Shown: positions 1 through 64,000, numbered from the stretch's first letter. The stretch is 64,000 nucleotides of DNA from Solirubrobacterales bacterium (GCA_016185345.1 JACPNS010000003.1:1-64000), one strand, 5' to 3'. The notes: generated from the sequence alone by a model not told the origin. Numbers and translations are program-made.

Positions 1-6
1 TTGTGT

Positions 7-29
7 GATGTGTCGGGACATCGGAGACA
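7..29. repeat. left terminal inverted repeat of the IS481-type element
   Basis: This 23-bp repeat begins GATGTGTCGGGACAT and pairs with the reverse complement of 1239-1261, with two mismatches. It overlaps the 5' arm of the hairpin at 17-67. Confidence 0.88.
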
Positions 30-67
30 GATGTCTCGGCTCATCGTAGACATCTGTCTCCGATGTC
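17..67. terminator. 20-bp perfect hairpin at transposase 3' end
   Basis: Arms 17-36 and 48-67 are perfect inverted repeats of 20 bp around an 11-nt loop. The 3' arm touches the transposase stop codon (66-68, minus strand), so the transposase mRNA would fold here directly after translation ends. There is no T-run, so this is either an intrinsic-like terminator or a structural part of the IS end, since one arm includes most of the left terminal repeat. It could also block read-in transcription from flanking DNA. Confidence 0.6.
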
Positions 68-1214
68 ACGGCGGTCGCATCGGTTGGTAGTCCTTCGCCG
101 GGTCGATCGTTGCGCAACCGAGCAGCTCGCCCTGAACGTCAATCACGCGGACCTCAAGGCCGGCGACAAGCAGCCTCACGGTCTTGCCTTTGTGCCCGCG
201 CCCGACGCCCAGGTGCAGCAGCCTCGAACCGTGACGCAGGGTCACCTTTCCGAAGCGATCGACCTTGTCTTCTCTGACGCGGTAGTGCGGTCCTGTCCTT
301 GGATCCTTGGGGTGCGCCTTGACCTTGGCCGAGTAGACCGACAGCGGCGTAGCCCCGTTGTGGGCTCTGTGCGGGCGGATGTTGTTGTAGTGGTGGACGA
401 AGGCGTCGATCTGGCCTTGGAGCTGCTCGATCGTCGCTGCTGGCTTCTGGGCGGACAGGTAGTGCTTCATCGTCTGATGGAAGCGCTCGACCTTGGCACA
501 GGTCTGCGGGTGGTAGGGCCGAGAGTTCTTAAAGTCGACGCCCAAGCGCTCGCACTCGATCTCGAGTTTGACCCGCCCGCCGCGATAGCGACCGGTGAAC
601 ACGGCCCCATTGTCGGTCAGCAGGCTCTCGGGATATCCGTGGTAGTCGGCTGCCTTGGTGAATGTGGTGACAACGCTTTGCGCGGTGACGCTTTCATAGG
701 CATCTGCGGCAAGGCAGAGGCGCGAGTGGTCGTCGACGAAGTTGAGGATCTCGATGTCGCTGCCGTCTGCGAGCGGCCAGTGCGTGAAGTCGGCCTGCCA
801 CATCTGGTTTGGAAGCTCTGCGGCAAAGCGCACCAGCGAGGAGTGCGGGCGGCGCTTTGGCTGCGCCGTGACCTTCCCGGCCCGCGTCAAGATCCGCCAG
901 ATCGTTGAGACCGAAGTAGCCGCATCGATCTCGCGGGCGAGCAGGTAGTGGATCGTCTGGGCGCCGTTTTCGTGGCCGGCCTTTGTGAGTTCTTCGCGCA
1001 ACTCGAGCACGCGTTGCTGGATCTCCTGCGACGTCTGGTGCGAACACGAATGCGGCCGTCTTGATCTCGGCTCAAGGGCATCGAGACCGCCTGCCTTGTA
1101 ACGCGCCAGGAGCTTGTAAAGCCAGGACTTCGAAACACCATGAGTCGCTGCCAGGGAAGCGACGCTCACACCTTCAGTCAGGTGAGCTTCAACCAGATAA
1201 CGCGCCTTGTCCAA
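66..1214 (-). CDS. IS481-family transposase
   Basis: This 382-aa transposase should catalyse cut-and-join of the surrounding element. The N-terminal 50 residues form a helix-turn-helix (SVASLAATHGVSKSWLYKLL), followed by a second HTH-like region and an rve-type integrase core. The catalytic acidic triad is visible as D142 (MWQADFTHW), D201 (LLTDNGAV) and E243 (AKVERFHQ). The C-terminal part beyond residue 300 is a small beta-rich domain common to IS481/IS3 relatives. The listed start is TTG at 1212-1214, since no ATG fits the HTH. The frame is uninterrupted, so the enzyme looks functional. Confidence 0.9.
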   Translation of the reverse strand: MDKARYLVEAHLTEGVSVASLAATHGVSKSWLYKLLARYKAGGLDALEPRSRRPHSCSHQTSQEIQQRVLELREELTKAGHENGAQTIHYLLAREIDAATSVSTIWRILTRAGKVTAQPKRRPHSSLVRFAAELPNQMWQADFTHWPLADGSDIEILNFVDDHSRLCLAADAYESVTAQSVVTTFTKAADYHGYPESLLTDNGAVFTGRYRGGRVKLEIECERLGVDFKNSRPYHPQTCAKVERFHQTMKHYLSAQKPAATIEQLQGQIDAFVHHYNNIRPHRAHNGATPLSVYSAKVKAHPKDPRTGPHYRVREDKVDRFGKVTLRHGSRLLHLGVGRGHKGKTVRLLVAGLEVRVIDVQGELLGCATIDPAKDYQPMRPP

Positions 1215-1238
1215 GGAGACCGCCTTCTCGAAAGGGGA

Positions 1239-1261
1239 TGTCTCCTATGTCCTGACACATC
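1239..1261. repeat. right terminal inverted repeat of the IS481-type element
   Basis: Reverse complement of the left repeat, with 2 mismatches in 23 bp. It marks the transposase 5' side of the element. Confidence 0.88.
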
Positions 1262-1317
1262 TGTGGACGATGTGGTGAAATCACACACCACCCCGGGCAT
1301 TGCTGGTTCGCTCAAAC

Positions 1318-3231
1318 ATGCGCTTCTTCAAACTCTTTCTCTACACGCTCGCCGTTCTCGCGATGATCGCCGTCGGCGTAGCGCTGTTCCAGTTGCGCCT
1401 GCACGATGATCTCGACGCTCGCGAGTTCAGCAACAGCGACAGCGGTCAGACGATGTTCCTGCAGGAGGTCTCGAGCACCTTCGACGTGCGATCCAACGGC
1501 GATCTTCGCGTGACCGAGGCGCTCGGATACGACCTCGGAAACGAGACCTGGCGCGGCCTCTACCAAGACTTCATCCTCCCGAAAGGAGCTGAGGTCAAGT
1601 CGGTCAGCGTCTCGCGGCTCTCCGGAAACACGGAGCTTCCGCTTGTGCCCGGAAGCGGAATAAAGCTCGGCAAGGGCGGCGCGTACGGCAGTTACGGATC
1701 CGGAGTGGTCAAGGATCCCGATCGCAGGCTGCGCGTTGTCTGGAACATCAACGACACCGACCGGCAGGCCTTCCTCGTCAGGTACACGCTCAGCAACGCG
1801 GCGAAGAACTACCAGGACGCCTCGACGCTCCTCTGGGATGTCTGGGGCACCGGTTGGGAGACCGGAGTGGGCACGATGAGCGTGCGCGTGCGGTTCCCGA
1901 GTGACCTCGAGGTTTTCTACCCACGGGCTGGCGACCTGCAACGACGGATCTCCAATCGAGAGGTTGACGGCAATGTCGGTTCGTTCACGGCCACCAACCT
2001 GCCCCAGAAACGCCAGGTTCAGGTGCGCGCGGCTGCCGCGCCGCTGACCCGTATGCCCAAGCAACCCGAGAACATTCTCCCCAAGCTCAAGGCCGAGCAG
2101 GCAGTGATCGACGCACGCAACGCCGACTACGACAAGCGCAGTTCTGAACTGCTCGACGAGTCATACATCTGGTTTGCGTTCAAGTCGCTCTTGGCCGCGC
2201 TGATCGGCCTGGCTTTTGTGATGCTCTGCTGGATGCTGATGGGCCGCGACAAGACGCGGATGGTTGCCGCCGGTGGCACCTACCAATACCCGCCGGAAAA
2301 GATCCCGGCGCCTGTGATCGCAAAAGCGCTTGGCGGTGCCGAAACCGAAAACCTTGTTTCCGCGACTTTGCTTTCGCTTCTGCAGCGCGACGTGTTCCGC
2401 GTCCTGCCCTCGGTCGAGAAGAAGGAGGACGTCTCGATCCGCAACAACGTCGGTGAAGCGACCTTCGACACGACCAAGGTCGAGTCGTGGGAGCTCCCGA
2501 TTGCCGAGATGCTGCAAACGGCAATCGACGCGCACCCGGAGAAGTCACCGGACTTCCTGAAGCTGAAGAAGTTCATCCCGGCTGGCACTGCAGAGTCGAA
2601 GATCGCCGCGTACGAAAAGGCGCTCAAGGCCCAAATGCCCCAATACGAGCTGAAGTCAACGTACCGCGGCCGTGTGCGCCGCTGGATCATCGGCATCGTC
2701 GCGATCTCGCTCTACACGATCGGCCTGGTCGCGATCATCGGCACCGATGGCGGCAACGCTGCCGCTCGTTATGACGACATGCGCGTTGGACTCTTCATGA
2801 TCGGCTTCTTCCCGGTGCTGGTCTGGGCGGCCGTAGAAGGCAACGCGTTCTACCGACTGAAAGACGATCAGGCCGAACGCGTGCGTAACTGGGAGACCTA
2901 CCAGGACTTCTTCCGCAAGATGGACATGAGCCGCGATTATCCGTTGACCGTCGAGATCTGGGACGAGGCGTTGATCTATGCGGCGTCGTTCGGCTTCGCG
3001 AAGAAAGTGATCACGAACATGCCGCGCACCGACGCAGCCGGAACGCCGGTCGTGAGCAATGTTAGTGGCGCGGGCATCGGCTGGATGGCCGGCAATGCCG
3101 CGGCTGCGGGCACGCTGGGAAGCATGACCTCTGGGATCAGCGGCGTCACGGGAATGGCGAGTTCGTCATCTTCGGGCGGGAGCGGTTTCAGCGGCGGCGG
3201 GGGCGGTGGTGGTGGCGGCGGGGGCTGGTAG
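1318..3231 (+). CDS. DUF2207 domain-containing membrane protein
   Basis: About 637 aa. An N-terminal membrane anchor (LFLYTLAVLAMIAVGVAL) is followed by a large extracytoplasmic beta-rich DUF2207 domain (about residues 45-255). A transmembrane helix near 290 (FKSLLAALIGLAFVMLCWM), a cytoplasmic segment, two more helices (about 465-520) and a Gly/Ser-rich tail ending in a long Gly run plus Trp come next. The Gly-run-plus-aromatic ending is typical of DUF2207 proteins, whose function is unknown. I prefer ATG 1318 over the upstream TTG at 1300 because it begins directly with the hydrophobic anchor. The IS right end is only 56 bp upstream, so the native promoter may be lost or replaced. Confidence 0.85.
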   Translation: MRFFKLFLYTLAVLAMIAVGVALFQLRLHDDLDAREFSNSDSGQTMFLQEVSSTFDVRSNGDLRVTEALGYDLGNETWRGLYQDFILPKGAEVKSVSVSRLSGNTELPLVPGSGIKLGKGGAYGSYGSGVVKDPDRRLRVVWNINDTDRQAFLVRYTLSNAAKNYQDASTLLWDVWGTGWETGVGTMSVRVRFPSDLEVFYPRAGDLQRRISNREVDGNVGSFTATNLPQKRQVQVRAAAAPLTRMPKQPENILPKLKAEQAVIDARNADYDKRSSELLDESYIWFAFKSLLAALIGLAFVMLCWMLMGRDKTRMVAAGGTYQYPPEKIPAPVIAKALGGAETENLVSATLLSLLQRDVFRVLPSVEKKEDVSIRNNVGEATFDTTKVESWELPIAEMLQTAIDAHPEKSPDFLKLKKFIPAGTAESKIAAYEKALKAQMPQYELKSTYRGRVRRWIIGIVAISLYTIGLVAIIGTDGGNAAARYDDMRVGLFMIGFFPVLVWAAVEGNAFYRLKDDQAERVRNWETYQDFFRKMDMSRDYPLTVEIWDEALIYAASFGFAKKVITNMPRTDAAGTPVVSNVSGAGIGWMAGNAAAAGTLGSMTSGISGVTGMASSSSSGGSGFSGGGGGGGGGGGW

Positions 3232-3242
3232 GCCAAAACCGT

Positions 3243-3269
3243 TAGAATGGCTGGTACACGGTCGTACCA
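3243..3269 (+). promoter_or_regulatory. possible -10 box and short operator before ferritin-like/SCP2 gene
   Basis: TAGAAT at 3243-3248 resembles a -10 hexamer. It is followed by a 6-bp inverted repeat TGGTAC-N6-GTACCA (3252-3269) and then GGAGG (3272-3276), 8 nt before the GTG start. The arrangement suggests a repressor site between promoter and ribosome site. No -35 is convincing and the regulator is unknown. Confidence 0.35.
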
Positions 3270-3284
3270 ACGGAGGATTCTGCA

Positions 3285-4592
3285 GTGATGTCACCGATCC
3301 AGCTCGAACAGCCCGGCAAGAAGTTGATTGCCGCAGACCAGATCGATTACGTAGACCTCTACGCCCGTTGGGAGCAGGGCAACTGGTCGGCGATGGACCT
3401 CGATTTCACCCAGGACAAGATCGACTGGAACGAGAAGTTCGATGACTTCATGCGCAAGGCAGCGCGCTGGAACTACTCGCTGTTCTTCTTCGGCGAGGAC
3501 GAGGTGGCCGATCAGCTCTCGCCCTTCATCGACGCCGCTCCGCTCGAAGAGCACAAGTATTTCCTGACCACGCAGCAGGTCGATGAGGCGCGTCACGCGA
3601 TCTTCTTTTCGCGCTTCTTCAAGGAAGTGATCGGTGTCGATGGCGCGAGCTACGGCGATCGACTGAACGCTCTCGATCCGGATCTGACCTATGGGATCAA
3701 GAAGGTCTTCGAGTTGCTTAACAGCGTCACCGATGAGCTGCGCGCCGGCGATCACTCGAAGCCCAAGCTCGCCCAGGCGATCGCGTTGTACCACTTCATC
3801 GTCGAGGGCACGCTCGCGCAGACTGGCCAGCATTTCATCGCCGACTACCTCGAGCGCATGGACGTGCTTCCCGGATTTCGCGCGGGAATGCAGAACGTCG
3901 AGAAGGACGAGCAGCGCCACATCGCCTTTGGCGTCAAGCTGCTCGCCGACCTCAACCGTGAGGACCCCGAGGTGCGGCCCGCGGTGAGAGAAATTCTCGG
4001 CACGGTGCTGCCTTACGCGATCGGCGTGTTTCGTCCGCCGAATGACGACGAGCGATACATCGAAGTCTTCGGCGAGACCATGCTTGGCGTGGCCGTCACC
4101 GGCTCGAAGCAGCTTGAGATGCGCGTCGGCGCGGCCGGCTTTGATGCCTACGGCCCCGAGGGAGTCCTGCCGTTCATCGATCCCGATGTCACGCACGCCG
4201 AACGCGCATCGCGTGCATTCGTGATGCAGCGCGCTGGGTTCTTCAGCGGCGGCACAGAGAAAGTCAAGCCCGATGAAGAGGCGCTCGACTTCTACTTTGA
4301 CCTGGTCGCGGCAGCGGTTGTGCCTGACAACAAACTCAAGGGCCCAACGACGATCCTCTGGGACTTCACCGATACCGCGCCACGCTCGATCCGCATCGAG
4401 GGCGGCCGAGCGACCCCATCTACCGGTCCGGTCGCGAACCCTGACGTGACGTTCCGCACCGACCTTGCGACATGGATCGGAATCTCGGGCGGCTATGTGC
4501 AGCCCGGCCGCGCGCTGATGAAGCGCAAACTGAAGCTCAAGGGCAGCCCGCTCACGTTGGCCAAATTGCCCAGCGTGTTTCAGACGCCTTAG
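3285..4592 (+). CDS. ferritin-like (RNR R2-like) protein fused to SCP2-like lipid-binding domain
   Basis: The 435-aa protein has two parts. Residues about 40-290 form a ribonucleotide-reductase-small-subunit-like four-helix bundle. Its candidate di-metal ligands are visible: a Glu in FFFGEDEVAD (71 or 73), E101 and H104 (DEARH), E174 (FIVEGT), and E209 and H212 (EQRH). Residues about 330-435 look like an SCP2 sterol-carrier domain (ILWDFTDTAPRS, then PDVTFRTDLATWIGI). No large RNR subunit is nearby, so an oxidase or oxygenase acting on a bound lipid is a better guess than dNTP synthesis. GTG 3285 is chosen because GGAGG lies 8 nt upstream; ATG 3288 is the alternative. Confidence 0.82.
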   Translation: MMSPIQLEQPGKKLIAADQIDYVDLYARWEQGNWSAMDLDFTQDKIDWNEKFDDFMRKAARWNYSLFFFGEDEVADQLSPFIDAAPLEEHKYFLTTQQVDEARHAIFFSRFFKEVIGVDGASYGDRLNALDPDLTYGIKKVFELLNSVTDELRAGDHSKPKLAQAIALYHFIVEGTLAQTGQHFIADYLERMDVLPGFRAGMQNVEKDEQRHIAFGVKLLADLNREDPEVRPAVREILGTVLPYAIGVFRPPNDDERYIEVFGETMLGVAVTGSKQLEMRVGAAGFDAYGPEGVLPFIDPDVTHAERASRAFVMQRAGFFSGGTEKVKPDEEALDFYFDLVAAAVVPDNKLKGPTTILWDFTDTAPRSIRIEGGRATPSTGPVANPDVTFRTDLATWIGISGGYVQPGRALMKRKLKLKGSPLTLAKLPSVFQTP

Positions 4593-4634
4593 TTGCAGCG
4601 CAACCATCTCTGATTTCGGCGGTTAACGTCTGCG

Positions 4635-6080
4635 GTGACCGTGTCTCCGACTCAACTCATTCACGCACGCGCGTTGCGCCGGTTGGTATCGGCGCTGATC
4701 GCTGCCTTCTGTCTTTCCGGCCTCGCCGTCGGATCGGCCAGCGCCGCTGCGTTTGAATGGGACGGTGGGACGATCACCGGTGTCAATCCCGGCTCGATCT
4801 CGACGGACCGCGCCGGACGTGTCTACGTGCCGATCCGAGGCCAGGGCAAGGTCAATATCTACGACAACGCGCGCGGCGGGAATCGCTTCCTCGGGAGCGT
4901 CGGCATCGGTCAGCTTCAGGATCCGATCGCTTCCGTGATTGACCTTCGCGGTTACCTCTACGTGGCTGACGCCTCTTTGAACGCAATCGTTGCGTACACC
5001 CCGATCTTCCTGGGCTCTACCTTCCTCGCCACCTCGGGCACCCAGGGCGGCGGCCTCGGACAGTTCTCGGGGCTGCGCCAGCTCGCGGCCGACCTCGAGC
5101 CGCGGATCTACGCGTCCGAGGCCGAGAATGGCCGGATTCAGGCGCTCGACCCGTCCCGTGGCGCGCTCGCACCGCTCTTCGCTTTTGGCGTCACCGACCC
5201 CGGCCCCTGGGGCCCAGTCGCGGGCCTCGCGCTTGACAGCGCCGGGCGCTTCGTTGTATCGAGCGCAAGCCCGACCGATGCGCCGCGGCTCTACGGCCCG
5301 AACGGCGCATTCGTCGGCCCGATCGAGTCAGCGGGCAGTGCCGCCGGTCAGGTCTCTGGCGCCCTTGGTCTGACCTTCGACCCCGTGGATCGCCTGATGG
5401 TCGCCGACACGGGCAACAATCGGGTCGGCCTCTTCAACTCGGTGACCGGCGGACTTGGATTTGTCACGCAGTTCGGAACGGCAGGCTCGGGTGACGGGCA
5501 GTTCAGTCAGCCGAGCTCGGTGGCAACTGCGCCCGGTGCCCTCGCGTACGTCGCAGACAGTGGCAACAGCCGCATTGTGCGCCTGCGCTACGACGACGCC
5601 GACCGCGATTCGGCACTCGATGCAAGTGACAATTGCGTCGGCCTGTCCAACGCTCCGCAGGGCGATGTCGACTCCGACAACATCGGCGACGCCTGCGACC
5701 CCGACATCGATGGCGACCTGCTGCCCAACGGGGCGGACAAGTGCCCGCTGGTCAAGCCGTACACCGATCGCAACAAAGACGGCTGCCAGGACCCATTCTC
5801 AAAGATCAGCCAGCTACGCAAATCGTCAAACTATGTGACACTCCGCGGTACGGCCAGCGGAAGCTCACTGGGCGTTGCGCGCGTAGAAGTGGCGATCGCG
5901 AAGCGTGGCGAGCATCGTCGTTTTGTTCGCGCCAAGGGCACGACGCGTTGGAATATCAGGGTCAGGACGAGCCGCCTGGCTTCAGGCAAGTACCGCGTCT
6001 ACACCCGCGCGGTGCAGAAGCGCAGCGGGCTCGCCGAGTCGTCCAAGCGCGCGAAGAGCGTCATCCGCCTCGCACGCTGA
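4635..6080 (+). CDS. secreted NHL-repeat beta-propeller with thrombospondin type-3 calcium repeats
   Basis: The 481-aa exported protein has a signal peptide ending near GSASAAA (about residue 38). NHL/SMP-30-like blades follow (for example [20 protein letters not shown] and the blade starting [17 protein letters not shown]). An Asp-rich thrombospondin type-3 segment occupies about residues 320-385 ([34 protein letters not shown]). A basic beta-sandwich-like tail closes the protein. Such proteins sit on the outside of the cell and bind Ca2+ through the DxDxDG-type loops. The ligand is unknown. GTG at 4635 is used as start because it gives the complete signal peptide. Confidence 0.8.
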
Positions 6081-6144
6081 CCCGACTGGCGTTGGCCACA
6101 TGTGTGATGAAACTCACGCAGGGTGCCGCGTATCGATATGTATA

Positions 6145-6340
6145 CTTGTCGCGAACTTGCCGCCGAGCTCGTTGCGTTCCTGACGCAGCGGGGCGGGGGA
6201 ACCACTGTTCGAAGGTTTCATTCCAGAAATCTGAGGACTGGGGCGAATCGACTCACATCTTCGGATGCATCGTCGTAGCGCAACTCTTTCAGCGCGAGCC
6301 CTTCAGCTAACTCCGTAGGCCTGTTCGAAAGAGAAGCAAC
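6145..6340 (+). promoter_or_regulatory. ydaO/yuaA-type cyclic di-AMP riboswitch
   Basis: The intergenic RNA carries the conserved blocks of the ydaO class in order: GGGGGAACC at 6195-6203, GGGGCGAATC at 6240-6249 and AGCTAACTCCGTAGGC at 6305-6320, with a CTTGCCGCCGAG segment upstream (about 6156). A -10-like TATACT is at 6141-6146. In Actinobacteria this class binds c-di-AMP and usually represses cell-wall hydrolase or resuscitation-factor-like genes. The downstream RlpA-like gene fits that regulon. The limits are approximate. Confidence 0.88.
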
Positions 6341-6399
6341 AGTCCGACCCCACATTTAATTTGCCTGCGCCCCGCGCTGACATTCACGTACCCCGGTAC

Positions 6400-7056
6400 A
6401 TGCTGCTCGCAGCTTTGATCGCCGCCACCATGGTTGCGCTGATACTCGCCACAACCGCCACCGCCGCGCAAGACATTCCGACAGCTGCGACCGGTGGCTC
6501 CGGCTTTATCGTTCAGCCGGTCAGCGCCCCGAAGGGTGCCTTCGTGGGCAAGCCCGCAACGTTGAACGGCAACCTCGCCGGTGCGACGGGAACGATCGCG
6601 ATCGCTGCCAAACGCGGACGGACCGACTGGCTCCCGGTCGGCACCGCCGAGGCTGACTCCTATGGCGGCTTTACGTTCACCTGGACCCCGCCCAAGCCGG
6701 GCCGTTACGACTTTCGCTTCGCAGAACCGGGCGCGAGCGCCGCATCGGCCGACGGAGCACCTCAAGGCGCCATTTCTGTCTATCGTCGCCAAAGGGCCAC
6801 TTGGTACGGACCCGGTTTCTACGGCAATCGCACGGCTTGTGGTCAGAAATTGACGAAGCGCACGCTCGGGGTGGCGCACAAGACTTTGCCGTGCGGAACG
6901 CGCGTCGAGTTTTTCTTGCGTGGCAGGAGTATCACGCTTCCGGTGATCGATCGCGGCCCGTACGCGAACGGCGCAACCTGGGATCTCACCTCCAACGCGA
7001 TGAAGCGACTCGGCAGTAACACCACTGAAGTACTGGGCGCACTTCCGCTTGACTGA
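6400..7056 (+). CDS. secreted RlpA-like double-psi beta-barrel protein
   Basis: About 218 aa with an N-terminal signal/anchor (MLLAALIAATMVALIL). An Ig-like or bacterial beta-sandwich region follows (about residues 35-125), and then a C-terminal RlpA-like double-psi beta-barrel (ATWYGPGFYGNRTACGQ, AHKTLPCGTRVEF, VIDRGPYANGATWDLT). RlpA-like domains act on or bind peptidoglycan, and some are lytic transglycosylases with an essential Asp in the DRGP motif, which is present here. The c-di-AMP riboswitch about 60 nt upstream supports a cell-wall remodelling role. ATG 6400 is preferred; a longer TTG start at 6361 is possible. Confidence 0.82.
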   Translation: MLLAALIAATMVALILATTATAAQDIPTAATGGSGFIVQPVSAPKGAFVGKPATLNGNLAGATGTIAIAAKRGRTDWLPVGTAEADSYGGFTFTWTPPKPGRYDFRFAEPGASAASADGAPQGAISVYRRQRATWYGPGFYGNRTACGQKLTKRTLGVAHKTLPCGTRVEFFLRGRSITLPVIDRGPYANGATWDLTSNAMKRLGSNTTEVLGALPLD

Positions 7057-7161
7057 TCGCTCGAATCGGCACAAAAAGTTTCATATGGAAACGGTTCCTG
7101 AGCGGATTCCCGGGATGACCGCGTAGAGTCTTCACCAAGCGGTTCGCCCGCCCCACATGTT

Positions 7162-7785
7162 ATGGCCGAAAAAATCTCTTTCCTGATAGTCGACGATCAC
7201 CCCGTCCTCCGACAAGGCATCTCAGCTGTGCTCAAGTCGCAGTTTGCTGGCGCCACCGTGGTCGAGGCAGAGTCCTATGACCAGGCCCTCGAATTTGGCG
7301 AGAAGTCCACGCCCGACGTGATCGTTGCGGACCCCAACCTCGGTGGCCTCGATGCCACCACGACAGTCTCGAAGCTGCGCCGGAGCATCGGCGCGCCGAT
7401 CGTCGTCTTCGCCGCCAACGGCGACATGCGCGTACTGGCGCAGGCCCTGAAGGCCGGCGCTCGCGCCTGTGTGCGCAAGGACTCTTCGGCTGAGGTCCTC
7501 GCCGAGGCGATCGAAACCGCCAGGGCGGGCAAATTTTTCATCGACGAAGCGCTGGCTGACGGCGCGACGTACGGCGGCGAGGACGGGGATCTAACCCTCA
7601 CCGACCGCCAGCGCGAGATCCTTCAGATGTTCGCCGACGGTTTCCATACAGAAAAGGTCGCTGACGCACTCGGGCTTTCAACCGAGACGATCCGCACTCA
7701 CACCAAGCGCATCCTCGCGAAGCTCAATGCCAACACCCGAACGCATGCAGTTGCGATCGCGGTGCGGGCGCAGATTCTCGACTGA
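7162..7785 (+). CDS. NarL/LuxR-family response regulator, orphan
   Basis: The 207-aa protein has a receiver domain (residues 5-120) with acidic pair D11/D12, phosphoacceptor D57 (VIVADPN) and K106 (VRKDS). A LuxR-type HTH follows (residues about 140-205; LTDRQREILQMFADGFHTE, LSTETIRTHTKRILAKL). It should bind DNA as a phosphorylation-controlled dimer. The usual switch Ser/Thr after the fourth strand is Ala here (VVFAANGD). No histidine kinase gene is adjacent, so the signal source is unknown. Confidence 0.88.
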   Translation: MAEKISFLIVDDHPVLRQGISAVLKSQFAGATVVEAESYDQALEFGEKSTPDVIVADPNLGGLDATTTVSKLRRSIGAPIVVFAANGDMRVLAQALKAGARACVRKDSSAEVLAEAIETARAGKFFIDEALADGATYGGEDGDLTLTDRQREILQMFADGFHTEKVADALGLSTETIRTHTKRILAKLNANTRTHAVAIAVRAQILD

Positions 7786-7871
7786 GACTAAGACACGCTC
7801 GGCTGGCCAGCCCGCTTGAACTCCTCGCGGCTTGTCCGGCGACGCCTCACTCTCACCTCCATACTCGGGTC

Positions 7872-8640
7872 GATGACCGAGCGCGTGGAAAGTTGGCTTC
7901 AGGGCGCGCTCAGAGCAGAGGTGTCGGGCTCTTTGTCGATCGAACTAGTCGATCCGTAGGCGACAACGATGTTTGCCTGGTCTTTGAGAGGCAGAGTGGA
8001 CGTCTGCGAGACTGGTTTGCCGTCGACGAACACTGAGATCTTGTTGCTTCCCGACGCGACGTAGCCGCCGAGGGCCCTGGAGTTGAAAAGCACGCCCCAA
8101 ACGCCAAAGATATCTCCGAGCATGAATTTAAAGGGAGCGGGCGCTTCAACGTGGATCAAGCCGCTTTCTTCGTGTGTGTGAATCGGCGAGCCCATCGACC
8201 CGCCTTCTTGCGAGCCAATGTCACCGGGGATCACTACCTTCTCTCCGTCCACGTAGACGGTCAAAATCAAGTGAATATGGGACGGATCAGTGCCGGTCGT
8301 CGGAAATTTGAGCGCAACGAGGCGATCGGCCAGCTGCGTGTTTTCAGCCGGCCACGGCGGAACAGTCTCCTGTAGCCCCGGCAGATTCTTGCCAGTGACT
8401 GCGGCAAGACGGCTGGCCGTATTTTTTTGCTCGGAGCGCCCGCTCAGCAAGAGCGCGCCAGCTGCGACTGCAATCGCAAGGACTACTACAGAAGCTCCAC
8501 CGATGAGCTGAAAGCGCTTTACGCGCTTGCGCGCGGCCGCTGCTTCCGCCTCGGCCTTCAGTCGTTGTTCACGGGCCAGCTGTTTCTGTTCTTTGCGGGT
8601 AGCCATTTCGGGGACGGAGTCTAGTAAGTATCAAGCGCAG
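7872..8640. repeat. tandem duplication, copy A (gene plus flanks)
   Basis: This unit, holding the gene at 7899-8606 and short flanks, is repeated with high identity at 8910-9672. The match begins at GATGACCGAGCGCGTGG on the 3' side of the gene and ends just upstream of its ATG (GGACGGAGTCTAGTA against GGACGGAGTTTAGTA). The limits are read by eye. Confidence 0.8.
7899..8606 (-). CDS. membrane-anchored His-motif protein, copy A
   Basis: The 235-aa protein has a basic, Ala/Glu-rich N-terminal helix (residues 1-30, probably a cytoplasmic coiled coil) and one transmembrane helix (34-55). An extracytoplasmic domain follows with histidines H110 and H112 (SHIHLILTVYVDG), H143 and H145 (SPIHTHEESG) and H152 (LIHVEAP), then LGDIFGVWG. 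I recognise this as a widespread uncharacterised bacterial domain. The clustered histidines suggest metal binding (inference). It is duplicated at 8937-9641, which has lost one of these histidines. It lies downstream of, and on the same strand as, the CPTC membrane protein and the C39-like gene. Confidence 0.75.
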   Translation of the reverse strand: MATRKEQKQLAREQRLKAEAEAAAARKRVKRFQLIGGASVVVLAIAVAAGALLLSGRSEQKNTASRLAAVTGKNLPGLQETVPPWPAENTQLADRLVALKFPTTGTDPSHIHLILTVYVDGEKVVIPGDIGSQEGGSMGSPIHTHEESGLIHVEAPAPFKFMLGDIFGVWGVLFNSRALGGYVASGSNKISVFVDGKPVSQTSTLPLKDQANIVVAYGSTSSIDKEPDTSALSAP

Positions 8641-8909
8641 GCGTATTCGCTCACATTCGTCAATGGGCGTCAGTTCGAGCCGCCCCATTTAGATGACTGA
8701 TTCCAAGCCCCAGCAGCCAAAAGGGGATAAGACAGCGGCAGATCGAACCCGACGGTGTGATCTATCCGCTGTCGACCCAAGGAGGCCGCGATGCTCGCCG
8801 ACCTCGATCTGCTGCTTACTGAGGTTTTATGGGCGCTTCCTGCCCGTGGCGAGGAAGCGACTCGACCACCTCTTCCCGCAGCTTCCCCAGCAGCCTGGAT
8901 TCCACGAAA
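8641..8909. other. spacer between duplicated genes, holds transposase debris
   Basis: This 269-bp interval between the repeat copies has no complete gene. It contains transposase debris at 8791-8914 and otherwise nothing recognisable. Transcription from copy B toward copy A must cross it. Confidence 0.6.
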
Positions 8910-8914
8910 GATGA
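8791..8914 (+). pseudogene. decayed transposase fragment (IS982-like N-terminus)
   Basis: An AAGGAGG ribosome-site-like sequence precedes ATG 8791, which opens MLADLDLLLTEVLW, like the start of actinobacterial IS982-type transposases. About 40 bp further on the similarity moves to another frame, giving RFLPVARKRLDHLFPQLPQQ and then PGFHER to a stop at 8912-8914. The HLFP.LPQQPG block is characteristic of the same family around residue 80-100. The pieces are joined by a deletion plus frameshift, so the gene is dead. It ends within a few bases of the start of repeat copy B, which hints that the IS took part in the duplication. Confidence 0.6.
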
Positions 8915-9672
8915 CCGAGCGCGTGGAAGGTTGGCGTCAGGGGTTCAGAGCAGAGGTGTCGGGCTCTTTATCAATCGAAGTTGTCGATCCGTAGGCGACA
9001 ACGATGTTTGCCTGGTCTTTGAGAGGCAGAGTGGACGTCTGCGAGACTGGCTTGCCGTCGACGAACACTGAGATCTTGTTGCTCCCCGACGCGACGTAGC
9101 CGCCGAGGGCCCTAGAGTTGAAAAGCACGCCCCAAACGCCAAAGATATCTCCGAGCGCGTATGGAAATTGCGCAGGCGATTCAACGTGGATCACGCCGTT
9201 GGCTTCGTGTGTGTTTATCGGCGAGCCTACGGACTCACCTTCTTGCGAGCCGAGCTCACTTGGGACTATTGTCTTCTTGCCATCCACGTAGACGGTCAGC
9301 ATCACGTGATAATGGACCGGATCATCGCCGGTCGTCGGAAGTTTGAGTGCATCCAGACGATCGGCCAACTGCGTGTCTTCAGCTGGCCACGGCGGAACAG
9401 TCTCCTGTAGTCCAGGCAGGTTATTTCCAGTGAGTGCGGCAACACGGCTGGCGGCAGTTTTCTCGTCGGAGCGCCCGCTCAGCGACAGCGCACCCGCGGC
9501 AACTGCAATCGCAATGACACTCGCGGAAGCGGCACCGATCAGCTGCAAGCGCTTGACGCGGCTACGCGCAGCCGCTGCTTCCGCCTCGGCCTTGAGTCGT
9601 TGTTCACGGGCCAACTGTTTCTGTTCTTTGCGGCTGGCCATTGCGAGGACGGAGTTTAGTATCAAGCTCAGC
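8910..9672. repeat. tandem duplication, copy B (gene plus flanks)
   Basis: Second copy of the unit at 7872-8640. The two units have almost equal length (about 763 and 769 bp) and the same gene content. Confidence 0.8.
8937..9641 (-). CDS. membrane-anchored His-motif protein, copy B
   Basis: The 234-aa paralogue of copy A has the same basic N-terminus, transmembrane helix and ectodomain. Of the five ectodomain histidines in copy A, four are kept (H110, H112, H145, H152), while H143 is Asn (SPINTHEANG). The C-terminal third (residues about 170-225, NSRALGGYVASGSNKISVFV) is nearly identical between copies and the central domain has diverged more. That pattern suggests partial functional separation or gene conversion of the 3' part. 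ATG 9641 is chosen because it aligns with the start of copy A; an upstream TTG (9665) would add eight residues. Confidence 0.75.
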   Translation of the reverse strand: MASRKEQKQLAREQRLKAEAEAAAARSRVKRLQLIGAASASVIAIAVAAGALSLSGRSDEKTAASRVAALTGNNLPGLQETVPPWPAEDTQLADRLDALKLPTTGDDPVHYHVMLTVYVDGKKTIVPSELGSQEGESVGSPINTHEANGVIHVESPAQFPYALGDIFGVWGVLFNSRALGGYVASGSNKISVFVDGKPVSQTSTLPLKDQANIVVAYGSTTSIDKEPDTSALNP

Positions 9673-9722
9673 CGTTTATGCTATCGGTGATGCTCGTAGG
9701 GATGGTCGGCGCTGTGGAGCCT

Positions 9723-10253
9723 TCAGACGGCTGGCTCGCTCGCGAGTTCACACCTGCCTGCGGGGCCGGCAACTGGGATGCATCGGCCGCGCAAAGCCCT
9801 GAATCTGAGACCCAGAGCAAGGGCACCGAGGCCGACTGACAGCGCGCCGAGAATCGGCTGAACCGGGCCGAAGTAGGTGACCGCGCCGGAAAAGCCGAGC
9901 AAGCCCACGATCAATTTGTTGCAGGTCGGGCAGCCGATTGCCAGCCAGCCGAGAACACCACCCGTTGCACCGAAGCGCGTCCCGTTCTGACGACCAAAAC
10001 TTGAGCCGGTAGCAAAGACTGCGCCGGTCAACAGGCTACTGAGAACAAGAAAAGCGTAGTCGTAGGGCGCGACCGGCGTCATTCGCGTAAACCAAGGATT
10101 GGCTATCACATCGGTTGGCAGGCCGATGACGGCTGCGACAGCGAGAGCGATCAACACGCTTCGCAACAGGAACGACGGTCCAAGTGCGCCCAGAAGTTCG
10201 AGGTTTGTCGCTGGTCGAAACTCCGAGCGGGCCGGGTCGGCGCCTTCTGTCAT
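9723..10253 (-). CDS. multi-pass membrane protein with CPTC motif
   Basis: The 176-aa protein has about four transmembrane segments (LLRSVLIALAVAAVIGLP, AFLVLSSLLTGAVFATG, GGVLGWLAIGCPTCNKLIVG, ILGALSVGLGALALGL). A conserved-looking GCPTCNK motif at the membrane face contains a CxxC pair that could form a redox disulfide or bind metal. Its start overlaps the stop of the upstream C39-like gene by 4 bp (ATGA), so translation is probably coupled. The two His-motif proteins lie downstream on the same strand. I do not know a named function. Confidence 0.7.
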   Translation of the reverse strand: MTEGADPARSEFRPATNLELLGALGPSFLLRSVLIALAVAAVIGLPTDVIANPWFTRMTPVAPYDYAFLVLSSLLTGAVFATGSSFGRQNGTRFGATGGVLGWLAIGCPTCNKLIVGLLGFSGAVTYFGPVQPILGALSVGLGALALGLRFRALRGRCIPVAGPAGRCELASEPAV

Positions 10254-11197
10254 ACGGCCACGGAGCGCTTACCGAGCAACGTCCACATCGCTTCAAACTC
10301 GGACTGCGACATTTCTTTGCGTGTGCCGGTGAGCGGGTCGACCATGCGCAACGTGCCCGTACGGTCAATGCCGGTGAGCACAACGGTGTGTTCGTTGAGA
10401 TTTACGTTGACCGGCTTTCCCGACTTTGTTACCCAGCTCGTGAACGGTCCGTCTCCTAGCCCCATCCATGCCATCACGGCGCGTCCGCTGAGCAGTTTGT
10501 CGTAAATCTCAGAGGCCGACCCCCCGGTCATGTTCGTCAGCTTGACACGGTATTTCGACGCGAGTTCAATGATCGGCTTCGGGTAAACCCCAAATCCGCC
10601 GGCAACACCTCCGCCGTCGGGTCGGCCGACATAACCGAGTTCCGGGTCGCCCCAGACTCGCGAAGCTCCGACGCCCACTGGGTCCAGCGGCCCGTCGCGC
10701 CGCAAGCGCTGCTGCAAGGTCAGCTGAGGGACACGGACACCTTCGGTTGCCAGAAGCACCTCGAGGGCTGCGGACTCACAGATGTTTCGGAGCTTCTGCT
10801 TGAGCACAGGCGCCGCGATCGTTGCTGCGACGGGTTCGGTAGCCACGTTGACAGTGCCGCCGGCGCTGCCGAGTGAGACGGCTTCGGCTGCCGCCGAAGA
10901 TCGGTCGAGAGCGAGGGTGATGCGTGCGCGTCCACGACGATCAACCATGGTGGCCGGGAGTTTGTTGCGGACAACGCGACTCAGCTGCGCCTGGCCCGCA
11001 GCTGTTTGAAGGGCAAAGGGCTCGAGCGGGATGCGCGCGACGGTCTTCTGCTTGAGTTCGAGACGGAGAACGGGCGGGGCTTTTTCGGGGGAATTCCGCG
11101 ACCCGCTTGCGCCAGTTGCGTAAGCGACTACGACGATTCCGAAAAGCAACGGCAATATGACCGCAAGGCGACGCCTCCGGTAGATCGATTTCTGCAT
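10250..11197 (-). CDS. secreted C39-like (papain-fold) protein
   Basis: The 315-aa protein has an N-terminal membrane anchor or signal (AVILPLLFGIVVVAYATG) and a linker with a beta-rich region. A peptidase C39-like domain covers about residues 135-315. The probable catalytic residues are the Cys in RNICESAALEVLLA, the His in NLNEHTVVLTGID and the Asp in RMVDPLTGTR. Secreted C39_2 proteins cleave, or simply bind, Gly-Gly-type or cell-wall substrates. Here there is no ABC exporter, so bacteriocin processing is unlikely. ATG 11197 is used; TTG 11203 is the longer alternative. First gene of a probable four-gene minus-strand unit. Confidence 0.78.
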   Translation of the reverse strand: MQKSIYRRRRLAVILPLLFGIVVVAYATGASGSRNSPEKAPPVLRLELKQKTVARIPLEPFALQTAAGQAQLSRVVRNKLPATMVDRRGRARITLALDRSSAAAEAVSLGSAGGTVNVATEPVAATIAAPVLKQKLRNICESAALEVLLATEGVRVPQLTLQQRLRRDGPLDPVGVGASRVWGDPELGYVGRPDGGGVAGGFGVYPKPIIELASKYRVKLTNMTGGSASEIYDKLLSGRAVMAWMGLGDGPFTSWVTKSGKPVNVNLNEHTVVLTGIDRTGTLRMVDPLTGTRKEMSQSEFEAMWTLLGKRSVAV

Positions 11198-11307
11198 GCG
11201 CAAATCGTACAGTTCACCTGGGCCGAACTGGCCGAATCCCGCATGACAACGAATCCGCGCTAGGCTCGGGTCGACGAAAAGTTGGAGCTAAGGAGATGTT
11301 TTTGTAG

Positions 11308-12063
11308 ATGAGCGGCGCGAGGAAAAACTGGGATCAGTACGTCACGAACGCCGAAGAGATCGCGAGAACTCCTGGGTTCAGGGCGCTGAAAGATCAGATC
11401 GTTCGGCTGTCCGGTAGCGTCGACGGTCTGACGGTCGCAGATATAGGTTCGGGCACGGGCCTGCTCACTCTCGAAATGGCCCCGACCGCCGAAAAGATAT
11501 GGGCGATCGACATTTCCGAACGCATGGCCGGCTACCTCAAAGCGAAGGCATCCAGCGCCAAATTCACGAACGTCGAGACCGTGGTTGCCTCGGCCGCAAG
11601 CCTTCCGCTAGTAGACGAGAGCGTCGATGTCGTGGTATCCAACTACTGCTTTCACCATCTTTCTGAAGAGGGCAAACGCAGCGCCATCAACGAGGTTTTT
11701 CGCGTACTCCGTCCCGGTGGGAAATTCGTATTCGGCGACATGATGTTCAATGTCAGCGTCGTGGATGCGCGTGATCGCAAGCTCCTCGCCTCAAAGGTCC
11801 GAGCGATTCTGTCCCGAGGAGTTCCCGGTCTGATCCGTGTGCTCAAGAATGTGATCTTGTTCGTGACTGGCCGTTGGGAGCAGCCCGCCCGAAGCGAGTG
11901 GTGGACGGACGCGCTCACAAACGCGGGTTTCTCGGACGTTCGCGTAGAGGCGCTTGAACACGAGGGCGGAGTCGCCAGTGCGATGCGGCCTATGGAAGAT
12001 GCTCGCGTCGGCGACACCGCACCGGCGCGCGAGAGCGTCGAGACGTCGCAAATCACAACCTGA
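11308..12063 (+). CDS. class I SAM-dependent methyltransferase
   Basis: The 251-aa protein has the Rossmann-fold Methyltransf_11 signatures: motif I VADIGSGTGLLTLEM, an acidic residue after the second strand (WAIDISERM), post-I VASAASLPLVDESVDVVVSN and a FRVLRPGGKFVFGDM block. It would transfer a methyl group from S-adenosylmethionine to a small molecule; the substrate cannot be read. AAGGAGA lies about 12 nt before ATG 11308. It is divergent from the C39-like cluster. Confidence 0.85.
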   Translation: MSGARKNWDQYVTNAEEIARTPGFRALKDQIVRLSGSVDGLTVADIGSGTGLLTLEMAPTAEKIWAIDISERMAGYLKAKASSAKFTNVETVVASAASLPLVDESVDVVVSNYCFHHLSEEGKRSAINEVFRVLRPGGKFVFGDMMFNVSVVDARDRKLLASKVRAILSRGVPGLIRVLKNVILFVTGRWEQPARSEWWTDALTNAGFSDVRVEALEHEGGVASAMRPMEDARVGDTAPARESVETSQITT

Positions 12064-12395
12064 CTTGCAGGATGCGCCGTCCGTTGCCGTCGAAATGATT
12101 GGCACGGTCTGCCCGCAACTGATGTGGTCGGCCGCGTGCGACTCCGCTCGAGCAGTCGGACGCGCGTGCACGAGCGAGCTCCAAGGTCGGAATCGCGAAA
12201 ATAGAACGCGAAACGGCTCCCCGGATCCGATCACTGGACAATTCACATCACCCTTCGTAGCGCGCTAATTACACGTGCATGCATCACACGTTCTTATTGA
12301 AGATGTGTTACGCCCACTAGTTCTCGATCAGTGTGTGTAGCTAGGGCAGTCCGTCGAGCAGGGCGACCGACCCTTGTCTGCGCAGATCGGCCGCC
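12064..12395. other. intergenic region without recognisable gene
   Basis: About 330 bp between the methyltransferase and the SigB-like promoter. Short open frames exist on both strands but lack family features and ribosome sites. The stretch 12260-12350 is locally AT-rich. I see nothing else definite. Confidence 0.5.
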
Positions 12396-12420
12396 GTTTC
12401 ATTGAACGCCTCGCCGGGTA
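12396..12420 (+). promoter_or_regulatory. SigB-like stress promoter before DUF892 gene
   Basis: GTTT (12396-12399) and GGGTA (12416-12420), separated by 16 bp, match the actinobacterial general-stress sigma-B pattern GTTT-N14-16-GGGTA. The ATG of the DUF892 protein is 37 nt downstream. Such ferritin-like proteins are often stress-induced, which fits. The motif is short and could occur by chance. Confidence 0.4.
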
Positions 12421-12456
12421 GGTCGCGAAGACTGACCCCAACTGCAAGGATCTCCA

Positions 12457-13050
12457 ATGGCTGACTTGAATGAACGCGACTCGAAGCTCGTGCAGTACCT
12501 CGTCGATGCGCACGGCAAAGAGCGGGAGCTTGAGACCGCGCTGAAGGCCCACATCGAGATGACGACAAAAATGCCCTATAAGAAGCGCCTGCGCAAGCAT
12601 CTGACTGAGACGCGTGACCACTCCAGGCGCCTTGAGCGCCGAATCAAGCAGCTCGGCGGCGCCGAGGAGTTGGGAAGCGCGGGATCGACGATTCAGGCCG
12701 TGGCCGAGAAAACCGTGGCACTCGCAAAGGGTCCGGTCCACGCGCTCCGTGGCACCTCTGAAGAAGAGACGATGCTCAAAAATGCCAAGACTGAGTACTT
12801 CAACGAGGCAGAGGAGATCGCGACTTACGCTGCGATCGAGGCGCTCGCTGAAAAAGTCGGCGACAACGAGACGGCGAAGCTCGCTCGTTCAATCAAGAGC
12901 GATGAGGAGCGCATGGCCAAGTTCCTCGAGGGGCAGATCGTGTCACTCGCAAAGGCGGTCGCGACTGAAACGGTGCCGGCGAAACTCCGCCGTCCCGCTG
13001 GCCGAACTCGTGCGAACTCGCCCAAGAAGCGCGTCGCAGCCAGGGCTTAG
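12457..13050 (+). CDS. DUF892 (YciE/YciF-like) ferritin-like protein
   Basis: The 197-aa, almost wholly helical protein has the DUF892 layout: DSKLVQYLVDAHGKERELE, then HLTETRDHSRRLERRIKQLG and, late, EYFNEAEEIATYAAIEALA with a final TAKLARSIKSDEERMAKFLE. Glu/His residues in the helices are the probable di-iron ligands. The C-terminal tail is Lys/Arg-rich. The family is associated with stationary-phase and oxidative stress. Its stop nearly abuts the stop of the convergent glpX gene (4-bp overlap). Confidence 0.82.
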   Translation: MADLNERDSKLVQYLVDAHGKERELETALKAHIEMTTKMPYKKRLRKHLTETRDHSRRLERRIKQLGGAEELGSAGSTIQAVAEKTVALAKGPVHALRGTSEEETMLKNAKTEYFNEAEEIATYAAIEALAEKVGDNETAKLARSIKSDEERMAKFLEGQIVSLAKAVATETVPAKLRRPAGRTRANSPKKRVAARA

Positions 13051-14054
13051 CCGTACCGCTCGCCAGTGATTTCGCGCAGCTTGGCACGGTTGTGCGTCGC
13101 GAGAACGCGGCGCACAGTGCCGCTGCGTGAGCGCATGATCAGCGACTCAGTGGTCGCCTTCTTGCGCGGGTAGCGGACCCCCTGGAGCATGTCGCCGTCG
13201 GTGACGCCGGTGGCGGCGAAGAAGACGTCCTCGCCCTTCACCAGGTCCTCGTGGGTGAGGACACCTTCGAGGTCGTAGTTGCCAGCGATGGCCTGCTGCT
13301 TCTCGTCGTCGTTGCGCGGATAGAGCCGGCTGACGAGCTTTCCGCCCATGCAGTGAATTGCTGCTGCGGCGATGACGCCCTCGGGCGTGCCGCCGATGCC
13401 CCAGAGGAGATCGACCGGAGAACGCTCGGAGACGGCCATCAGGGCGCCGGAGACGTCGCCGTCGGTGATGAAGCGGATGCGTGCGCCGGCCTTGCGGATC
13501 TCTTCGGCGCGCGGGTAGTGACGCTCGCGGTCGAGCATGATCACCAGTACGTCAGAAACGGTCTTGCTCTTGCGGGCTGCGATCAGCTCGAGCGTTTCGC
13601 CGATCGGGCGGTCGAGGTCCAACAGATCCGAGATCTCGTCGGTTCCGGCCATCTTCTCCATGTAGACGCATGGACCCGGGTCGAACATCGTTCCGCGCTC
13701 AGACAGCGCGATCACGGAAAGTGCGCTCGGGAAGCCCTTGGCGGTGAGCGTGGTGCCCTCGAGCGGGTCAACTGCGATGTCAACTTCTGGCGGGCTGCCG
13801 TCGCCGATCTGCTCGCCGTTGTAGAGCATCGGGGCTTCGTCCTTCTCGCCCTCGCCGATCACGACAACGCCGTTCATCGGGACGGAATCAAGCACGAAAC
13901 GCATGGCGTCAACGGCGGCCTGGTCAGCGGCGATCTTGTCGCCATGTCCGACCCAACGCGCCGAGGCCAGCGCGGCCGCTTCGGTCACGCGGACGAGCTC
14001 GAGCGCGAGGTTGCGGTCGGGGTGGGCCTCGGGTGCGTGAAGATTGCCGTCCAT
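13047..14054 (-). CDS. glpX: fructose-1,6-bisphosphatase class II
   Basis: The 335-aa enzyme hydrolyses fructose 1,6-bisphosphate to fructose 6-phosphate in gluconeogenesis. The GlpX signatures are present: GEGEKDEAPMLYNGE, the metal/phosphate motif VDPLEGTTLTAKG, ITDGDVSGALMAV and LLWGIGGTPEGVIAA. Length is normal for the family. ATG 14054 (MDGNLHAPEAHPDRNLAL) is chosen; the frame stays open upstream but that part is Arg/His-rich and not GlpX-like. It is divergent from the 14117 gene across 62 bp. Confidence 0.95.
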   Translation of the reverse strand: MDGNLHAPEAHPDRNLALELVRVTEAAALASARWVGHGDKIAADQAAVDAMRFVLDSVPMNGVVVIGEGEKDEAPMLYNGEQIGDGSPPEVDIAVDPLEGTTLTAKGFPSALSVIALSERGTMFDPGPCVYMEKMAGTDEISDLLDLDRPIGETLELIAARKSKTVSDVLVIMLDRERHYPRAEEIRKAGARIRFITDGDVSGALMAVSERSPVDLLWGIGGTPEGVIAAAAIHCMGGKLVSRLYPRNDDEKQQAIAGNYDLEGVLTHEDLVKGEDVFFAATGVTDGDMLQGVRYPRKKATTESLIMRSRSGTVRRVLATHNRAKLREITGERYG

Positions 14055-14116
14055 TGCGCGGCGAACCCTAGCGCGAGGCCAGCGCGCCGATTGACAATCG
14101 CGCCTATGATCGCCCA

Positions 14117-14509
14117 ATGACCTGGATGCTCGTCGCTTTCGACGATGACACGCTCGCCGCCGTCCTCGATGACGCCCGTGTGCGCTCACTGGATGAGGAA
14201 CGCGGGTTCGTGCTTGTGACGCCACGCTCCGATCGCTGGGGCAACGAGCGCTCCGTTGACAGCAAGTACTTGACCGAGCTCGATGATCGCGTCGACACGC
14301 TGCGCAAAGAAGGTGTGGAGATCGAGCACGAGTGGGTGCTGGGCGACGACCTCGAGGCCGAGATAGTGGAAGTTGGCAGGGCTCACGTGATTGAAGGCGT
14401 GGTGATCGCTCACCACAACCCCGACGGTTCTATCCCGGACCCAGAAGCATTCGACGACGCCCTGCGTAAGGAACTCGATCTGCCGCTGGACGTAATCTCA
14501 CTGGAGTGA
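14117..14509 (+). CDS. small hypothetical protein, UspA-like in size and pattern
   Basis: The 130-aa acidic protein (MTWMLVAFDDDTLAAVLDDA) has alternating strands and helices (RVDTLRKEGVEIEHEWVLGDDLEAEIV, then HVIEGVVIAHH) reminiscent of the universal-stress/HUP fold. It lacks a clear ATP-binding GxxGxxS motif, so the assignment is tentative. Its stop overlaps the GTG start of the histidine phosphatase by 4 bp (GTGA), so the two are translationally coupled. Confidence 0.6.
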   Translation: MTWMLVAFDDDTLAAVLDDARVRSLDEERGFVLVTPRSDRWGNERSVDSKYLTELDDRVDTLRKEGVEIEHEWVLGDDLEAEIVEVGRAHVIEGVVIAHHNPDGSIPDPEAFDDALRKELDLPLDVISLE

Positions 14510-15171
14510 GACTGATCCTCGTACGCCACGGGGAGAGCGAATGGAACGCGGTCGGCCGTCTGCAAGGGCAGGCCAATCCACCGCTCTCCAAACTCGGACG
14601 CCGCCAGGCGGCCCACATGGCCGCGCGCCTTGTTGACGAAGGGGTTGACGCGATCGTCGCATCGGACCTTGAGCGCGCGTATGAGACGGCCGACGCGCTT
14701 GCCGGAAGCGTCGGTCTGGAGGTCGCCCGCCGCGAGGACCTGCGCGAAGTTGACGTCGGGTCCTGGACTGGGACCACGCGGGAGGAAGTCGAGCGTGAGA
14801 ACCCTCTGGCCTGGACGCGCTGGCGCATCGAAGGTATTGAGGGCTGGGAAGACGGAGAGACCTACGCCGACGCCATGGTGCGCGTCGCCGGCGCGATCTC
14901 CGAGCTGGCCACATCTCACGCGGACCAGACCGTCGTTGCGGTCACTCACGGCGGTTGTATCCGCCTGGCGACGTGCCACCTGCTCGGCATGCCGGCCGCT
15001 GAGTTCGGGCGGATCATGTCGATTGGCAATGCGTCGCTGACGGAGTTCCTCGTGGAGCCCGATGGCACCGGGCGTCTCGTACGACTGAACGACACGGCGC
15101 ATCTGGCCGAGGTCACCACAGCGGATGACCTTGAGCCGATGGCGACGACTGAGTTCGACTCGATCGCTTGA
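14506..15171 (+). CDS. histidine phosphatase family protein (phosphoglycerate mutase-like)
   Basis: The 221-aa protein has the phosphohistidine motif VRHGESEWN (R7-H8-G9) and the second catalytic His in VVAVTHGGCIRLA. It also has family elements LSKLGRRQA and REVDVGSWTG. It removes phosphate from a small metabolite; alpha-ribazole phosphate or 3-phosphoglycerate are the common substrates and the sequence does not decide. It is translationally coupled to the small gene upstream. Confidence 0.88.
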   Translation: MRLILVRHGESEWNAVGRLQGQANPPLSKLGRRQAAHMAARLVDEGVDAIVASDLERAYETADALAGSVGLEVARREDLREVDVGSWTGTTREEVERENPLAWTRWRIEGIEGWEDGETYADAMVRVAGAISELATSHADQTVVAVTHGGCIRLATCHLLGMPAAEFGRIMSIGNASLTEFLVEPDGTGRLVRLNDTAHLAEVTTADDLEPMATTEFDSIA

Positions 15172-15199
15172 CGCGAATCTAGAAGCTTAGCTGCGGATC

Positions 15200-16405
15200 T
15201 TAGGCGCGCTCATACTCGCGCAGAATGAAACTGCCCAGTAGCGGCACTGCGAACGCGTATTTTCCGAAACGGTTCTTGTAGATCAAACCTTGCTCACCAA
15301 GTGTCACCAACATCTGGCTCGAATGACTAGCGGAAAATGGTTTCTCAAGAAGCTCTCTTGATTTCGCGACAAGTTCCTGGATAGAGAACTCGTCATCTGG
15401 CTGAGCAAGGTTCGCCGCGACATATAGAAGGGCCCGTTGGCGATCCGTGGCGCGCGCCCATCGGCCCGCGAAGAAGTCGGTGTCGAGCTTGCGCTGGATA
15501 GCGTCCACCGGAACAGTGGGTACTTCGTCGGCTTCAATCTTCTGTATGAAGACGTCGTACACCTCTCGGCAGATGAACTGGATGAAGTACGGGTAGCCCC
15601 CTGATTGGGCTGCAATTGTCGCAACGGACTCTTCACTTAGCTTCAGCGGGAATTGCGCGACTTCGGTGGGCTTGCGTATTGCGTCTCGGCTGTCGGCCTC
15701 GTTCAGCCGCCCGAGTGTTACGACTCGGAACATGCGCTCGGAGTAGGTACGGGCATCAACAAGCTTCGGGAATAGAGTCGGGAGTCCGGTCAACGCAAGC
15801 AGGAACGGAATACCCTTCTTCTGTATCGATTGGAAAACGTCGAGAAGTACCGACAGTGGGAACTCGTCGCTCAAGGCGTTGTCAGCGAGATTCTGGGCTT
15901 CGTCATAGGCGAAAATGACACGGCCACGGCCTAGCGCGTCAAGCTGGACGGCCGCAAACTCAAGTGACGCCTTCAATTTGTCCACGACAAGGCCTGGGGT
16001 CGCCTCAAAAATTGCGACGAGCACGTCGTAAGTCAGGTGGGTCGAATCATCCGAGATGGCGGAGCCAAACCCGACGGTGACCTTTTCGGTCTTGGAAATG
16101 GAAATGGAGGAGGTGATCGTCGAGAGGTCAGCGAGTAGTCGCATCGCGAGGTTGGCCTCGGTGATGCTCGCCGACTCAGACATATCCGTGCCGGCCCAGA
16201 GCCATCCCGCGGCGATTGCGCGGGGTTTGAACGTTTCAAGCAGAACCGTCTTGCCGACTCCACGAAGTCCGGTGAGGATCAGATTTTCGAGAATCGTCTC
16301 TTGCTCAAGGAGTCGATCAAACTCTTCGACTTGTTCTTCGCGACCTGCGAGATACGGCGGCATATGCCCCGCTCCGGGCCGGTAGGGATTCTTAAATTCT
16401 GTCAT
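15200..16405 (-). CDS. AAA-type ATPase with C-terminal winged helix
   Basis: The 401-aa protein has a Walker A at residues 46-53 (GLRGVGKT), a Walker B at about 163-169 (VIFAYDEAQ) and a C-terminal winged-helix-like region (FSIQELVAKSRELL). This is the layout of the archaeal-type ATPase (COG1672-like) group, often found singly in variable regions. Base composition is lower in GC than its neighbours, and the upstream DNA is AT-rich, both signs of transfer. The partner is unknown; no nuclease or toxin gene is adjacent. Confidence 0.8.
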   Translation of the reverse strand: MTEFKNPYRPGAGHMPPYLAGREEQVEEFDRLLEQETILENLILTGLRGVGKTVLLETFKPRAIAAGWLWAGTDMSESASITEANLAMRLLADLSTITSSISISKTEKVTVGFGSAISDDSTHLTYDVLVAIFEATPGLVVDKLKASLEFAAVQLDALGRGRVIFAYDEAQNLADNALSDEFPLSVLLDVFQSIQKKGIPFLLALTGLPTLFPKLVDARTYSERMFRVVTLGRLNEADSRDAIRKPTEVAQFPLKLSEESVATIAAQSGGYPYFIQFICREVYDVFIQKIEADEVPTVPVDAIQRKLDTDFFAGRWARATDRQRALLYVAANLAQPDDEFSIQELVAKSRELLEKPFSASHSSQMLVTLGEQGLIYKNRFGKYAFAVPLLGSFILREYERA

Positions 16406-16430
16406 GCTTAGCCCCAGTTACCTTACAAGA

Positions 16431-16456
16431 TAAATTTAGTTTGTGAATTAAATTTA
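16431..16456. promoter_or_regulatory. paired TAAATTTA palindromes in divergent promoter region
   Basis: Two copies of the self-complementary octamer TAAATTTA (16431-16438 and 16449-16456) sit 18 bp apart, start to start, 26 bp upstream of the AAA ATPase ATG. They stand out in GC-rich DNA. They may be an operator, or the -10 region for the ATPase gene. Confidence 0.45.
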
Positions 16457-16571
16457 GCACATGGACCGGACGGGTATAACTTTCAGAGAATGGCGCGACT
16501 GAGGGATCATGGTGCGCGGGGCTCATTCGATGATTGTCCCCTACCGACACGGCGTCAATAGACTTGGCACC

Positions 16572-17816
16572 ATGGACCTGAGAGACACGCCTGGGGAGGC
16601 GAAACTCCGCGACGAGATCCGCGGCTGGCTTGAGACCAACTACTCGCCTGGCATGAGCCAGAGCGACTGGTACGAGGTTCTCGCTGACAGCGGCTGGGCC
16701 GCTCCGCTCTGGCCCGAGCAGTACGGCGGACGCGGGGCCAGCGCCTCCGAGGCGATCATCTTCAACCAGGAGCGCCAGAACATCGGTGCTGAACCGCCGC
16801 CAACAGGGATCGGCGTGCCGATGGCTGGCCCGACGATCATCGCGCACGGCACCGAGGAGCAGAAGGAGCGCTTTCTCGGACCGATGCTGCGCGGTGAAGA
16901 GGTCTGGTGCCAGCTGTTCAGTGAGCCCGGCGCTGGCAGTGACCTTGCCGCAATCCAGACCCGCGCGGTGCTCGATGGCGAGACCTGGAGCGTCACGGGC
17001 CAGAAGGTCTGGACCACACATGCGCAGCTCTCGCGCTGGGGGATCCTGATGGCGCGTCACGATCCGTCGCTGCCCAAGCACGCCGGCATCACCTACTTCA
17101 TCTGCGACATGCAGGCCGAAGGCGTTGAGATCGTGCCGCTGAAGGAGATGACCGGCGAGGCAGTGTTCAATGAAGTTTTCCTCACCGACGTTCAGATCCC
17201 AGATGACCTGCGGGTTGGCCAAGTCGGCGAGGGTTGGAAGGTGTCGATGACGACGCTCGCCAACGAGCGCATGGCGCTTGGTGTTGGTGGCCTTGGCAGC
17301 ACTGATGAAGACATAGAGGTGGGACTTGAAGAGGCCGACGCAGAATCCTCGCTGGAGACAATGGGCAAGTTCATCCGCCGCGGACCGCGTGCGCTGATCG
17401 AGCTCGCCGAACGCGCTGGGGCGATCAACGACCCACTGATCCGCGATGACCTCGCCCGCGCTTACACGATGTATGAAGTGAGCCGCTTCACCGGGTATCG
17501 CGTGACGACTGCACTTATGAAGGGCCGTGGCCCGGGCGTCGAGGCCTCGACCGGAAAGCTCTCCTACAACCTGCTCGTGCGCGCCGTCGCCGACCTGATG
17601 ATCAAGATCGCCGGCATCGGCGCACTCGGCGCGCCCGAGGACGACAAGCTCCTGAAGGTCGCTGAGCGCCTGAATCTCGTGGTTCCTGCCACCTCGATCT
17701 ACGGCGGCACCGACCAGATCCAGCGCAACATCATCAGCGAACGCGTACTTGGCATGCCCAAGGAGCCGCGCACCGACGCAGAGCAGCCCTTCTCCGAGAT
17801 CAAGAAGGGCGGCTGA
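16572..17816 (+). CDS. acyl-CoA dehydrogenase, FadE subunit 1
   Basis: The 414-aa flavoprotein oxidises acyl-CoA to enoyl-CoA. Family motifs include the FAD/substrate loop QLFSEPGAGSDLAAIQTRA, WSVTGQKVWTT and the C-terminal YGGTDQIQRNIISERVLG. In single-chain enzymes the corresponding YEGT carries the catalytic Glu; here it is Gly, as in many hetero-oligomeric actinobacterial FadE pairs. The second dehydrogenase begins 3 bp after the stop, so the two probably form one enzyme. ATG 16572 (MDLRDTPGEAKLRDE) is preferred to the upstream ATG at 16509. Confidence 0.88.
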   Translation: MDLRDTPGEAKLRDEIRGWLETNYSPGMSQSDWYEVLADSGWAAPLWPEQYGGRGASASEAIIFNQERQNIGAEPPPTGIGVPMAGPTIIAHGTEEQKERFLGPMLRGEEVWCQLFSEPGAGSDLAAIQTRAVLDGETWSVTGQKVWTTHAQLSRWGILMARHDPSLPKHAGITYFICDMQAEGVEIVPLKEMTGEAVFNEVFLTDVQIPDDLRVGQVGEGWKVSMTTLANERMALGVGGLGSTDEDIEVGLEEADAESSLETMGKFIRRGPRALIELAERAGAINDPLIRDDLARAYTMYEVSRFTGYRVTTALMKGRGPGVEASTGKLSYNLLVRAVADLMIKIAGIGALGAPEDDKLLKVAERLNLVVPATSIYGGTDQIQRNIISERVLGMPKEPRTDAEQPFSEIKKGG

Positions 17817-17819
17817 CGC

Positions 17820-18977
17820 ATGGACTTCGCATTCAACGACGAGCAGCGCGAGATCCAGGAATCGGCCAAGCGGCTTGTCGCCGAGACCGCGGCGCTCGAC
17901 CAGGTGGTCGCGCTCATGGACAGCGAACTGGGTTACGACCCGGATGCCTACAGGCACATCGCTGAACTCGGCTGGACCGGGATGCATGTGCCCGAGGAAT
18001 TCGGCGGCGTCGGGCTCACGTATGTGGAGCTGATCGTCGTGCTTGAACAGATGGGCGCCGCGCTGTACCCATCGCCATTCTTTGCGAGCGTCTGCCTGGC
18101 GGCGAACGCGTTGATCGAAGGCTCGAAGGTCGCTCCGCTGTCGGATGACAATGCCGCGCTGCTCGCCGCGATCGCCTCCGGCGAGAAGACCGCGACGCTG
18201 GCCTACAGCGAGCCCGGCGGCAAGTACATCCCGTCAGACGTGAAACTCTCGGCAAGGCGCGACGGCGACGACTACGTCCTGAACGGCACCAAGAGCTACG
18301 TGCTCGACGGCCACACCGCTGACGCAGTCGTGACCGTCGCGCGCTTCGGCGAAGCGGACGGCGAGATCGTCCTGCTGACCGTCCCCGGTGACGCGACCGG
18401 CCTCACTCGCACCGAAGCCCACGCAGTTGACCCGACCCGCAAGCTAGCGCTGCTCGAGTTTGCTGACGTCCGAGTTCCCGCGAGCGCCGCTGTCGGTGAC
18501 CCGGAATTCGCAGGGAGCACTTTGAACCCGACGATGCAACTCGGCGCGGTCGCGCTTGCCGCAGAATCGCTCGGCGCGGCGCAGCACTGTTTTGACACGG
18601 CTCTGACCTACACGAAGGATCGCGTGCAGTTTGGTCGCCCGATCGCTTCCTTCCAGGCGATCAAGCACATCTGCGCCGACCTGTTGATGGCCGTCGAGGG
18701 ATCGCGTAGCGCCGCCTACTACGCGGGCTGGGTAGCTGCCGAACAGCGCAACGAGCTGCCAGCGATTGCGCCGCTTGCCAAGGCTCAGGTCTGCGAAGCG
18801 TTCTGGGACGTCTCCAAAGCGAACATCCAGCTGCACGGCGGCATCGGCTTTACGTACGAACACGAGGCGCACTACTACTACCGCCGTGCCACCTCAAGTC
18901 GCGCCCTGCTCGGCGACACGAGCTTCAATCGCGAGATGCTTTTGCAGGGTCTCGGCGTGCCACCCGTCGGAGCTTGA
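17820..18977 (+). CDS. acyl-CoA dehydrogenase, FadE subunit 2
   Basis: The 385-aa protein has the FadE beta-type layout: MDFAFNDEQREIQESAKRL at the N-terminus, HVPEEFGGVGLTYVEL, YSEPGGKYIPSDVKL and DRVQFGRPIASFQAIKH. The C-terminal block is IQLHGGIGFTYEHEAHYYYR. It is expected to pair with the upstream subunit in an alpha2beta2 enzyme, an arrangement well known for mycobacterial steroid and branched-chain substrates. The substrate here is not known. Confidence 0.88.
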   Translation: MDFAFNDEQREIQESAKRLVAETAALDQVVALMDSELGYDPDAYRHIAELGWTGMHVPEEFGGVGLTYVELIVVLEQMGAALYPSPFFASVCLAANALIEGSKVAPLSDDNAALLAAIASGEKTATLAYSEPGGKYIPSDVKLSARRDGDDYVLNGTKSYVLDGHTADAVVTVARFGEADGEIVLLTVPGDATGLTRTEAHAVDPTRKLALLEFADVRVPASAAVGDPEFAGSTLNPTMQLGAVALAAESLGAAQHCFDTALTYTKDRVQFGRPIASFQAIKHICADLLMAVEGSRSAAYYAGWVAAEQRNELPAIAPLAKAQVCEAFWDVSKANIQLHGGIGFTYEHEAHYYYRRATSSRALLGDTSFNREMLLQGLGVPPVGA

Positions 18978-19201
18978 TCTCGAGGGTCAGCCTTTGCGAC
19001 AGAAAACCCGATAGACAAGCCGGAGGGGAGGCACGCCGAACTATTGCGGAGCTTGGACTGCGCCCATACTGGACCGGACCTTTCCACCGCTCAGACCAGC
19101 AGAGTCCGAACGATCGTGCGGTAATCTTTTTACCACCGGGAACCCATCGTCCCGAGCCGATTTTTTCTCACCATCCCCAGATCCAGCGCTAGGAGCGTTA
19201 C

Positions 19202-20359
19202 ATGCCTGATGCAGTAATCGTCGACGTCGTCCGTACCCCGATCGGCCGTGCCTTCAAGGGCTCCCTCGCCGGTGAGCGCGCTGAGGACCTCGGAGCATTC
19301 GCAATCAAGACCCTCGTTGAGAAGTACCAGGACGCAGTTGCTCCTGAGGACTACGACGAAGTGATCTTCGGCGTCGGCTTCCCCGACAACGAGCAGGGCT
19401 ACAACGTCGGCCGCAACGCCTGGCTCCTCGCGGGCTACCCCGAGTCCGTCCCAGGACACGTCGTCTCGCGCTTCTGCGCCTCGTCCGTGCAGAGCATCCG
19501 CGCCGCTGCGAACGCCATCCAGTCCGGCGACGGCGAAATCTATCTTGCTGGTGGACTTGAGGCCTCAAGCCGCGCGGGCGCCAGCCCCGACTTCACGATG
19601 CACCCCAAGCTCGACGGCTCGGAGGGTTCGCTCTGGAACGTCTACATCCCGATGGGAATGACGGCCGAGAATGTCGCCGACAAGTACGGCGTCACGCGCG
19701 AAGCGCAGGACGAGTTCGCCGCCCGCAGCCAGCAGTTGGCAGTTGAAGGACAGGAAAACGGCTTCTGGGACCGCGAGATCACCCCGTACACGACCAAGGA
19801 CGGCGTAGTTGTCGCCAAAGACGACGGCCCTCGTGCCGGCACCACGGTCGAGAAGCTTGCTGGACTGAACCCGGTGTTCAAGCCCGAAGGCGGAACCGTG
19901 ACGGCCGGTAACGCATGCCCGCTGAACGATGGCGCGGCAGCAGCGCTGATCATGAGCGCCGACAAGGCCGCTGAAATTGGCCTGAAAGCCCGCGCGAAGA
20001 TAATCGGCGCAGTCGCCGGTGCCGTGGAACCTGAGTACATGGGCGTCGGTCCGATCCCGGCAGTCGAGAAGCTTTTCAAGCGCACGCGTATGACCGTCGA
20101 CGACATCGACCTCTTCGAGATCAACGAGGCATTCGCCGCGCAGGTTCTGCCCAGCGCCGAGAAGCTGAACATCCCGATCGACAAGGTCAATGTCCAGGGC
20201 GGAGCAATCGCCGTGGGTCACCCGTTCGGCATGACTGGCGCCCGCATCATGGGAACCCTGCTGAACAACCTCGAGACCAATGACAAGCAGTTTGGTCTTG
20301 AGACGATGTGCGTCGCTGGCGGTCAGGGAATGGCCATTATCGTTGAGCGCCTGAACTAG
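19202..20359 (+). CDS. acetyl-CoA C-acyltransferase (thiolase)
   Basis: The 385-aa enzyme cleaves 3-ketoacyl-CoA to acetyl-CoA and a shortened acyl-CoA. The nucleophile C92 is in SRFCASSVQSIRAAANA. The other catalytic motifs are GGAIAVGHPFGMTGAR (His) and ETMCVAGGQGMA (second Cys). TAGGAGCG lies 8 nt before the ATG. It follows the FadE pair after a 224-bp gap that contains a short GGTAA-N5-TTACC repeat (19120-19134), so it may have its own promoter. Confidence 0.93.
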   Translation: MPDAVIVDVVRTPIGRAFKGSLAGERAEDLGAFAIKTLVEKYQDAVAPEDYDEVIFGVGFPDNEQGYNVGRNAWLLAGYPESVPGHVVSRFCASSVQSIRAAANAIQSGDGEIYLAGGLEASSRAGASPDFTMHPKLDGSEGSLWNVYIPMGMTAENVADKYGVTREAQDEFAARSQQLAVEGQENGFWDREITPYTTKDGVVVAKDDGPRAGTTVEKLAGLNPVFKPEGGTVTAGNACPLNDGAAAALIMSADKAAEIGLKARAKIIGAVAGAVEPEYMGVGPIPAVEKLFKRTRMTVDDIDLFEINEAFAAQVLPSAEKLNIPIDKVNVQGGAIAVGHPFGMTGARIMGTLLNNLETNDKQFGLETMCVAGGQGMAIIVERLN

Positions 20360-20389
20360 CCTCCCCGGCATCGTCCCGGGCAGCAAAAT

Positions 20390-21931
20390 ATGAGCATCGC
20401 CGTAGGTGACCGGTCCTCCGAGGGGGGGTCGGTCACTCGCGTGCTCGAACGCCTCACCGACGTTCTCGATCGCCGCAACGTCGAGTACGGGATCTTCATC
20501 GGTCTGTTCGTGGCACTGGTTGCATTCACGATCTACAGGCCGGTCTTTCCGAACTACGACACGTATTACGCGCTCATCTGGGGCGACGAGATGGCGCAAC
20601 TCCAGCTCCCGGACTACTACGTCTACAGAACGCCGACGCCGCACCCGCTGTTCAATCTCTATACGGCGCTGATTTCCTTCACCGGCAGCGCGGCAATTCA
20701 GATACTCACCGTTCTGTCGCTCGGTATGTACGTCGGCTTGCTCTACGGCGTCTACAAACTCGTGAAGCTCCAGGTCGGCCCGCTGGTTGCCTTCTTCACG
20801 CTGCTCGTGCTGCTGACGCGCACGGATCTGATGGCATTCGGATTCCGCTCGATGCTCGACATCCCGTTCCTGGCGATGATCGTCTGGGCGGCCGTGCTCG
20901 AGGTTCAGAAGCCGCGTCGCGCCGTGGCGCCGCTCGTGCTCTTGTTGCTGGCTGGCCTGATTCGCCCGGAGGCCTGGCTGATGGCAGGAATCTACTGGCT
21001 CTGGCTCGTCCTCGGACACGTGCGTCCGAAGATGAAACTGCCCGGCGAGTTGCCGTCTTACAAGCAGCTCTTCTGGTTTGCAGTTCTCGTCGCCGCGTCG
21101 CCCGTGATCTGGCTCGCCTGGGACTGGATAGTGACCGGCGATCCGCTCTACTCGGTCAACTCGACCAGTGAGGTCGCCGCCGAGCTCAAACGCAACAAAT
21201 CGCTCTTCGGGGCGATCGCGGCGATCCCGAAAAACATCAGCGGGACGGAGCAGTGGGTCACTGCGATCGGCGGCACCCTTGGATTCGGGCTCGCATTCTA
21301 TGTCTATCGCCAGCGCATGCTGATGCTCGCTGCGCTTGGTGTCGTGGGCGTCATCACTTACCTCTTGATCGCCGTCGCCGGTCTCTCCGTGATCCCGCGC
21401 TATCTCGTCATCCCGTCGATCATTCTCTGCTTCGGCGTTGCCTTCGCGCTCGTCGGCTGGGAGCGCCTCGACGGGAAGCCGCGCAAGTGGGGTATCGCGC
21501 TCGCGATTCTCACCGTGTTGCTCGGTCTTGCCCGCGCGCCTGCCTATATCGACGACTTCCGTGTGCTCAACACCAGAACGCAGGACGTCTCGATCACCTA
21601 CAGCCGGATCTACAACATCCTTGACAAGCCGAAGGTCCGGAGCGCGATCGCGAACTGCCAGCCGGTCACGGCATTCACCCATGAAACCGTGCCGATCATC
21701 CGATACAAGCTTGGCCTTGCGAAGGAAGAGGTGCCGACGACAACTCAGCTCACGAAGGCACCGACCGAGGGAACGCTGCTTATCCAGACGAGCGCCCTTG
21801 ATCCGTTGCAGATGACGGTGGTCGACCGGGTACTACGCCGTCAGTGGACCGGCTTCCATCAACCCGGCTTCAAATTCCGTGGTGAGAACCGCGCCTGGAT
21901 CGTCTATTCGGCCTGCGGGAACAGCAGATGA
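20390..21931 (+). CDS. polytopic membrane protein, GT-C glycosyltransferase-like
   Basis: The 513-aa protein has about ten transmembrane helices. An acidic loop follows the first helix (FPNYDTYYALIWGDEMAQ, then TPTPHPLFNLYTAL), resembling the catalytic first loop of GT-C enzymes that use polyprenyl-phosphate sugars. The C-terminal soluble part (from about residue 390) has no clear motif. It overlaps the following lipoprotein gene by 4 bp (ATGA), which suggests a joint envelope function. Confidence 0.65.
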   Translation: MSIAVGDRSSEGGSVTRVLERLTDVLDRRNVEYGIFIGLFVALVAFTIYRPVFPNYDTYYALIWGDEMAQLQLPDYYVYRTPTPHPLFNLYTALISFTGSAAIQILTVLSLGMYVGLLYGVYKLVKLQVGPLVAFFTLLVLLTRTDLMAFGFRSMLDIPFLAMIVWAAVLEVQKPRRAVAPLVLLLLAGLIRPEAWLMAGIYWLWLVLGHVRPKMKLPGELPSYKQLFWFAVLVAASPVIWLAWDWIVTGDPLYSVNSTSEVAAELKRNKSLFGAIAAIPKNISGTEQWVTAIGGTLGFGLAFYVYRQRMLMLAALGVVGVITYLLIAVAGLSVIPRYLVIPSIILCFGVAFALVGWERLDGKPRKWGIALAILTVLLGLARAPAYIDDFRVLNTRTQDVSITYSRIYNILDKPKVRSAIANCQPVTAFTHETVPIIRYKLGLAKEEVPTTTQLTKAPTEGTLLIQTSALDPLQMTVVDRVLRRQWTGFHQPGFKFRGENRAWIVYSACGNSR

Positions 21932-23019
21932 AAAAGCGCATCGCTGCCTCGCTGACAATCCTTGCGCTGGCCGTCGCGGCTTCCGGCTGCGGCGACGATC
22001 GCGCGACCAAAGTCTCGCGAAATGGCAACGACCTTGTTGTCGCGCCGTTCAAGGGTCAGCTGATTGAGGTTGACGAACGGCCGATTGCGGTCACCGCCGG
22101 CGAGGGCGGGGTCTGGACAACGAGCATGGCCGGCGGAGTGCTCACGAAGATCGACCCCGAGACCGGCAAGGTCGTCGGCAAGCCGACCGAGACCGACGAC
22201 GCGCCCTACGCCGTTGACGCCGCCTTCGGCAAGGTCTGGGTCGCCGCGTTTCAGAACGACAAGTTGATCCAGGTTGATCCCGAGACGCGCAAAGTGATCA
22301 AGACGACGAAGGTCGCCAACCGTCCATTCGGCCTGACGCACGGCTTCGGTTCCATGTGGGTCACGAGCATCCGCAACGAGACCGTCAGTCGGTTCGATCC
22401 CGGGACCGGCGAAGAGATCGGTGCCCCGATCCAATTGGACGGCCCGCCGTACAGGATCACGACTGGCTTCGGATACGTCTGGGTGACGAACATCCGGGAC
22501 GGTGAAGTGTTGAAGATCGATCCGAAGACGAACAAGGTTGTGGGCGAGCCGATTCCGATCGGCGCGCGCAAGTGCTCCGATATTCCCGTCCTGGATCCCT
22601 TGAAGCCCGCGCCACTCGTCAACTGCGGCGCGCCGTCGGCGATCATCGCGGCAGGCAAGTACCTCTGGGTGGCAAACCTGCGCGGTCCTGCGCTGACCAA
22701 GGGCCAGGGCACCCCGACCCAGATCAAGCAGAACATCCCCAACGGGGAGGTCTGGCGGATCGATCCAAAGACCGAAAAGCCCGTCGGCGATCCGATCCCC
22801 GTTCCGATTCGTCCGCAGGCGCTTGCCGGCGACGACACTTCAGTCTGGGTCGTAAGCCTCGGCGCCAACGCGATTACGCGTATCGACACTCAGACCGGCG
22901 TTCGCGACAAGCTTCCGATCGACGTCAGCGGTCAGCCCACCGATGCAGCGACCGGCTACGGCAAGGTGTGGTTCTCCTTGTCGAGCGATGACCGAGTCGC
23001 ATCGCTGCCTAACGACTGA
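21928..23019 (+). CDS. beta-propeller (YVTN/Vgb-like) lipoprotein
   Basis: The 363-aa lipoprotein has a lipobox at AAASGCG (Cys about residue 20). Repeated blades follow of the type GGVWTTSMAGGVLTKIDPETG, FGKVWVAAFQNDKLIQVDPE and FGSMWVTSIRNETVSRFDPG, about six to seven in all. Such propellers are extracytoplasmic binding scaffolds; Vgb-type relatives are lyases but their active residues cannot be assigned here. The last 54 bp (22966-23019) resemble 24550-24603 beyond hipBA, showing that the 3' end was affected by insertion of that module. Confidence 0.78.
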   Translation: MKKRIAASLTILALAVAASGCGDDRATKVSRNGNDLVVAPFKGQLIEVDERPIAVTAGEGGVWTTSMAGGVLTKIDPETGKVVGKPTETDDAPYAVDAAFGKVWVAAFQNDKLIQVDPETRKVIKTTKVANRPFGLTHGFGSMWVTSIRNETVSRFDPGTGEEIGAPIQLDGPPYRITTGFGYVWVTNIRDGEVLKIDPKTNKVVGEPIPIGARKCSDIPVLDPLKPAPLVNCGAPSAIIAAGKYLWVANLRGPALTKGQGTPTQIKQNIPNGEVWRIDPKTEKPVGDPIPVPIRPQALAGDDTSVWVVSLGANAITRIDTQTGVRDKLPIDVSGQPTDAATGYGKVWFSLSSDDRVASLPND

Positions 23020-23020
23020 C

Positions 23021-23107
23021 ACCGATCGGTAACTTTTTCTGCAGAATGGCCAATTGCTACCGATCGGTGCCAGCAACGTGTATGCTGGTTAAATGGAACC
23101 GATCGGT
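23021..23107 (+). promoter_or_regulatory. three ACCGATCGGT operators controlling hipBA
   Basis: The perfect 10-bp palindrome ACCGATCGGT occurs at 23021-23030, 23059-23068 and 23098-23107, with centres 38 and 39 bp apart. The last copy covers codons 2-5 of hipB. HipB-type antitoxins bind several spaced palindromes to autorepress their operon, so these are very probably HipB sites. The spacing of nearly four helical turns would place the dimers on one DNA face. Confidence 0.8.
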
Positions 23108-23320
23108 AACACTGTTCGGAGTAGTGGTGAGATAGGCACGGTGCTGCGCAAACGCCGACGCCAACTCGGCATGACGCAGCAAACGGTTGCGGACAGCATC
23201 GGCGTTGCGCGTCGAGTGATCGGCGAACTTGAGCGCGGCAAGCCAACCGTGCAGCTGCAAATCGCGGTGGACGTCTCGAACGTTCTGGGGCTCGATCTGA
23301 CGCTGTCGGCGCGATCATGA
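23093..23320 (+). CDS. hipB: HipB-like antitoxin, XRE-family repressor
   Basis: The 75-aa protein is essentially one helix-turn-helix of the XRE/Cro type (LRKRRRQLGMTQQTVADSIG, then VARRVIGELERGKPTVQLQI). The size and position directly before hipA identify it as the antitoxin, which neutralises HipA and represses the operon. One operator overlaps its first codons. It overlaps hipA by 4 bp (ATGA). Confidence 0.9.
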   Translation: MEPIGNTVRSSGEIGTVLRKRRRQLGMTQQTVADSIGVARRVIGELERGKPTVQLQIAVDVSNVLGLDLTLSARS

Positions 23321-24546
23321 ATCGTCAGCTGATAGTTCGCTTGAGCGGTCGCGAGATTGGCGCGCTCATTCTGAAAGACAATGGAAATTTGCAATTTCGC
23401 TATGACCCGGGCTACCGGGGTCCGGCTCTTTCAGTTGCGCTTCCGGTTCGCGAAGAGGCATATCCGCATCGCGATTGCCTCGCCTGGTTCGGCGGGATAT
23501 TGCCTGACGGAGACGTGAAGAAAGCGCTCGCTCGCACACTGGGCACTTCCGACCGGAACGAATTCAGGATGCTCAATGAGATCGCAGGGGACTGTGCGGG
23601 AGCTGTCGAGATCGTGCCTGAAGGATGGGTGGCAGACCCGCGAACGGACAGCCCTGCAGTTCTGGACCGCAGCGAGCTGAGCGAGTTGATCGAGATGCTG
23701 CCTAAACGACCCTTGGGCGCAGACCCAGCGAGCGGAATCCGTATGTCACTGGCCGGCGCTCAGCCGAAGTTGCCGGTGATCTTTGAGCCGACGCAGATCC
23801 GGCTTTCAGGTTACGCGATACCGAGATCGAGTGCGGACCCAACGAGCCATTTGCTCAAGCCGGAGCCGGACAACTACCCGGGCCTGGTGATGAACGAGTT
23901 CTTCTGCATGACTCTGGCGCGCGCCTGCGGTATGCAGGTTGCCGAGACAGATTCATTCATCACCGTCGGCGGCCGGTCCGTTCTGATCGTTCGGAGATAC
24001 GACAGGTCCTCGTCGGAGGAGGGCCCTACGCGTATCCACCAGGAGGATTTCTGCCAAGCCCTGCTCGTTCCCTCAGAGGACAAATACCAAGAAGACGGTG
24101 GCCCGTCATTTCGTCAAATCGCTGAGTTGATTCGCCATTTTGCCCGGAATCCGATTGAGGACCTTTCGCGGCTTTGGGATGCCGCCGTTTTCAACTGGGC
24201 CATCGGCAATTGCGATGCACATGCGAAGAACTTTTCCCTCCTCTACGCCACGCCGGCTCCGGCGTTGGCGCCGCTGTACGACCTCGTCAGCACCCAGATG
24301 TACCCGGAGCTGAGCGGCCGGTTGGCAATGACAATCGGCGGGGCCCGATTCCCCGACGAGGTGGACGCGACTGCCTGGACGGCTCTTGCGCAGGAAATTC
24401 AGATCTCACCACCGCGAGCACTGGAGAGGGCGGGCGAAGTGCTCGAGATGATCAAGCGGCATTCCGAACATGTGCTTGCAGTAGATCGTTTCCAGGGAAC
24501 GATCGCCGAGCCGATCGCCGACCGGGTGCAGAGCCTGAAGATCTGA
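23317..24546 (+). CDS. hipA: HipA-family toxin kinase
   Basis: The 409-aa serine/threonine kinase-fold toxin; E. coli HipA phosphorylates glutamyl-tRNA synthetase and causes persistence. An N-terminal HipA domain (residues 1-105, with FGGILPDGD) is followed by the kinase core. This shows the P-loop-like SLAGAQPK (144-151), K181 (HLLKPE), the catalytic loop NWAIGNCDAHAKNFSLLY with D300/H302/K304/N305, and D322 of the metal motif (APLYDLVST). All key residues are present, so the toxin should be active. Confidence 0.92.
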   Translation: MNRQLIVRLSGREIGALILKDNGNLQFRYDPGYRGPALSVALPVREEAYPHRDCLAWFGGILPDGDVKKALARTLGTSDRNEFRMLNEIAGDCAGAVEIVPEGWVADPRTDSPAVLDRSELSELIEMLPKRPLGADPASGIRMSLAGAQPKLPVIFEPTQIRLSGYAIPRSSADPTSHLLKPEPDNYPGLVMNEFFCMTLARACGMQVAETDSFITVGGRSVLIVRRYDRSSSEEGPTRIHQEDFCQALLVPSEDKYQEDGGPSFRQIAELIRHFARNPIEDLSRLWDAAVFNWAIGNCDAHAKNFSLLYATPAPALAPLYDLVSTQMYPELSGRLAMTIGGARFPDEVDATAWTALAQEIQISPPRALERAGEVLEMIKRHSEHVLAVDRFQGTIAEPIADRVQSLKI

Positions 24547-24549
24547 CTG

Positions 24550-24603
24550 GTGTGCTTCTCGCTGTCGAGCAACGACCAGATAGCCGCGCTCGACAACAAG
24601 TAG
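24550..24603 (+). pseudogene. orphan 3' end of a beta-propeller lipoprotein gene
   Basis: These 54 bp read VCFSLSSNDQIAALDNK plus a TAG stop. They align without gaps to the last 54 bp of the propeller gene before hipBA (VWFSLSSDDRVASLPND plus TGA), with 10 of 17 residues identical. There is no start codon. It is most simply the displaced 3' end of the gene into which hipBA inserted, or the last relic of a second paralogue. Confidence 0.7.
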
Positions 24604-24625
24604 CTCCCCGGGAAGAACGCTTGGC

Positions 24626-26083
24626 TTACTTGGGACCGAGGTAGCGGAGGTAAACCTGCTTGAAGCCCAGCATGTTGCGGATCAAGCGGTCGACCGACTC
24701 AGTCTCAGACTGGAAGAGCACGTAGTTGCCGCGCAGGCTGGTGGAGGGGTTTTCCGAAGGGCCGGTGAGGTACTCATTGTTGTAGTCACGCGATTCCACC
24801 GAAACGTGGAGAGTCGGCTTGTTCCAGAGCATGAAGTTCTGGACGCCGTTGCGTGTGAAACGGATATCGCGTGACGGGCGCAGGTTGGTTGCGTTCGAGC
24901 TGAAGAGAACGAACTCACCACCACCGGTGATCGTGGGATCGCCGGACGGACCATTCGCCGGACCGTCGATCGACTTGGAGACCCACTGCATGCGGCGGGT
25001 GCGAAGATCGGCCTGAGCGATGTCGGTAGTGCGGTTGCTGTCGCCGCCGAGCAGATTGCTGGCATCGGTCTGGAAGGCGACAAACTGACCGGACTCGTTG
25101 ATAGCCGGGTGGCTCGATTCCTGGTTGCCGCGACGACCGTTCTTCTGGGAGACGAGGCGAGTGCTGAAGCGCAGCTTTGACGACTTGGCGAAGGTGCGGA
25201 CGTAGACGTCCTGGCCTGCGTCGCTGTCATTGCTGGCGAGGTTCGTGGCCTTCGAGGTGAAGGCGACCTGGTTGCCGTAGCGGGCGAAGGAGACCTGGTA
25301 GCTGTCGCCGTTGGCGGCCTTGCGACCGTTGCTCGCGGATGCCAGGAAAGTCAGCTTCTGGAAACGCCCAGAACGAATGTGCACGTAGACCTGGCTCCTG
25401 CCGCCTGAGCCACCCTTGACGGCTGCGGTGCTCCAACGTGACTTGCCGCCACCGTCGTAACCAAGGTTCGTCGCGGTCGAAACAAATCCGATGCGGCCGC
25501 AGTTGGCCGTGACGGTGACCTCAGTCGTCGGACCATTGGCCTCCTGGCCGGTGCTGCTGATGGAAACGCGCGTGATGCGGCGGGTCTTGAAGTTGTAGAC
25601 AAAGGCATCTGCGACGCCGTTGTTGTCGTTGCGGACGAGGTTTGACGCTTCAGAGACGAAGGCAATGCAGGTCGGCACGTTAAAGCTCGATCCCGCGACT
25701 GCCGGTTTGTAGGAGGGGCCGTTTGCGGCGTTGCCGCCAAGCCCGTTGGAGATCTTTATGGTCTTACCAATGCGCCACGGCGTGCCGTTCTGGCCCCAAC
25801 CCCGTGAGCGCTTCACCATGAAGACGTCCGTGTAGCCGTTGTCGTCGCCGCGAACGATGTTGGTTGCGTCCGACTCGAAGGCGGCGACACGCGCAATGCG
25901 CTGGTCGCGGCTGATCGAGCCGTTGCGGGATTCCCCGTCAGGGACACCGCCGTTGTAAGAACGCGAGAGAAGAAACGTTGTGCGCAGGGATCCCGCGCTA
26001 GCTGTTGCCGCAGTCATGGCGATGAGCGAAATAAGAGTCGCTGAGAGCGCCAGCGCGGCCAATGTCATCCTTGACTTGGTCAC
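24626..26083 (-). CDS. secreted TolB/WD40-like beta-propeller protein
   Basis: The 485-aa protein has a signal peptide (LALSATLISLIAMTAATASA). Repeated blades contain the pattern FVSEASNLVRNDNNGVADAFVYN, varied as FESDATNIVRGDDNGYTDVF, FTSKATNLASNDSDAGQDVY and FQTDASNLLGGDSNRTTDI. The D-x-[DN]-x-x-x-D-[IV] loop in each blade resembles a calcium-binding turn. It is probably an exported adhesion or binding protein. It converges on the hipBA remnant. Confidence 0.75.
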   Translation of the reverse strand: MTKSRMTLAALALSATLISLIAMTAATASAGSLRTTFLLSRSYNGGVPDGESRNGSISRDQRIARVAAFESDATNIVRGDDNGYTDVFMVKRSRGWGQNGTPWRIGKTIKISNGLGGNAANGPSYKPAVAGSSFNVPTCIAFVSEASNLVRNDNNGVADAFVYNFKTRRITRVSISSTGQEANGPTTEVTVTANCGRIGFVSTATNLGYDGGGKSRWSTAAVKGGSGGRSQVYVHIRSGRFQKLTFLASASNGRKAANGDSYQVSFARYGNQVAFTSKATNLASNDSDAGQDVYVRTFAKSSKLRFSTRLVSQKNGRRGNQESSHPAINESGQFVAFQTDASNLLGGDSNRTTDIAQADLRTRRMQWVSKSIDGPANGPSGDPTITGGGEFVLFSSNATNLRPSRDIRFTRNGVQNFMLWNKPTLHVSVESRDYNNEYLTGPSENPSTSLRGNYVLFQSETESVDRLIRNMLGFKQVYLRYLGPK

Positions 26084-26127
26084 GACTCAGCTATCGGCTG
26101 CCGCCGCCGTCGGGTTTAGACCCTAGG

Positions 26128-27801
26128 TCAAGTTTTTCCGTCTGAGGCGCATTCGCCACCCGAAAGGCGGTAGATATCGATCTCCGGGCCGGGTCGGACG
26201 TAGCCCAGCGGGTAATAGTTGTAGGAGATGTCGAAGTTGAAGCGCGGCACGCTTTCGCCGTTCTTCATCGGGCTGAATGACGCGACTTTCTCGGCGCGAT
26301 CGTCGAGCGCCTTGTAGTACGCGGCGGCGCCCGGGGACTTTTCTGGATACTTGGTCACGCGGCCCTTCTGAATACTCGCCGAGACGACATAGCAATAGCC
26401 CTGGGCCGCGAACTCGTCGATCCTGGCCGGGCTGAGCTTCTGCGCGTAGAGCTCGACCTCTTTGCCGCGCGGCAATGGGCGAATCTTCAGGCCCTTGTAG
26501 TACGCGGGAGGGCCGACGAGATCGATCGCGATCTTTTCGCCGGGTGCGTTCTTGAGCAGCCAGTCCTTTGCCAGGGCACGCGTGTCGGTGCGCGTGAGCA
26601 CCTGGTTGTTATGGACCACACTAATCAGCGGGAAGACGAGAGCCACCGCCAACACCGCAATGGCCGCGTAAGCCGGCGAACGCCCTTCGCCACTGCGCGC
26701 GAACTTCGACGTCAGCCAGCGCGCAATCTCGATCGCCCCGTAACCGGCGAAAAGCGCCAACACCGGATAGATCGGCATCATCCAGCGCGCGTAGAAGCGC
26801 AGCTCTTTGCCCATGAAGAGGAACACGATCAAGCCGAATACGACAAGCGGCAGCGCGCGGCGCCAGTCCTTCTTGAGCGCGATCGCCGCGCCGGTGACGG
26901 CGAGGATCATCGGCAGCGCACCAAAGCCCCACCACATCGTCCACGCGTAGTAGAACCAGCCGTTGGTGTCGTCGGTGCCGAGCTTCTCGATGTTTCCGGT
27001 GTAGTCGGCCTGCCGGCGCACGTCGTAGACGAACTTGTCGGCGTCGAGCAGCGCATACGGGTTGGCGACGAAGAATGCGATCAACGAGAGTCCAGCGGCG
27101 CCGAGCAGATACAGGAACTCGCGCTTGCCGCGCTCTTTGTCCTCAAAGAAGCGGATCAGCCAGGCGACTGCAATCGCCACGCAGAGCGCTGCCGCGGTGT
27201 ACTTGGTGGCCGTTGCAAGCCCCAGTCCGATGCCTGCGATCCCGTAGTCGAGCATGCGCCCCTTGTTGATGATTCCGGCGAGTCCGACGATGCCGAGAGC
27301 AAGCGGCAGCAGAGTCGGCACGTCGTTGAGTGCGAAGTGGCTGTAGTGGACGGGCAGGAAGGTGAAGCTCATGAAGGCGGCCGTCGCGAGTCCTGCCGCC
27401 GTGCCGTAGAGGCGCTTGCTGGCGAAGTACATCAGCCAGGCCGCGCCGATTCCCATCAGAGCGCTGGCAGCGCGGGCGATCGTGTAGATGGTTGTCGGGT
27501 CGGTCTCGAATGCCCTGTGGATCGCGGCGCCGGTCGAGCCGACCGGCGGCACGCCGAACCAGATCGAGTAGAGCGTGTGCAGCAGGTAGGTGTAGGCCGG
27601 CGGGTTCTGGAAGTAGCGCGGGTTCAGTCCGTCGCCGAACATATCGACGGCCTGGATCGTGAAGTGCGCGTACTCGTCGAGGTTGTAGACGATCGGCAGC
27701 CCGCTGCGAATGCCCCAGAGGCGCAGTGCCAATCCGGCCAGCAGGATCCCGGCGAGCGTCCAGGAGGCGGCGGACCCCCGTCGTTTTGTGGCTTGGCTCA
27801 C
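26128..27801 (-). CDS. GT39-type (ArnT/PMT-like) membrane glycosyltransferase
   Basis: The 557-aa protein has about 10-12 transmembrane helices. Its first external loop contains the acidic motif NLDEYAHFTIQAVDMFGDG, characteristic of dolichyl/polyprenyl-phosphate-dependent GT39/GT83 enzymes, and is followed by NPPAYTYLLHTLYSIWFG. The C-terminal 120 residues form a soluble extracytoplasmic domain. It would transfer a sugar from a lipid carrier to an envelope acceptor. Start ATG 27801. Confidence 0.82.
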   Translation of the reverse strand: MSQATKRRGSAASWTLAGILLAGLALRLWGIRSGLPIVYNLDEYAHFTIQAVDMFGDGLNPRYFQNPPAYTYLLHTLYSIWFGVPPVGSTGAAIHRAFETDPTTIYTIARAASALMGIGAAWLMYFASKRLYGTAAGLATAAFMSFTFLPVHYSHFALNDVPTLLPLALGIVGLAGIINKGRMLDYGIAGIGLGLATATKYTAAALCVAIAVAWLIRFFEDKERGKREFLYLLGAAGLSLIAFFVANPYALLDADKFVYDVRRQADYTGNIEKLGTDDTNGWFYYAWTMWWGFGALPMILAVTGAAIALKKDWRRALPLVVFGLIVFLFMGKELRFYARWMMPIYPVLALFAGYGAIEIARWLTSKFARSGEGRSPAYAAIAVLAVALVFPLISVVHNNQVLTRTDTRALAKDWLLKNAPGEKIAIDLVGPPAYYKGLKIRPLPRGKEVELYAQKLSPARIDEFAAQGYCYVVSASIQKGRVTKYPEKSPGAAAYYKALDDRAEKVASFSPMKNGESVPRFNFDISYNYYPLGYVRPGPEIDIYRLSGGECASDGKT

Positions 27802-27846
27802 GGCGGGAACGATAGTGCCGACGCGTTTAGGAGAGATTGTGTAACT

Positions 27847-27868
27847 TATGTGAATCTGGATTCACATA
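27847..27868. promoter_or_regulatory. perfect palindromic operator before AidB-like gene
   Basis: TATGTGAATC-TG-GATTCACATA has perfect 10-bp arms and a 2-bp centre. It lies immediately before the ribosome site (GGAGAG, 27869-27874) and ATG 27878. The size and symmetry fit a TetR-dimer site, and the third gene of the operon encodes a TetR regulator, so autoregulation is likely. Confidence 0.75.
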
Positions 27869-27877
27869 GGAGAGACT

Positions 27878-29491
27878 ATGGAAGTCGTACAAACAAGAGA
27901 TCGCGCAACACACGAAGTTTTCAACCAGGCGACACCGCTTGAGCCGATCAACCACTTCACGGCAGACGTCGTACTGCAGGAGTCGATCACTCGCGAGGGT
28001 GGCGCCTGGGGAATGGATCGGCTGATCGCGCTTGGCGCGCTCGCGGGTCTGCCGGAGCAGCGCGAGCACTGCTGGCGCGCCGAGCACAACCTTCCCAAGC
28101 TCACGACCCACGATCGCTTCGGCAACCGGATCGATCAGGTCGAGCTTGATCCCTCGTGGCATCACCTGCTGCGGCAAGGGATCGAACACGAATGCCATTC
28201 GCTCGCCTGGCGCAACCCCATGCCGGGCGCGCACGTGGTGCGGGTCGGGCTTTTTCAACTGTGGTCGCAGACCAACGGCGGCGTGATGTGTCCGATCTCG
28301 ATGACCCACGCCGTGATCCCGCCGCTGCGCAATCACGCGCCAGAGATCGCCGCCGAGTGGGAGGAACGCTTGACGATTCCCGACTACGAGCGCGGTGCGA
28401 TCGCAGGCATGGCGATGACCGAAAAGCAGGGCGGATCGGACGTACGCGCCAACACCACGCAGGCCGTGCCCGTTGGTGGCGATGAGTATGAGCTGACCGG
28501 GCACAAGTGGTTCTGCTCGTACCCGCCGTGTGATGTGTTCCTCGTGCTGGCTCAGGCGCCGGGCGGTTTGACGTGCTTCTTCGTGGAGCGCGGCGAGGGC
28601 ATGGAGTTCCAGCGCCTGAAGGACAAACTCGGTTCGCGCTCGCTGCCGTCGAGCGAGGTCGAGTTCCGCGCCGCCCGCGCGCGGATCGTCGGGGAAGAAG
28701 GTCGCGGCGTGGCGACGATCATCCAGATGGTCAATCACACGCGACTCGACTGCATGATCGGTTCGGCGGCCTCGATGCGCCGCGGCGTTCTTGAAGCGAC
28801 TCACCACGCACGCGGCCGCAAGGCGTTTGGCGCGTTGCTGATCGATCAGCCAGCGATGCAGAATGTGCTGGCAGACCTTGCGATCGAATCCGAGGCTGCA
28901 ACGACGGCCTTGTACCGAGTCGCGCGTTCGTTCGACGAGGGCGACAAGACCTTCAGTCGTTTCGCGACCGCCGTCATGAAGTACTGGATCTGCAAGCGCG
29001 CCGCCGGTCACGCGGGCGAGGCGCTCGAGTGCTTCGGCGGCAACGGCTACGCCGAGGATTCGGGGATGCCGCTGATCTATCGCGACGCTCCCTTGATGTC
29101 GATTTGGGAGGGCTCCGGAAACGTGGCTGCTCTGGACGTGCTGCGGGCGATGGCCAAGGAGCCCGAAGGCCTGCCGGCGTTCCTTGCCGAGTGCGAACTC
29201 GGGCGAGGTGCCGACAAGCGCCTTGACGCGCATCTTGATTCGCTGAGCGCGCGGCTTGCTGGACTGGCAAGCGGCGAGACCGAGGCTGATCTGATCGACG
29301 CTCAGTTCGGTGCGCGGCGTGTGGTCGAGGATCTCGGAGTCGCGTTCCAGGCCTCGCTGCTTCTACGCAATGCTCCGGACTACGTGGCCGATGCTTTTTG
29401 CGCCGGGCGCCTTGGTGAAGGTGGCCGCGCCTACGGCACGCTGCCGACCGGCGTTGACGCGCGGGCGATTGTCGATCGTGTGATCTCCTGA
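27878..29491 (+). CDS. AidB-like acyl-CoA dehydrogenase family protein
   Basis: The 537-aa protein matches the AidB subgroup in length and motifs: the N-terminal NQATPLEPINHF, CPISMTHAVIPPL, MTEKQGGSDVRANTT and HKWFCSYPPCDVFLVLAQ, with a late CFGGNGYAEDSGMPLIYRDA and IWEGSGNVAALDVLRAM. It binds FAD. E. coli AidB is induced by alkylation and binds DNA, but many actinobacterial homologues work in acyl-CoA metabolism, and the adjacent enoyl-CoA hydratase supports that here. First gene of a three-gene operon. Confidence 0.88.
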   Translation: MEVVQTRDRATHEVFNQATPLEPINHFTADVVLQESITREGGAWGMDRLIALGALAGLPEQREHCWRAEHNLPKLTTHDRFGNRIDQVELDPSWHHLLRQGIEHECHSLAWRNPMPGAHVVRVGLFQLWSQTNGGVMCPISMTHAVIPPLRNHAPEIAAEWEERLTIPDYERGAIAGMAMTEKQGGSDVRANTTQAVPVGGDEYELTGHKWFCSYPPCDVFLVLAQAPGGLTCFFVERGEGMEFQRLKDKLGSRSLPSSEVEFRAARARIVGEEGRGVATIIQMVNHTRLDCMIGSAASMRRGVLEATHHARGRKAFGALLIDQPAMQNVLADLAIESEAATTALYRVARSFDEGDKTFSRFATAVMKYWICKRAAGHAGEALECFGGNGYAEDSGMPLIYRDAPLMSIWEGSGNVAALDVLRAMAKEPEGLPAFLAECELGRGADKRLDAHLDSLSARLAGLASGETEADLIDAQFGARRVVEDLGVAFQASLLLRNAPDYVADAFCAGRLGEGGRAYGTLPTGVDARAIVDRVIS

Positions 29492-30396
29492 TGTCGGAGA
29501 TTGATTTCGCAGTTGACGGTCGGATCGCCAGGCTCACGCTGAACCGCCCCGAACGCGGCAACGGAATCACGCGTGGCTTGCTGCGCGAGCTTGCAGAGTT
29601 GGTCGAGCGCGCAGACCTGGATCCTTCCGTGCACGTGATCCTCTTGAGCGGTGCCGGCAGCGGATTCTGTGGCGGCTACGACTTGGTTGACAGCGCCGAG
29701 GGAAGGGGTCGCGGTGATCGCTCTGAAGCTGACCCCGCGGGATCGCCATTGGACCCTCTGGTGATGGCGGCCAACCACAACCCCGAGGGCAACTGGGACC
29801 CGATGACGGACTTCGCGATGATGCGCCGCAGTGTGCGCGCTTTCATGGTGCTCTTCGAGAGCGACAAGCCGGTGGTCTGCAAGGTCCATGGATTCTGCGT
29901 CGCCGGAGGAACGGACATGGCGCTCTGCTCAGACCTCGTGGTCGCGGCAGCGGACGCAAAGATCGGCTATCCGCCAGCGCGAGTCTGGGGGTCGCCGACG
30001 AGCGCACTGTGGGCGCACCGCGTCGGGCCGCAGCGCGCAAAACGATTGCTGATGACCGGTGATTCGATCAGCGGCACGGAGGCCGTCGAGTGGGGACTCG
30101 CGATCGAGGCACCGGCGGCGGATGAGCTGGATGAGCGAACAGAGATTCTTGTCGAGCGAATGGCGCGGCTTCCGATCAACCAGCTGATGATGATGAAGCT
30201 GCTGGTGAATCAAACGATCGAGGCCCAGGGGCTGCGCAGCACTCAAGTGCTTGGCACGGTCTTCGACGGGATCGCTCGGCACACCGACGAGGGATATGGC
30301 TTTCAGCAGGCGGCGCTTGCTGGCGGATTCCGCGAAGCCGTGCGCGAGCGCGACGAACCCTTTGGCGATCACGGCCTGTCCACCTTCAGAGGCTGA
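29491..30396 (+). CDS. enoyl-CoA hydratase/isomerase family protein
   Basis: The 301-aa crotonase-fold enzyme shows both oxyanion-hole segments (GAGSGFCGGYDL and KVHGFCVAGGTDMALCSDL) and the following KIGYPPARVWGSPTSALW. It hydrates or isomerises an enoyl-CoA. The insertion between the two segments (residues 70-115) is longer than in minimal enoyl-CoA hydratases. Its ATG shares one base with the stop of the AidB-like gene. Confidence 0.88.
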   Translation: MSEIDFAVDGRIARLTLNRPERGNGITRGLLRELAELVERADLDPSVHVILLSGAGSGFCGGYDLVDSAEGRGRGDRSEADPAGSPLDPLVMAANHNPEGNWDPMTDFAMMRRSVRAFMVLFESDKPVVCKVHGFCVAGGTDMALCSDLVVAAADAKIGYPPARVWGSPTSALWAHRVGPQRAKRLLMTGDSISGTEAVEWGLAIEAPAADELDERTEILVERMARLPINQLMMMKLLVNQTIEAQGLRSTQVLGTVFDGIARHTDEGYGFQQAALAGGFREAVRERDEPFGDHGLSTFRG

Positions 30397-30400
30397 CGGC

Positions 30401-30955
30401 GTGACCGTCGCCGCACCAGCACCGACCAGGCAGCGATTGCTTGATGCAACGACCGAGCTTCTGGCCGAGGGTGGGTACGCGGCGGCGACCGTTTCTGCTC
30501 TGACATCCCGCGCCGGGGTGGCTTCCGGCACGCTCTATCGCCACTTCTCATCCAAGGAAGAGCTGTTCGTCGAGATCTTCCGCAATCTCAGCGGCCGCGA
30601 GCTGGGTGCGATGCGGGAGGCCGCCGACGGCGCGACCGATCCGCTTGATCGACTCGAAGCCGCGATCGATGCATTCGCTCGGCGGGCGCTGGCAGAGCCG
30701 CGGGTCGCCTGGGCGCTGCTGGCCGAGCCAGTTGACGCGCTGGTGGATGCCGAGCGGCTCGAGTATCGACGTCGCTATCGGGATCTGGTCGTCGCGCTGC
30801 TGGGCGATGCATCGCCCGCGCTCGCGGCGGCGATCGTTGGCGGCGTGGGCGAGGCGCTGGTTGGTCCCACGTCTGATCCACCGGCCACCCCGCAGGAACG
30901 CGCCGAGCTGATCGCCGAGATCAAGTCCTTCGCCCGCCGAGCCGCCACGACCTGA
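30401..30955 (+). CDS. TetR/AcrR-family regulator
   Basis: The 184-aa regulator has a TetR N-terminal HTH at residues about 10-55 (LLDATTELLAEGGYAAATVS, then RAGVASGTLYRHFSSKEELF) and a variable ligand-binding domain. GTG 30401, four bases after the hydratase stop, is the natural start; the longer frame from 30251 runs inside the hydratase gene and is not TetR-like. It probably represses the operon through the palindrome at 27847-27868, with an acyl-CoA as inducer (inference). Confidence 0.88.
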   Translation: MTVAAPAPTRQRLLDATTELLAEGGYAAATVSALTSRAGVASGTLYRHFSSKEELFVEIFRNLSGRELGAMREAADGATDPLDRLEAAIDAFARRALAEPRVAWALLAEPVDALVDAERLEYRRRYRDLVVALLGDASPALAAAIVGGVGEALVGPTSDPPATPQERAELIAEIKSFARRAATT

Positions 30956-31002
30956 TCCCCGCGCTACGAGCTATTGACCGCGTGTACGATAAGCGCCTCG
31001 GT

Positions 31003-32082
31003 ATGGGCTCAGAACTGACAATGCACGGTGAAGTGGCGCGTTTTAGCGCGGGTTTCACGGAGGTTGCTCCGGGAACCTGGGCCTACATGCAGCCCAACGG
31101 CGGCCTCGGCGAATCCAACGCCGGGATGATCTTCGACGGCGACCACGTGATGTTCGTGGACTCGCTCTGGGACAACAAGCTCACCGGCCGGATGCTCAAG
31201 GACGCGCGCGCGATCGTGGACGCCGCCCCCGAGACGCTCTTCAACACGCACTCCGATGGCGACCACGTCTGGGGCAATCAGCTCTTCGCGCAAGCGCGGA
31301 TAATCTCGACGACCACTGCCAAGAAGCTGATGACGCTCGCTCCCCCGAAGTCACGACGCGGGATGCAGCGTGGCGGCAATCTGATCGGCGCGATCGGTCG
31401 AGCACCGCTCCCGCTGATCGGCCAGCGCGACTACGGAAACCTCCCGCGCCTGCCGCTAACGCACATGGGCAAGGAGATGGCGCCTTTCGATTGGAGCGAC
31501 ATCGAGCTCACGCTCCCGACCGAGACATTCGACGGAACCCATTCGGTCGAGGTCGGATCAAGAACCGTTGAGCTGATCGAAGTCGGACCCGCGCACACCA
31601 TGGGCGACGCCGTCGCCTGGATTCCAGACGTCAAGATCTGCTTCGCCGCGGACATCCTCTTCATCGGCGGCACGCCGATCATGTGGGCCGGTCCGATCGC
31701 CAGCTGGATCGGCGCGCTGGAGACAATCTCATCGCTAGGCGCCGAGAAGTTCGTGCCCGGCCACGGACCGGTCTGCACGCAATCTGAAGTCGACCTCGTG
31801 CGTGAATACCTTGAATGGATTACTGCCGAAGGCATCACCCAGCTCGAGCGCGGCGTAGCGCCTGCGAAGGTTGCGCGCAAGCTGTTGCTCTCAGACGAAT
31901 TTGAAAAGCTCCCGTGGTCCACGTGGGACGATCCCGCCCGACTTGTCGTAACGCTCAGCACAGAGCGGTTCCGTCGCGACGGCGGCGACGGACAGCTTGG
32001 TGGCGCCGCGCGCTCGCGCGTGATCACACAGATGCAACTGACCTCGACAGCGCTTGGCCGCAAGCGCGCGAAAGCAGCATGA
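31003..32082 (+). CDS. MBL-fold metallo-hydrolase
   Basis: About 359 aa with metallo-beta-lactamase fold motifs: THSDGDHVWGN (metal-binding HxxxDH variant), VGPAHTMGDAVAW, CFAADILFIGG and KFVPGHGPV. The family hydrolyses lactones, thioesters and many other substrates, and the substrate is not evident. Start is uncertain: ATG 31003, ATG 31021 (MHGEVARFSAGF) or GTG 30982 are possible, and none has a good ribosome site. Confidence 0.82.
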   Translation: MGSELTMHGEVARFSAGFTEVAPGTWAYMQPNGGLGESNAGMIFDGDHVMFVDSLWDNKLTGRMLKDARAIVDAAPETLFNTHSDGDHVWGNQLFAQARIISTTTAKKLMTLAPPKSRRGMQRGGNLIGAIGRAPLPLIGQRDYGNLPRLPLTHMGKEMAPFDWSDIELTLPTETFDGTHSVEVGSRTVELIEVGPAHTMGDAVAWIPDVKICFAADILFIGGTPIMWAGPIASWIGALETISSLGAEKFVPGHGPVCTQSEVDLVREYLEWITAEGITQLERGVAPAKVARKLLLSDEFEKLPWSTWDDPARLVVTLSTERFRRDGGDGQLGGAARSRVITQMQLTSTALGRKRAKAA

Positions 32083-32086
32083 ACCG

Positions 32087-32659
32087 ATGACCCAGGAACC
32101 CCACTGGCACAAAGCTTCCGACCGCACCAGCGATCCCGGGATCAAGCGAAGCGTCCTCAGCCGAGCGGTGATCGCCGGGGCGAAGCGAAAGACCAAAGGC
32201 CGCAGCTTCCAGTTCATGCGCGTGCTCGCGATCAACAAGCGTCTCCACCTCCCGTACATCCTCTGGAACTCACGCGTCATGCCGTATGGCAAGCTGACCC
32301 GTCAGCAGACCGAAGCCGTGATCCTTCGCGTCGCCTGGCTCTGCCGGTCCGAGTACGAGTGGATCCAGCACAAGGCGATCGGCATCCACAACGGAATGAC
32401 CAAGGAACAGGTTGAAGCCGTGGGCGCTGATCCCACGAGCGATCTCTTGGACGATGAGATCAAGACCTTGCTCGCCGCCGTTCCAGAACTGCTCGACAAC
32501 CACGTCCTCAGCGACGAAACCTACGAAGCGCTCCGCGCGTTCCTGCCGCCGGCCCTTATTCTCGAGTTCGTCATGCTCGTTGGTACATACTCAGCGCTGG
32601 CCGGTGCCCTGAACACGTTCGGCGTTCCGCTCGAGGACGCCTGGAACACGGGCTCCTAG
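32087..32659 (+). CDS. carboxymuconolactone decarboxylase (CMD) family protein
   Basis: The 190-aa all-helical protein has the CMD pattern: RLHLPYILWNSRVMPYGKL, EAVILRVAWLCRSEYEWIQH with the conserved Glu/His, and LLAAVPELLDNHVLSDETYE. It lacks the CxxC pair of AhpD peroxidases, so a decarboxylase/hydrolase-like or unknown role is more likely. ATG 32087 lies just after the stop of the MBL gene. It forms an operon with its neighbours on both sides. Confidence 0.75.
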   Translation: MTQEPHWHKASDRTSDPGIKRSVLSRAVIAGAKRKTKGRSFQFMRVLAINKRLHLPYILWNSRVMPYGKLTRQQTEAVILRVAWLCRSEYEWIQHKAIGIHNGMTKEQVEAVGADPTSDLLDDEIKTLLAAVPELLDNHVLSDETYEALRAFLPPALILEFVMLVGTYSALAGALNTFGVPLEDAWNTGS

Positions 32660-32668
32660 CCCGCCCAA

Positions 32669-33412
32669 GTGAGCGAGCTGCTCACCGTATTTCTCGCCGG
32701 CGTCGCCACGATGCTCGCGACCGGACTCGGCGCTCTGCCGGTCCACTACTTCGGCCACAAGGCCTACAACTGGCGACCGGTGCTCGTCGGCGTCGCGATC
32801 GGCGCGATGGCCGTGGCCGCTGTTGTGGGACTTCTCGAACCCGGGCTCGAACTCGGCTCACCATTAGAGGTCTGGGGCGGGGCAGCGCTCGGGGCGGTTC
32901 TGTTCTTCGCGATCCGCACAGCACTCCACCACCACAAGGTGAGCATCGGCGACGTGCGCGGCGTCGACGTGAAGCGCGCCGCACTGATCTTTGCGGTGCT
33001 CTTTGCGCACAGCCTGCCCGAGGGATTCGCGGTCGGCACGGCCTACGCTTCGCCCGATCAGAATCTCGGACTCTTCGTCATTCTCGCGATCGCGCTGCAG
33101 AACATTCCCGAGGGCACGAGCGTCGCCATACCTATGGAAGATGCGGGCTTCAGCGTCTGGAAACAGTTCTGGGCGGCCGTCGGCACAAGCATCCCCCAGC
33201 CGATCGGCGCCGTACTCGCCTACCTGCTCGTTGACCAGATCAGCGGCTTGCTCCCGATCTCATTCGGCTTCGCGGCCGGCGCGATGCTCGTGCTCGTTGC
33301 GATTGAACTTGTGCCCGACGGATTTGCTCCGGGCACGCGCACTCGCGCCGCCCTCGGAACGGCGGCCGGCGCGGCAGTGATCCTCCTGCTCGAGCGCGCG
33401 GTAGTCGGCTAG
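32669..33412 (+). CDS. ZIP-family divalent metal transporter
   Basis: The 247-aa membrane protein has about eight helices. The paired metal-binding motifs of ZIP carriers are visible: AHSLPEGFAVGTAY in helix IV and LQNIPEGTSVAIPM in helix V. A Gly-rich SIPQPIGAVLAYLL follows. It would import Zn2+ or Fe2+. Start is GTG 32669, ten bases after the CMD stop. A transposase remnant begins two bases after its stop. Confidence 0.85.
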   Translation: MSELLTVFLAGVATMLATGLGALPVHYFGHKAYNWRPVLVGVAIGAMAVAAVVGLLEPGLELGSPLEVWGGAALGAVLFFAIRTALHHHKVSIGDVRGVDVKRAALIFAVLFAHSLPEGFAVGTAYASPDQNLGLFVILAIALQNIPEGTSVAIPMEDAGFSVWKQFWAAVGTSIPQPIGAVLAYLLVDQISGLLPISFGFAAGAMLVLVAIELVPDGFAPGTRTRAALGTAAGAAVILLLERAVVG

Positions 33413-33413
33413 C

Positions 33414-33911
33414 TGTAGTAACCAAACAAGGGTTGTTCAGCTCACCGAGCCGAGCTTCCGGAGTCTTCTTGCTGAGGACGCCGTGCTTTCGTCTGGTGTT
33501 GTAGTCAAGCAGCCAGCCGGACAGCGCGGCGGTTCGTTCAGCCGAAGAGCCGTAGATCGCGCCGTAGGCCCAGCGCTCGGTCATCGTCTTGATGAACCGC
33601 TCAGCCTTGCCGTTGATCCTTGGCCGATAGGGCCTCGTGAAGCTGTGGCGGATGCCGTGCTGCTCGCGGAAGCGCTTGTGGGCGAGCGAGCGACAACCAG
33701 ATCCGTTGTCTGAGAGAACGCGCTCGACCCTGATGCCCATCGATTTGAACCAGGCGACGGCGCGCTCGAAGAACGCAGCCGCTGTTTCGCCCCTCTCGTC
33801 GGTCAGCACCTCGGCGTAGGCCAGGCACGTTGCGTCGTCGATGCAGATGTGAACAAAGTTGCAACCGCCGCTCGCGATCTCCTTCCGGCGATTCGCGAAG
33901 GTAGTTAGTCG
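33414..33911 (-). pseudogene. truncated IS481-type transposase remnant
   Basis: An open frame carries the C-terminal catalytic half of an IS481-type transposase: HICIDDATCLAYAEVLTDER, LSDNGSGCRSLA and RINGKAERFIKTMTERW supply the D, D and E residues, followed by LLDYNTRRKHGVLSKKTPEA. The whole N-terminal HTH half is missing and there is no start codon. It begins in frame directly after the stop codon of the glyoxalase gene. The other edge, TGTAGTAACCAAAC at 33414, looks like an IS terminus. It is unrelated at sequence level to the intact element at 7-1261. Confidence 0.85.
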
Positions 33912-34286
33912 CTACTTGCGCTCGATCAGCTCGATCCGGTAGTCATCGGGATCGCGCACAAAACAGATCAGCGATCCGCCTTCGCGCACCGAGTACGGCG
34001 GCTTTTCGGGCTCTATTCCCACGGCGGCGAGCTGCTCGAGCGTCGCGGCCATGTTGTCAACCGTTAAGGCGATGTGGCCGTAGCCCGTCCCGATCTCATA
34101 CTCATCAACGCCGAAGTTGTACGTCAGCTCGAGGCGATCTCCATCGCCCGGAAGGCCAAGGAACAAATTGATAGCTTCGTCTCGAATTGGCATTCGACGA
34201 CGCTCCTCGAACCCCAGTTTCTGGTAGAACGACAACGACGACTCTATGTCGGTGATTCGATAGCAAGTATGGATCAATGCGCTCAT
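33912..34286 (-). CDS. VOC-family glyoxalase I-like protein
   Basis: The 124-aa protein has glyoxalase I features: MSALIHTCYRITDIESSLSF with FYQKLGFEE, DRLELTYNFG, YGHIALTVDN and the terminal FVRDPDDYRIELIE. The H, E, H and E metal ligands expected of lactoylglutathione lyases are in place. Actinobacteria use other thiols than glutathione, so the adduct is uncertain. ATG 34286 fits the family start. The transposase remnant follows the TAG stop directly. Confidence 0.87.
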   Translation of the reverse strand: MSALIHTCYRITDIESSLSFYQKLGFEERRRMPIRDEAINLFLGLPGDGDRLELTYNFGVDEYEIGTGYGHIALTVDNMAATLEQLAAVGIEPEKPPYSVREGGSLICFVRDPDDYRIELIERK

Positions 34287-34351
34287 TTCGATCCACAGTA
34301 CTCCTGCGGGCGGCCTCGCCCGCCACAAACCAATTGAAAGGCAATGCCCCC

Positions 34352-35365
34352 ATGCCGTCCAGCTCCAAGCTCATTCCCTCGATCGCCTTGGCCGTCCTGG
34401 TCGCCGCAATTGCTTCGGTCTATGTTTCGCCGGCAGGAGCCGCTGCCAATTGCAAGCCGGCCACGAACATCGAGGCGATCATCGACGACTCTGGCTCTAT
34501 GGGCGGAACCGACGTCTCCGTCAACCGCTCCGAGGCGATCAAGCTCTTGATTTCGAAGGCGGGCAACGCCAAGAAGACCCTCGGTGCGATCGAGTTCGGA
34601 AGCGACCAGTCCTACCTCACCCCGCCGGTCGGCGCAGCCGTGACGCTCTTTGGACCACTCCTGATCGGACCGAACGTCGCGACGATGAACGCAGCGCTCA
34701 CCAACAACCTCAAGGCCGACAACGGTTCGACCGACTACAACTCTGCCTTCGCGCTGGCCAAAACAGACAATCCCGCCGCCGACGCTCGCATCTTCATCAC
34801 GGATGGCGGTCACAACGAGGGCGCCTACCTCAACGGTCACCAGGGTGGCCCGCCGACCTACGTACTGGGACTCCAGATTGGTCCTGCGAGCGCGACTGAC
34901 ACCGACGCCACGCGCCTGCAGACGATCGCCAACGAGACCGGCGGTGTCTACTACCCCAACGTCGACACGGGGAACATCGCGGCAACCGTCAACAAGGTCG
35001 ACGCACGACTCAATTGCCAGACAGTCGCGAAAACATTCACCGACACGTTCGCAAAGGTCGGTCAGAAGAAGTCCAAGGCCGTCTCGATCGGCAAGAACAT
35101 CAGCTCTGCGGATCTCACATTGACGTGGACGAACCCGCTCGACGTCTTCACGATCGGCGCCATCACCGTCAAGACTTCCAGCGGCAAGACCATCTCGACG
35201 AAGAAGCTGAAGATCAAGCGCACCGTCGGCAAGACGTTCCTCAACGTCAATGTCAGGGGCCTCAAGCGCGGAAAGCTGCGCTTCCAGCTCAGGGCCAAAA
35301 CGCTCGGATCAAACTCATTCGGTGGCGCGACGCTCACGACGCAGGCGGTGCCGCGTAAGCGTTAG
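34352..35365 (+). CDS. secreted VWA-domain protein
   Basis: The 337-aa protein has a signal peptide (IPSIALAVLVAAIASVYV ending near AGAAA). A von Willebrand factor A domain follows (about residues 45-225) with the metal site DDSGSMGG (DxSxS), the Thr region NGSTDYNSAFALA and the Asp in FITDGGHNEGA. A C-terminal beta domain rich in Lys (about 230-337) completes it. It is probably an exported ligand-binding protein. GAAAGG precedes ATG 34352 by about 9 nt. Confidence 0.85.
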   Translation: MPSSSKLIPSIALAVLVAAIASVYVSPAGAAANCKPATNIEAIIDDSGSMGGTDVSVNRSEAIKLLISKAGNAKKTLGAIEFGSDQSYLTPPVGAAVTLFGPLLIGPNVATMNAALTNNLKADNGSTDYNSAFALAKTDNPAADARIFITDGGHNEGAYLNGHQGGPPTYVLGLQIGPASATDTDATRLQTIANETGGVYYPNVDTGNIAATVNKVDARLNCQTVAKTFTDTFAKVGQKKSKAVSIGKNISSADLTLTWTNPLDVFTIGAITVKTSSGKTISTKKLKIKRTVGKTFLNVNVRGLKRGKLRFQLRAKTLGSNSFGGATLTTQAVPRKR

Positions 35366-35382
35366 TTGGCCGGACTCAGTGG

Positions 35383-37068
35383 TTAGTCGGAATCGGCCGC
35401 GACTGCGGTCTGTTCCGGCTCGCCGCTGGCTGAGCCGGCGCTGACGCCGCCGTGCTCCTGCAGGCTGCGCTTGAGGATCTTGCCCGTGGCGTTGCGCGGC
35501 AGTTCCTCGAGGAAGTGGACCTCACGCGGCACCTTGAAGTTTGCGAGGTGATTCTTGACGTGGCTCTTGATTTCTGCTTCGTCCACTACTGCACCCTCGT
35601 TGGGCACGACGAAGGCCAGGAGCCGAGCACCGAACGTCTCGTCCTCCACGCCGATGACGGCAGTTTCGTACACATCTTCGTGAATCGCGATGATGTCTTC
35701 GACCTCGATCGGGTATACGTTTTCTCCGCCCGAAATGATCATTTCGTCGATTCGGCCGTCGATGAACAGGCGAGCGTTCGCGTCAATGTGACCAACGTCG
35801 CCGGTGCCTGCAAGATGGCCGAGGCGGTTGGCCTGCTCGCCGCCGGTGTAGCCCTCGAAGATCATGTCGTGTTGTACGAAAATCTGGCCGGTCTCGCCAA
35901 CCGGGACATCGTTGCCCTCTTCGTCGAGGATTCGCAGCGTGGTCCCGGTCGGCGCCCTGCCGGCGGTGCCGGGGGCTGCGCGCATGTCGGCGGGACTGGC
36001 CACGGTCGCCCAGGCGACTTCAGTCGACCCGTAGAGGTTGTAGAGAACGTCGCCGAACTCGTCCATGAACTTGGTCGCGAGCTCGCCCTGTAGCGCCGAG
36101 CCACTGGCGCAAACGGCGCGAAGTGAAGAGGTGTTGATCGTGCGGCGCTTGGCCACAGGCACGTCGAGCATGCGCTGGAGCATCACGGGAACGACGATCT
36201 GCATGTCGATCTGCTCGCGCTCGATCGTCTTGAGAACGTCTTCCGGGTCGAAGCGGCGGCGCAGCACGGTTGTGCCGGCGAACATCACGCTGGCGCTGAA
36301 ATTGGAGAAGCCCCAGGCGTGGAACAGCGGCGCGCAAACGAGCATGCGGTCACCGCGGCGATACGGAATGGTCGAGACGACCGAGAGCAGGTCCTTGAGG
36401 CCCTTGGGTTCGGCGCGGGCGGCGCCCTTCGGCTTGCCGGTGGTGCCAGAGGTGAGGATGATCGTGCGGCCGGTTCGCCCGGGCGCGGGCGGCTCCTTCG
36501 TGCTCTGGCCATCGCGGAGCGAATCCAGCGTGGGCAGTGGCGGATTCTCGGTGCTGTCGGTCCATCCAAGGAATGCGGGCCTGTCGCCGAGCGCGTCCTT
36601 GAGCATCGGGTAGTACTCCTCGTCCATGATCACGGCGTCGGCGTTCTGGTCCTCGATCACCTGAACGAGCTGTGGTCCGGCGAATGCTGTGTTGAGCAGG
36701 AGGCCGTCGGCGCCGAGCTTCAGCGTGGAGACGAACGCTTCGGGGAACCAGCGGCTGTTGCGGCAGAGGATTGCGACTCGCGAGCCCTCGCCGATCCCCT
36801 GCGCGGCAAGACCGCGAGCGATCTGATTGGTCTGCTCGTGAATTTCCTTGTGCGTGAGCTGACCGAGCTCATCGATGATGGCGACGACGTCGGGGTCGAT
36901 CTTCGCGTTGATCTTGTAGCCGGCCGGCTGGGTCGGGCCGTACTTGTCAAATGCGAGCTTGACTTCCCATAGGCGGTTGGGTGGCACAAAGCGCACCATC
37001 TTTGTCGCCGCAATCGTCCGGGCGATCTCCGCGTAGCGCTTGCTCGCGGTTTTTATCCGACCGCTCAA
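35383..37068 (-). CDS. AMP-dependent acyl-CoA synthetase (FadD-like)
   Basis: The 561-aa adenylate-forming enzyme activates a carboxylic acid to its CoA thioester. Motifs: phosphate loop TIILTSGTTGKPKGAAR, LYNLYGSTEVAWATVA, the hinge FIDGRIDEMIISGGENVYP and the catalytic Lys in RNATGKILKRSL. Start TTG 37068 overlaps the stop of the upstream GMC oxidoreductase gene by 4 bp. The pair suggests oxidation of an alcohol or sterol followed by CoA activation. Confidence 0.92.
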   Translation of the reverse strand: MSGRIKTASKRYAEIARTIAATKMVRFVPPNRLWEVKLAFDKYGPTQPAGYKINAKIDPDVVAIIDELGQLTHKEIHEQTNQIARGLAAQGIGEGSRVAILCRNSRWFPEAFVSTLKLGADGLLLNTAFAGPQLVQVIEDQNADAVIMDEEYYPMLKDALGDRPAFLGWTDSTENPPLPTLDSLRDGQSTKEPPAPGRTGRTIILTSGTTGKPKGAARAEPKGLKDLLSVVSTIPYRRGDRMLVCAPLFHAWGFSNFSASVMFAGTTVLRRRFDPEDVLKTIEREQIDMQIVVPVMLQRMLDVPVAKRRTINTSSLRAVCASGSALQGELATKFMDEFGDVLYNLYGSTEVAWATVASPADMRAAPGTAGRAPTGTTLRILDEEGNDVPVGETGQIFVQHDMIFEGYTGGEQANRLGHLAGTGDVGHIDANARLFIDGRIDEMIISGGENVYPIEVEDIIAIHEDVYETAVIGVEDETFGARLLAFVVPNEGAVVDEAEIKSHVKNHLANFKVPREVHFLEELPRNATGKILKRSLQEHGGVSAGSASGEPEQTAVAADSD

Positions 37069-38756
37069 GACTCACTCACCGTCGCTGCCGCGGCGGCCAC
37101 TTCGGCGCTCTCTGCTCTGATTGCGAATCCGCCGGCGGCAGTCTTGGCTTCGACCTTGGGCGGTACTGCAGTCATTGCGTGCTCGCTTATCGCTGTAATC
37201 GTGAGGCTGGGGTTGACCCCAGGGTTGGCTGGCATTGCGGATCCGTCGCAAATCAGGAGGTTTTCGTAACCGAACGCGCGGTTGAAGTGGTCAACGACTC
37301 CAGTATTGGCGTCACGGCCGATCACCGCTCCGCCGAGGAAGTGTGCCGTTGAAGGAACGTTGGCCATCACTTCGGTGAAGGCGCTCTGCGGAACGCCACC
37401 GATCTGCTTCGCGGCGAGCTCGGCCGCCTTGTTCGCGGCCGGGATGAAGCGCGGGTTCGGGTTCGCGGCGTCCTCCTGAGTCGTGAGGCGGTAGCTACCC
37501 CAGAAGGTTTTCTTCGGGATGAGTTTCAGAGAGTTGTCGAGGGTCTGCATAACCAGCAAAATCACCGTGCGGCGTGACCAATGGTAAGCGGCGAGCAGGC
37601 GCAGGGCAGAAAGCGGGTGCCTCACTGCCATGCCCAGGAACTTGATTGGGCGCGTCGTGCGCGTGCCCTCGCCGGTCAGGAGTGTGAAGGCGCGACCCAT
37701 TGCGTCGCCGCCGTGCCCGTAGGTGACGTTCTCGATGTGAGTGCTGTCGTCGGGAAAAAAGCTCGAGCTGATTGCAACTGAGGTTGAGTAGTCAACCTTG
37801 TCATCTCTGGCGGTGACCGCAAGGATTGCCTCGCTGTTGGTGCGCACGAGTGATCCGAGCCGGTGCGAAAGGCGTGGGAGCGAACCCTTGAGCTTGCAGT
37901 TGGCGAGCAGTTTGTTCGTGCCGTATGTGCCGGCCGAGATGACGACGCCGCGCGTACGGACCCTCCTGCGACCCTTGAAAAACCACGCACCCGAGCGAAC
38001 TGACGTGACTTCGTAGCCGGCCGAACCGTCTCGCCGACCACCTTCTCCGCGCAGCGGCTTGATGTCGCTGACCGTGCGAAGTGGGTCGATCTTCACGCCG
38101 AGTTTTTCTGCGAACCAGAGGTAATTCTTGACCAGAGTGTTCTTGGCGTTGTGACGACAGCCCATCATGCATGCGCCGCAGGCAATACAGGCCGCGCGGT
38201 CCGGGCCGTCGCCGTCGAAGTACGGGTCGGGCACGTTTTCGCCGGCCTTCTCGCGATCGCCGAAGTAGACGCCGACGCGGGTCTTCTTGTAGGTCTCGGG
38301 TACACCGAAGTCCTCAGAGAGCTTCTTGATCACGTCGTCAGAGGGCTGGTGCAGCGGTACCTCGGACACGCCGAGCATGTATTCGGCCGTGTCGTAGTGG
38401 GGCTGCAGAACGTTCTCCCAGTCCTCGATGCCGGCCCACTGCTTGTCGGTGAAGAAGCGCGGGCGTGCGCGGTAGAGCGTGTTGGCGTATCCGAGGCTTC
38501 CGCCGCCGACGCCATTGCCACTGAGCACTGTCACATCCTTGAAAAAAGTCATCCGCAGGATGCCGCGAAACTTCACGAACGGAAGCCACCAGTACCGATG
38601 CGGGGCCTTGAGCATGGTCTCTGCGAAGTCTTTGTCCTCGAAGCGCGCACCGCACTCGAGCATCTTCACGTCGTAGCCCTTTTCAGCCAGTCGCAACGCA
38701 GAAACGCTGCCGCCGAAGCCAGAGCCGACGATGATCCAGTCGTGGTCGTAATTCAT
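37065..38756 (-). CDS. GMC-family oxidoreductase (cholesterol oxidase-like)
   Basis: The 563-aa flavoenzyme has the dinucleotide-binding motif GSGFGGSVSALRLAE at residues 11-25 and SGNGVGGGSLGYANTLY. A Cys-rich CIACGACMMGCRHNAKNTL segment and the terminal STAHFLGGAVIGRDANTGVV and NPGVNPSLTITAISEHAM blocks follow. It oxidises an alcohol, perhaps a sterol or long-chain alcohol, using FAD. The four-Cys segment is usual in this actinobacterial subgroup. ATG 38756 begins directly at the flavin domain. Confidence 0.88.
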   Translation of the reverse strand: MNYDHDWIIVGSGFGGSVSALRLAEKGYDVKMLECGARFEDKDFAETMLKAPHRYWWLPFVKFRGILRMTFFKDVTVLSGNGVGGGSLGYANTLYRARPRFFTDKQWAGIEDWENVLQPHYDTAEYMLGVSEVPLHQPSDDVIKKLSEDFGVPETYKKTRVGVYFGDREKAGENVPDPYFDGDGPDRAACIACGACMMGCRHNAKNTLVKNYLWFAEKLGVKIDPLRTVSDIKPLRGEGGRRDGSAGYEVTSVRSGAWFFKGRRRVRTRGVVISAGTYGTNKLLANCKLKGSLPRLSHRLGSLVRTNSEAILAVTARDDKVDYSTSVAISSSFFPDDSTHIENVTYGHGGDAMGRAFTLLTGEGTRTTRPIKFLGMAVRHPLSALRLLAAYHWSRRTVILLVMQTLDNSLKLIPKKTFWGSYRLTTQEDAANPNPRFIPAANKAAELAAKQIGGVPQSAFTEVMANVPSTAHFLGGAVIGRDANTGVVDHFNRAFGYENLLICDGSAMPANPGVNPSLTITAISEHAMTAVPPKVEAKTAAGGFAIRAESAEVAAAAATVSES

Positions 38757-38881
38757 GAGGTGGTCCGATCTGCGCGGAGGTCGATGCCGGACAAGGCGCG
38801 CCAAGGCAGTCGCGCGCGTCCCAAGATGGCCAGATTCTACCCCCGCGTCGGCCATTTGGCCAGTACGCCGGTCAAGAACAC

Positions 38882-40552
38882 TCAGTTTGAGGTAGTAGCG
38901 CCCAGTGTGGCGTTCGGCTGACGCGAGAGCGGGCGCCAGAGTGTCGCCATCAATACGTAGACATAGAGCATCAACGATTGGTGCTTGAGATAGAAGAGAT
39001 CGTTGGACAGTTCTGTTTCTGGATCGCTCGAATCGTGCAGCTGGGCCCAACCGGTGATGCCGGGGCGAAGCATGTTGCGACGACCGTAGAATGGGATCTC
39101 ACGCTCGAGCTCTGAAAGTCGCTGCGGACGCGTCGCGCGCGGGCCCACCAGGGTGAGGTCACCGCGCAGCAGGTTGATCAATGTGGGTAGGTACTCGATG
39201 CGCGTGGCGCGCAGGAACTTGCCGAAGCCGACCGGCGGCTGGTCCTCGTCGGGAGCCTGGCCCGTGATGTCACGTCGTGCCACGCGGAATCGGTAGAGCG
39301 CGATCGCGCGACCACGTTCGCCGACGCGGCGACGTTCTACAACGACGGGCCTGCCAAATGCCAGGCGCATGAAGAGCGCGATCGGCGCCCAGGCCGGGAC
39401 GGTCAGAAGGATTGCGAAGACGGCGAAGACTGCGTCGATGCTGCGCGTGACCGCGCGCGGTGCCGGCTTGAAGCGCGGGTGCATGATGTGTTGGAACCAG
39501 GCCGAGTTGAGATTCTCAAGTGGCACGCGACGAAACACAAGCTCTTCAAATGCCGTGAGCGACAGCAGACGCGTGCGGTACCGCTCGGTGCAGACTGCCG
39601 CGCGCTCGAAGACCTTCATGCGGTCCTCAGTGCCAGACATGACAAGCAGGTCGATGTCGTTTCGTGCGACGACGTGCGAGAGATCCGACAACAGGCCCAG
39701 GCGGCGCACCCTAAACGACACGTGCTCGAGGTCTCGCAGGTTGTCGCGCTCGGAGGTGCGGGTGACGTAGCCGACCACCGTGAAGCGGCGGTTGCCAGCG
39801 GACGAGAGTTGCCAGGCGAGGTCGTGCGCCGCCGACGCGTCGCCAAGCACAGCGACGCGCGTGTGCACGAAGCGGTCAACGATGGCGCGCAGCAGAAGCG
39901 CGGCGAGTGCGCCGGCCATCAGTGCGACGAGCCCGGACGTGAGCGCGTGGACGATTCCCGAGACGGGCATGACCGTAATGGTGAGTGCGGCTGCCCCGAC
40001 GCCCGCGGCGACCGGCGAGAATCCGCTGACTTCGCTGTCGCTCAATGCGCTGCGGCGAGCCTGCGAGCGCGCAAGCAGAACGAACAGCGCGGTGCCGATG
40101 AAGACGGCGATGCTGCCAGCGAATGCGGCGGCGGCAACCGGGCCAACCATCGCGGCCGCGAAGTCACCCAGCGTTTTGGCGGTCGTCGGGTCGATCGAGA
40201 CACCGGTGTCGACCTCGACGTCTTCGTCTGCGTCTCCGTCGACAACCTTCAGGGCGCGCTCGGGCCGCGCCGGTGAAATCTGTTCCGGTGCATCGGGGTA
40301 GGCGCGCGAGCGGCGACCACCGGGCGTGCCGAGTTCGGAGGTGTCGTCCCGGAGCGGTCCGGCGAGCGCGGTCTCTCGCATGATCGAAGTCATCAGATCG
40401 ATCGGCGCTTCGGGCGAGCTGGGATCGCTCGCGCGGCGCTCGTGACCGATCGGTGCACGGGCGATCGGCGCGCCGGGCTGGCGTCGAAGGCGTTTCACAA
40501 TTGAGCGCCGAGACTTCTCGATTGTCGCGTCGGCGTCTGTGCCGTCTGACAT
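38882..40552 (-). CDS. polyprenyl glycosylphosphotransferase (sugar transferase)
   Basis: The 556-aa protein starts exopolysaccharide or glycan assembly by loading a sugar phosphate onto undecaprenyl phosphate. A disordered N-terminal 130 residues is followed by several transmembrane helices, a CoA-binding/NAD-like domain (TRVAVLGDASAAHDLAWQL), one more helix (AVFAILLTVPAWAPIALFM) and a bacterial sugar transferase domain (YLPTLINLLRGDLTLVGPRA, then MLRPGITGWAQLH). The usual KFRSM segment reads LYRFRV here. ATG 40552 is chosen because the frame upstream is unlike the family. Confidence 0.87.
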   Translation of the reverse strand: MSDGTDADATIEKSRRSIVKRLRRQPGAPIARAPIGHERRASDPSSPEAPIDLMTSIMRETALAGPLRDDTSELGTPGGRRSRAYPDAPEQISPARPERALKVVDGDADEDVEVDTGVSIDPTTAKTLGDFAAAMVGPVAAAAFAGSIAVFIGTALFVLLARSQARRSALSDSEVSGFSPVAAGVGAAALTITVMPVSGIVHALTSGLVALMAGALAALLLRAIVDRFVHTRVAVLGDASAAHDLAWQLSSAGNRRFTVVGYVTRTSERDNLRDLEHVSFRVRRLGLLSDLSHVVARNDIDLLVMSGTEDRMKVFERAAVCTERYRTRLLSLTAFEELVFRRVPLENLNSAWFQHIMHPRFKPAPRAVTRSIDAVFAVFAILLTVPAWAPIALFMRLAFGRPVVVERRRVGERGRAIALYRFRVARRDITGQAPDEDQPPVGFGKFLRATRIEYLPTLINLLRGDLTLVGPRATRPQRLSELEREIPFYGRRNMLRPGITGWAQLHDSSDPETELSNDLFYLKHQSLMLYVYVLMATLWRPLSRQPNATLGATTSN

Positions 40553-40715
40553 GGGCTGTGCACTTCCAGACTGATTTGGGCGAATAAGCAGATACCGAGT
40601 CTGCCGCCTGTGATCCAACGTACCACGGGGTAGGGGGTTCGGCAAATCGGCAAAAAGCGGAAATTGCGGGATTTAATCGGGGGACTTCGGGCGTTGCGCC
40701 TAGGATTGGACTTAT

Positions 40716-40790
<75 letters not shown>

Positions 40791-40807
40791 TGGAAGACGC
40801 TGTGGTT

Positions 40808-40864
40808 GAACCGTTATTTACCTTTCCTCCTCGTCCACTGCGGGGGAAAGGCAAATAACGGTTC
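40808..40864. terminator. long hairpin downstream of tRNA-Pro
   Basis: Arms 40808-40827 and 40845-40864 pair at 19 of 20 positions around a 17-nt loop. It starts 19 nt after the tRNA and has AT-rich stems unlike the surrounding DNA. It may terminate tRNA transcription (there is no T-run), or be a small palindromic element. An exact second copy was not noticed in the window. Confidence 0.6.
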
Positions 40865-40918
40865 CTTATGAATGGCTTGGGTAGGGGCGAGTGAAATTGC
40901 TCCAGCTAAGTTGAGCTT

Positions 40919-41848
40919 GTGACTTCATTGCCCGCCGTAGTAGCCATGGGCTCCGTCTCTCCTCCGATGGTCGTGCTCCTCGCGATCGTCACCTTCGCGT
41001 ACTTCAAGCGCGTTCACACTCTGAGAAGCGATCCCCGACGCAAGGTCAGCGGGCTGCGCCAGTTTTCGTTTGCGAGCGGTGTCTTCCTTCTCATCGCTGA
41101 GCCGTTGTCTCCACTGGGCGTATGGGATGAACTCTCTTTCACCATCCACATGGTTGAGCATCTGCTCATCGGGGATCTTGCGGCGTTACTCATGGTGTTG
41201 GGTCTTACGGGGCCGTTGATTGCTCCGGTTATGCGGAATCCGGTTGTTGAGTTTGTTCGGCCCCTGGCCAATCCGATTCCGGCGTTGGTTATTTGGATTG
41301 GGAATCTTTACTTTTGGCATCTTCCCTTTGCTTTTGATGCGGCACTGAACTACGAGGGTGTGCATGTGCTGCAGCACATCGGCTTCTTCTCGGCCGGGTT
41401 CGGGGTGTGGATGGCCGTGTTCGGGCCGTTGCCGAAGCCGGAGTGGTTTGGGAACATCGCCAAGCTCGTTTACATCATTGTCCAGCGGATGGCGGGGGTG
41501 TTGCTTGGCAACTTCTTCATCTTTGGCGGTTCGGTTTTCTATGCGAATTACGCCACGTCTGACAACCCGCTCGGTATGAAGCCCGTTGCCGACCAGAGCG
41601 TTGCGGGGGCGGTGATGATGGCCGAGGGGTCGTTCATTTCGTTCGTCCTCCTCGGGTGGTTGTTTTTCAAGGCGGCATCAGAGGGCGAGAAGAGCCAGCA
41701 GTTGATTGAACATGCGCAGGACCACGGGGTCGAGATCAGCCAGGCGCGGAGCGATCGTGCCGCCGCCGCTGGCACGACAGACCTATTACGCGAGCGGATT
41801 TCGTCGGGTGCAGCTATTGACAAAGAATACAAGTCGGACCTATCCTGA
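40919..41848 (+). CDS. CtaG-type cytochrome c oxidase assembly membrane protein
   Basis: The 309-aa protein has about seven transmembrane helices and the CtaG_Cox (caa3-type) signature HMVEHLLIGDLAALLMVLGL followed by TGPLIAPVM and HVLQHIGFFSAGFGVWMAVF. The conserved histidines probably handle copper for oxidase assembly. Oxidase subunit genes are not in the window. The middle third (about 41200-41350) uses many T-ending codons, unlike its own ends and the neighbours. Confidence 0.85.
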   Translation: MTSLPAVVAMGSVSPPMVVLLAIVTFAYFKRVHTLRSDPRRKVSGLRQFSFASGVFLLIAEPLSPLGVWDELSFTIHMVEHLLIGDLAALLMVLGLTGPLIAPVMRNPVVEFVRPLANPIPALVIWIGNLYFWHLPFAFDAALNYEGVHVLQHIGFFSAGFGVWMAVFGPLPKPEWFGNIAKLVYIIVQRMAGVLLGNFFIFGGSVFYANYATSDNPLGMKPVADQSVAGAVMMAEGSFISFVLLGWLFFKAASEGEKSQQLIEHAQDHGVEISQARSDRAAAAGTTDLLRERISSGAAIDKEYKSDLS

Positions 41849-41924
41849 ACGGACCAGCTCCCGGGCTACTCGGTTCGCATATTTGACGCGGATGGCCCGA
41901 AGCGCTTCGATCTAAAGGAACCCT

Positions 41925-42359
41925 GTGGCCTTGACCACGTCGAGCACGCTTTTGCGTGCCTCAATACTCAGCATCCTGACTGCCGCCCTTCTCGTGCTGG
42001 CGTCCTCGGCGAGCGCGTACGCAGACGACTCCGCGCCAACGCCGGCCACTGGATCCACTGAGGCGACCGGCATCGTCGGCGCACTCGGCGCCGACCCGAC
42101 CGTCCGCGTCGCAGCGCGCAAGCACTGCGTGAACAGCAAGGTCAGGATCGCGCCGCAATACACGGGCGGCGGAGGCCTCGTGATCTCCTACTTGTTCCTC
42201 AACGACGAACTCGTGGCCACACGCCGTTCGATCGGCGCGCTCTCGATCTCGATCAAGCGCTTCCACCGCGGCATCAACGGCCTCGAACTGATCAGCGAAT
42301 TCTCAGACGGTCGCGTCGCAAGCCTCTCGCGCACGATCCGCCGCTGCGGCGGGCGCTGA
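41925..42359 (+). CDS. small secreted protein of unknown function
   Basis: The 144-aa protein has a clear signal peptide (ILSILTAALLVLASSASAYA). An Ala/Thr/Pro linker follows, then a short beta-rich domain with two cysteines (ARKHCVNSKVRIAPQY and the terminal RTIRRCGGR) that could form a disulfide. AAAGGA lies 8-10 nt before GTG 41925. I do not recognise a family. Confidence 0.6.
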   Translation: MALTTSSTLLRASILSILTAALLVLASSASAYADDSAPTPATGSTEATGIVGALGADPTVRVAARKHCVNSKVRIAPQYTGGGGLVISYLFLNDELVATRRSIGALSISIKRFHRGINGLELISEFSDGRVASLSRTIRRCGGR

Positions 42360-42366
42360 AGCCCTA

Positions 42367-43479
42367 TTAGCGACTGACGGCGTCGGCCAACTCGATGACG
42401 CGTGCCGCGCGGTCTCCGAGTGAATCCGCCCCGTCTCCGAGTTCAACGATGTTGGTGTGCCCGACCTTGCGGCCGGGGCGTGGCGCTTTGTCGTAAAGGT
42501 GTAGATGCGCGCCGGGAACCGCAAGCACTTCGGCCGCCTCGGGCAGCCCGCCGACGAGGTTGACCATTGTCGTCGGAGTGATCGGCCCTGGATCGCCGAG
42601 CGGCAGGCCAACGACGGCGCGCACGTGGTTCTCGAACTGAGAAGTTCCGCAACCGTCGATCGTCCAATGCCCGCTGTTGTGCACGCGCGGAGCGATCTCG
42701 TTCAGGACCAGCTCCCCGTCGACCTCAAATAATTCCAACGCCAGGGCGCCGACGTGATCGAGCTCCTCGGCAATCGCGATTGCTCGCTCGGCCGCCAGTG
42801 CCTGCAGCGGATCATCGGCGGGGACGATCGGTGCGCGACTTGTATGGAGAATTCCTTTGCGATGGACATTTTCAGTCACCGGATAGGCGATCACGTCGCC
42901 GTCGCGGGATCGCACAACGACCACAGAGAGCTCCCGGCCGAAATCGACCTGACCCTCGAGCACCGACCGCTCAGACGCCACGGATTTCCAGGCGCGGTCG
43001 GCGTCAACCGCGGCTGTAATTCGAACTTGTCCTTTGCCGTCGTAACCGAGGCGGCGAGTCTTGAGTATTGACGGTGTGCCGATATCGGCGATCCCAGCCT
43101 CGAGTTGGTTCAGTGATTCGATCGCGCGGTACGGAGCAACGGGGAAGCCCAGCGACTCGAAGAGTTGCTTCTCGTTCAGTCGGTCCTGACTGACTGTCAG
43201 CGAGCGCGGCGACGGGGCGAGCTTGGTGCGCCCGGCAATCGCCTCAAGCGCCGGCGCGGAGACGTTCTCAAACTCAAAGGTGACGACGTCGCTGCGCTCG
43301 GCCAGCTCAATCAGCGCATCAATGTTCTCGAAGTCCGCAACGATTTGGCCTGCCGCGACGCGCGCCCCTGCCGCGGGCGACGGATCGACAAAATGGCACG
43401 CTATGCCAAGCGGCGCCGCAGCGAGCGCGAGCATGCGACCTAGTTGGCCACCGCCGACGATCCCCAGACTCGCGGCCAC
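42367..43479 (-). CDS. purK: N5-carboxyaminoimidazole ribonucleotide synthase
   Basis: The 370-aa ATP-grasp enzyme makes N5-CAIR from AIR, ATP and bicarbonate in purine synthesis. It shows LGIVGGGQLGRMLALAA at the N-terminus, the ATP-grasp lid ILKTRRLGYDGKGQVRI, and metal-binding Glu in LALELFEVDGELVLNEIAPRVHNSGHW. It starts 6 bp after purE on the same strand, so the two steps are in one operon. Confidence 0.94.
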   Translation of the reverse strand: MAASLGIVGGGQLGRMLALAAAPLGIACHFVDPSPAAGARVAAGQIVADFENIDALIELAERSDVVTFEFENVSAPALEAIAGRTKLAPSPRSLTVSQDRLNEKQLFESLGFPVAPYRAIESLNQLEAGIADIGTPSILKTRRLGYDGKGQVRITAAVDADRAWKSVASERSVLEGQVDFGRELSVVVVRSRDGDVIAYPVTENVHRKGILHTSRAPIVPADDPLQALAAERAIAIAEELDHVGALALELFEVDGELVLNEIAPRVHNSGHWTIDGCGTSQFENHVRAVVGLPLGDPGPITPTTMVNLVGGLPEAAEVLAVPGAHLHLYDKAPRPGRKVGHTNIVELGDGADSLGDRAARVIELADAVSR

Positions 43480-43485
43480 GGCCGA

Positions 43486-44007
43486 TCAGCTCCGGTCGGG
43501 TTCTTCGGCGACGGACGCGGTGGCATCCGCGCGGCGCTTCTCCAGCGCCGCCAGAACTTGACCGTTCGTGCCGCCGACGATCGATGCCGCGAGCAGCGCC
43601 GCGTTCGTCGCGCCGGCCGAGCCGATCGCGAGGGTGCCGACCGGAATGCCCGCTGGCATCTGTGCGATCGAAAGGAGTGAGTCGATGCCAGACAGCGCTC
43701 GCGACTGAACGGGCACGCCGAGCACGGGCAGCGACGTCTTGGCCGCGACCATCCCCGGGAGGTGCGCCGCGCCACCAGCTCCGGCGATGATCACCTGTAG
43801 CCCGCGCTCGCGCGCAGAGCCTGCGTACTCGAAGAGGCGGTCGGGCGTGCGGTGCGCCGACACGATCTTGACCTCGTGCTCGATCCCGAGTTCTTCGAGC
43901 ACCGCGGTCGCGGCGGACATCGTCTCCCAGTCGGACTGGGAGCCCATGATCACGCCGACGAGCGGCGAGTCGGAGCCAATTTCAGGGGTTTCGGCAGGGT
44001 TTGTCAC
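43486..44007 (-). CDS. purE: 5-(carboxyamino)imidazole ribonucleotide mutase
   Basis: The class I PurE of about 173 aa converts N5-CAIR to CAIR. Signatures: [14 protein letters not shown] with the substrate-binding Ser/Asp, [16 protein letters not shown] with the catalytic His, [13 protein letters not shown] and [23 protein letters not shown] 44007 gives the usual short N-terminus; TTG 44019 is the longer option. It is first in the purEK operon. Confidence 0.93.
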
Positions 44008-44087
44008 GCTTGGCCGCAAGATAACATGGGTTGCCCGTCCATCCTTAGTTTCGTCCCGCGTCCTACTCGCGCACGAGGTGCATTCGT

Positions 44088-44879
44088 ATGAAAGTCAAGT
44101 CCTTTTCACTGTTCGTTCTAGCCGCCGCGCTCGCGGTCGGTTTCGCAGGATGCGCTCAGGACAGCACCGACACCTCAAACGACAACCCGGCCATGCAGAA
44201 ATCCGTCGCTGAGGGCCAGGCTCCCTCCGCTGCAACCGGCGCAGAAAAGGCGAAGGGCGAAACCGGAGCCAAGAGCACTGACCCCTCACGCAGCGAACCA
44301 AAGGGCGGCGCCGCCGGGACAAAGCGTTCCATCAGCGCTGACCCCTCAGGCGCGCTGAAGTACAACACCAATACGCTCAAAGCCAACGCAGGCGACATCG
44401 TGATCGCATTCACGAATGAGTCGTCCACGCCGCACGACGTGACGGTCACCGATCAGAGCAACATGGAAGTCGGCTCGACGGACGAGATCACCGAGAGCAA
44501 AGATTCAGTCAGTCTGAAAGGCGTCAAGGCCGGTGAGTACACGTTCTTCTGCTCGGTTCCCGGTCACGAAGAGGCTGAGCAGGGCGCGGTTGCCGCCTGG
44601 CCGGAAAAGCCAAGGGGCCTCATCTCCCGCGCCAAGAGCCTGCTGCGCCGGGACGACAGCCTGGCCTTCCGCGACGTCGTCGATGTGCCGATGATCTTCT
44701 CGCTGCCTGTTACCGCAACCTCGGCCCCTTCATCCGCTCGTTCGGGGACCTGCCGGGGTCGCGGGTGCTCGAACATGATGGTGGTGCGACGAGCGTCGTG
44801 CCAGCGATTCCAGCGGCGTCGCTTTTCAACTCGACGTTCTACGACCCCGCGCGTCCTGAAACGCTCGATGCCGCACTGA
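44088..44879 (+). CDS. cupredoxin-like lipoprotein with aberrant 3' extension
   Basis: The frame encodes 263 aa, but only the first about 163 look native: lipobox VGFAGCAQ, a Ser/Lys/Gly-rich linker, then a plastocyanin-like domain with copper ligands His ([10 protein letters not shown]), Cys and His ([11 protein letters not shown]). The fourth ligand Met, normally a few residues after that His, is missing. The frame instead runs through about 110 nt resembling the 5' end of the downstream acetyltransferase and then overlaps that gene out of frame. A deletion that fused two genes fits best. Copper binding is doubtful. Confidence 0.65.
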
Positions 44880-45445
44880 GCGTGGCCGAGTCCGAGTACG
44901 TCGCCGCGGGCGTCACGGCGTGGGGCGCATGGATCTTGGATGGCGATGCGGCCGCGCAGCGAATCGCGGTCGAGCACGGCATGAGGCTCGACTCCGTCGC
45001 GCGAGCCATGGGCGCGACGCTCTCGGACATCGACCTCTCGGTCGACACTTCGGCGGTTGGTGAACGCTGGGATCTGCCAACTGCAGCGAAGCTGAACGAA
45101 CTCGCGTATGCGGTGGGGCCAGGAAATTTCGGACCACTTGGTGAGATTGGGCAGTCGCCAGGAGCTCGGTGCTTCATTGCGGAGAACGAAGGCACCGCAG
45201 CGGCGGCGGTTGTCACGTATCCCAATGGCGATGACTGCGGAATCTTCTGGGTCGCTGCAGATCCCGTTTTTCAGGGTCGTGGCCTTGCGAAGGCAGCGAT
45301 GACGGCCGCGCTCCAAGGGGCAGTAGAAGATGGCTTCCAAACGACCACGCTCCAGGCAAGCAAGGCTGGCGCGCCGCTTTATTTACGCCTTGGCTACGAC
45401 GACCTCGGTCGCAGCGTGAATCTCTGGGAGCGGAGAATTAAATGA
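44765..45445 (+). CDS. GNAT-family N-acetyltransferase, 5' end disrupted
   Basis: The visible frame gives 226 aa. The GNAT acetyl-CoA site is near the C-terminus (CGIFWVAADPVFQGRGLAKA, then APLYLRLGYDDLG). The listed GTG start lacks a ribosome site, and the same frame is coding-like upstream ([20 protein letters not shown]) but has no start codon. Adding one base near 44685-44690 would join it to the cupredoxin frame, giving [18 protein letters not shown]. The gene therefore looks frameshifted and fused, or the sequence has an error here. Confidence 0.7.
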   Translation: MLEHDGGATSVVPAIPAASLFNSTFYDPARPETLDAALSVAESEYVAAGVTAWGAWILDGDAAAQRIAVEHGMRLDSVARAMGATLSDIDLSVDTSAVGERWDLPTAAKLNELAYAVGPGNFGPLGEIGQSPGARCFIAENEGTAAAAVVTYPNGDDCGIFWVAADPVFQGRGLAKAAMTAALQGAVEDGFQTTTLQASKAGAPLYLRLGYDDLGRSVNLWERRIK

Positions 45446-45446
45446 A

Positions 45447-45471
45447 AAGAGCGGCTGCTCAGGCCGCTCTT
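45447..45471 (+). terminator. intrinsic-like terminator after GNAT gene
   Basis: AAGAGCGGC-N7-GCCGCTCTT forms a 9-bp perfect GC-rich stem directly after the GNAT stop, followed by a weak pyrimidine tract. This is the best-formed terminator hairpin I saw in the window. Confidence 0.7.
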
Positions 45472-45492
45472 CTCGGTGCTTCTCGTTCCCAT

Positions 45493-45527
45493 CACACACA
45501 TCGGAGGGGGAGGGAATGATGTGTGTG
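45493..45527 (+). repeat. CACACACATC inverted repeat enclosing a purine-rich GGAGGGGGAGGG
   Basis: Arms 45493-45502 and 45518-45527 pair perfectly over 10 bp, with a 15-nt loop that contains Shine-Dalgarno-like GGAGGGGGAGGG. It lies about 95 nt upstream of the SRAP start codon. It may be a regulatory hairpin for a leader or simply a second terminator element. No leader peptide is convincing. Confidence 0.4.
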
Positions 45528-45619
45528 TTCGCTCGGTATGAAAATGATTATGCGCGCTGCTCATTCATTCCGCATATGGCGCGCATTAATGGTTTGTTAG
45601 CGGGTAAGTTCGTTAGAGC

Positions 45620-46315
45620 ATGTGTGGTCGCTACAAGTTGCAGGACCCAGAGTGGGTCGAGGCCGATTTCAGCACTCAGTTTCCGACACTCTCGGACTCC
45701 GTGCGCCGGCCCCGCTTCAACGTCGCGCCCGGCCAACTCGTGCTTGCGATCACGCGCGGCGAGGGTGGTCGGGCGCTCGAAGAGATGGACTGGGGGATCG
45801 AGGCGCCCTGGACCGGCGGCCCCCCGCAGATCATCAACGCGCGCGGTGAGAAGCTGCCCGAGAGTGGCTTCTGGAAGCCGATGCTTGAGAAGCGCCGCTG
45901 CGCACTTCCCGCAGACGGGTTCTATGAATGGAAGGCGCCGCTCGAAACCGGCGGAAAGAAGCAGCCGTTTCTGTTCACACGCAATGATGGCGCGCCGTTC
46001 TGGTTCGCCGGTGTGTACGCCAAGTCCCGGAGCGACGAACCCAAGGCCGCGAACCAGTGCGCGATCATCACGGTCGATCCCAATGACCTTGTCGAGGGCA
46101 TCCACAACCGGATGCCGGCGATGCTGAATGCTGAAGAACTCGCGGTGTGGCTCGAGGGCGACGCCGAGGACGCCTTCACCGCGCTCCAGCCATTTCCCTC
46201 GGTCGAGATGCGTGCGCTTCCGATCGGGCGCGCGATCGGCAACCCACGCAACGAAGGACCAGAGCTGGTCGAGCCCGCCGAGCCCGAAGGACCGGCGCAG
46301 GCGCAGCTAGTCTGA
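45620..46315 (+). CDS. SRAP (HMCES/YedK-like) abasic-site processing protein
   Basis: The 231-aa protein cross-links to abasic sites in single-stranded DNA through its N-terminal cysteine. C2 (MCGRYKLQD) is in place after Met removal. N73 (IINARGEK), E103 (DGFYEWKAP) and H162 (GIHNRMPAML) complete the active site. The C-terminal tail (about 20 residues, Pro/Glu-rich) is extra. It is followed after 6 bp by an aldo/keto reductase gene. No clear LexA box was found upstream. Confidence 0.93.
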   Translation: MCGRYKLQDPEWVEADFSTQFPTLSDSVRRPRFNVAPGQLVLAITRGEGGRALEEMDWGIEAPWTGGPPQIINARGEKLPESGFWKPMLEKRRCALPADGFYEWKAPLETGGKKQPFLFTRNDGAPFWFAGVYAKSRSDEPKAANQCAIITVDPNDLVEGIHNRMPAMLNAEELAVWLEGDAEDAFTALQPFPSVEMRALPIGRAIGNPRNEGPELVEPAEPEGPAQAQLV

Positions 46316-46321
46316 GTCGCG

Positions 46322-47452
46322 ATGATCGACCCAACGCAAAGCGCGCTCGGAACCTGGAGCGGCGGCAAGTTCATGCACTTCGGAGAAGAGCTTCCGCACG
46401 AGCGACTCGTCTCTCTGCTGCGCCCGGGCAACGGAATCGACACGCTGCTGACCGCCGATGCTTATGGTGCCGGCGCGGCCGACGAGTTGACGGGCGAGGC
46501 GGTTTCGGGCCTGCCGCGCGAGAGCTATTCGCTTGTCGGAGCAGTCGGCCACGACTTCTATGAGGGCGAGCGCCAAGGCGCCAAGGGCTTCCAGCGCTTC
46601 ACCGACCCGCTGCTGCGCGGCGAGAATGAATACGCCGATTACTTGCGCATGGCGACCGAGAAGAGCCTCGAGCGCATCGGCGTCGATCAGTTTGACCTGC
46701 TGATGTTGCACAACCCCGACCGGACCGGCTTTACGAGTCAAGCAGTCTGGGACGGCATGGCTGCGCTCAAAGACGCCGGCCTCACGCGCCTGCTCGGCGT
46801 CGCGCCCGGCCCGGCCAACGGCTTCACACTCGACATAATCGACTGCTTCGAGCGCTTCGGCGACATGATCGACTGGAGCATGATCATCCTCAACCCGTTC
46901 GAGCCCTGGCCCGGCGAGTTGGTCCTGCCCGCGGCAGAGAAGTACGACGTCAAGCTGCTCACGCGCGTCACTGATTTCGGAGGGATTTTTCACGACGACG
47001 TCAAGCCCGGTCACCGGTTCGCCGACTGGGACCACCGCAAGTTCCGCCCCGAAGGCTGGGTCGAGCAGGGCAACGAGAAGCTGAACGCCGCGCGCCCGAT
47101 CGCCGAGAAGTATGGCCTTACGGCGCTGCAGCTCGCGTGCTGGTGGAACCTCGCGCACCCTGCGGTTGAGTCGGTCGTTCCGACCTTGATTCAGGAACTC
47201 GACTCTGAGAAGAGCGCCGAGGACAAGCGCGCGGAACTTTCTGCAGTATCGGGCCAGAATCCGCTCAGCGCCGCGGACGTCGACGCCCTGCGCGAGATCG
47301 GCGACAACAAGAACTGCATGGTCCTCAAGGGTGGATCACCCGACAACGCGGGCGAGGCTGTCGCCGACAGCTGGCCGATCGATCAGCCGCTGCGTGAGCT
47401 TGCCCTCCGCTGGAAGATCGAACCCGAGCGCGAGCTCGTCCAGAATCACTAG
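46322..47452 (+). CDS. aldo/keto reductase family protein
   Basis: The 376-aa (beta/alpha)8 barrel oxidoreductase has the catalytic-region pattern TADAYGAGAADELTG with the general acid Tyr, followed by EKSLERIGVDQFDLLMLHNP. The AKR end pattern ALQLACWWNLAHPAVESVVP also fits. It reduces aldehydes or ketones with NADPH; the substrate is unknown. It has an extra C-terminal segment of about 60 residues. It is probably co-transcribed with the SRAP gene. Confidence 0.85.
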   Translation: MIDPTQSALGTWSGGKFMHFGEELPHERLVSLLRPGNGIDTLLTADAYGAGAADELTGEAVSGLPRESYSLVGAVGHDFYEGERQGAKGFQRFTDPLLRGENEYADYLRMATEKSLERIGVDQFDLLMLHNPDRTGFTSQAVWDGMAALKDAGLTRLLGVAPGPANGFTLDIIDCFERFGDMIDWSMIILNPFEPWPGELVLPAAEKYDVKLLTRVTDFGGIFHDDVKPGHRFADWDHRKFRPEGWVEQGNEKLNAARPIAEKYGLTALQLACWWNLAHPAVESVVPTLIQELDSEKSAEDKRAELSAVSGQNPLSAADVDALREIGDNKNCMVLKGGSPDNAGEAVADSWPIDQPLRELALRWKIEPERELVQNH

Positions 47453-47497
47453 CGTCCAGCGTTCAAGTGCGGCCGGCCCGCTGACGATCAATTGTTC

Positions 47498-48403
47498 ATG
47501 GCCCGCATGCACCGCCCACTTTCCTGCGCGCTGATCGCACTCGTTGCCGTGCTCGCTTTCTCTGGTTGCGCCTGGAAAGGCGAGGGCAAGGACGTCGCCG
47601 CCGCGATCATCGCCAGTTCGACCGTCAAGACCCGCGCATTCACCGGGTCGATGAAGATGGACATGCGCCAGATGAAGGGCGCGACGTCTGCGACTGGAAC
47701 CAGCGGGAGCGGCTCCGGCAAAGTCGAGATGACCTTCAGCGGCGCGATCGACGACACCGACCCGGCGAATCCAAAGATGGTCATGAAGATGTCGGCCGCG
47801 GGCCAGGACACTTCGATGGTCGCCCCGGGCGACGGCAAGTTCTACATCACCTCGGGCGGCAAGAGCTACTACGTGCCGATGGATCCCGCCGCCGCCGAGA
47901 AGCAGACGATCAACCCGCAGAAGATTTACGTGGCGCTCGGGGATGCAGTCCGCGACTTCCAGAAGTCGCCCCCGATCACGAACGCGCAGGGCAAGCAGGT
48001 CGACACGACGACTGCGACCGTCAGCAAGAAGAAGCTTTGCGGGCCGGTGCTTGATGCATTTGGGGAGGCGATGAATCAGTCTTCTGGATTGACGAGCGGC
48101 CTTGGCGGGAGCGGGAACTCTGGAAGCACCAACGCCCTTGGCAAGGACGGTAAGAAGATGATGCAGTCGTTCTGCCAGACCATGCTGAAGTCTGATCCGC
48201 GCGTCTGGTTCGGAATCGATGGCGGCAAGCTGACCGACGTTGCGCTCACCGCCCAGCTGACAATTCCATTCGCTGGGCCGATGGGCATCGAGGTCCAGTA
48301 CCACGAGTACAACCAGGATCAGCCCCAGACTGGCTTTGACGCTCCTGCGGGCGCTGCCCCGATGGGCGACCTGAATATGGTCAGTCAGCCGTCCAGCATT
48401 TAG
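47498..48403 (+). CDS. lipoprotein, LppX/LprG-like
   Basis: About 301 aa with a lipobox at LAFSGCAWK (Cys near residue 24). It then has beta-strand-rich sequence with alternating short hydrophobic and polar residues (FTGSMKMDMRQMKG, GKVEMTFSGAIDD, KMVMKMSAAGQDTSMV). This pattern resembles the LppX/LprAFG/LolA-like lipid-binding half-barrel of Actinobacteria, a family that carries lipids to the outer envelope. The similarity is judged by eye. ATG 47498 is used; ATG 47507 is also possible. Confidence 0.7.
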   Translation: MARMHRPLSCALIALVAVLAFSGCAWKGEGKDVAAAIIASSTVKTRAFTGSMKMDMRQMKGATSATGTSGSGSGKVEMTFSGAIDDTDPANPKMVMKMSAAGQDTSMVAPGDGKFYITSGGKSYYVPMDPAAAEKQTINPQKIYVALGDAVRDFQKSPPITNAQGKQVDTTTATVSKKKLCGPVLDAFGEAMNQSSGLTSGLGGSGNSGSTNALGKDGKKMMQSFCQTMLKSDPRVWFGIDGGKLTDVALTAQLTIPFAGPMGIEVQYHEYNQDQPQTGFDAPAGAAPMGDLNMVSQPSSI

Positions 48404-48509
48404 TCCGGGGATGGGCGCCGCGCGATCGCTCGACCCGCCGCAGTGCTCGCTCGTGCGACGATCGCAACCCTTTCTGGCAAGTTCGGAGTCGCTGCCGTAG
48501 ATTGGGGCG

Positions 48510-49961
48510 GTGCCGCTCCGCCTGAACAGCGCCAAAGGCAAGTGGGTCGTCGCGGCGACCGTCCTTGGCTCGTCGATGGTGTTTCTCGACGGCACCGTTG
48601 TGAACGTTGCGCTGCCGCGTATTGGCAGTGAGTTCGACGCCGGCATCTCTGGGCTGCAATGGGTGCTCAACAGCTACTTGCTCGCGCTTGCCGCGCTGAT
48701 TCTGCTTGGTGGATCGCTTGGCGATCGCTTCGGCCGTAAGCGCATCTTTGTGATCGGGGCCGCTTGGTTCACTGCCGCGTCTGCGCTGTGTGGACTGGCT
48801 CCGACAGTTGAGTGGCTGATTGCGGGTCGCGTGCTGCAGGGCGTCGGTGGAGCACTGCTCGCCCCGGGGAGCCTCGCGATCCTCGAGGCGGGCTTTGCGC
48901 GCGAGGATCGCGGGCGGGCGATCGGGGTCTGGTCAGGACTGGCCGGCGTTTCGACGGCGATTGGTCCGCCGCTCGGTGGCTACCTGATCGACGCTGTGAG
49001 CTGGCGCGCCGTGTTCTTCCTGAACATCCCGGTCGGCATCGCCGTGGTTCTGGTCTCGTTGCGGCACATCCCCGAGTCGCGCGATGAGTCGCTGGTCGGC
49101 GAGATTGACTACGCGGGCGCCGGCCTTGCGGTGGTTGCGCTCGGCGGGATTTCGTGGGCGCTGATTGAGGGTCCTGCTCGCGGATTCGAGGCGCCGGCGG
49201 TGGTCGCTGCGCTGGTCGCCGGCCTTGTCGCTTGCGGACTGTTCTTCTGGCGCGAGACCATTGCGAAGGAACCGATGCTCCCACTTGAACTCTTCCGATC
49301 GCGGACGTTCTCGGCGGCGAATCTCCTGACGTTCGTGGTTTACGGTGCCTTCGGTGGGGCGCTCTTCCTGCTCACCGTTCTGCTGCAGACGGGCCTCGGC
49401 TATTCGCCGCTTGTCGCGGGCCTTGCGACGCTTCCGGTCACGCTCGTGATGCTGCTCTTCAGTGCACGTTCTGGCGCACTCGCTCAGCGGATCGGGCCGC
49501 GGTTGCCCCTCACGGTGGGTCCGCTGGTGCTCGCTGCTTCGTTGGCCGCGATGTACACCATCGACACTGACTCGAGCTATCTCACCGGCATCTTGCCGAG
49601 CGTGCTGCTGCTCTCCGTCGGCCTGGTGATCGTTGTCGCGCCGGTGACTGCGACGACGCTCGCTGCCGCACCCGACGAACGGGCCGGCGTCGCCTCGGCG
49701 GTGAGCAATGCGGTTTCACGCACTGGGCAGTTGTTTGCGATTGCACTCCTGCCCGCGATCGGCGGGCTGACCGGCTCTGAGTACGACGATCCGAGCGCGA
49801 TTGTTGCGGCGTTTCAGACGGCCGTGCTGTTCTCGGCCGGGCTCTGCGTCATCGGGGCGGCGATCGCCTGGTTGATGATCGACAACAAGTGCCTCCAGGG
49901 CGCGAAAGTCAGCGCCCCGGCATCGAATCCTGTTCTTCATGGCGGAAGCGCTGGCGACTGA
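48510..49961 (+). CDS. MFS drug/proton antiporter, DHA2 (14-TMS) family
   Basis: The 483-aa efflux-type permease has motif A GDRFGRKRIFVIGAAWF, an N-terminal motif D FLDGTVVNVALPRIG, and antiporter motif C GGYLIDAVSWRAVFFLNIPV (WRxxFxINxP). These are diagnostic of EmrB/QacA-type antiporters. It probably exports a hydrophobic compound. The last 53 bp overlap the 3' end of the convergent YihY gene. Confidence 0.9.
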   Translation: MPLRLNSAKGKWVVAATVLGSSMVFLDGTVVNVALPRIGSEFDAGISGLQWVLNSYLLALAALILLGGSLGDRFGRKRIFVIGAAWFTAASALCGLAPTVEWLIAGRVLQGVGGALLAPGSLAILEAGFAREDRGRAIGVWSGLAGVSTAIGPPLGGYLIDAVSWRAVFFLNIPVGIAVVLVSLRHIPESRDESLVGEIDYAGAGLAVVALGGISWALIEGPARGFEAPAVVAALVAGLVACGLFFWRETIAKEPMLPLELFRSRTFSAANLLTFVVYGAFGGALFLLTVLLQTGLGYSPLVAGLATLPVTLVMLLFSARSGALAQRIGPRLPLTVGPLVLAASLAAMYTIDTDSSYLTGILPSVLLLSVGLVIVVAPVTATTLAAAPDERAGVASAVSNAVSRTGQLFAIALLPAIGGLTGSEYDDPSAIVAAFQTAVLFSAGLCVIGAAIAWLMIDNKCLQGAKVSAPASNPVLHGGSAGD

Positions 49962-50817
49962 AGGCGCCGTAGCCGTGTGCTCTCTTGTACCGCGCGAGCT
50001 CGTTGTCGAATTCCAGACCCAGCAGCACTGCGACGTTTGAGAGATAGAGCCATACAAGGAAGATCGCCACGCTGGTGAGGCTGCCGAAGACCTTGTTGAA
50101 GTTGCCGAAGCTCCCGACCCAGAAGCTGAACAGTGCTGACGCGATCAACCAGAGCACCAGTGCGAGCGCCGAGCCGTTGGTCGCGAAGCGAAAGCGTCGC
50201 TTCTCGAAATTGGGCCCGAGGCTGTAGAGGATCCCGAGCGCGGACAGGAAGAGCAGCAGGACGATCGGCCATTTGACGAAACCCCAACCGCCAAGGATGT
50301 CGGCGGAAATGCCGGTCACTCGTGTGAACTCCTCCGCGATCGGCCCGGTGAGCACGATCGCGACGGCCGTCACGATGGCGAAGACCATCAGCAGCAACGT
50401 GAGTGCGAAGCGCAGCGGAATCGTGATGAAGAACCTGCGCGTTTCTTCGACTCCGAGGATCACCCCGGCCGCGCGGATGAACGCACCCACGTAGCTGGAT
50501 GCCGAATACACCGCGATCAATGTGCCGACGATCAGGGCGGTCGTCGCGGCGCCGCCGGAATTCTGAACGTTCTTGGTAGCGCTGAGCACGATGTCGCGCG
50601 CGGGTCCAGACGGCAGATCGGTCATCGTCTCGATGATCGCGTCGGTCGCATCGTTGCCGATCAGGCCGAGGACCGAGACGAGCGCCAAAAGCCCTGGGAA
50701 GATCGAAAGAACCGAGTAATAAGTCAGCGCAGCTGCCCAGTCGATCAAACGGTGATCGCCGATCCGCGAGATCGCGATGTCGAGCTGCTCGTAAACGGCT
50801 ATGGCGCGGCGTTTCAT
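49909..50817 (-). CDS. YihY/BrkB-family inner membrane protein
   Basis: The 302-aa protein has six transmembrane helices. The family signature is present: DWAAALTYYSVLSIFPGLLA near the N-terminus, FIRAAGVILGVEE, LYSLGPNFEKRRFRF and VFLVWLYLSNVAVLLGLEFD (here IFLVWLYLSN). Despite the old name it is not an RNase. The function is uncertain. It overlaps the MFS gene tail to tail by 53 bp. Confidence 0.88.
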   Translation of the reverse strand: MKRRAIAVYEQLDIAISRIGDHRLIDWAAALTYYSVLSIFPGLLALVSVLGLIGNDATDAIIETMTDLPSGPARDIVLSATKNVQNSGGAATTALIVGTLIAVYSASSYVGAFIRAAGVILGVEETRRFFITIPLRFALTLLLMVFAIVTAVAIVLTGPIAEEFTRVTGISADILGGWGFVKWPIVLLLFLSALGILYSLGPNFEKRRFRFATNGSALALVLWLIASALFSFWVGSFGNFNKVFGSLTSVAIFLVWLYLSNVAVLLGLEFDNELARYKRAHGYGAFSRQRFRHEEQDSMPGR

Positions 50818-50837
50818 TGGAAAGAGTCTCGTCGAGG

Positions 50838-52253
50838 CTACGGAGCGATCATCGCGAGGATCGCGCTCATGTCGAGGTGTGGTGCGACGGCGGTCGCTAG
50901 GTCGTCGATCGTCTGATCGAGGTCGCCGGCGGGGGCAGCGCCGAGTAGGGCCTCTGTGAACTCTGGGTTTTCGAACAGGCCGTGCAGGTAAACGGCGAGC
51001 ACCGGACCGGACGCATAACCGATGCCGTCGGGGACGACCGGCTCGAGCTCATCGGCTGCTTCGCTGGCTCCATGGCGGATTTCGTAGCCGGAGACGGCAT
51101 GCCCTGACAGCTCGGACCACGGCTCGTCGAGTTGTGAAAACGTCGCCTCGCGCGCGCTCACCTGTTTGTCCTCGGCGAGTGTTGTGACTAGCGGCAGGAA
51201 ACCGATTCCCTCGGCGTCTCCGCCCTCGAGCCCACTGGGATCGATGATTGCGCCGCCGAGCATCTGCATTCCACCGCAGATGGCCAGCACGCGACCGCCG
51301 GTCGCGACGCGCAGCGCGAGCGCGCGATCGAAGCGCAGAGTGCGCAGCCAGGCGAGGTCGGCGCCGACGTTCTTCGATCCCGGGAGGATCACGAGGTCTG
51401 CGCCTTCGAGTTCCCCAGGGGTCGTCGCCCAGCGGAGCTCTGCGATCGAGTCGAGTGGCTTGAACTCATCGATGTTCGACGCCGCCGGGTAGCGGATGAT
51501 CGCAACCGTCGGTGCGCCGGAGGGCGCGGGGGCAGCCGGAGCGGCGACGCCGTCCTCGTCGGGCAGACCGTGAGCGAGCCACGGCACCACGCCCAGTACC
51601 GGCACGCCAGTGAGTTCTTCGAGCTGCTTCGGCCCGGGCGCTAGCAGCGAAGCGTCGCCACGAAAGCGATTGAGGATGAAGCCTTTGATCCGCGCGCGGT
51701 CGGCTTCCTCGAGCAACGCCCAGGTCCCGTAGAGATGAGCGAATGCTCCGCCACGATTGATGTCGGCAACCAGCAACACGCTGGCGTCCGCGCGATGTGC
51801 GACGTGCATGTTCGCGAGGTCCACGTCGTAAAGATTGATCTCGGCGGGACTGCCCGCGCCCTCGGCGATGACCACATCGTGCTCGGCCATCAGCTGGGCC
51901 AGGGACTCGTCGATCGCCGCGCGCAGCATTGGTGCTCGCTCGCGCCACTCGATTGCCGAGATTGCGTGGTCCGGCTTGCCCAGCAGGACGACCTGGCTGG
52001 AAGTCTGGGACTCGGGCTTGACCAGCACGGGATTCATCTGAACGGTCGGCTCCACGCCTGCCGCGAGCGCCTGCAGATACTGCGCGACGCCGATCTCGCC
52101 GCCCTTTGCGGCGCGTGCGTTGTTGCTCATGTTCACGCCCTTGAAAGGGGCCACGTCGATTCCGCCGCGCGCGATCAGGCGCGCGAGGGCAGTGGTCAGG
52201 AGACTCTTGCCTGCCCAGCTGGAGGTCCCCTGGATCATCAGTGCCCGCGCCAT
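50838..52253 (-). CDS. cobQ: cobyric acid synthase (adenosylcobyric acid amidase)
   Basis: The 471-aa enzyme amidates adenosylcobyrinic acid diamide with glutamine in cobalamin synthesis. It has an N-terminal dethiobiotin-synthase-like domain (ALMIQGTSSWAGKSLLTTAL, FKGVNMSNNARA) and a C-terminal class I glutaminase domain with the Cys in LAICGGMQMLGGAI and the His in AVYLHGLFEN. Length is slightly short for the family. No other corrin gene is in the window, so it is separated from its pathway or serves salvage. ATG 52253 is chosen. Confidence 0.92.
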   Translation of the reverse strand: MARALMIQGTSSWAGKSLLTTALARLIARGGIDVAPFKGVNMSNNARAAKGGEIGVAQYLQALAAGVEPTVQMNPVLVKPESQTSSQVVLLGKPDHAISAIEWRERAPMLRAAIDESLAQLMAEHDVVIAEGAGSPAEINLYDVDLANMHVAHRADASVLLVADINRGGAFAHLYGTWALLEEADRARIKGFILNRFRGDASLLAPGPKQLEELTGVPVLGVVPWLAHGLPDEDGVAAPAAPAPSGAPTVAIIRYPAASNIDEFKPLDSIAELRWATTPGELEGADLVILPGSKNVGADLAWLRTLRFDRALALRVATGGRVLAICGGMQMLGGAIIDPSGLEGGDAEGIGFLPLVTTLAEDKQVSAREATFSQLDEPWSELSGHAVSGYEIRHGASEAADELEPVVPDGIGYASGPVLAVYLHGLFENPEFTEALLGAAPAGDLDQTIDDLATAVAPHLDMSAILAMIAP

Positions 52254-52311
52254 CGAGCCGCCGATCATCGCATGGAGAATTGGCGACAGGTCCGATCCGT
52301 AGGCTGGGCGC

Positions 52312-52707
52312 GTGTACTACTGGATCATCACGCTGCGCAGGGCGCTCAAACAACCCGAGGCCCGCGGCGCGCTGCGATCTGCGGGGCTGCTGCTTCTGAC
52401 CGGCGTGATCTTCTACATGCTGATCGAGAAGTGGACCTTCGTCGACGCCCTTTACTTTTCCGTCACGACGCTTACGACTGTAGGCTTCGGAAACCCTGCG
52501 CCGTCAACTGATCTCGGAAAGCTCTTCACGGTGTTCTTCGTGCTGAGCGGCGTCGGAATGTTTCTCGCGGTCATCAACGCGGTCGGCAAGGCGGCGGTTC
52601 AGGCGCAGCTCGAATCGCCAAGGTTCACGGCGAAGGCCAGGCGACGCAGCGGTCAGGCAGGCGACGGCTCGGGTGAGTCGGCGTCGGGCGTGGACGACGA
52701 GTCCTGA
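52312..52707 (+). CDS. two-helix potassium channel
   Basis: The 131-aa membrane protein has two helices (GLLLLTGVIFYMLIE and LFTVFFVLSGVGMFLAVINA) around a pore loop whose selectivity filter TTVGFGN is at residues 55-61. It should form a K+-selective tetramer like KcsA or the pore of larger channels. There is no RCK domain; the C-terminal 35 residues are polar and disordered. GTG 52312 is the start. Its last 55 bp overlap the convergent permease gene. Confidence 0.88.
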   Translation: MYYWIITLRRALKQPEARGALRSAGLLLLTGVIFYMLIEKWTFVDALYFSVTTLTTVGFGNPAPSTDLGKLFTVFFVLSGVGMFLAVINAVGKAAVQAQLESPRFTAKARRRSGQAGDGSGESASGVDDES

Positions 52708-53801
52708 TCGTCATCGCCGTTCGTTTTCTGCATCTCCGTCACCTCGGCCTTGAACCTGCCCCATTCCTGAAAGGCAATCATCAGCGTCGCCGCTATCGGG
52801 ATCGCGAGGATCGCGCCGACCACTCCGATCAACGTGCCGCCGAACAAAACCGCCGTCAGCACCACAAACGGCTCGAGATTGACCGCCTCGCTCTGGATAC
52901 GCGGCTGGACCACGTAATTCTCGAACTGCTGGTAGGCGATCACGAAGCCAGCCCAGATGATCGTGTCTACGGGGAAGCTCGCGAAAAGCGTGACGATTCC
53001 GACGAACAGCCCGGCGACCGTCGATCCCACCAGCGGGATCACATCGAAGACCGCCACGACGACGGCGAGCAGGAGTGGCGATGAGACTCCAAGGACGCTG
53101 AGCATGCTGAACGCAGCGACTCCTGCGATGAAGGCCTGCAGGATCGCGCCACCGATGTACCGACTGACCGATGCTCCCACTCGATCGAACGTGCGATCGA
53201 GCGCCACACTTTCCGGGCCCGCGCGGCGTCGCACGATCGCATCAATCCAGATGCGCCCTCGCGCGACCATGAAGACGCTGAGGACGAAGATCGTGAAGCC
53301 GCCAAAAAGGGAGTCGACGATCCACTTGCTGATATCGCCAAGCGCGCCGGCCGCACTCGGGATCGCAGACTGCAAGTTCTTTTGCGCCGAACTCAGCTGT
53401 TCCTGGATGCCGAAGTTTTCGTCAAGTTTCTCGAAACGCGGATCTTTCTGGAGCGTCTTCTCGAGGTCGCTTATGTAGCTGGGAAGGTCGTTCACCAGAT
53501 CGACGGCCGATGAGACCAGGGGCGGAAGCAGGATCGCGCCGAGGGCGACGGGGATCAACACGATCGAGACATAGATAATCCCGATAGCAGCGCCGCGCTT
53601 CATGTGCTTCGAGAGAATGTTCACCGGCCCAGAGACCGCGATCGCGATGAATGACGCAATCACCAGCCACATCAGCGGCGTCTTCAGCAGGTAGATCAGG
53701 TAGGTCGACAGCACGGCCGCAATCACGGTGGCCACGACGCGGATCACCTTGCGGTCGAAAGACTCGTCCTGCGACGGTGTGTACCAGGGTGCGGCTTCCA
53801 T
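52653..53801 (-). CDS. AI-2E (TqsA/PerM)-family permease
   Basis: About 382 aa with eight transmembrane helices. It has the family blocks IPVALGAILLPPLVSSAVDL, SRYIGGAILQAFIAGVAAF, VFDVIPLVGSTVAGLFVGIV and YQQFENYVVQPRIQSEAVNL. Members export autoinducer-2 or act as Na+/H+ antiporters, and the role here is open. The acidic Ser/Asp-rich tail overlaps the K+ channel gene. ATG 53801 or 53810 can start it; the longer frame reaching 54233 is antisense to the dehydrogenase gene and is rejected. Confidence 0.86.
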   Translation of the reverse strand: MEAAPWYTPSQDESFDRKVIRVVATVIAAVLSTYLIYLLKTPLMWLVIASFIAIAVSGPVNILSKHMKRGAAIGIIYVSIVLIPVALGAILLPPLVSSAVDLVNDLPSYISDLEKTLQKDPRFEKLDENFGIQEQLSSAQKNLQSAIPSAAGALGDISKWIVDSLFGGFTIFVLSVFMVARGRIWIDAIVRRRAGPESVALDRTFDRVGASVSRYIGGAILQAFIAGVAAFSMLSVLGVSSPLLLAVVVAVFDVIPLVGSTVAGLFVGIVTLFASFPVDTIIWAGFVIAYQQFENYVVQPRIQSEAVNLEPFVVLTAVLFGGTLIGVVGAILAIPIAATLMIAFQEWGRFKAEVTEMQKTNGDDDQDSSSTPDADSPEPSPA

Positions 53802-53856
53802 GCTGGCCATCGTATGGATGCATGCAGACGCGGCTTCGCCGGGTACGCTCGCCACC

Positions 53857-54696
53857 GTGTCATCGATCTTCAAAGATGGTCTGCTTGCCGGGGAGCTGAT
53901 TGTTGTCAGTGGCGGCGGAAGCGGAATTGGCCGGCAGACGGCGATTGAGCTGACTGGCCTTGGCGCGGACGTCGTGATCTGCGGGCGCGAGATCGAACCG
54001 CTACGCGAGACGGCAGATCTGTGCATGTCCCACGGCGGCGAAGGCAGCTGCAGCGCAATGGTCTGCGACATCCGCGACTCCGAACAGGTTGACGCGCTGA
54101 TCGACGCGACGCTCGAGACCCACGGCAAGATCGACACGCTCGTCAACAACGCGGGCGGGCAGTTCCTGGCGCCGGCCGAACAGATCACCGAGAAGGGCTT
54201 CGACACGGTCATCAAACTCAACGTGCACGGCACCTGGCTGATGAGTCAGGCCGTGGCCTTGAAGTGGATGATCGAGAACGGCGGCGGCAAGATCATCAAC
54301 GTCACGCTCTCACCGCACAACGGCATGCCGGGCATGGTCCACAGCGGCGCGGCGCGCGCGGCCGTCGAGAACATGACCAAGACGCTTTCGATCGAGTGGG
54401 CGCGCTTCGGAATCAAGCTCAACGCTCTGGCCATCGGGCAGATCGCGACCGAGACGCTGCTGACGAAGTATCCGCAGGTCGTCGTGGACAACCTTTCGGC
54501 GAGCATCCCGGCGGCGCGCCTCGGCAAGCCCGAGGAAGTGGCCTGGCAGGTCGCCTACCTCGCATCCGAGGCCGGCGACTTCTACAGCGGATCCGTTCTG
54601 ACGATGGACGGTTCACGAGACAACTGGCTCGGCCCGTGGCCGCCGACGCAGCTGATCAACGATGCTGGTAAACCCGTTTCTGAAGAACGCAAGTAA
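53857..54696 (+). CDS. short-chain dehydrogenase/reductase, 2,4-dienoyl-CoA reductase-like
   Basis: The 279-aa SDR has the cofactor motif VSGGGSGIGRQTAIEL, LVNNAGGQFLAPAEQ and an active-site region VTLSPHNGMPGMVHSGAARA. The classical Tyr-x-x-x-Lys is replaced by His-x-x-x-Ala-Arg, as in peroxisomal 2,4-dienoyl-CoA reductases, which also lack the Tyr but normally keep the Lys that is Arg here. The likely role is reduction of unsaturated acyl-CoA. GTG 53857 begins at VSSIFKDGLLAGE, the family's usual start. Confidence 0.85.
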   Translation: MSSIFKDGLLAGELIVVSGGGSGIGRQTAIELTGLGADVVICGREIEPLRETADLCMSHGGEGSCSAMVCDIRDSEQVDALIDATLETHGKIDTLVNNAGGQFLAPAEQITEKGFDTVIKLNVHGTWLMSQAVALKWMIENGGGKIINVTLSPHNGMPGMVHSGAARAAVENMTKTLSIEWARFGIKLNALAIGQIATETLLTKYPQVVVDNLSASIPAARLGKPEEVAWQVAYLASEAGDFYSGSVLTMDGSRDNWLGPWPPTQLINDAGKPVSEERK

Positions 54697-54716
54697 AACG
54701 AGCAAGGAGTCCCCGC

Positions 54717-55139
54717 ATGGCTGATGCAGTCCCCTACCTGGCCTTCGACGGCAACGCTGCAGAGGCGATGGCGTTCTATCACTCGGCATTCGGCGGTGAG
54801 TTGATCACGATGACCTTCGGGGACTCGCCGATGGAGTCGCCGCCTGAGGTCGCAGACAAGCTGATGCACTCGGACCTGTGGATTGACGACTTTCGCCTTT
54901 TTGCCTGCGACGACCCCGAGGGTGCCGCAGCGACGAAGATCGGCAATCCGTCGATTTGTGTGGTGGACGATGATGAGTCGAAGCTCGACGGCTGGTTCAA
55001 GGCGATCAGCGAGGGCGGCGAAGTCGAACTTCCTTTCGGCAAGCAGTTCTGGGGCGACACCTTCGGAATGGTCTCGGACATGTACGGGGTTCGCTGGATG
55101 TTCAACGCCAACACCGCTCACACCATGGGCGAAGGATGA
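54717..55139 (+). CDS. VOC-family PhnB-like protein
   Basis: The 140-aa protein begins MADAVPYLAFDGNAAEAMAF with YHSAFGGELI and ends WGDTFGMVSDMYGVRWMFN, the pattern of PhnB/DUF1428-like members of the glyoxalase superfamily. Metal ligands are not obvious. AAGGAGT lies 8 nt before the ATG. It overlaps the next gene by 4 bp (ATGA). Confidence 0.85.
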   Translation: MADAVPYLAFDGNAAEAMAFYHSAFGGELITMTFGDSPMESPPEVADKLMHSDLWIDDFRLFACDDPEGAAATKIGNPSICVVDDDESKLDGWFKAISEGGEVELPFGKQFWGDTFGMVSDMYGVRWMFNANTAHTMGEG

Positions 55140-55573
55140 GCGGCGAACAGTTCGACGTAAACACTGACGAGAACCAAAAACGTCACGCCTTCGGGCTCGA
55201 GGTCCTTGAGTCGGTCGATGGCGAAGCCGGCGACCGGTTGCTCGAGGCGCTCGGCGATGTCGCCCCAGACATGGTGCATCACATCTCCGCGTTTGCCTAC
55301 GGCGACATCTACGCGCGCCCGGGCCTCGTTCCGCGCGACCGTCAGCTCGTGACGCTCGGCGCTTTGACCGCGATGGGCGGCACCGAGGGCGAGCTGCGAA
55401 TCCACATCGGCACGGCGCTCACCGTCGGTCTCGCGCCGGAGGAGATCATCGAAGCACTCATGCACTCCACGCTCTACTGCGGTTTTCCTCGCGCAATCAA
55501 CGCGATCCTGATCGCCAAAGAAGTCTTCGCCGAACGCGGCCTCCTGCCGCTCAATCAAACAGACGAAAGCTAG
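55136..55573 (+). CDS. carboxymuconolactone decarboxylase family protein
   Basis: The 145-aa protein has the family core: [40 protein letters not shown] and [20 protein letters not shown]. It resembles PcaC/4-carboxymuconolactone decarboxylase rather than AhpD because there is no CxxC. The rest of the protocatechuate pathway is not nearby. It is translationally coupled to the VOC gene. Confidence 0.87.
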
Positions 55574-55583
55574 GGTTCAACCC

Positions 55584-56042
55584 ATGTCATCAGCACTAGT
55601 TCAAACCTCAGAAGGCGACATCGAGATCACATTCTTCGATGACGCCGCACCCAAGACAGTTGCCAACTTCCAGAAGCTCGCAGGCGAAGGCTTCTACGAC
55701 GGATTGATCTTCCACCGAGTGATCAAGGACTTCATGATCCAGGGCGGATGCCCCGACGGCATCGGCACCGGCGGTCCGGGATACACCTTCGAAGATGAGT
55801 TCAACGACAACAAGATCGTGCGCGGCGCGCTGGCCATGGCCAACGCCGGACCGAACACGAACGGTTCGCAGTTCTTCATCGTCACCACGGGTGCTGCCCC
55901 TTGGCTCGATGGAAAGCACACCGTCTTCGGCGAGGTGACTTCCGGCATGGACGTCGTCGACGCGATCGAGGCCAGCGAGACCGACGGCCGCGACGCCCCG
56001 GTCGAGCCGAAGATGATTGAAAAGGTCGAGATCCGCCACTGA
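55584..56042 (+). CDS. cyclophilin-type peptidyl-prolyl cis-trans isomerase
   Basis: The 152-aa cytoplasmic cyclophilin has the active-site blocks [17 protein letters not shown] (catalytic Arg), [17 protein letters not shown] and [14 protein letters not shown]. It accelerates proline isomerisation during folding. Length is that of the small bacterial single-domain type, with no signal peptide. Confidence 0.94.
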
Positions 56043-56045
56043 CAC

Positions 56046-56765
56046 CTACTTGCCGAGCACGCCGCCCTTGCGACCCAGTTCGTCGAGGGCGGCGGGCACG
56101 TCAACGTCCATTGCGTCGGCGTGGCCAGGCCAAACGGTCTTCGGCGCCAGTGCCGATAGTTTCAGAGCACTTTCCTGCGCCGTTGCGGTGTCCATGTTGA
56201 AAGCTTCGTGTGGAATTCGCGGCGGGCCCTTGATTCCGTTCAACGGATTCAGCGTGTAGATCGCGTCGCTGCTCAGCACGAGACCGTCGCTGTCGCGGTA
56301 CAGCCCGATCAAGCCGGGGGCGTGACCGGGGAGATGGATCACCTGAAATCCTGCTACTTCGTCGCCCTCGGCGAGGGTGCCCTCGATCGGAGTTGGTCCG
56401 CCGTCCCAGGTCTTCAGGAGCGAGTGCCGCATGAACTGACGCACGGGCGTGCGCAGAACCTCGAGCTTGAAGTAATGCATTCCACCGTCGCCCTCGGCGT
56501 CGCCAAGTTCGGCCTCGTGACAATAGATCGGCACGCCCGTCGCGGCGAGCTCCGGCGCGGCGCCGCGATGGTCGGTGTGGCTATGGCCGAGCAGCACGCG
56601 CTTGACACCTCCAAGGGGACCGGCGGACCTCAGGATCGACTTGTGCATCCCACGTATTCCTGCGTCGAAGACGGTCACGCCGCCGCCGTCCTCGATCAAG
56701 TAGACATTCATCACGCGCGGAATGCCGCCGCGCACCAGGTGCACTCCGTCAGCAATCTTCTCCAT
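56046..56765 (-). CDS. MBL-fold metallo-hydrolase
   Basis: The 239-aa protein has the metal motif LGHSHTDHRGAAPELA (HxHxDH), HLPGHAPGLIGLYRDSDG, LVLSSDAIYTL and the final His in TVWPGHADAM. It resembles the glyoxalase II/QueE-independent hydrolase group; the substrate is unknown. It converges on the cyclophilin gene with a 3-bp gap. Confidence 0.88.
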   Translation of the reverse strand: MEKIADGVHLVRGGIPRVMNVYLIEDGGGVTVFDAGIRGMHKSILRSAGPLGGVKRVLLGHSHTDHRGAAPELAATGVPIYCHEAELGDAEGDGGMHYFKLEVLRTPVRQFMRHSLLKTWDGGPTPIEGTLAEGDEVAGFQVIHLPGHAPGLIGLYRDSDGLVLSSDAIYTLNPLNGIKGPPRIPHEAFNMDTATAQESALKLSALAPKTVWPGHADAMDVDVPAALDELGRKGGVLGK

Positions 56766-56992
56766 GCACGAGACGCTAATGGGTAAGTGTCGTCAAGCGG
56801 GCAGGCGAAACGTCCAATCTCCGTCCGATCGCACTCTCGCGATCGCATTGGGGGCTTGTCGCGCGCTTCGAGCCGTTACCGCTACCTCAACGGCGGCGGC
56901 TGCCTCCGCACCGACGACTTGGGCCGAGCGATCGACGGTCGCCGCATCGACGTCTACCGCAAGCCATCGAAATACCTGCGAAGATCGCCGCC

Positions 56993-57382
56993 GTGGAATC
57001 AAACCCCCCAGAGCCGAACAAGCCTCGCCCGTCGGACGATTCGCCCGTCGGACCTTCCCGCCGCACTGTGTTGGCTGCGGAGCGCACCTGGCTCGCCTGG
57101 TTTCGCACTGGGATCGGCGTTTCGGCGGCAGCTGTCGGCGTCGGCGCCGTGCTCCCGAAGCTGACCGATTCCAGTTCGTGGGGTTTTGTCGCGCTCGGTG
57201 CGGGCTACGCGGCGCTGGCGATCGCGATGTTTGTAGAGGGCTGGAGGCGCCAGCGAGACATATACGGCGCGATCGCGGTCGATGCCGATGTGCCTACGGG
57301 CATCCACGTCATCGCAGGGCTGACGGTCGCCGGAGGCTTGCTCGCGCTGGCAACGCTGGTGCTGCTTTTCACTGAGATCTAG
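56993..57382 (+). CDS. DUF202 (YidH-like) membrane protein
   Basis: The 129-aa protein has a cytoplasmic N-terminus with RTVLAAERTWLAWFRTGIGV, the DUF202 hallmark. Three hydrophobic helices follow (VSAAAVGVGAVLPKL, FVALGAGYAALAIAMFVEGW, VIAGLTVAGGLLALATLVLL). The function is unknown. GTG 56993 is the start. The 227 bp before it (56766-56992) show no gene that I can support. Confidence 0.82.
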   Translation: MESNPPEPNKPRPSDDSPVGPSRRTVLAAERTWLAWFRTGIGVSAAAVGVGAVLPKLTDSSSWGFVALGAGYAALAIAMFVEGWRRQRDIYGAIAVDADVPTGIHVIAGLTVAGGLLALATLVLLFTEI

Positions 57383-57449
57383 TGGCCCGGTGTACCCCTG
57401 TTTGCGGCATACTCAGTGAACGAGTTTTCAGGATCTGAGGAGGTCAGAC

Positions 57450-57872
57450 ATGGGCCAGAGTGATACGGCCATCCGCGCGTTTCATAAGTCCGAGGAGGAG
57501 TGGAAAGAGCAGCTCACTCCCGAGGAGTACGCCGTGCTGCGCAAGGCTGGCACCGAGGCCCCGTTCAGCGGCGAGTTCGTAGACATGAGGGATGACGGCG
57601 TCTTCACCTGCAAGGGCTGCGGCGCTGTTCTGTTCGACTCGGGCACCAAGTTCGACTCGGGCACCGGCTGGCCGAGCTTCTCCGAGCCGGCAGTTGCCGA
57701 CGCGGTCGAGTTGCGCCCCGACAACTCGCTGTTCATGCGTCGCACTGAAGTTGTCTGCAAGACTTGTGGTGGTCACCTCGGGCACGTCTTTGATGACGGA
57801 CCGGGTGAGAACGGCCAGCGCTTCTGCATCAACTCGTGCTCACTCGAGTTCAAGCCCGCGGACGCGAGTTAG
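57450..57872 (+). CDS. msrB: peptide-methionine (R)-S-oxide reductase
   Basis: The 140-aa enzyme reduces methionine-R-sulfoxide in proteins. The zinc cysteines are C54/C57 (FTCKGCGAV) and C103/C106 (VVCKTCGGHL). The catalytic C126 is in RFCINSCSLEF, and GWPSFSEP and HVFDDGP complete the fold. C130 is an additional Cys where Ala is usual and could serve as resolving residue. GAGGAGG lies 8 nt before the ATG. Confidence 0.95.
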   Translation: MGQSDTAIRAFHKSEEEWKEQLTPEEYAVLRKAGTEAPFSGEFVDMRDDGVFTCKGCGAVLFDSGTKFDSGTGWPSFSEPAVADAVELRPDNSLFMRRTEVVCKTCGGHLGHVFDDGPGENGQRFCINSCSLEFKPADAS

Positions 57873-57994
57873 GCGGCCGCTTCTAGAACCCGGTTATGTG
57901 CGTCACGGTGAAGTGAAACATCGGTCCGAATTCATCGGACATATGCGTGATCCCCATGAATCTGGACCGCTCCATATGCCGGAATTGCGGAGTG

Positions 57995-58972
57995 CTAGGT
58001 GCTGCGCAGGCGCGCGCCGATGAGCGCGCTGGTCCAGACGGCCGCGAACACTCCGACAAGTGCATAGCCGATGTAGGTCAGATCAACCGAGGCCTGCGTG
58101 AGCGAGAACAAGCCGATCGCGAACGCCGCCACCACGGAGATCCCCGTGATGATGAAGTTGTAATAGAGCTTCCTGATCGGATTCTCAAGTGCCCAGCCGT
58201 AGGCCGAACACATGAACGTGCTGTTCAGCGTGTCGAAGAGAGTCATGCCGGCCGCGAAGAGAATCGGCAGGCAGAGGATCGCGTAGAACGGCAGACCACC
58301 GGCCGCAGCGCCACCGGCGAGCAGCAGCAGAGCGATCTCGGATGCAGTGTCAAATCCGAGGCCGAAGAGCAGGCCGACTGGGTACATCTGCCACGGTCGC
58401 GTGATCGTGTTCGAAGCGCGTCGATACAGTCGCGAGAGAAGACCGCGCTGTTCGAGGTGCGCTTCGAGCTGGGTCTCGTTGAACTCTCCGCGGCGAACGC
58501 TCTTGAAACTGCGCGTGATGCGCCTCAGCACCACGAGGTTCAGCGCGCCGATCAGAAGTAGAAAAATGCCGGCGACCGTTGGCCCAAAGCTTCCTGTGAG
58601 CCGATTCAGTGCGGATCCCTCGTTCCCGAGGGTGCTTGCTATCCCACCTACGCCAAGCGCGATCACTACGCCAAGCGCGATCACGATTGTCGAGTGACCG
58701 AGCGAGAAGAAAAACCCGACCGAGCGCGCGTCCGTGCCCTCGTCGACCAGCTTGCGCGTCGCGTTGTTGATCGTGGCGATGTGGTCGGCGTCGAACGCGT
58801 GGCGAACGCCGAGCAGGTAAGCGGTCAGGCCGAGACCAATCCCAAAGATGCTGCCGTCCGGGAGTGTCAAGTGCTCCGGCGCGACCACTGCGAGCAGCAA
58901 AAAGAAGCCGATCGCGTTCAGCGTTGCGATCGCCAGAACGGCGATCAGGGATTCACGACTTGACTTGAACAT
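57995..58972 (-). CDS. nickel/cobalt permease, NiCoT (HoxN/NixA) family
   Basis: The 325-aa permease has eight helices and the metal-selectivity motif VRHAFDADHIATINNATR (H58, D61, H64) in helix II, FFFSLGHSTIVIAL, and LLFGLGFDTASEIALLLLAG. It imports Ni2+ for the urease made by the same operon. ATG 58972 lies 20 bp inside the end of ureD, so translation is probably coupled. Last gene of the urea operon. Confidence 0.92.
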   Translation of the reverse strand: MFKSSRESLIAVLAIATLNAIGFFLLLAVVAPEHLTLPDGSIFGIGLGLTAYLLGVRHAFDADHIATINNATRKLVDEGTDARSVGFFFSLGHSTIVIALGVVIALGVGGIASTLGNEGSALNRLTGSFGPTVAGIFLLLIGALNLVVLRRITRSFKSVRRGEFNETQLEAHLEQRGLLSRLYRRASNTITRPWQMYPVGLLFGLGFDTASEIALLLLAGGAAAGGLPFYAILCLPILFAAGMTLFDTLNSTFMCSAYGWALENPIRKLYYNFIITGISVVAAFAIGLFSLTQASVDLTYIGYALVGVFAAVWTSALIGARLRST

Positions 58973-59744
58973 GCTGACTCCTGTGGGTTTGGCCCGACGG
59001 ACGGGCGATGTCTTCTTCGAGCGCTGCGGCGCCTGCATCGAGCAACTTGCGCAGGCGCGTCGCGCCTGAAGCGGTGGCGACTATCTGCCGACCGCCGTTT
59101 TCAAGTTCGAGAACGGCCATCTCGCCGTGGGGGCCAGCGAGCTGCGCGGCGAAGTCGGGGTCCAGATGTTTCAGTTCTGGGGCGAAGACGGTCAGGCTGC
59201 CGGTGGCCTGGTGGCCTGCGAGTACCGCCGGGCTGTCGTGCGCGGCTGCTCCCACGACGACTTCTTGGCGCAGGAGGGGACGCTGCGCCCGCGTGATCTC
59301 GATTCGCGAAGACAGCTCGCCCGAGAGCTCGTTGTGGCGGCCGAGCATGATCTCTTCGCGCCAGGACAGTGAGGCGCCCGGGGCGAGATCGATCTCTGCG
59401 ACGACTCGGTGGAGCGATCCTGCGATCGGAACGATCGGCTCGGGCAGCCAGTTGAGCCGCGCCCCCGGGCCGAGCTTTGCCTTGATCGAGAACTGCGAGG
59501 CAACTGGTGTGGTGCCGGGCCAGGCCATGCTTGCGGCGGCCGAGCGGATGTTCAGCATGGTTCCCGGGGCGACATCGATCTCCAGCGCGATTCGGTCGCC
59601 GTTCAGCGGCCCGGCAGCTGCTCCGACGATGAAGATTCCGTCGGGGGTCGGCATGAGCCGAAGCGGAGGTGAGCTCCCGAGCTGATCGATCGACGTGGAT
59701 CCGTCGGCGCGCAGTGCTGTCTTGATCACGGCATCGCAGATCAC
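58953..59744 (-). CDS. ureD: urease accessory protein UreD/UreH
   Basis: The 263-aa protein has the UreD features LRLMPTPDGIFIVGAAAGPL with LNGDRIALEIDVAPG, MLNIRSAAASMAWPG and LNWLPEPIVPIAGSLHR. UreD binds apo-urease and, with UreF and UreG, delivers nickel and CO2 to the active site. Its ATG overlaps the end of ureF by 4 bp. It directly follows ureF, where ureG usually stands. Confidence 0.9.
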   Translation of the reverse strand: MICDAVIKTALRADGSTSIDQLGSSPPLRLMPTPDGIFIVGAAAGPLNGDRIALEIDVAPGTMLNIRSAAASMAWPGTTPVASQFSIKAKLGPGARLNWLPEPIVPIAGSLHRVVAEIDLAPGASLSWREEIMLGRHNELSGELSSRIEITRAQRPLLRQEVVVGAAAHDSPAVLAGHQATGSLTVFAPELKHLDPDFAAQLAGPHGEMAVLELENGGRQIVATASGATRLRKLLDAGAAALEEDIARPSGQTHRSQHVQVKS

Positions 59745-60478
59745 GACGCGAACATCCTTGGTTGGCGCGCGGCGTGAAGCGCCGAGCCGGTTTCGAGCAA
59801 GGGCGCGGTGACGGCCGGCAGGTCCGCGGGCGCGCAGGTCGCGAGATCGCCGGCCTCATCGACCAGCTCGGCGATCGGCGCGGAGGCTTCGGCGACGATG
59901 CGGTTGACCGACAGCGGGTCCAGGCCGAGCAGCTTTACCGCGGCGGTCGCAGGACCGAGCACTGCGCCGTATGCCGAGATCAGCGCCGCCGCACGCGGGT
60001 CGAGATCTAGCGCGGCCGCCACAAGCCCCTGGGCCATCGAGAGGTGGGCGCCGAGTGGGACGACCGCCGCGGTCGGAATCCCGGCGGCGGGCCAGGTTCC
60101 GGCGGCGGCGCGCAGAAATTGTCTGCCCTGAGCTCGCGAGGCGTCGCGGAGTGCCGAGGCCGGCATTCGCGCCGATTCTTCGAGTGCGAGCCACTCAAGG
60201 CGTTCGCTGCGGAGCGCCATGGCCAGGCGATCGCTGGTGTCGCAGCTGCGCCAGGCCTCGCAGCTCGCAGCGGCAAAACATGCTGCGGTGCGGGCGATGG
60301 TGGCGAGGATCCCGTCCAGGAACTCGCGCAGTTCGGACTCGCCGTCGATCCGGCCAGATTCGACCGACTGCTCCAAACCCGAGGAGTGTGCATAGCCGCC
60401 GGCTGGAAAGCGTCCGTCGGCCAGCAGCAGCAGATTGGTCGCGGCGATGATCGTGTGGTTGCGGGTCAGGTCGAGCAT
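59741..60478 (-). CDS. ureF: urease accessory protein UreF
   Basis: The 245-aa helical protein has the UreF motif LLLADGRFPAGGYAHSSGLE near the N-terminus, followed by LREFLDGILATIARTAACFA. UreF gates the GTPase activity of UreG in the UreDFG complex. ATG 60478 is chosen because the frame further upstream lies inside ureC. It starts 8 bp after ureC. Confidence 0.9.
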   Translation of the reverse strand: MLDLTRNHTIIAATNLLLLADGRFPAGGYAHSSGLEQSVESGRIDGESELREFLDGILATIARTAACFAAASCEAWRSCDTSDRLAMALRSERLEWLALEESARMPASALRDASRAQGRQFLRAAAGTWPAAGIPTAAVVPLGAHLSMAQGLVAAALDLDPRAAALISAYGAVLGPATAAVKLLGLDPLSVNRIVAEASAPIAELVDEAGDLATCAPADLPAVTAPLLETGSALHAARQPRMFAS

Positions 60479-60486
60479 CGCGCGGC

Positions 60487-62199
60487 CTAGAAGAGGAAGT
60501 AGCGCTGCGCCATTGGCAGCTCGGTCGCGGGGACCGACTCGGTCACTTCGCCGTCGATCGAGACGACAAAGCTGTCTGGATCGACTTCGATCTTCGGCGT
60601 CGCGTCGTTGCCGACCATGTCGGCCTTGCCGCGCCTGCGCGTGTCTGCTGACGCGACAAAAGGCTTGCGCACCTCGACGCGCTCGGCGAGTCCGCATTCG
60701 AGCGCGCTCTCGGCGACGAAGTTGACCGACAGCGCCGCCGAGGCCGAACCGAGTGAGCCGAACATCCTGCGCGGAAGGATCGGCTGCGGGGTGGGGATCG
60801 AGGCATTCGCGTCGCCCATCTGCGCCACGGCGATCATGCCGCCCTTGAGCACCAGCTCGGGCTTCACGCCGAAGAAGGCGGGCTTCCAGAGCACGAGATC
60901 CGCGAGCTTGCCGATCTCGACCGATCCGATCTCAGATTCGAACCCGTGCGCGATCGCCGGGCAGATCGTGTACTTCGCGACGTAGCGCTTGGCGCGATTG
61001 TTGTCTGACCCAGAGTCGCCCGGCAGGCTTCCGCGCCGCTTCTTCATCGCGTGCGCCGTCTGCCACGTGCGCGTGACTACTTCGCCTACGCGGCCCATCG
61101 CCTGGCTGTCGCTGCCGATCATCGAGATCGCACCGAGGTCGTGAAGGATGTCCTCAGCTGCGATCGTGCTGGGCCGGATGCGACTCTCGGCAAATGCGAG
61201 GTCTTCGGGGACCGACGGATTCAGGTGATGGCAGACGATCAGCATGTCGAGGTGTTCGTCGATCGTGTTGTGTGTGTGCGGGCGCGTCGGGTTGGTACTG
61301 GAGGGGAGCACGTTCGGCTCGGCTGCGACGGTGATGATGTCCGGCGCGTGGCCTCCGCCAGCGCCTTCCGTGTGGTAGGCGTGGATGCTGCGCCCTTTGA
61401 TTGCGCCCAGTGTCTCCTCGACGAAACCGGCCTCGTTCAGCGTGTCGCTGTGCAGCGCAACCTGTACGCCAACTTCGTCGGCCACGGTCAGCGCCGTGTC
61501 GATTGCGAACGGAGTCGACCCCCAGTCCTCGTGCAGCTTGAATCCGCTCGCGCCGCCGAGTACCTGTTCGTGCAGCGCCTCTTTGCTCGCCGTGTTTCCC
61601 TTGCCGAGCAGGGCGATGTTGATCGGCATGTCATCCATCGCCGCGAACATCTTCTGCAGATACCAGGAGCCCGGCGTCACCGTGGTGGCGAGCGTTCCGT
61701 GAGCCGGGCCGGTGCCGCCGCCAATCAGCGTGGTGGTGCCGGCGAAGAGCGCTTCGTCGACGATCTGCGGGCAGATCAGGTGGACGTGGCAGTCGATCGC
61801 ACCGGCCGTGAGGATCATTCCGTTTCCGGCGAGAATCTCGGTGGACGGGCCGATCACGAGCGCTGGGTCAACGCCGTCCATCGTGTCGGGATTGCCGGCC
61901 TTGCCGATCCCGACGATGCGGCCGTCGCGCACGCCGATGTCGGCCTTGACGATTCCCCAGTGGTCGAGGATGATCGCGCCGGTTATCACGAGGTCCGCAG
62001 TACCGCCAGGGTCTCGGGTGACGGTCGATTGCCCCATCGACTCGCGGATCACCTTGCCGCCGCCGAACACCGCCTCATCGCCACCAAACCCAAGATCGTC
62101 CTCAATCTCAATCAGCAGATCGGTATCGGCCAGCCGCACCCGATCGCCCTTGGTCGGCCCATAGAGAGCTGCGTAACGCTCGCGTGAGATCTCACTCAT
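60487..62199 (-). CDS. ureC: urease subunit alpha
   Basis: The 570-aa catalytic subunit hydrolyses urea to ammonia and carbamate. The nickel and active-site residues are all present: H138/H140 ([10 protein letters not shown]), carbamylated K221 (GFKLHEDWG), H250 (ALHSDTLNE), H276 ([11 protein letters not shown]), flap His (VCHHLNP) and D364 (GSDSQAMG). Length is standard. It overlaps ureB by 8 bp. Confidence 0.98.
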
Positions 62200-62503
62200 C
62201 GAGGGCTCCTGCGACGTGGCCCCGTAGACCGGCTACTACGCGTGCGCCAACCAGCGGAACCAGTGCAACCTCGCGGTCGATGCCCGGCTCGAAGCGCACC
62301 GCAGTTCCGGCCGGTACGTCCAAGCGATAGCCACGCGCCGCCGCGCGATCAAACTCCAAAGCTGCGTTCACCTCAGCAAAGTGAAAGTGCGAGCCGACCT
62401 GGACGGGCCGATCGCCCGCATTTACGACGGGCAACACCAGAACCTCGCGTCCAGCGTTCAGCGCAAGCTGACCGTCACCGACGATGACCTCGCCGGGGAT
62501 CAC
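62192..62503 (-). CDS. ureB: urease subunit beta
   Basis: The 103-aa beta subunit has [20 protein letters not shown] and [18 protein letters not shown], the usual UreB blocks. It forms the trimer interface with UreA and UreC. Overlaps with ureA (4 bp) and ureC (8 bp) indicate coupled translation. Confidence 0.96.
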
Positions 62504-62802
62504 TGAATCGGTCCGTGGATTGTGACCAGCTTCGTCCCATCGGGAAACGTCGCCTCAACCTGGACCTCGTTGATCATCGCCTCGACGCCGTCCATCACCT
62601 CGTTGCGGGTCAGCACGTTACGGCCCGTCTGCATCAACTCTGCGACCGTGCGGCCGTCGCGCGCGCCCTCGAGAACGAAGTCGGTGATGATCGCCGTTGC
62701 CTCTGGGTAATTGAGCTTCAGGCCACGGGCCTGGCGCTCTCGGGCAAGACCGGCGGCCATATGAATCATCAAGCGTTCTTGCTCCCGTGTCGTGAGACGC
62801 AT
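62500..62802 (-). CDS. ureA: urease subunit gamma
   Basis: The 100-aa gamma subunit has [40 protein letters not shown] and the terminal [20 protein letters not shown]. Length and motifs are those of free-standing UreA. Its ATG shares one base with the stop of urtE. Confidence 0.96.
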
Positions 62803-63518
62803 CAGACAGCGAGGAGGTCGCGAGCAGCTTCTGCGTCGAGATCTGCGGTGAGGCCGCGCTTTGTGACTTCGCCTGCTTCCATGACGATGTAGTTGTCAGC
62901 GAGGCGCACCGCGAACTCGACGTACTGCTCGACGAGCAGAATCGCCATGCCGCGCGACTCGTTGATCTCGGTGATCGCCTTCTCGATCTCGAGGATGATC
63001 GACGGCTGGATGCCCTCGGTCGGTTCGTCGAGAACCATCAGCTTTGGCCGCGTGATCAATGCGCGGGCAATCGCAAGTTGTTGCTTCTGTCCGCCCGAAA
63101 GAAAGCCCGACGGCCGCTCGAGGATCGGCACGAGGCGAGGAAAGAGATCAAGCGCGTCGTTGATCGCGCCCTTGTCCTTGTGGGAAGTTGCGTCTTTGAC
63201 GACCTCGAGGTTCTCCATCACAGTCAAGTGCGGGAAGCCCTCGCGGCCCTGCGGCACGTATGCCAGGCCGCGCTTCACGCGGGCGCTCGGAGTGAGCGCG
63301 GTGATGTCTTCGTCTTCGAACTGAACGACTCCGCCGGTCGCGGGCATGATGCCCATGATCGTGTTCATCAGCGAGGTCTTGCCGGCGCCGTTGTGGCCCA
63401 TCAGGCAGGTGAGCGACTCGCTCTTCACATCGAGGTCCACGCCGAAAAGCACCTGGGTCTTGTCATATGCCGTGGCGACCTCGCGGACCTTGAGCAGTGA
63501 AGTCGCGTCGGTCATCAT
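62802..63518 (-). CDS. urtE: urea ABC transporter ATP-binding protein UrtE
   Basis: The 238-aa ATPase of the branched-chain amino acid/urea importer class (LivF-like) has Walker [16 protein letters not shown], signature [15 protein letters not shown] and Walker [16 protein letters not shown]. The [11 protein letters not shown] form is typical of UrtE. With UrtD it powers urea uptake. It overlaps urtD by 4 bp. Confidence 0.92.
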
Positions 63519-64000
63519 GCGAGCTCCTCCACTTCCGATCGTCCGAGGTAGACCTCTTGGACTTCTTCGTTTGCCTGGACCTCATCGATCGAGCCCTCGG
63601 TGAGAATCTTGCCATCGTGCATCACGGTGACGCCGGTGGCGAATCTGCGGACGAAGTCCATGTCGTGCTCAACGATCATCACGGTGCGGGTCTTGGCGAT
63701 CTCGGTGACAAGGTCACCGGTCTGCGTGCGCTCTTCCTTGCTCATGCCTGCGACGGGCTCGTCGAGCAGCAACATTCGCGGGTCGAGTGCCAGAAGCATC
63801 GCGATCTCCAGCCACTGCTTCTGGCCGTGGGAGAGCTCGCCGGCCTTGCGCTCGCCGTGGTCCGACAATCCCACGGTGGCCATGGCGCTCTGCACCTCTA
63901 CGGAAATTCCCTTGCGCTGGCGCAGCAGCTTGAAAAGCCCCAGGCGGAAGCTCGCGGCGAGGTCGATGTTCTCGATCACGGTCAGGTCGTCGAACACCGT
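63515..64000 (-). CDS. urtD: urea ABC transporter ATP-binding protein UrtD, 5' part beyond window
   Basis: The C-terminal 160 or so residues of a LivG-like ATPase have signature LSHGQKQWLEIAMLLALDP and Walker B LLLDEPVAGMSKEE, the form typical of UrtD. The D-loop/H-loop TVMIVEHDMDFVRRFA follows. The N-terminus with Walker A is outside the window. Permease (urtBC) and binding-protein (urtA) genes are expected further upstream. Confidence 0.9.
   Translation of the reverse strand, partial: TVFDDLTVIENIDLAASFRLGLFKLLRQRKGISVEVQSAMATVGLSDHGERKAGELSHGQKQWLEIAMLLALDPRMLLLDEPVAGMSKEERTQTGDLVTEIAKTRTVMIVEHDMDFVRRFATGVTVMHDGKILTEGSIDEVQANEEVQEVYLGRSEVEELA

What the first reader, a model, noticed from the sequence alone, without database searches (positions are those of the whole stretch)
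7899..11197. Uncharacterised envelope cluster: C39-like protein, CPTC membrane protein and duplicated His-motif proteins
Four minus-strand genes lie in line: a secreted papain-fold (C39-like) protein, a small membrane protein with a GCPTCNK motif overlapping it by 4 bp, and two membrane-anchored proteins whose ectodomains carry HxH, HTH and IHVE histidine motifs. Clustered His plus a membrane CxxC suggests metal or redox handling at the cell surface, with the C39-like protein as processing or binding partner. I know of no named system with this composition. The 4-bp overlap and motifs are seen; the functional link is inferred.
Basis: partly seen in the sequence, partly recalled or inferred. 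Interest (0 to 1): 0.75.

Follow-up and report, generated by a model that had tools for sequence, protein, structure and literature searches.

The report
Envelope metal-handling genes, uncharacterised families
Four neighbouring genes in an actinobacterium belong to families that elsewhere sit beside copper and heavy-metal defence genes, including a widespread, unnamed cell-surface protein with a nearly unchanged set of metal-binding-type residues and a small membrane protein that distantly resembles the mercury transporter MerT.

Summary
The genes are real, but the four-gene "system" is not a fixed unit. CPTC (9723-10253) and C39 (10250-11197) overlap by 4 bp and stay adjacent only in one sister species, whose His gene lies on another contig beside CcdA. 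The metal idea holds up better. CPTC homologues lie near copper/heavy-metal or thiol-redox genes in 12/19 independently sampled loci against 0/60 control windows, and the second half of CPTC matches MerT profiles (hhalign 88%, unrelated families <=5%). The His family has no Pfam, NCBIfam or PDB match. It spans Actinomycetota, Patescibacteria, Nitrospirae, Chloroflexi and archaea, with five His and one Glu present in 60-62 of 62 aligned members. Its confident predicted fold is beta-grasp-like. It adjoins metal P-type ATPases or DsbA in some lineages (18/75 loci) but not in most Thermoleophilia. His and CPTC genes recur close together in three unrelated lineages. Best reading: parts of a soft-metal (probably copper) handling module at the envelope. 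Metal binding, specificity and direction are untested. The second His copy has lost one conserved histidine (NTH).

The parts
7899..8606 (-). His protein A: basic N-terminus, one membrane anchor, extracytoplasmic beta-grasp-like domain with HIH (110-112), HTH (143-145), IHVE (His152, Glu154)
   Evidence: no Pfam/NCBIfam family
8937..9641 (-). His protein B: tandem duplicate of A; HYH, NTH (first His lost), IHVE
9723..10253 (-). CPTC protein: four predicted membrane segments, GCPTCNK in the third, near-invariant Cys158 after the fourth; second half MerT-like
10250..11197 (-). C39-like (papain-fold) protein, N-terminal signal/anchor, catalytic Cys and His retained
   Evidence: Pfam Peptidase_C39_2 7.7e-17, PDB 3erv 1e-15, Cys 18/18 rows and His in all but one genome
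11308..12063 (+). class I SAM-dependent methyltransferase, divergent from C39; conserved partner of C39
   Evidence: Pfam Methyltransf_25 1.5e-23; adjacency in 14 of 16 genomes

Best explanation
The cluster is a locally assembled set of parts of an envelope soft-metal (most likely copper) handling system. The His proteins are membrane-anchored, outward-facing beta-grasp-like domains whose HxH...HTH...HxE residues bind a metal ion outside the membrane (inferred). The CPTC protein is a four-helix membrane protein whose second half is MerT-like. Its intramembrane CxxC and C-terminal Cys158 would pass a thiolate-bound metal across the membrane, or hold it there (inferred by analogy with MerT Cys24/25 to Cys76/82, PMC5715351). 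The C39 protein with its neighbouring methyltransferase is an accessory envelope pair of copper islands, a likely active cysteine hydrolase of unknown substrate. Shown: gene anatomy, family conservation, neighbourhoods, profile match, fold prediction. Not shown: metal binding, transport, direction, metal identity, or that the four products act together.
For: CPTC homologues: 15/15 order-level and 12/19 independent phylum-level loci within 5 kb of metal or thiol-redox genes (Cu-type P-ATPase, CopY/BlaI, M56, DUF305, CDF, ArsR, MerR, multicopper oxidase, CcdA, DsbA, TlpA); 0/60 control windows, Fisher p about 1e-9. Named examples: a Pseudonocardia plasmid with DsbA-CcdA-CPTC after CopY-M56; the M. 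chubuense pMYCCH.01 island holding both CPTC and His. His homologues: directly after a P-type ATPase with a divergent MerR regulator on Streptomyces pFRL4 and M. abscessus pGD22; 18/75 loci near ATPase/DsbA/CopY and similar genes against 0/60 (p about 1e-5); in Patescibacteria L215, DsbA-His-(HMA/DsbD_2/cupredoxin fusion)-HMA-cupredoxin-ATPase-CopA. His and CPTC recur together in the window, in genus g128 (5.5 kb apart, with MCO/ArsR/CDF) and in Patescibacteria L197 (His-DsbA-CPTC-CopB-like ATPase with heavy-metal-binding domain). C39: next to CopY/M56, MCO or DUF305 in 5/8 loci. MerT profile match 88.4%, E 2.8e-6; controls about 5% or less. Five His and one Glu in 60-62 of 62 relatives.
Against: No metal regulator (CopY, ArsR, MerR) or ATPase of the marker set lies in the window itself. 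The genome's own heavy-metal island (DUF305, CadA- and CopB-like ATPases, ArsR, F510) is on another contig, and its CopA is about 60 kb away. Most His loci in Thermoleophilia have no metal neighbour (3/24 phylum-level, all from one genus). Some are next to cysK. Copy B has lost a conserved His. Histidine geometry was not measured. The MerT match covers only about 70 columns.
Confidence: 0.55

Rival explanations
1. Envelope thiol-disulfide relay: CPTC is a membrane thiol oxidoreductase working with CcdA, DsbA and TlpA, and the His proteins serve that pathway (for example cytochrome or cuproprotein maturation) rather than metal transport.
For: DsbA-CcdA-CPTC operon, CcdA/DsbA beside CPTC, DsbA directly before His genes in Patescibacteria, CcdA directly before His in sister genome G001, invariant CxxC.
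Against: Metal genes are near CPTC more often than thiol genes (11 against 4 of 19 phylum-level loci). The profile match is to MerT; no match to CcdA. The window has no CcdA, DsbA or TlpA beside the cluster.
Confidence: 0.2
2. The four genes are mere neighbours: a C39-methyltransferase pair plus CPTC plus a duplicated His gene brought together by chance, with no joint function.
For: The four-gene order is seen only in the window. G001 separates the His gene, G116 has C39 and CPTC 12 kb apart. C39-CPTC and His-C39 co-occurrence is not significant (p 0.07 and 0.22).
Against: Three of the four families independently track metal islands; His and CPTC are close together again in two other lineages; a 4-bp overlap links C39 and CPTC in the window and the genes stay adjacent in G001.
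Confidence: 0.2
3. The His domain is a beta-grasp ligand-binding domain of SLBB type for a non-metal ligand such as a corrinoid, haem or glycan; the histidines shape that pocket.
For: Nearest PDB folds are the cobalamin-binding beta domain of transcobalamin (5np4, TM-score 0.59 by target length) and 3u7z (0.56).
Against: No Foldseek E-value below 0.001. Neighbour genes are metal and redox, not corrinoid. Several conserved His plus Glu are typical of metal sites.
Confidence: 0.05

Closest known systems
MerT/MerF/MerC-type mercuric ion transporters (with periplasmic MerP)
   Same: CPTC residues about 89-160 align with MerT TM1-TM2 and its cytoplasmic Cys76: Cys pair in a membrane helix, LGxSGA motif, following helix, Cys after it. 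Small extracytoplasmic metal binder plus small membrane protein is the MerP-MerT layout.
   Different: CxxC instead of CC; an extra N-terminal two-helix half with an invariant Pro and conserved Arg; no MerA or MerP nearby; no Pfam MerT hit. MerP is an HMA-type protein; the His protein has no HMA match.
Actinobacterial copper-resistance islands (CopY/BlaI + M56, CopA, DUF305, multicopper oxidase, TlpA, CcdA), e.g. M. chubuense pMYCCH.01
   Same: CPTC, His and C39-methyltransferase homologues occur in such islands.
   Different: The window lacks the regulator, ATPase, oxidase and DUF305 parts.
SLBB / transcobalamin beta-domain beta-grasp proteins
   Same: Similar predicted topology of the His domain (superfamily described in PMC1796856).
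   Different: No significant E-value; conserved HxH/HTH/HxE not described for that superfamily in the passages read.
Peptidase C39-like family (PF13529), PDB 3erv
   Same: Significant family match, Cys/His retained.
   Different: Stand-alone secreted protein paired with a methyltransferase; not an ABC-transporter peptidase domain.

Membership tests
MerT mercuric transporter family | Curated family score (Pfam MerT, NCBIfam PRK13751) | tested here: not met
   No Pfam MerT hit for any of 15 CPTC members; one homologue reaches 22.5 bits against a cut-off of 150
MerT mercuric transporter family | Profile similarity over the Cys-pair helix, next helix and cytoplasmic Cys | tested here: met
   hhalign 88.4%, E 2.8e-6; 59%, E 9.3e-5 with fewer members; unrelated families and 40 block-shuffled alignments at most 5.3%
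MerT mercuric transporter family | merR/merP/merA operon | tested here: not met
   Not seen around the cluster; CPTC neighbours elsewhere are copper/zinc-type genes
MerT mercuric transporter family | Hg(II) transport | not testable with these tools
   needs an uptake assay
Actinobacterial copper island | CopY/BlaI + M56 or copper ATPase within a few kb | tested here: not met
   No marker in the window besides the parts themselves; no Penicillinase_R in the genome; CopA about 60 kb away
Peptidase_C39_2 (PF13529) | Score above gathering and catalytic Cys/His | tested here: met
   62.6 bits against 24; Cys in 18/18 rows, His in all but one genome
SLBB-type beta-grasp | Significant structural similarity | tested here: inconclusive
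   pLDDT 90.5, pTM 0.88; best E 9e-3, TMt up to 0.59
Histidine metal site in the His domain | Conserved His/Glu | tested here: met
   60-62 of 62 sequences at each of six positions; five divergent Propionibacteriales homologues that lack HxH were left out of that alignment
Histidine metal site in the His domain | Side chains near one another | not testable with these tools
   model coordinates are not released; two of the motifs lie on strands 54-64 and 95-100 of the model

The most novel reading that the evidence does not exclude
The His-motif beta-grasp protein is a new, cross-phylum family of extracytoplasmic metal-binding proteins that hands soft metal to a MerT-like CxxCN membrane protein: a MerP-MerT-like pair built from different proteins and serving copper rather than mercury.
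Probability: 0.22. Interest if true: 0.75.

Novelty: new variant of a known kind. Interest (0 to 1): 0.5.

Why it matters
Both membrane-associated families are hypothetical proteins in the plasmid records examined and have no curated family, yet they recur beside copper and heavy-metal ATPases, including on mycobacterial and streptomycete plasmids and in Patescibacteria. If they bind and pass metal, they add a surface metal-binding fold and a MerT-like membrane step to bacterial copper biology, and give a direct test for many unannotated genes in metal islands.

Tried and rejected
AlphaFold of CPTC from a single sequence was useless (pLDDT 57). Viral contigs holds no CPTC relative. Foldseek against viral structures gave nothing. 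PDB profile hits of the His alignment to WD-40 proteins are repeat artefacts with no stretch passing on its own. No sigma-70 promoter match and no terminator excess; no Rfam family. N-terminal-only hits of the His protein (residues 1-70) include DsbA-type thioredoxins that share a similar basic membrane anchor and were not counted as homologues. Paper searches found no description of these families. Rejected: one conserved four-gene system; C39 as bacteriocin-export peptidase (no ABC transporter in the cluster).

Full report
Anatomy. Four minus-strand genes are confirmed: C39-like 10250-11197, CPTC 9723-10253 sharing ATGA with it, His-B 8937-9641 and His-A 7899-8606. His-A and His-B are a tandem duplication (86% DNA identity over about 770 bp). 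Their differences cluster in residues 101-160, the motif region, while residues 181-220 are identical in protein. His-B has lost one motif histidine (NTH instead of HTH). A divergent methyltransferase begins at 11308.

Families. Pfam and NCBIfam know neither the His proteins nor CPTC. The C39 protein is an ordinary PF13529 member with catalytic residues kept. CPTC homologues share GCPxCNK and a Cys after the last helix. Their second half matches a MerT profile at 88% (E 2.8e-6), whereas CcdA, M56, CDF, P-ATPase, DsbA and block-shuffled controls reach at most about 5%. With the smaller alignment A2 the figure is 59%, so I call it MerT-like and not a MerT. The charge pattern (Arg-rich tail) fits N-in/C-in topology and puts Cys158 on the cytoplasmic side, as in MerT; this is inference from sequence.

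His family. The scan of GTDB genomes found 75 loci in Solirubrobacterales and other Actinomycetota, many Patescibacteria, Nitrospirae, Chloroflexi, Gemmatimonadetes, Cyanobacteria, Thaumarchaeota and other archaea. Five His and one Glu are kept in 60-62 of 62 aligned members; five divergent Propionibacteriales members without HxH were left out of that alignment. AlphaFold gives a confident model (pLDDT 90.5, pTM 0.88). Foldseek finds no significant PDB match; the nearest are beta-grasp domains of transcobalamin and 3u7z.

Neighbourhoods. Markers were taken from annotated plasmid islands and a few order-level loci. They were then applied to independently drawn phylum-level and GTDB loci and to 60 control windows of 10 kb from genomes of the same samples. 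CPTC: 12/19 against 0/60. His: 18/75 GTDB loci and 3/24 phylum loci (one genus) against 0/60. C39: 5/8 order-level loci. Some marker sequences come from order-level loci, so the order-level counts are partly circular; the phylum-level counts are not, and the GTDB set overlaps the order-level set in some genomes. Related genomes are not independent events, so p-values are optimistic. Many contigs are short, so absences are uncertain.

Co-location. His and CPTC occur close together in the window, in genus g128 (with multicopper oxidase, ArsR and CDF), in Patescibacteria L197 (His-DsbA-CPTC-CopB-like ATPase), and 15 kb apart in the M. chubuense island. Genome-level co-occurrence in the order is 6 against 2.2 expected (p 0.01). 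CPTC and C39 are adjacent only in the window's genus; in G116 they lie 12 kb apart in one island. C39 is paired with the methyltransferase in 14 of 16 genomes.

Own genome. The same genome holds a heavy-metal island on contig C4 (DUF305, CadA- and CopB-like ATPases, ArsR, F510) and a CopA about 60 kb from the cluster, but no CopY/BlaI repressor.

Mechanism. Most likely the His ectodomain holds a soft metal outside the membrane and CPTC relays or buffers it through intramembrane thiols. C39 and the methyltransferase are accessory envelope or island functions. Direction (import, export supply or storage) is not decidable from sequence. The chief rival is a thiol-redox role with CcdA and DsbA. 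Verdict: a real, moderately interesting set of uncharacterised families in a known kind of setting; the four-gene system as such is not supported.

Noticed in passing
window 11308-12063: Class I methyltransferase is the conserved partner of the C39 gene, divergent or in the same direction, in 14 of 16 genomes checked.
   Followed up: yes
window 7899-9641: Amino-acid changes between the two His copies concentrate in residues 101-160 while residues 181-220 are identical, suggesting partial gene conversion or divergence of the motif region.
   Followed up: partly
L197:3276-3962 and L192:8431-9237: Patescibacterial Cys-rich secreted-looking proteins (CCCKCWH-type motif in L197) beside His and DsbA genes in metal islands; no Pfam hit.
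   Followed up: no
L226, L227, L230, L234, L240: Propionibacteriales homologues keep HTHD but lack the HxH motif and the IHxE histidine: a diverged subfamily.
   Followed up: no
window 3285-4592: Ribonucleotide-reductase-small-chain-like protein fused to an SCP2 domain.
   Followed up: no
window 66-1214: IS481-like integrase-core transposase near the window edge.
   Followed up: no
L250 (G000:C4:56000-73000): Own-genome heavy-metal island: DUF305, CadA-like ATPase, ArsR, CopB-like ATPase with an unusual CPD motif and His-rich N-terminus, F510 protein.
   Followed up: partly
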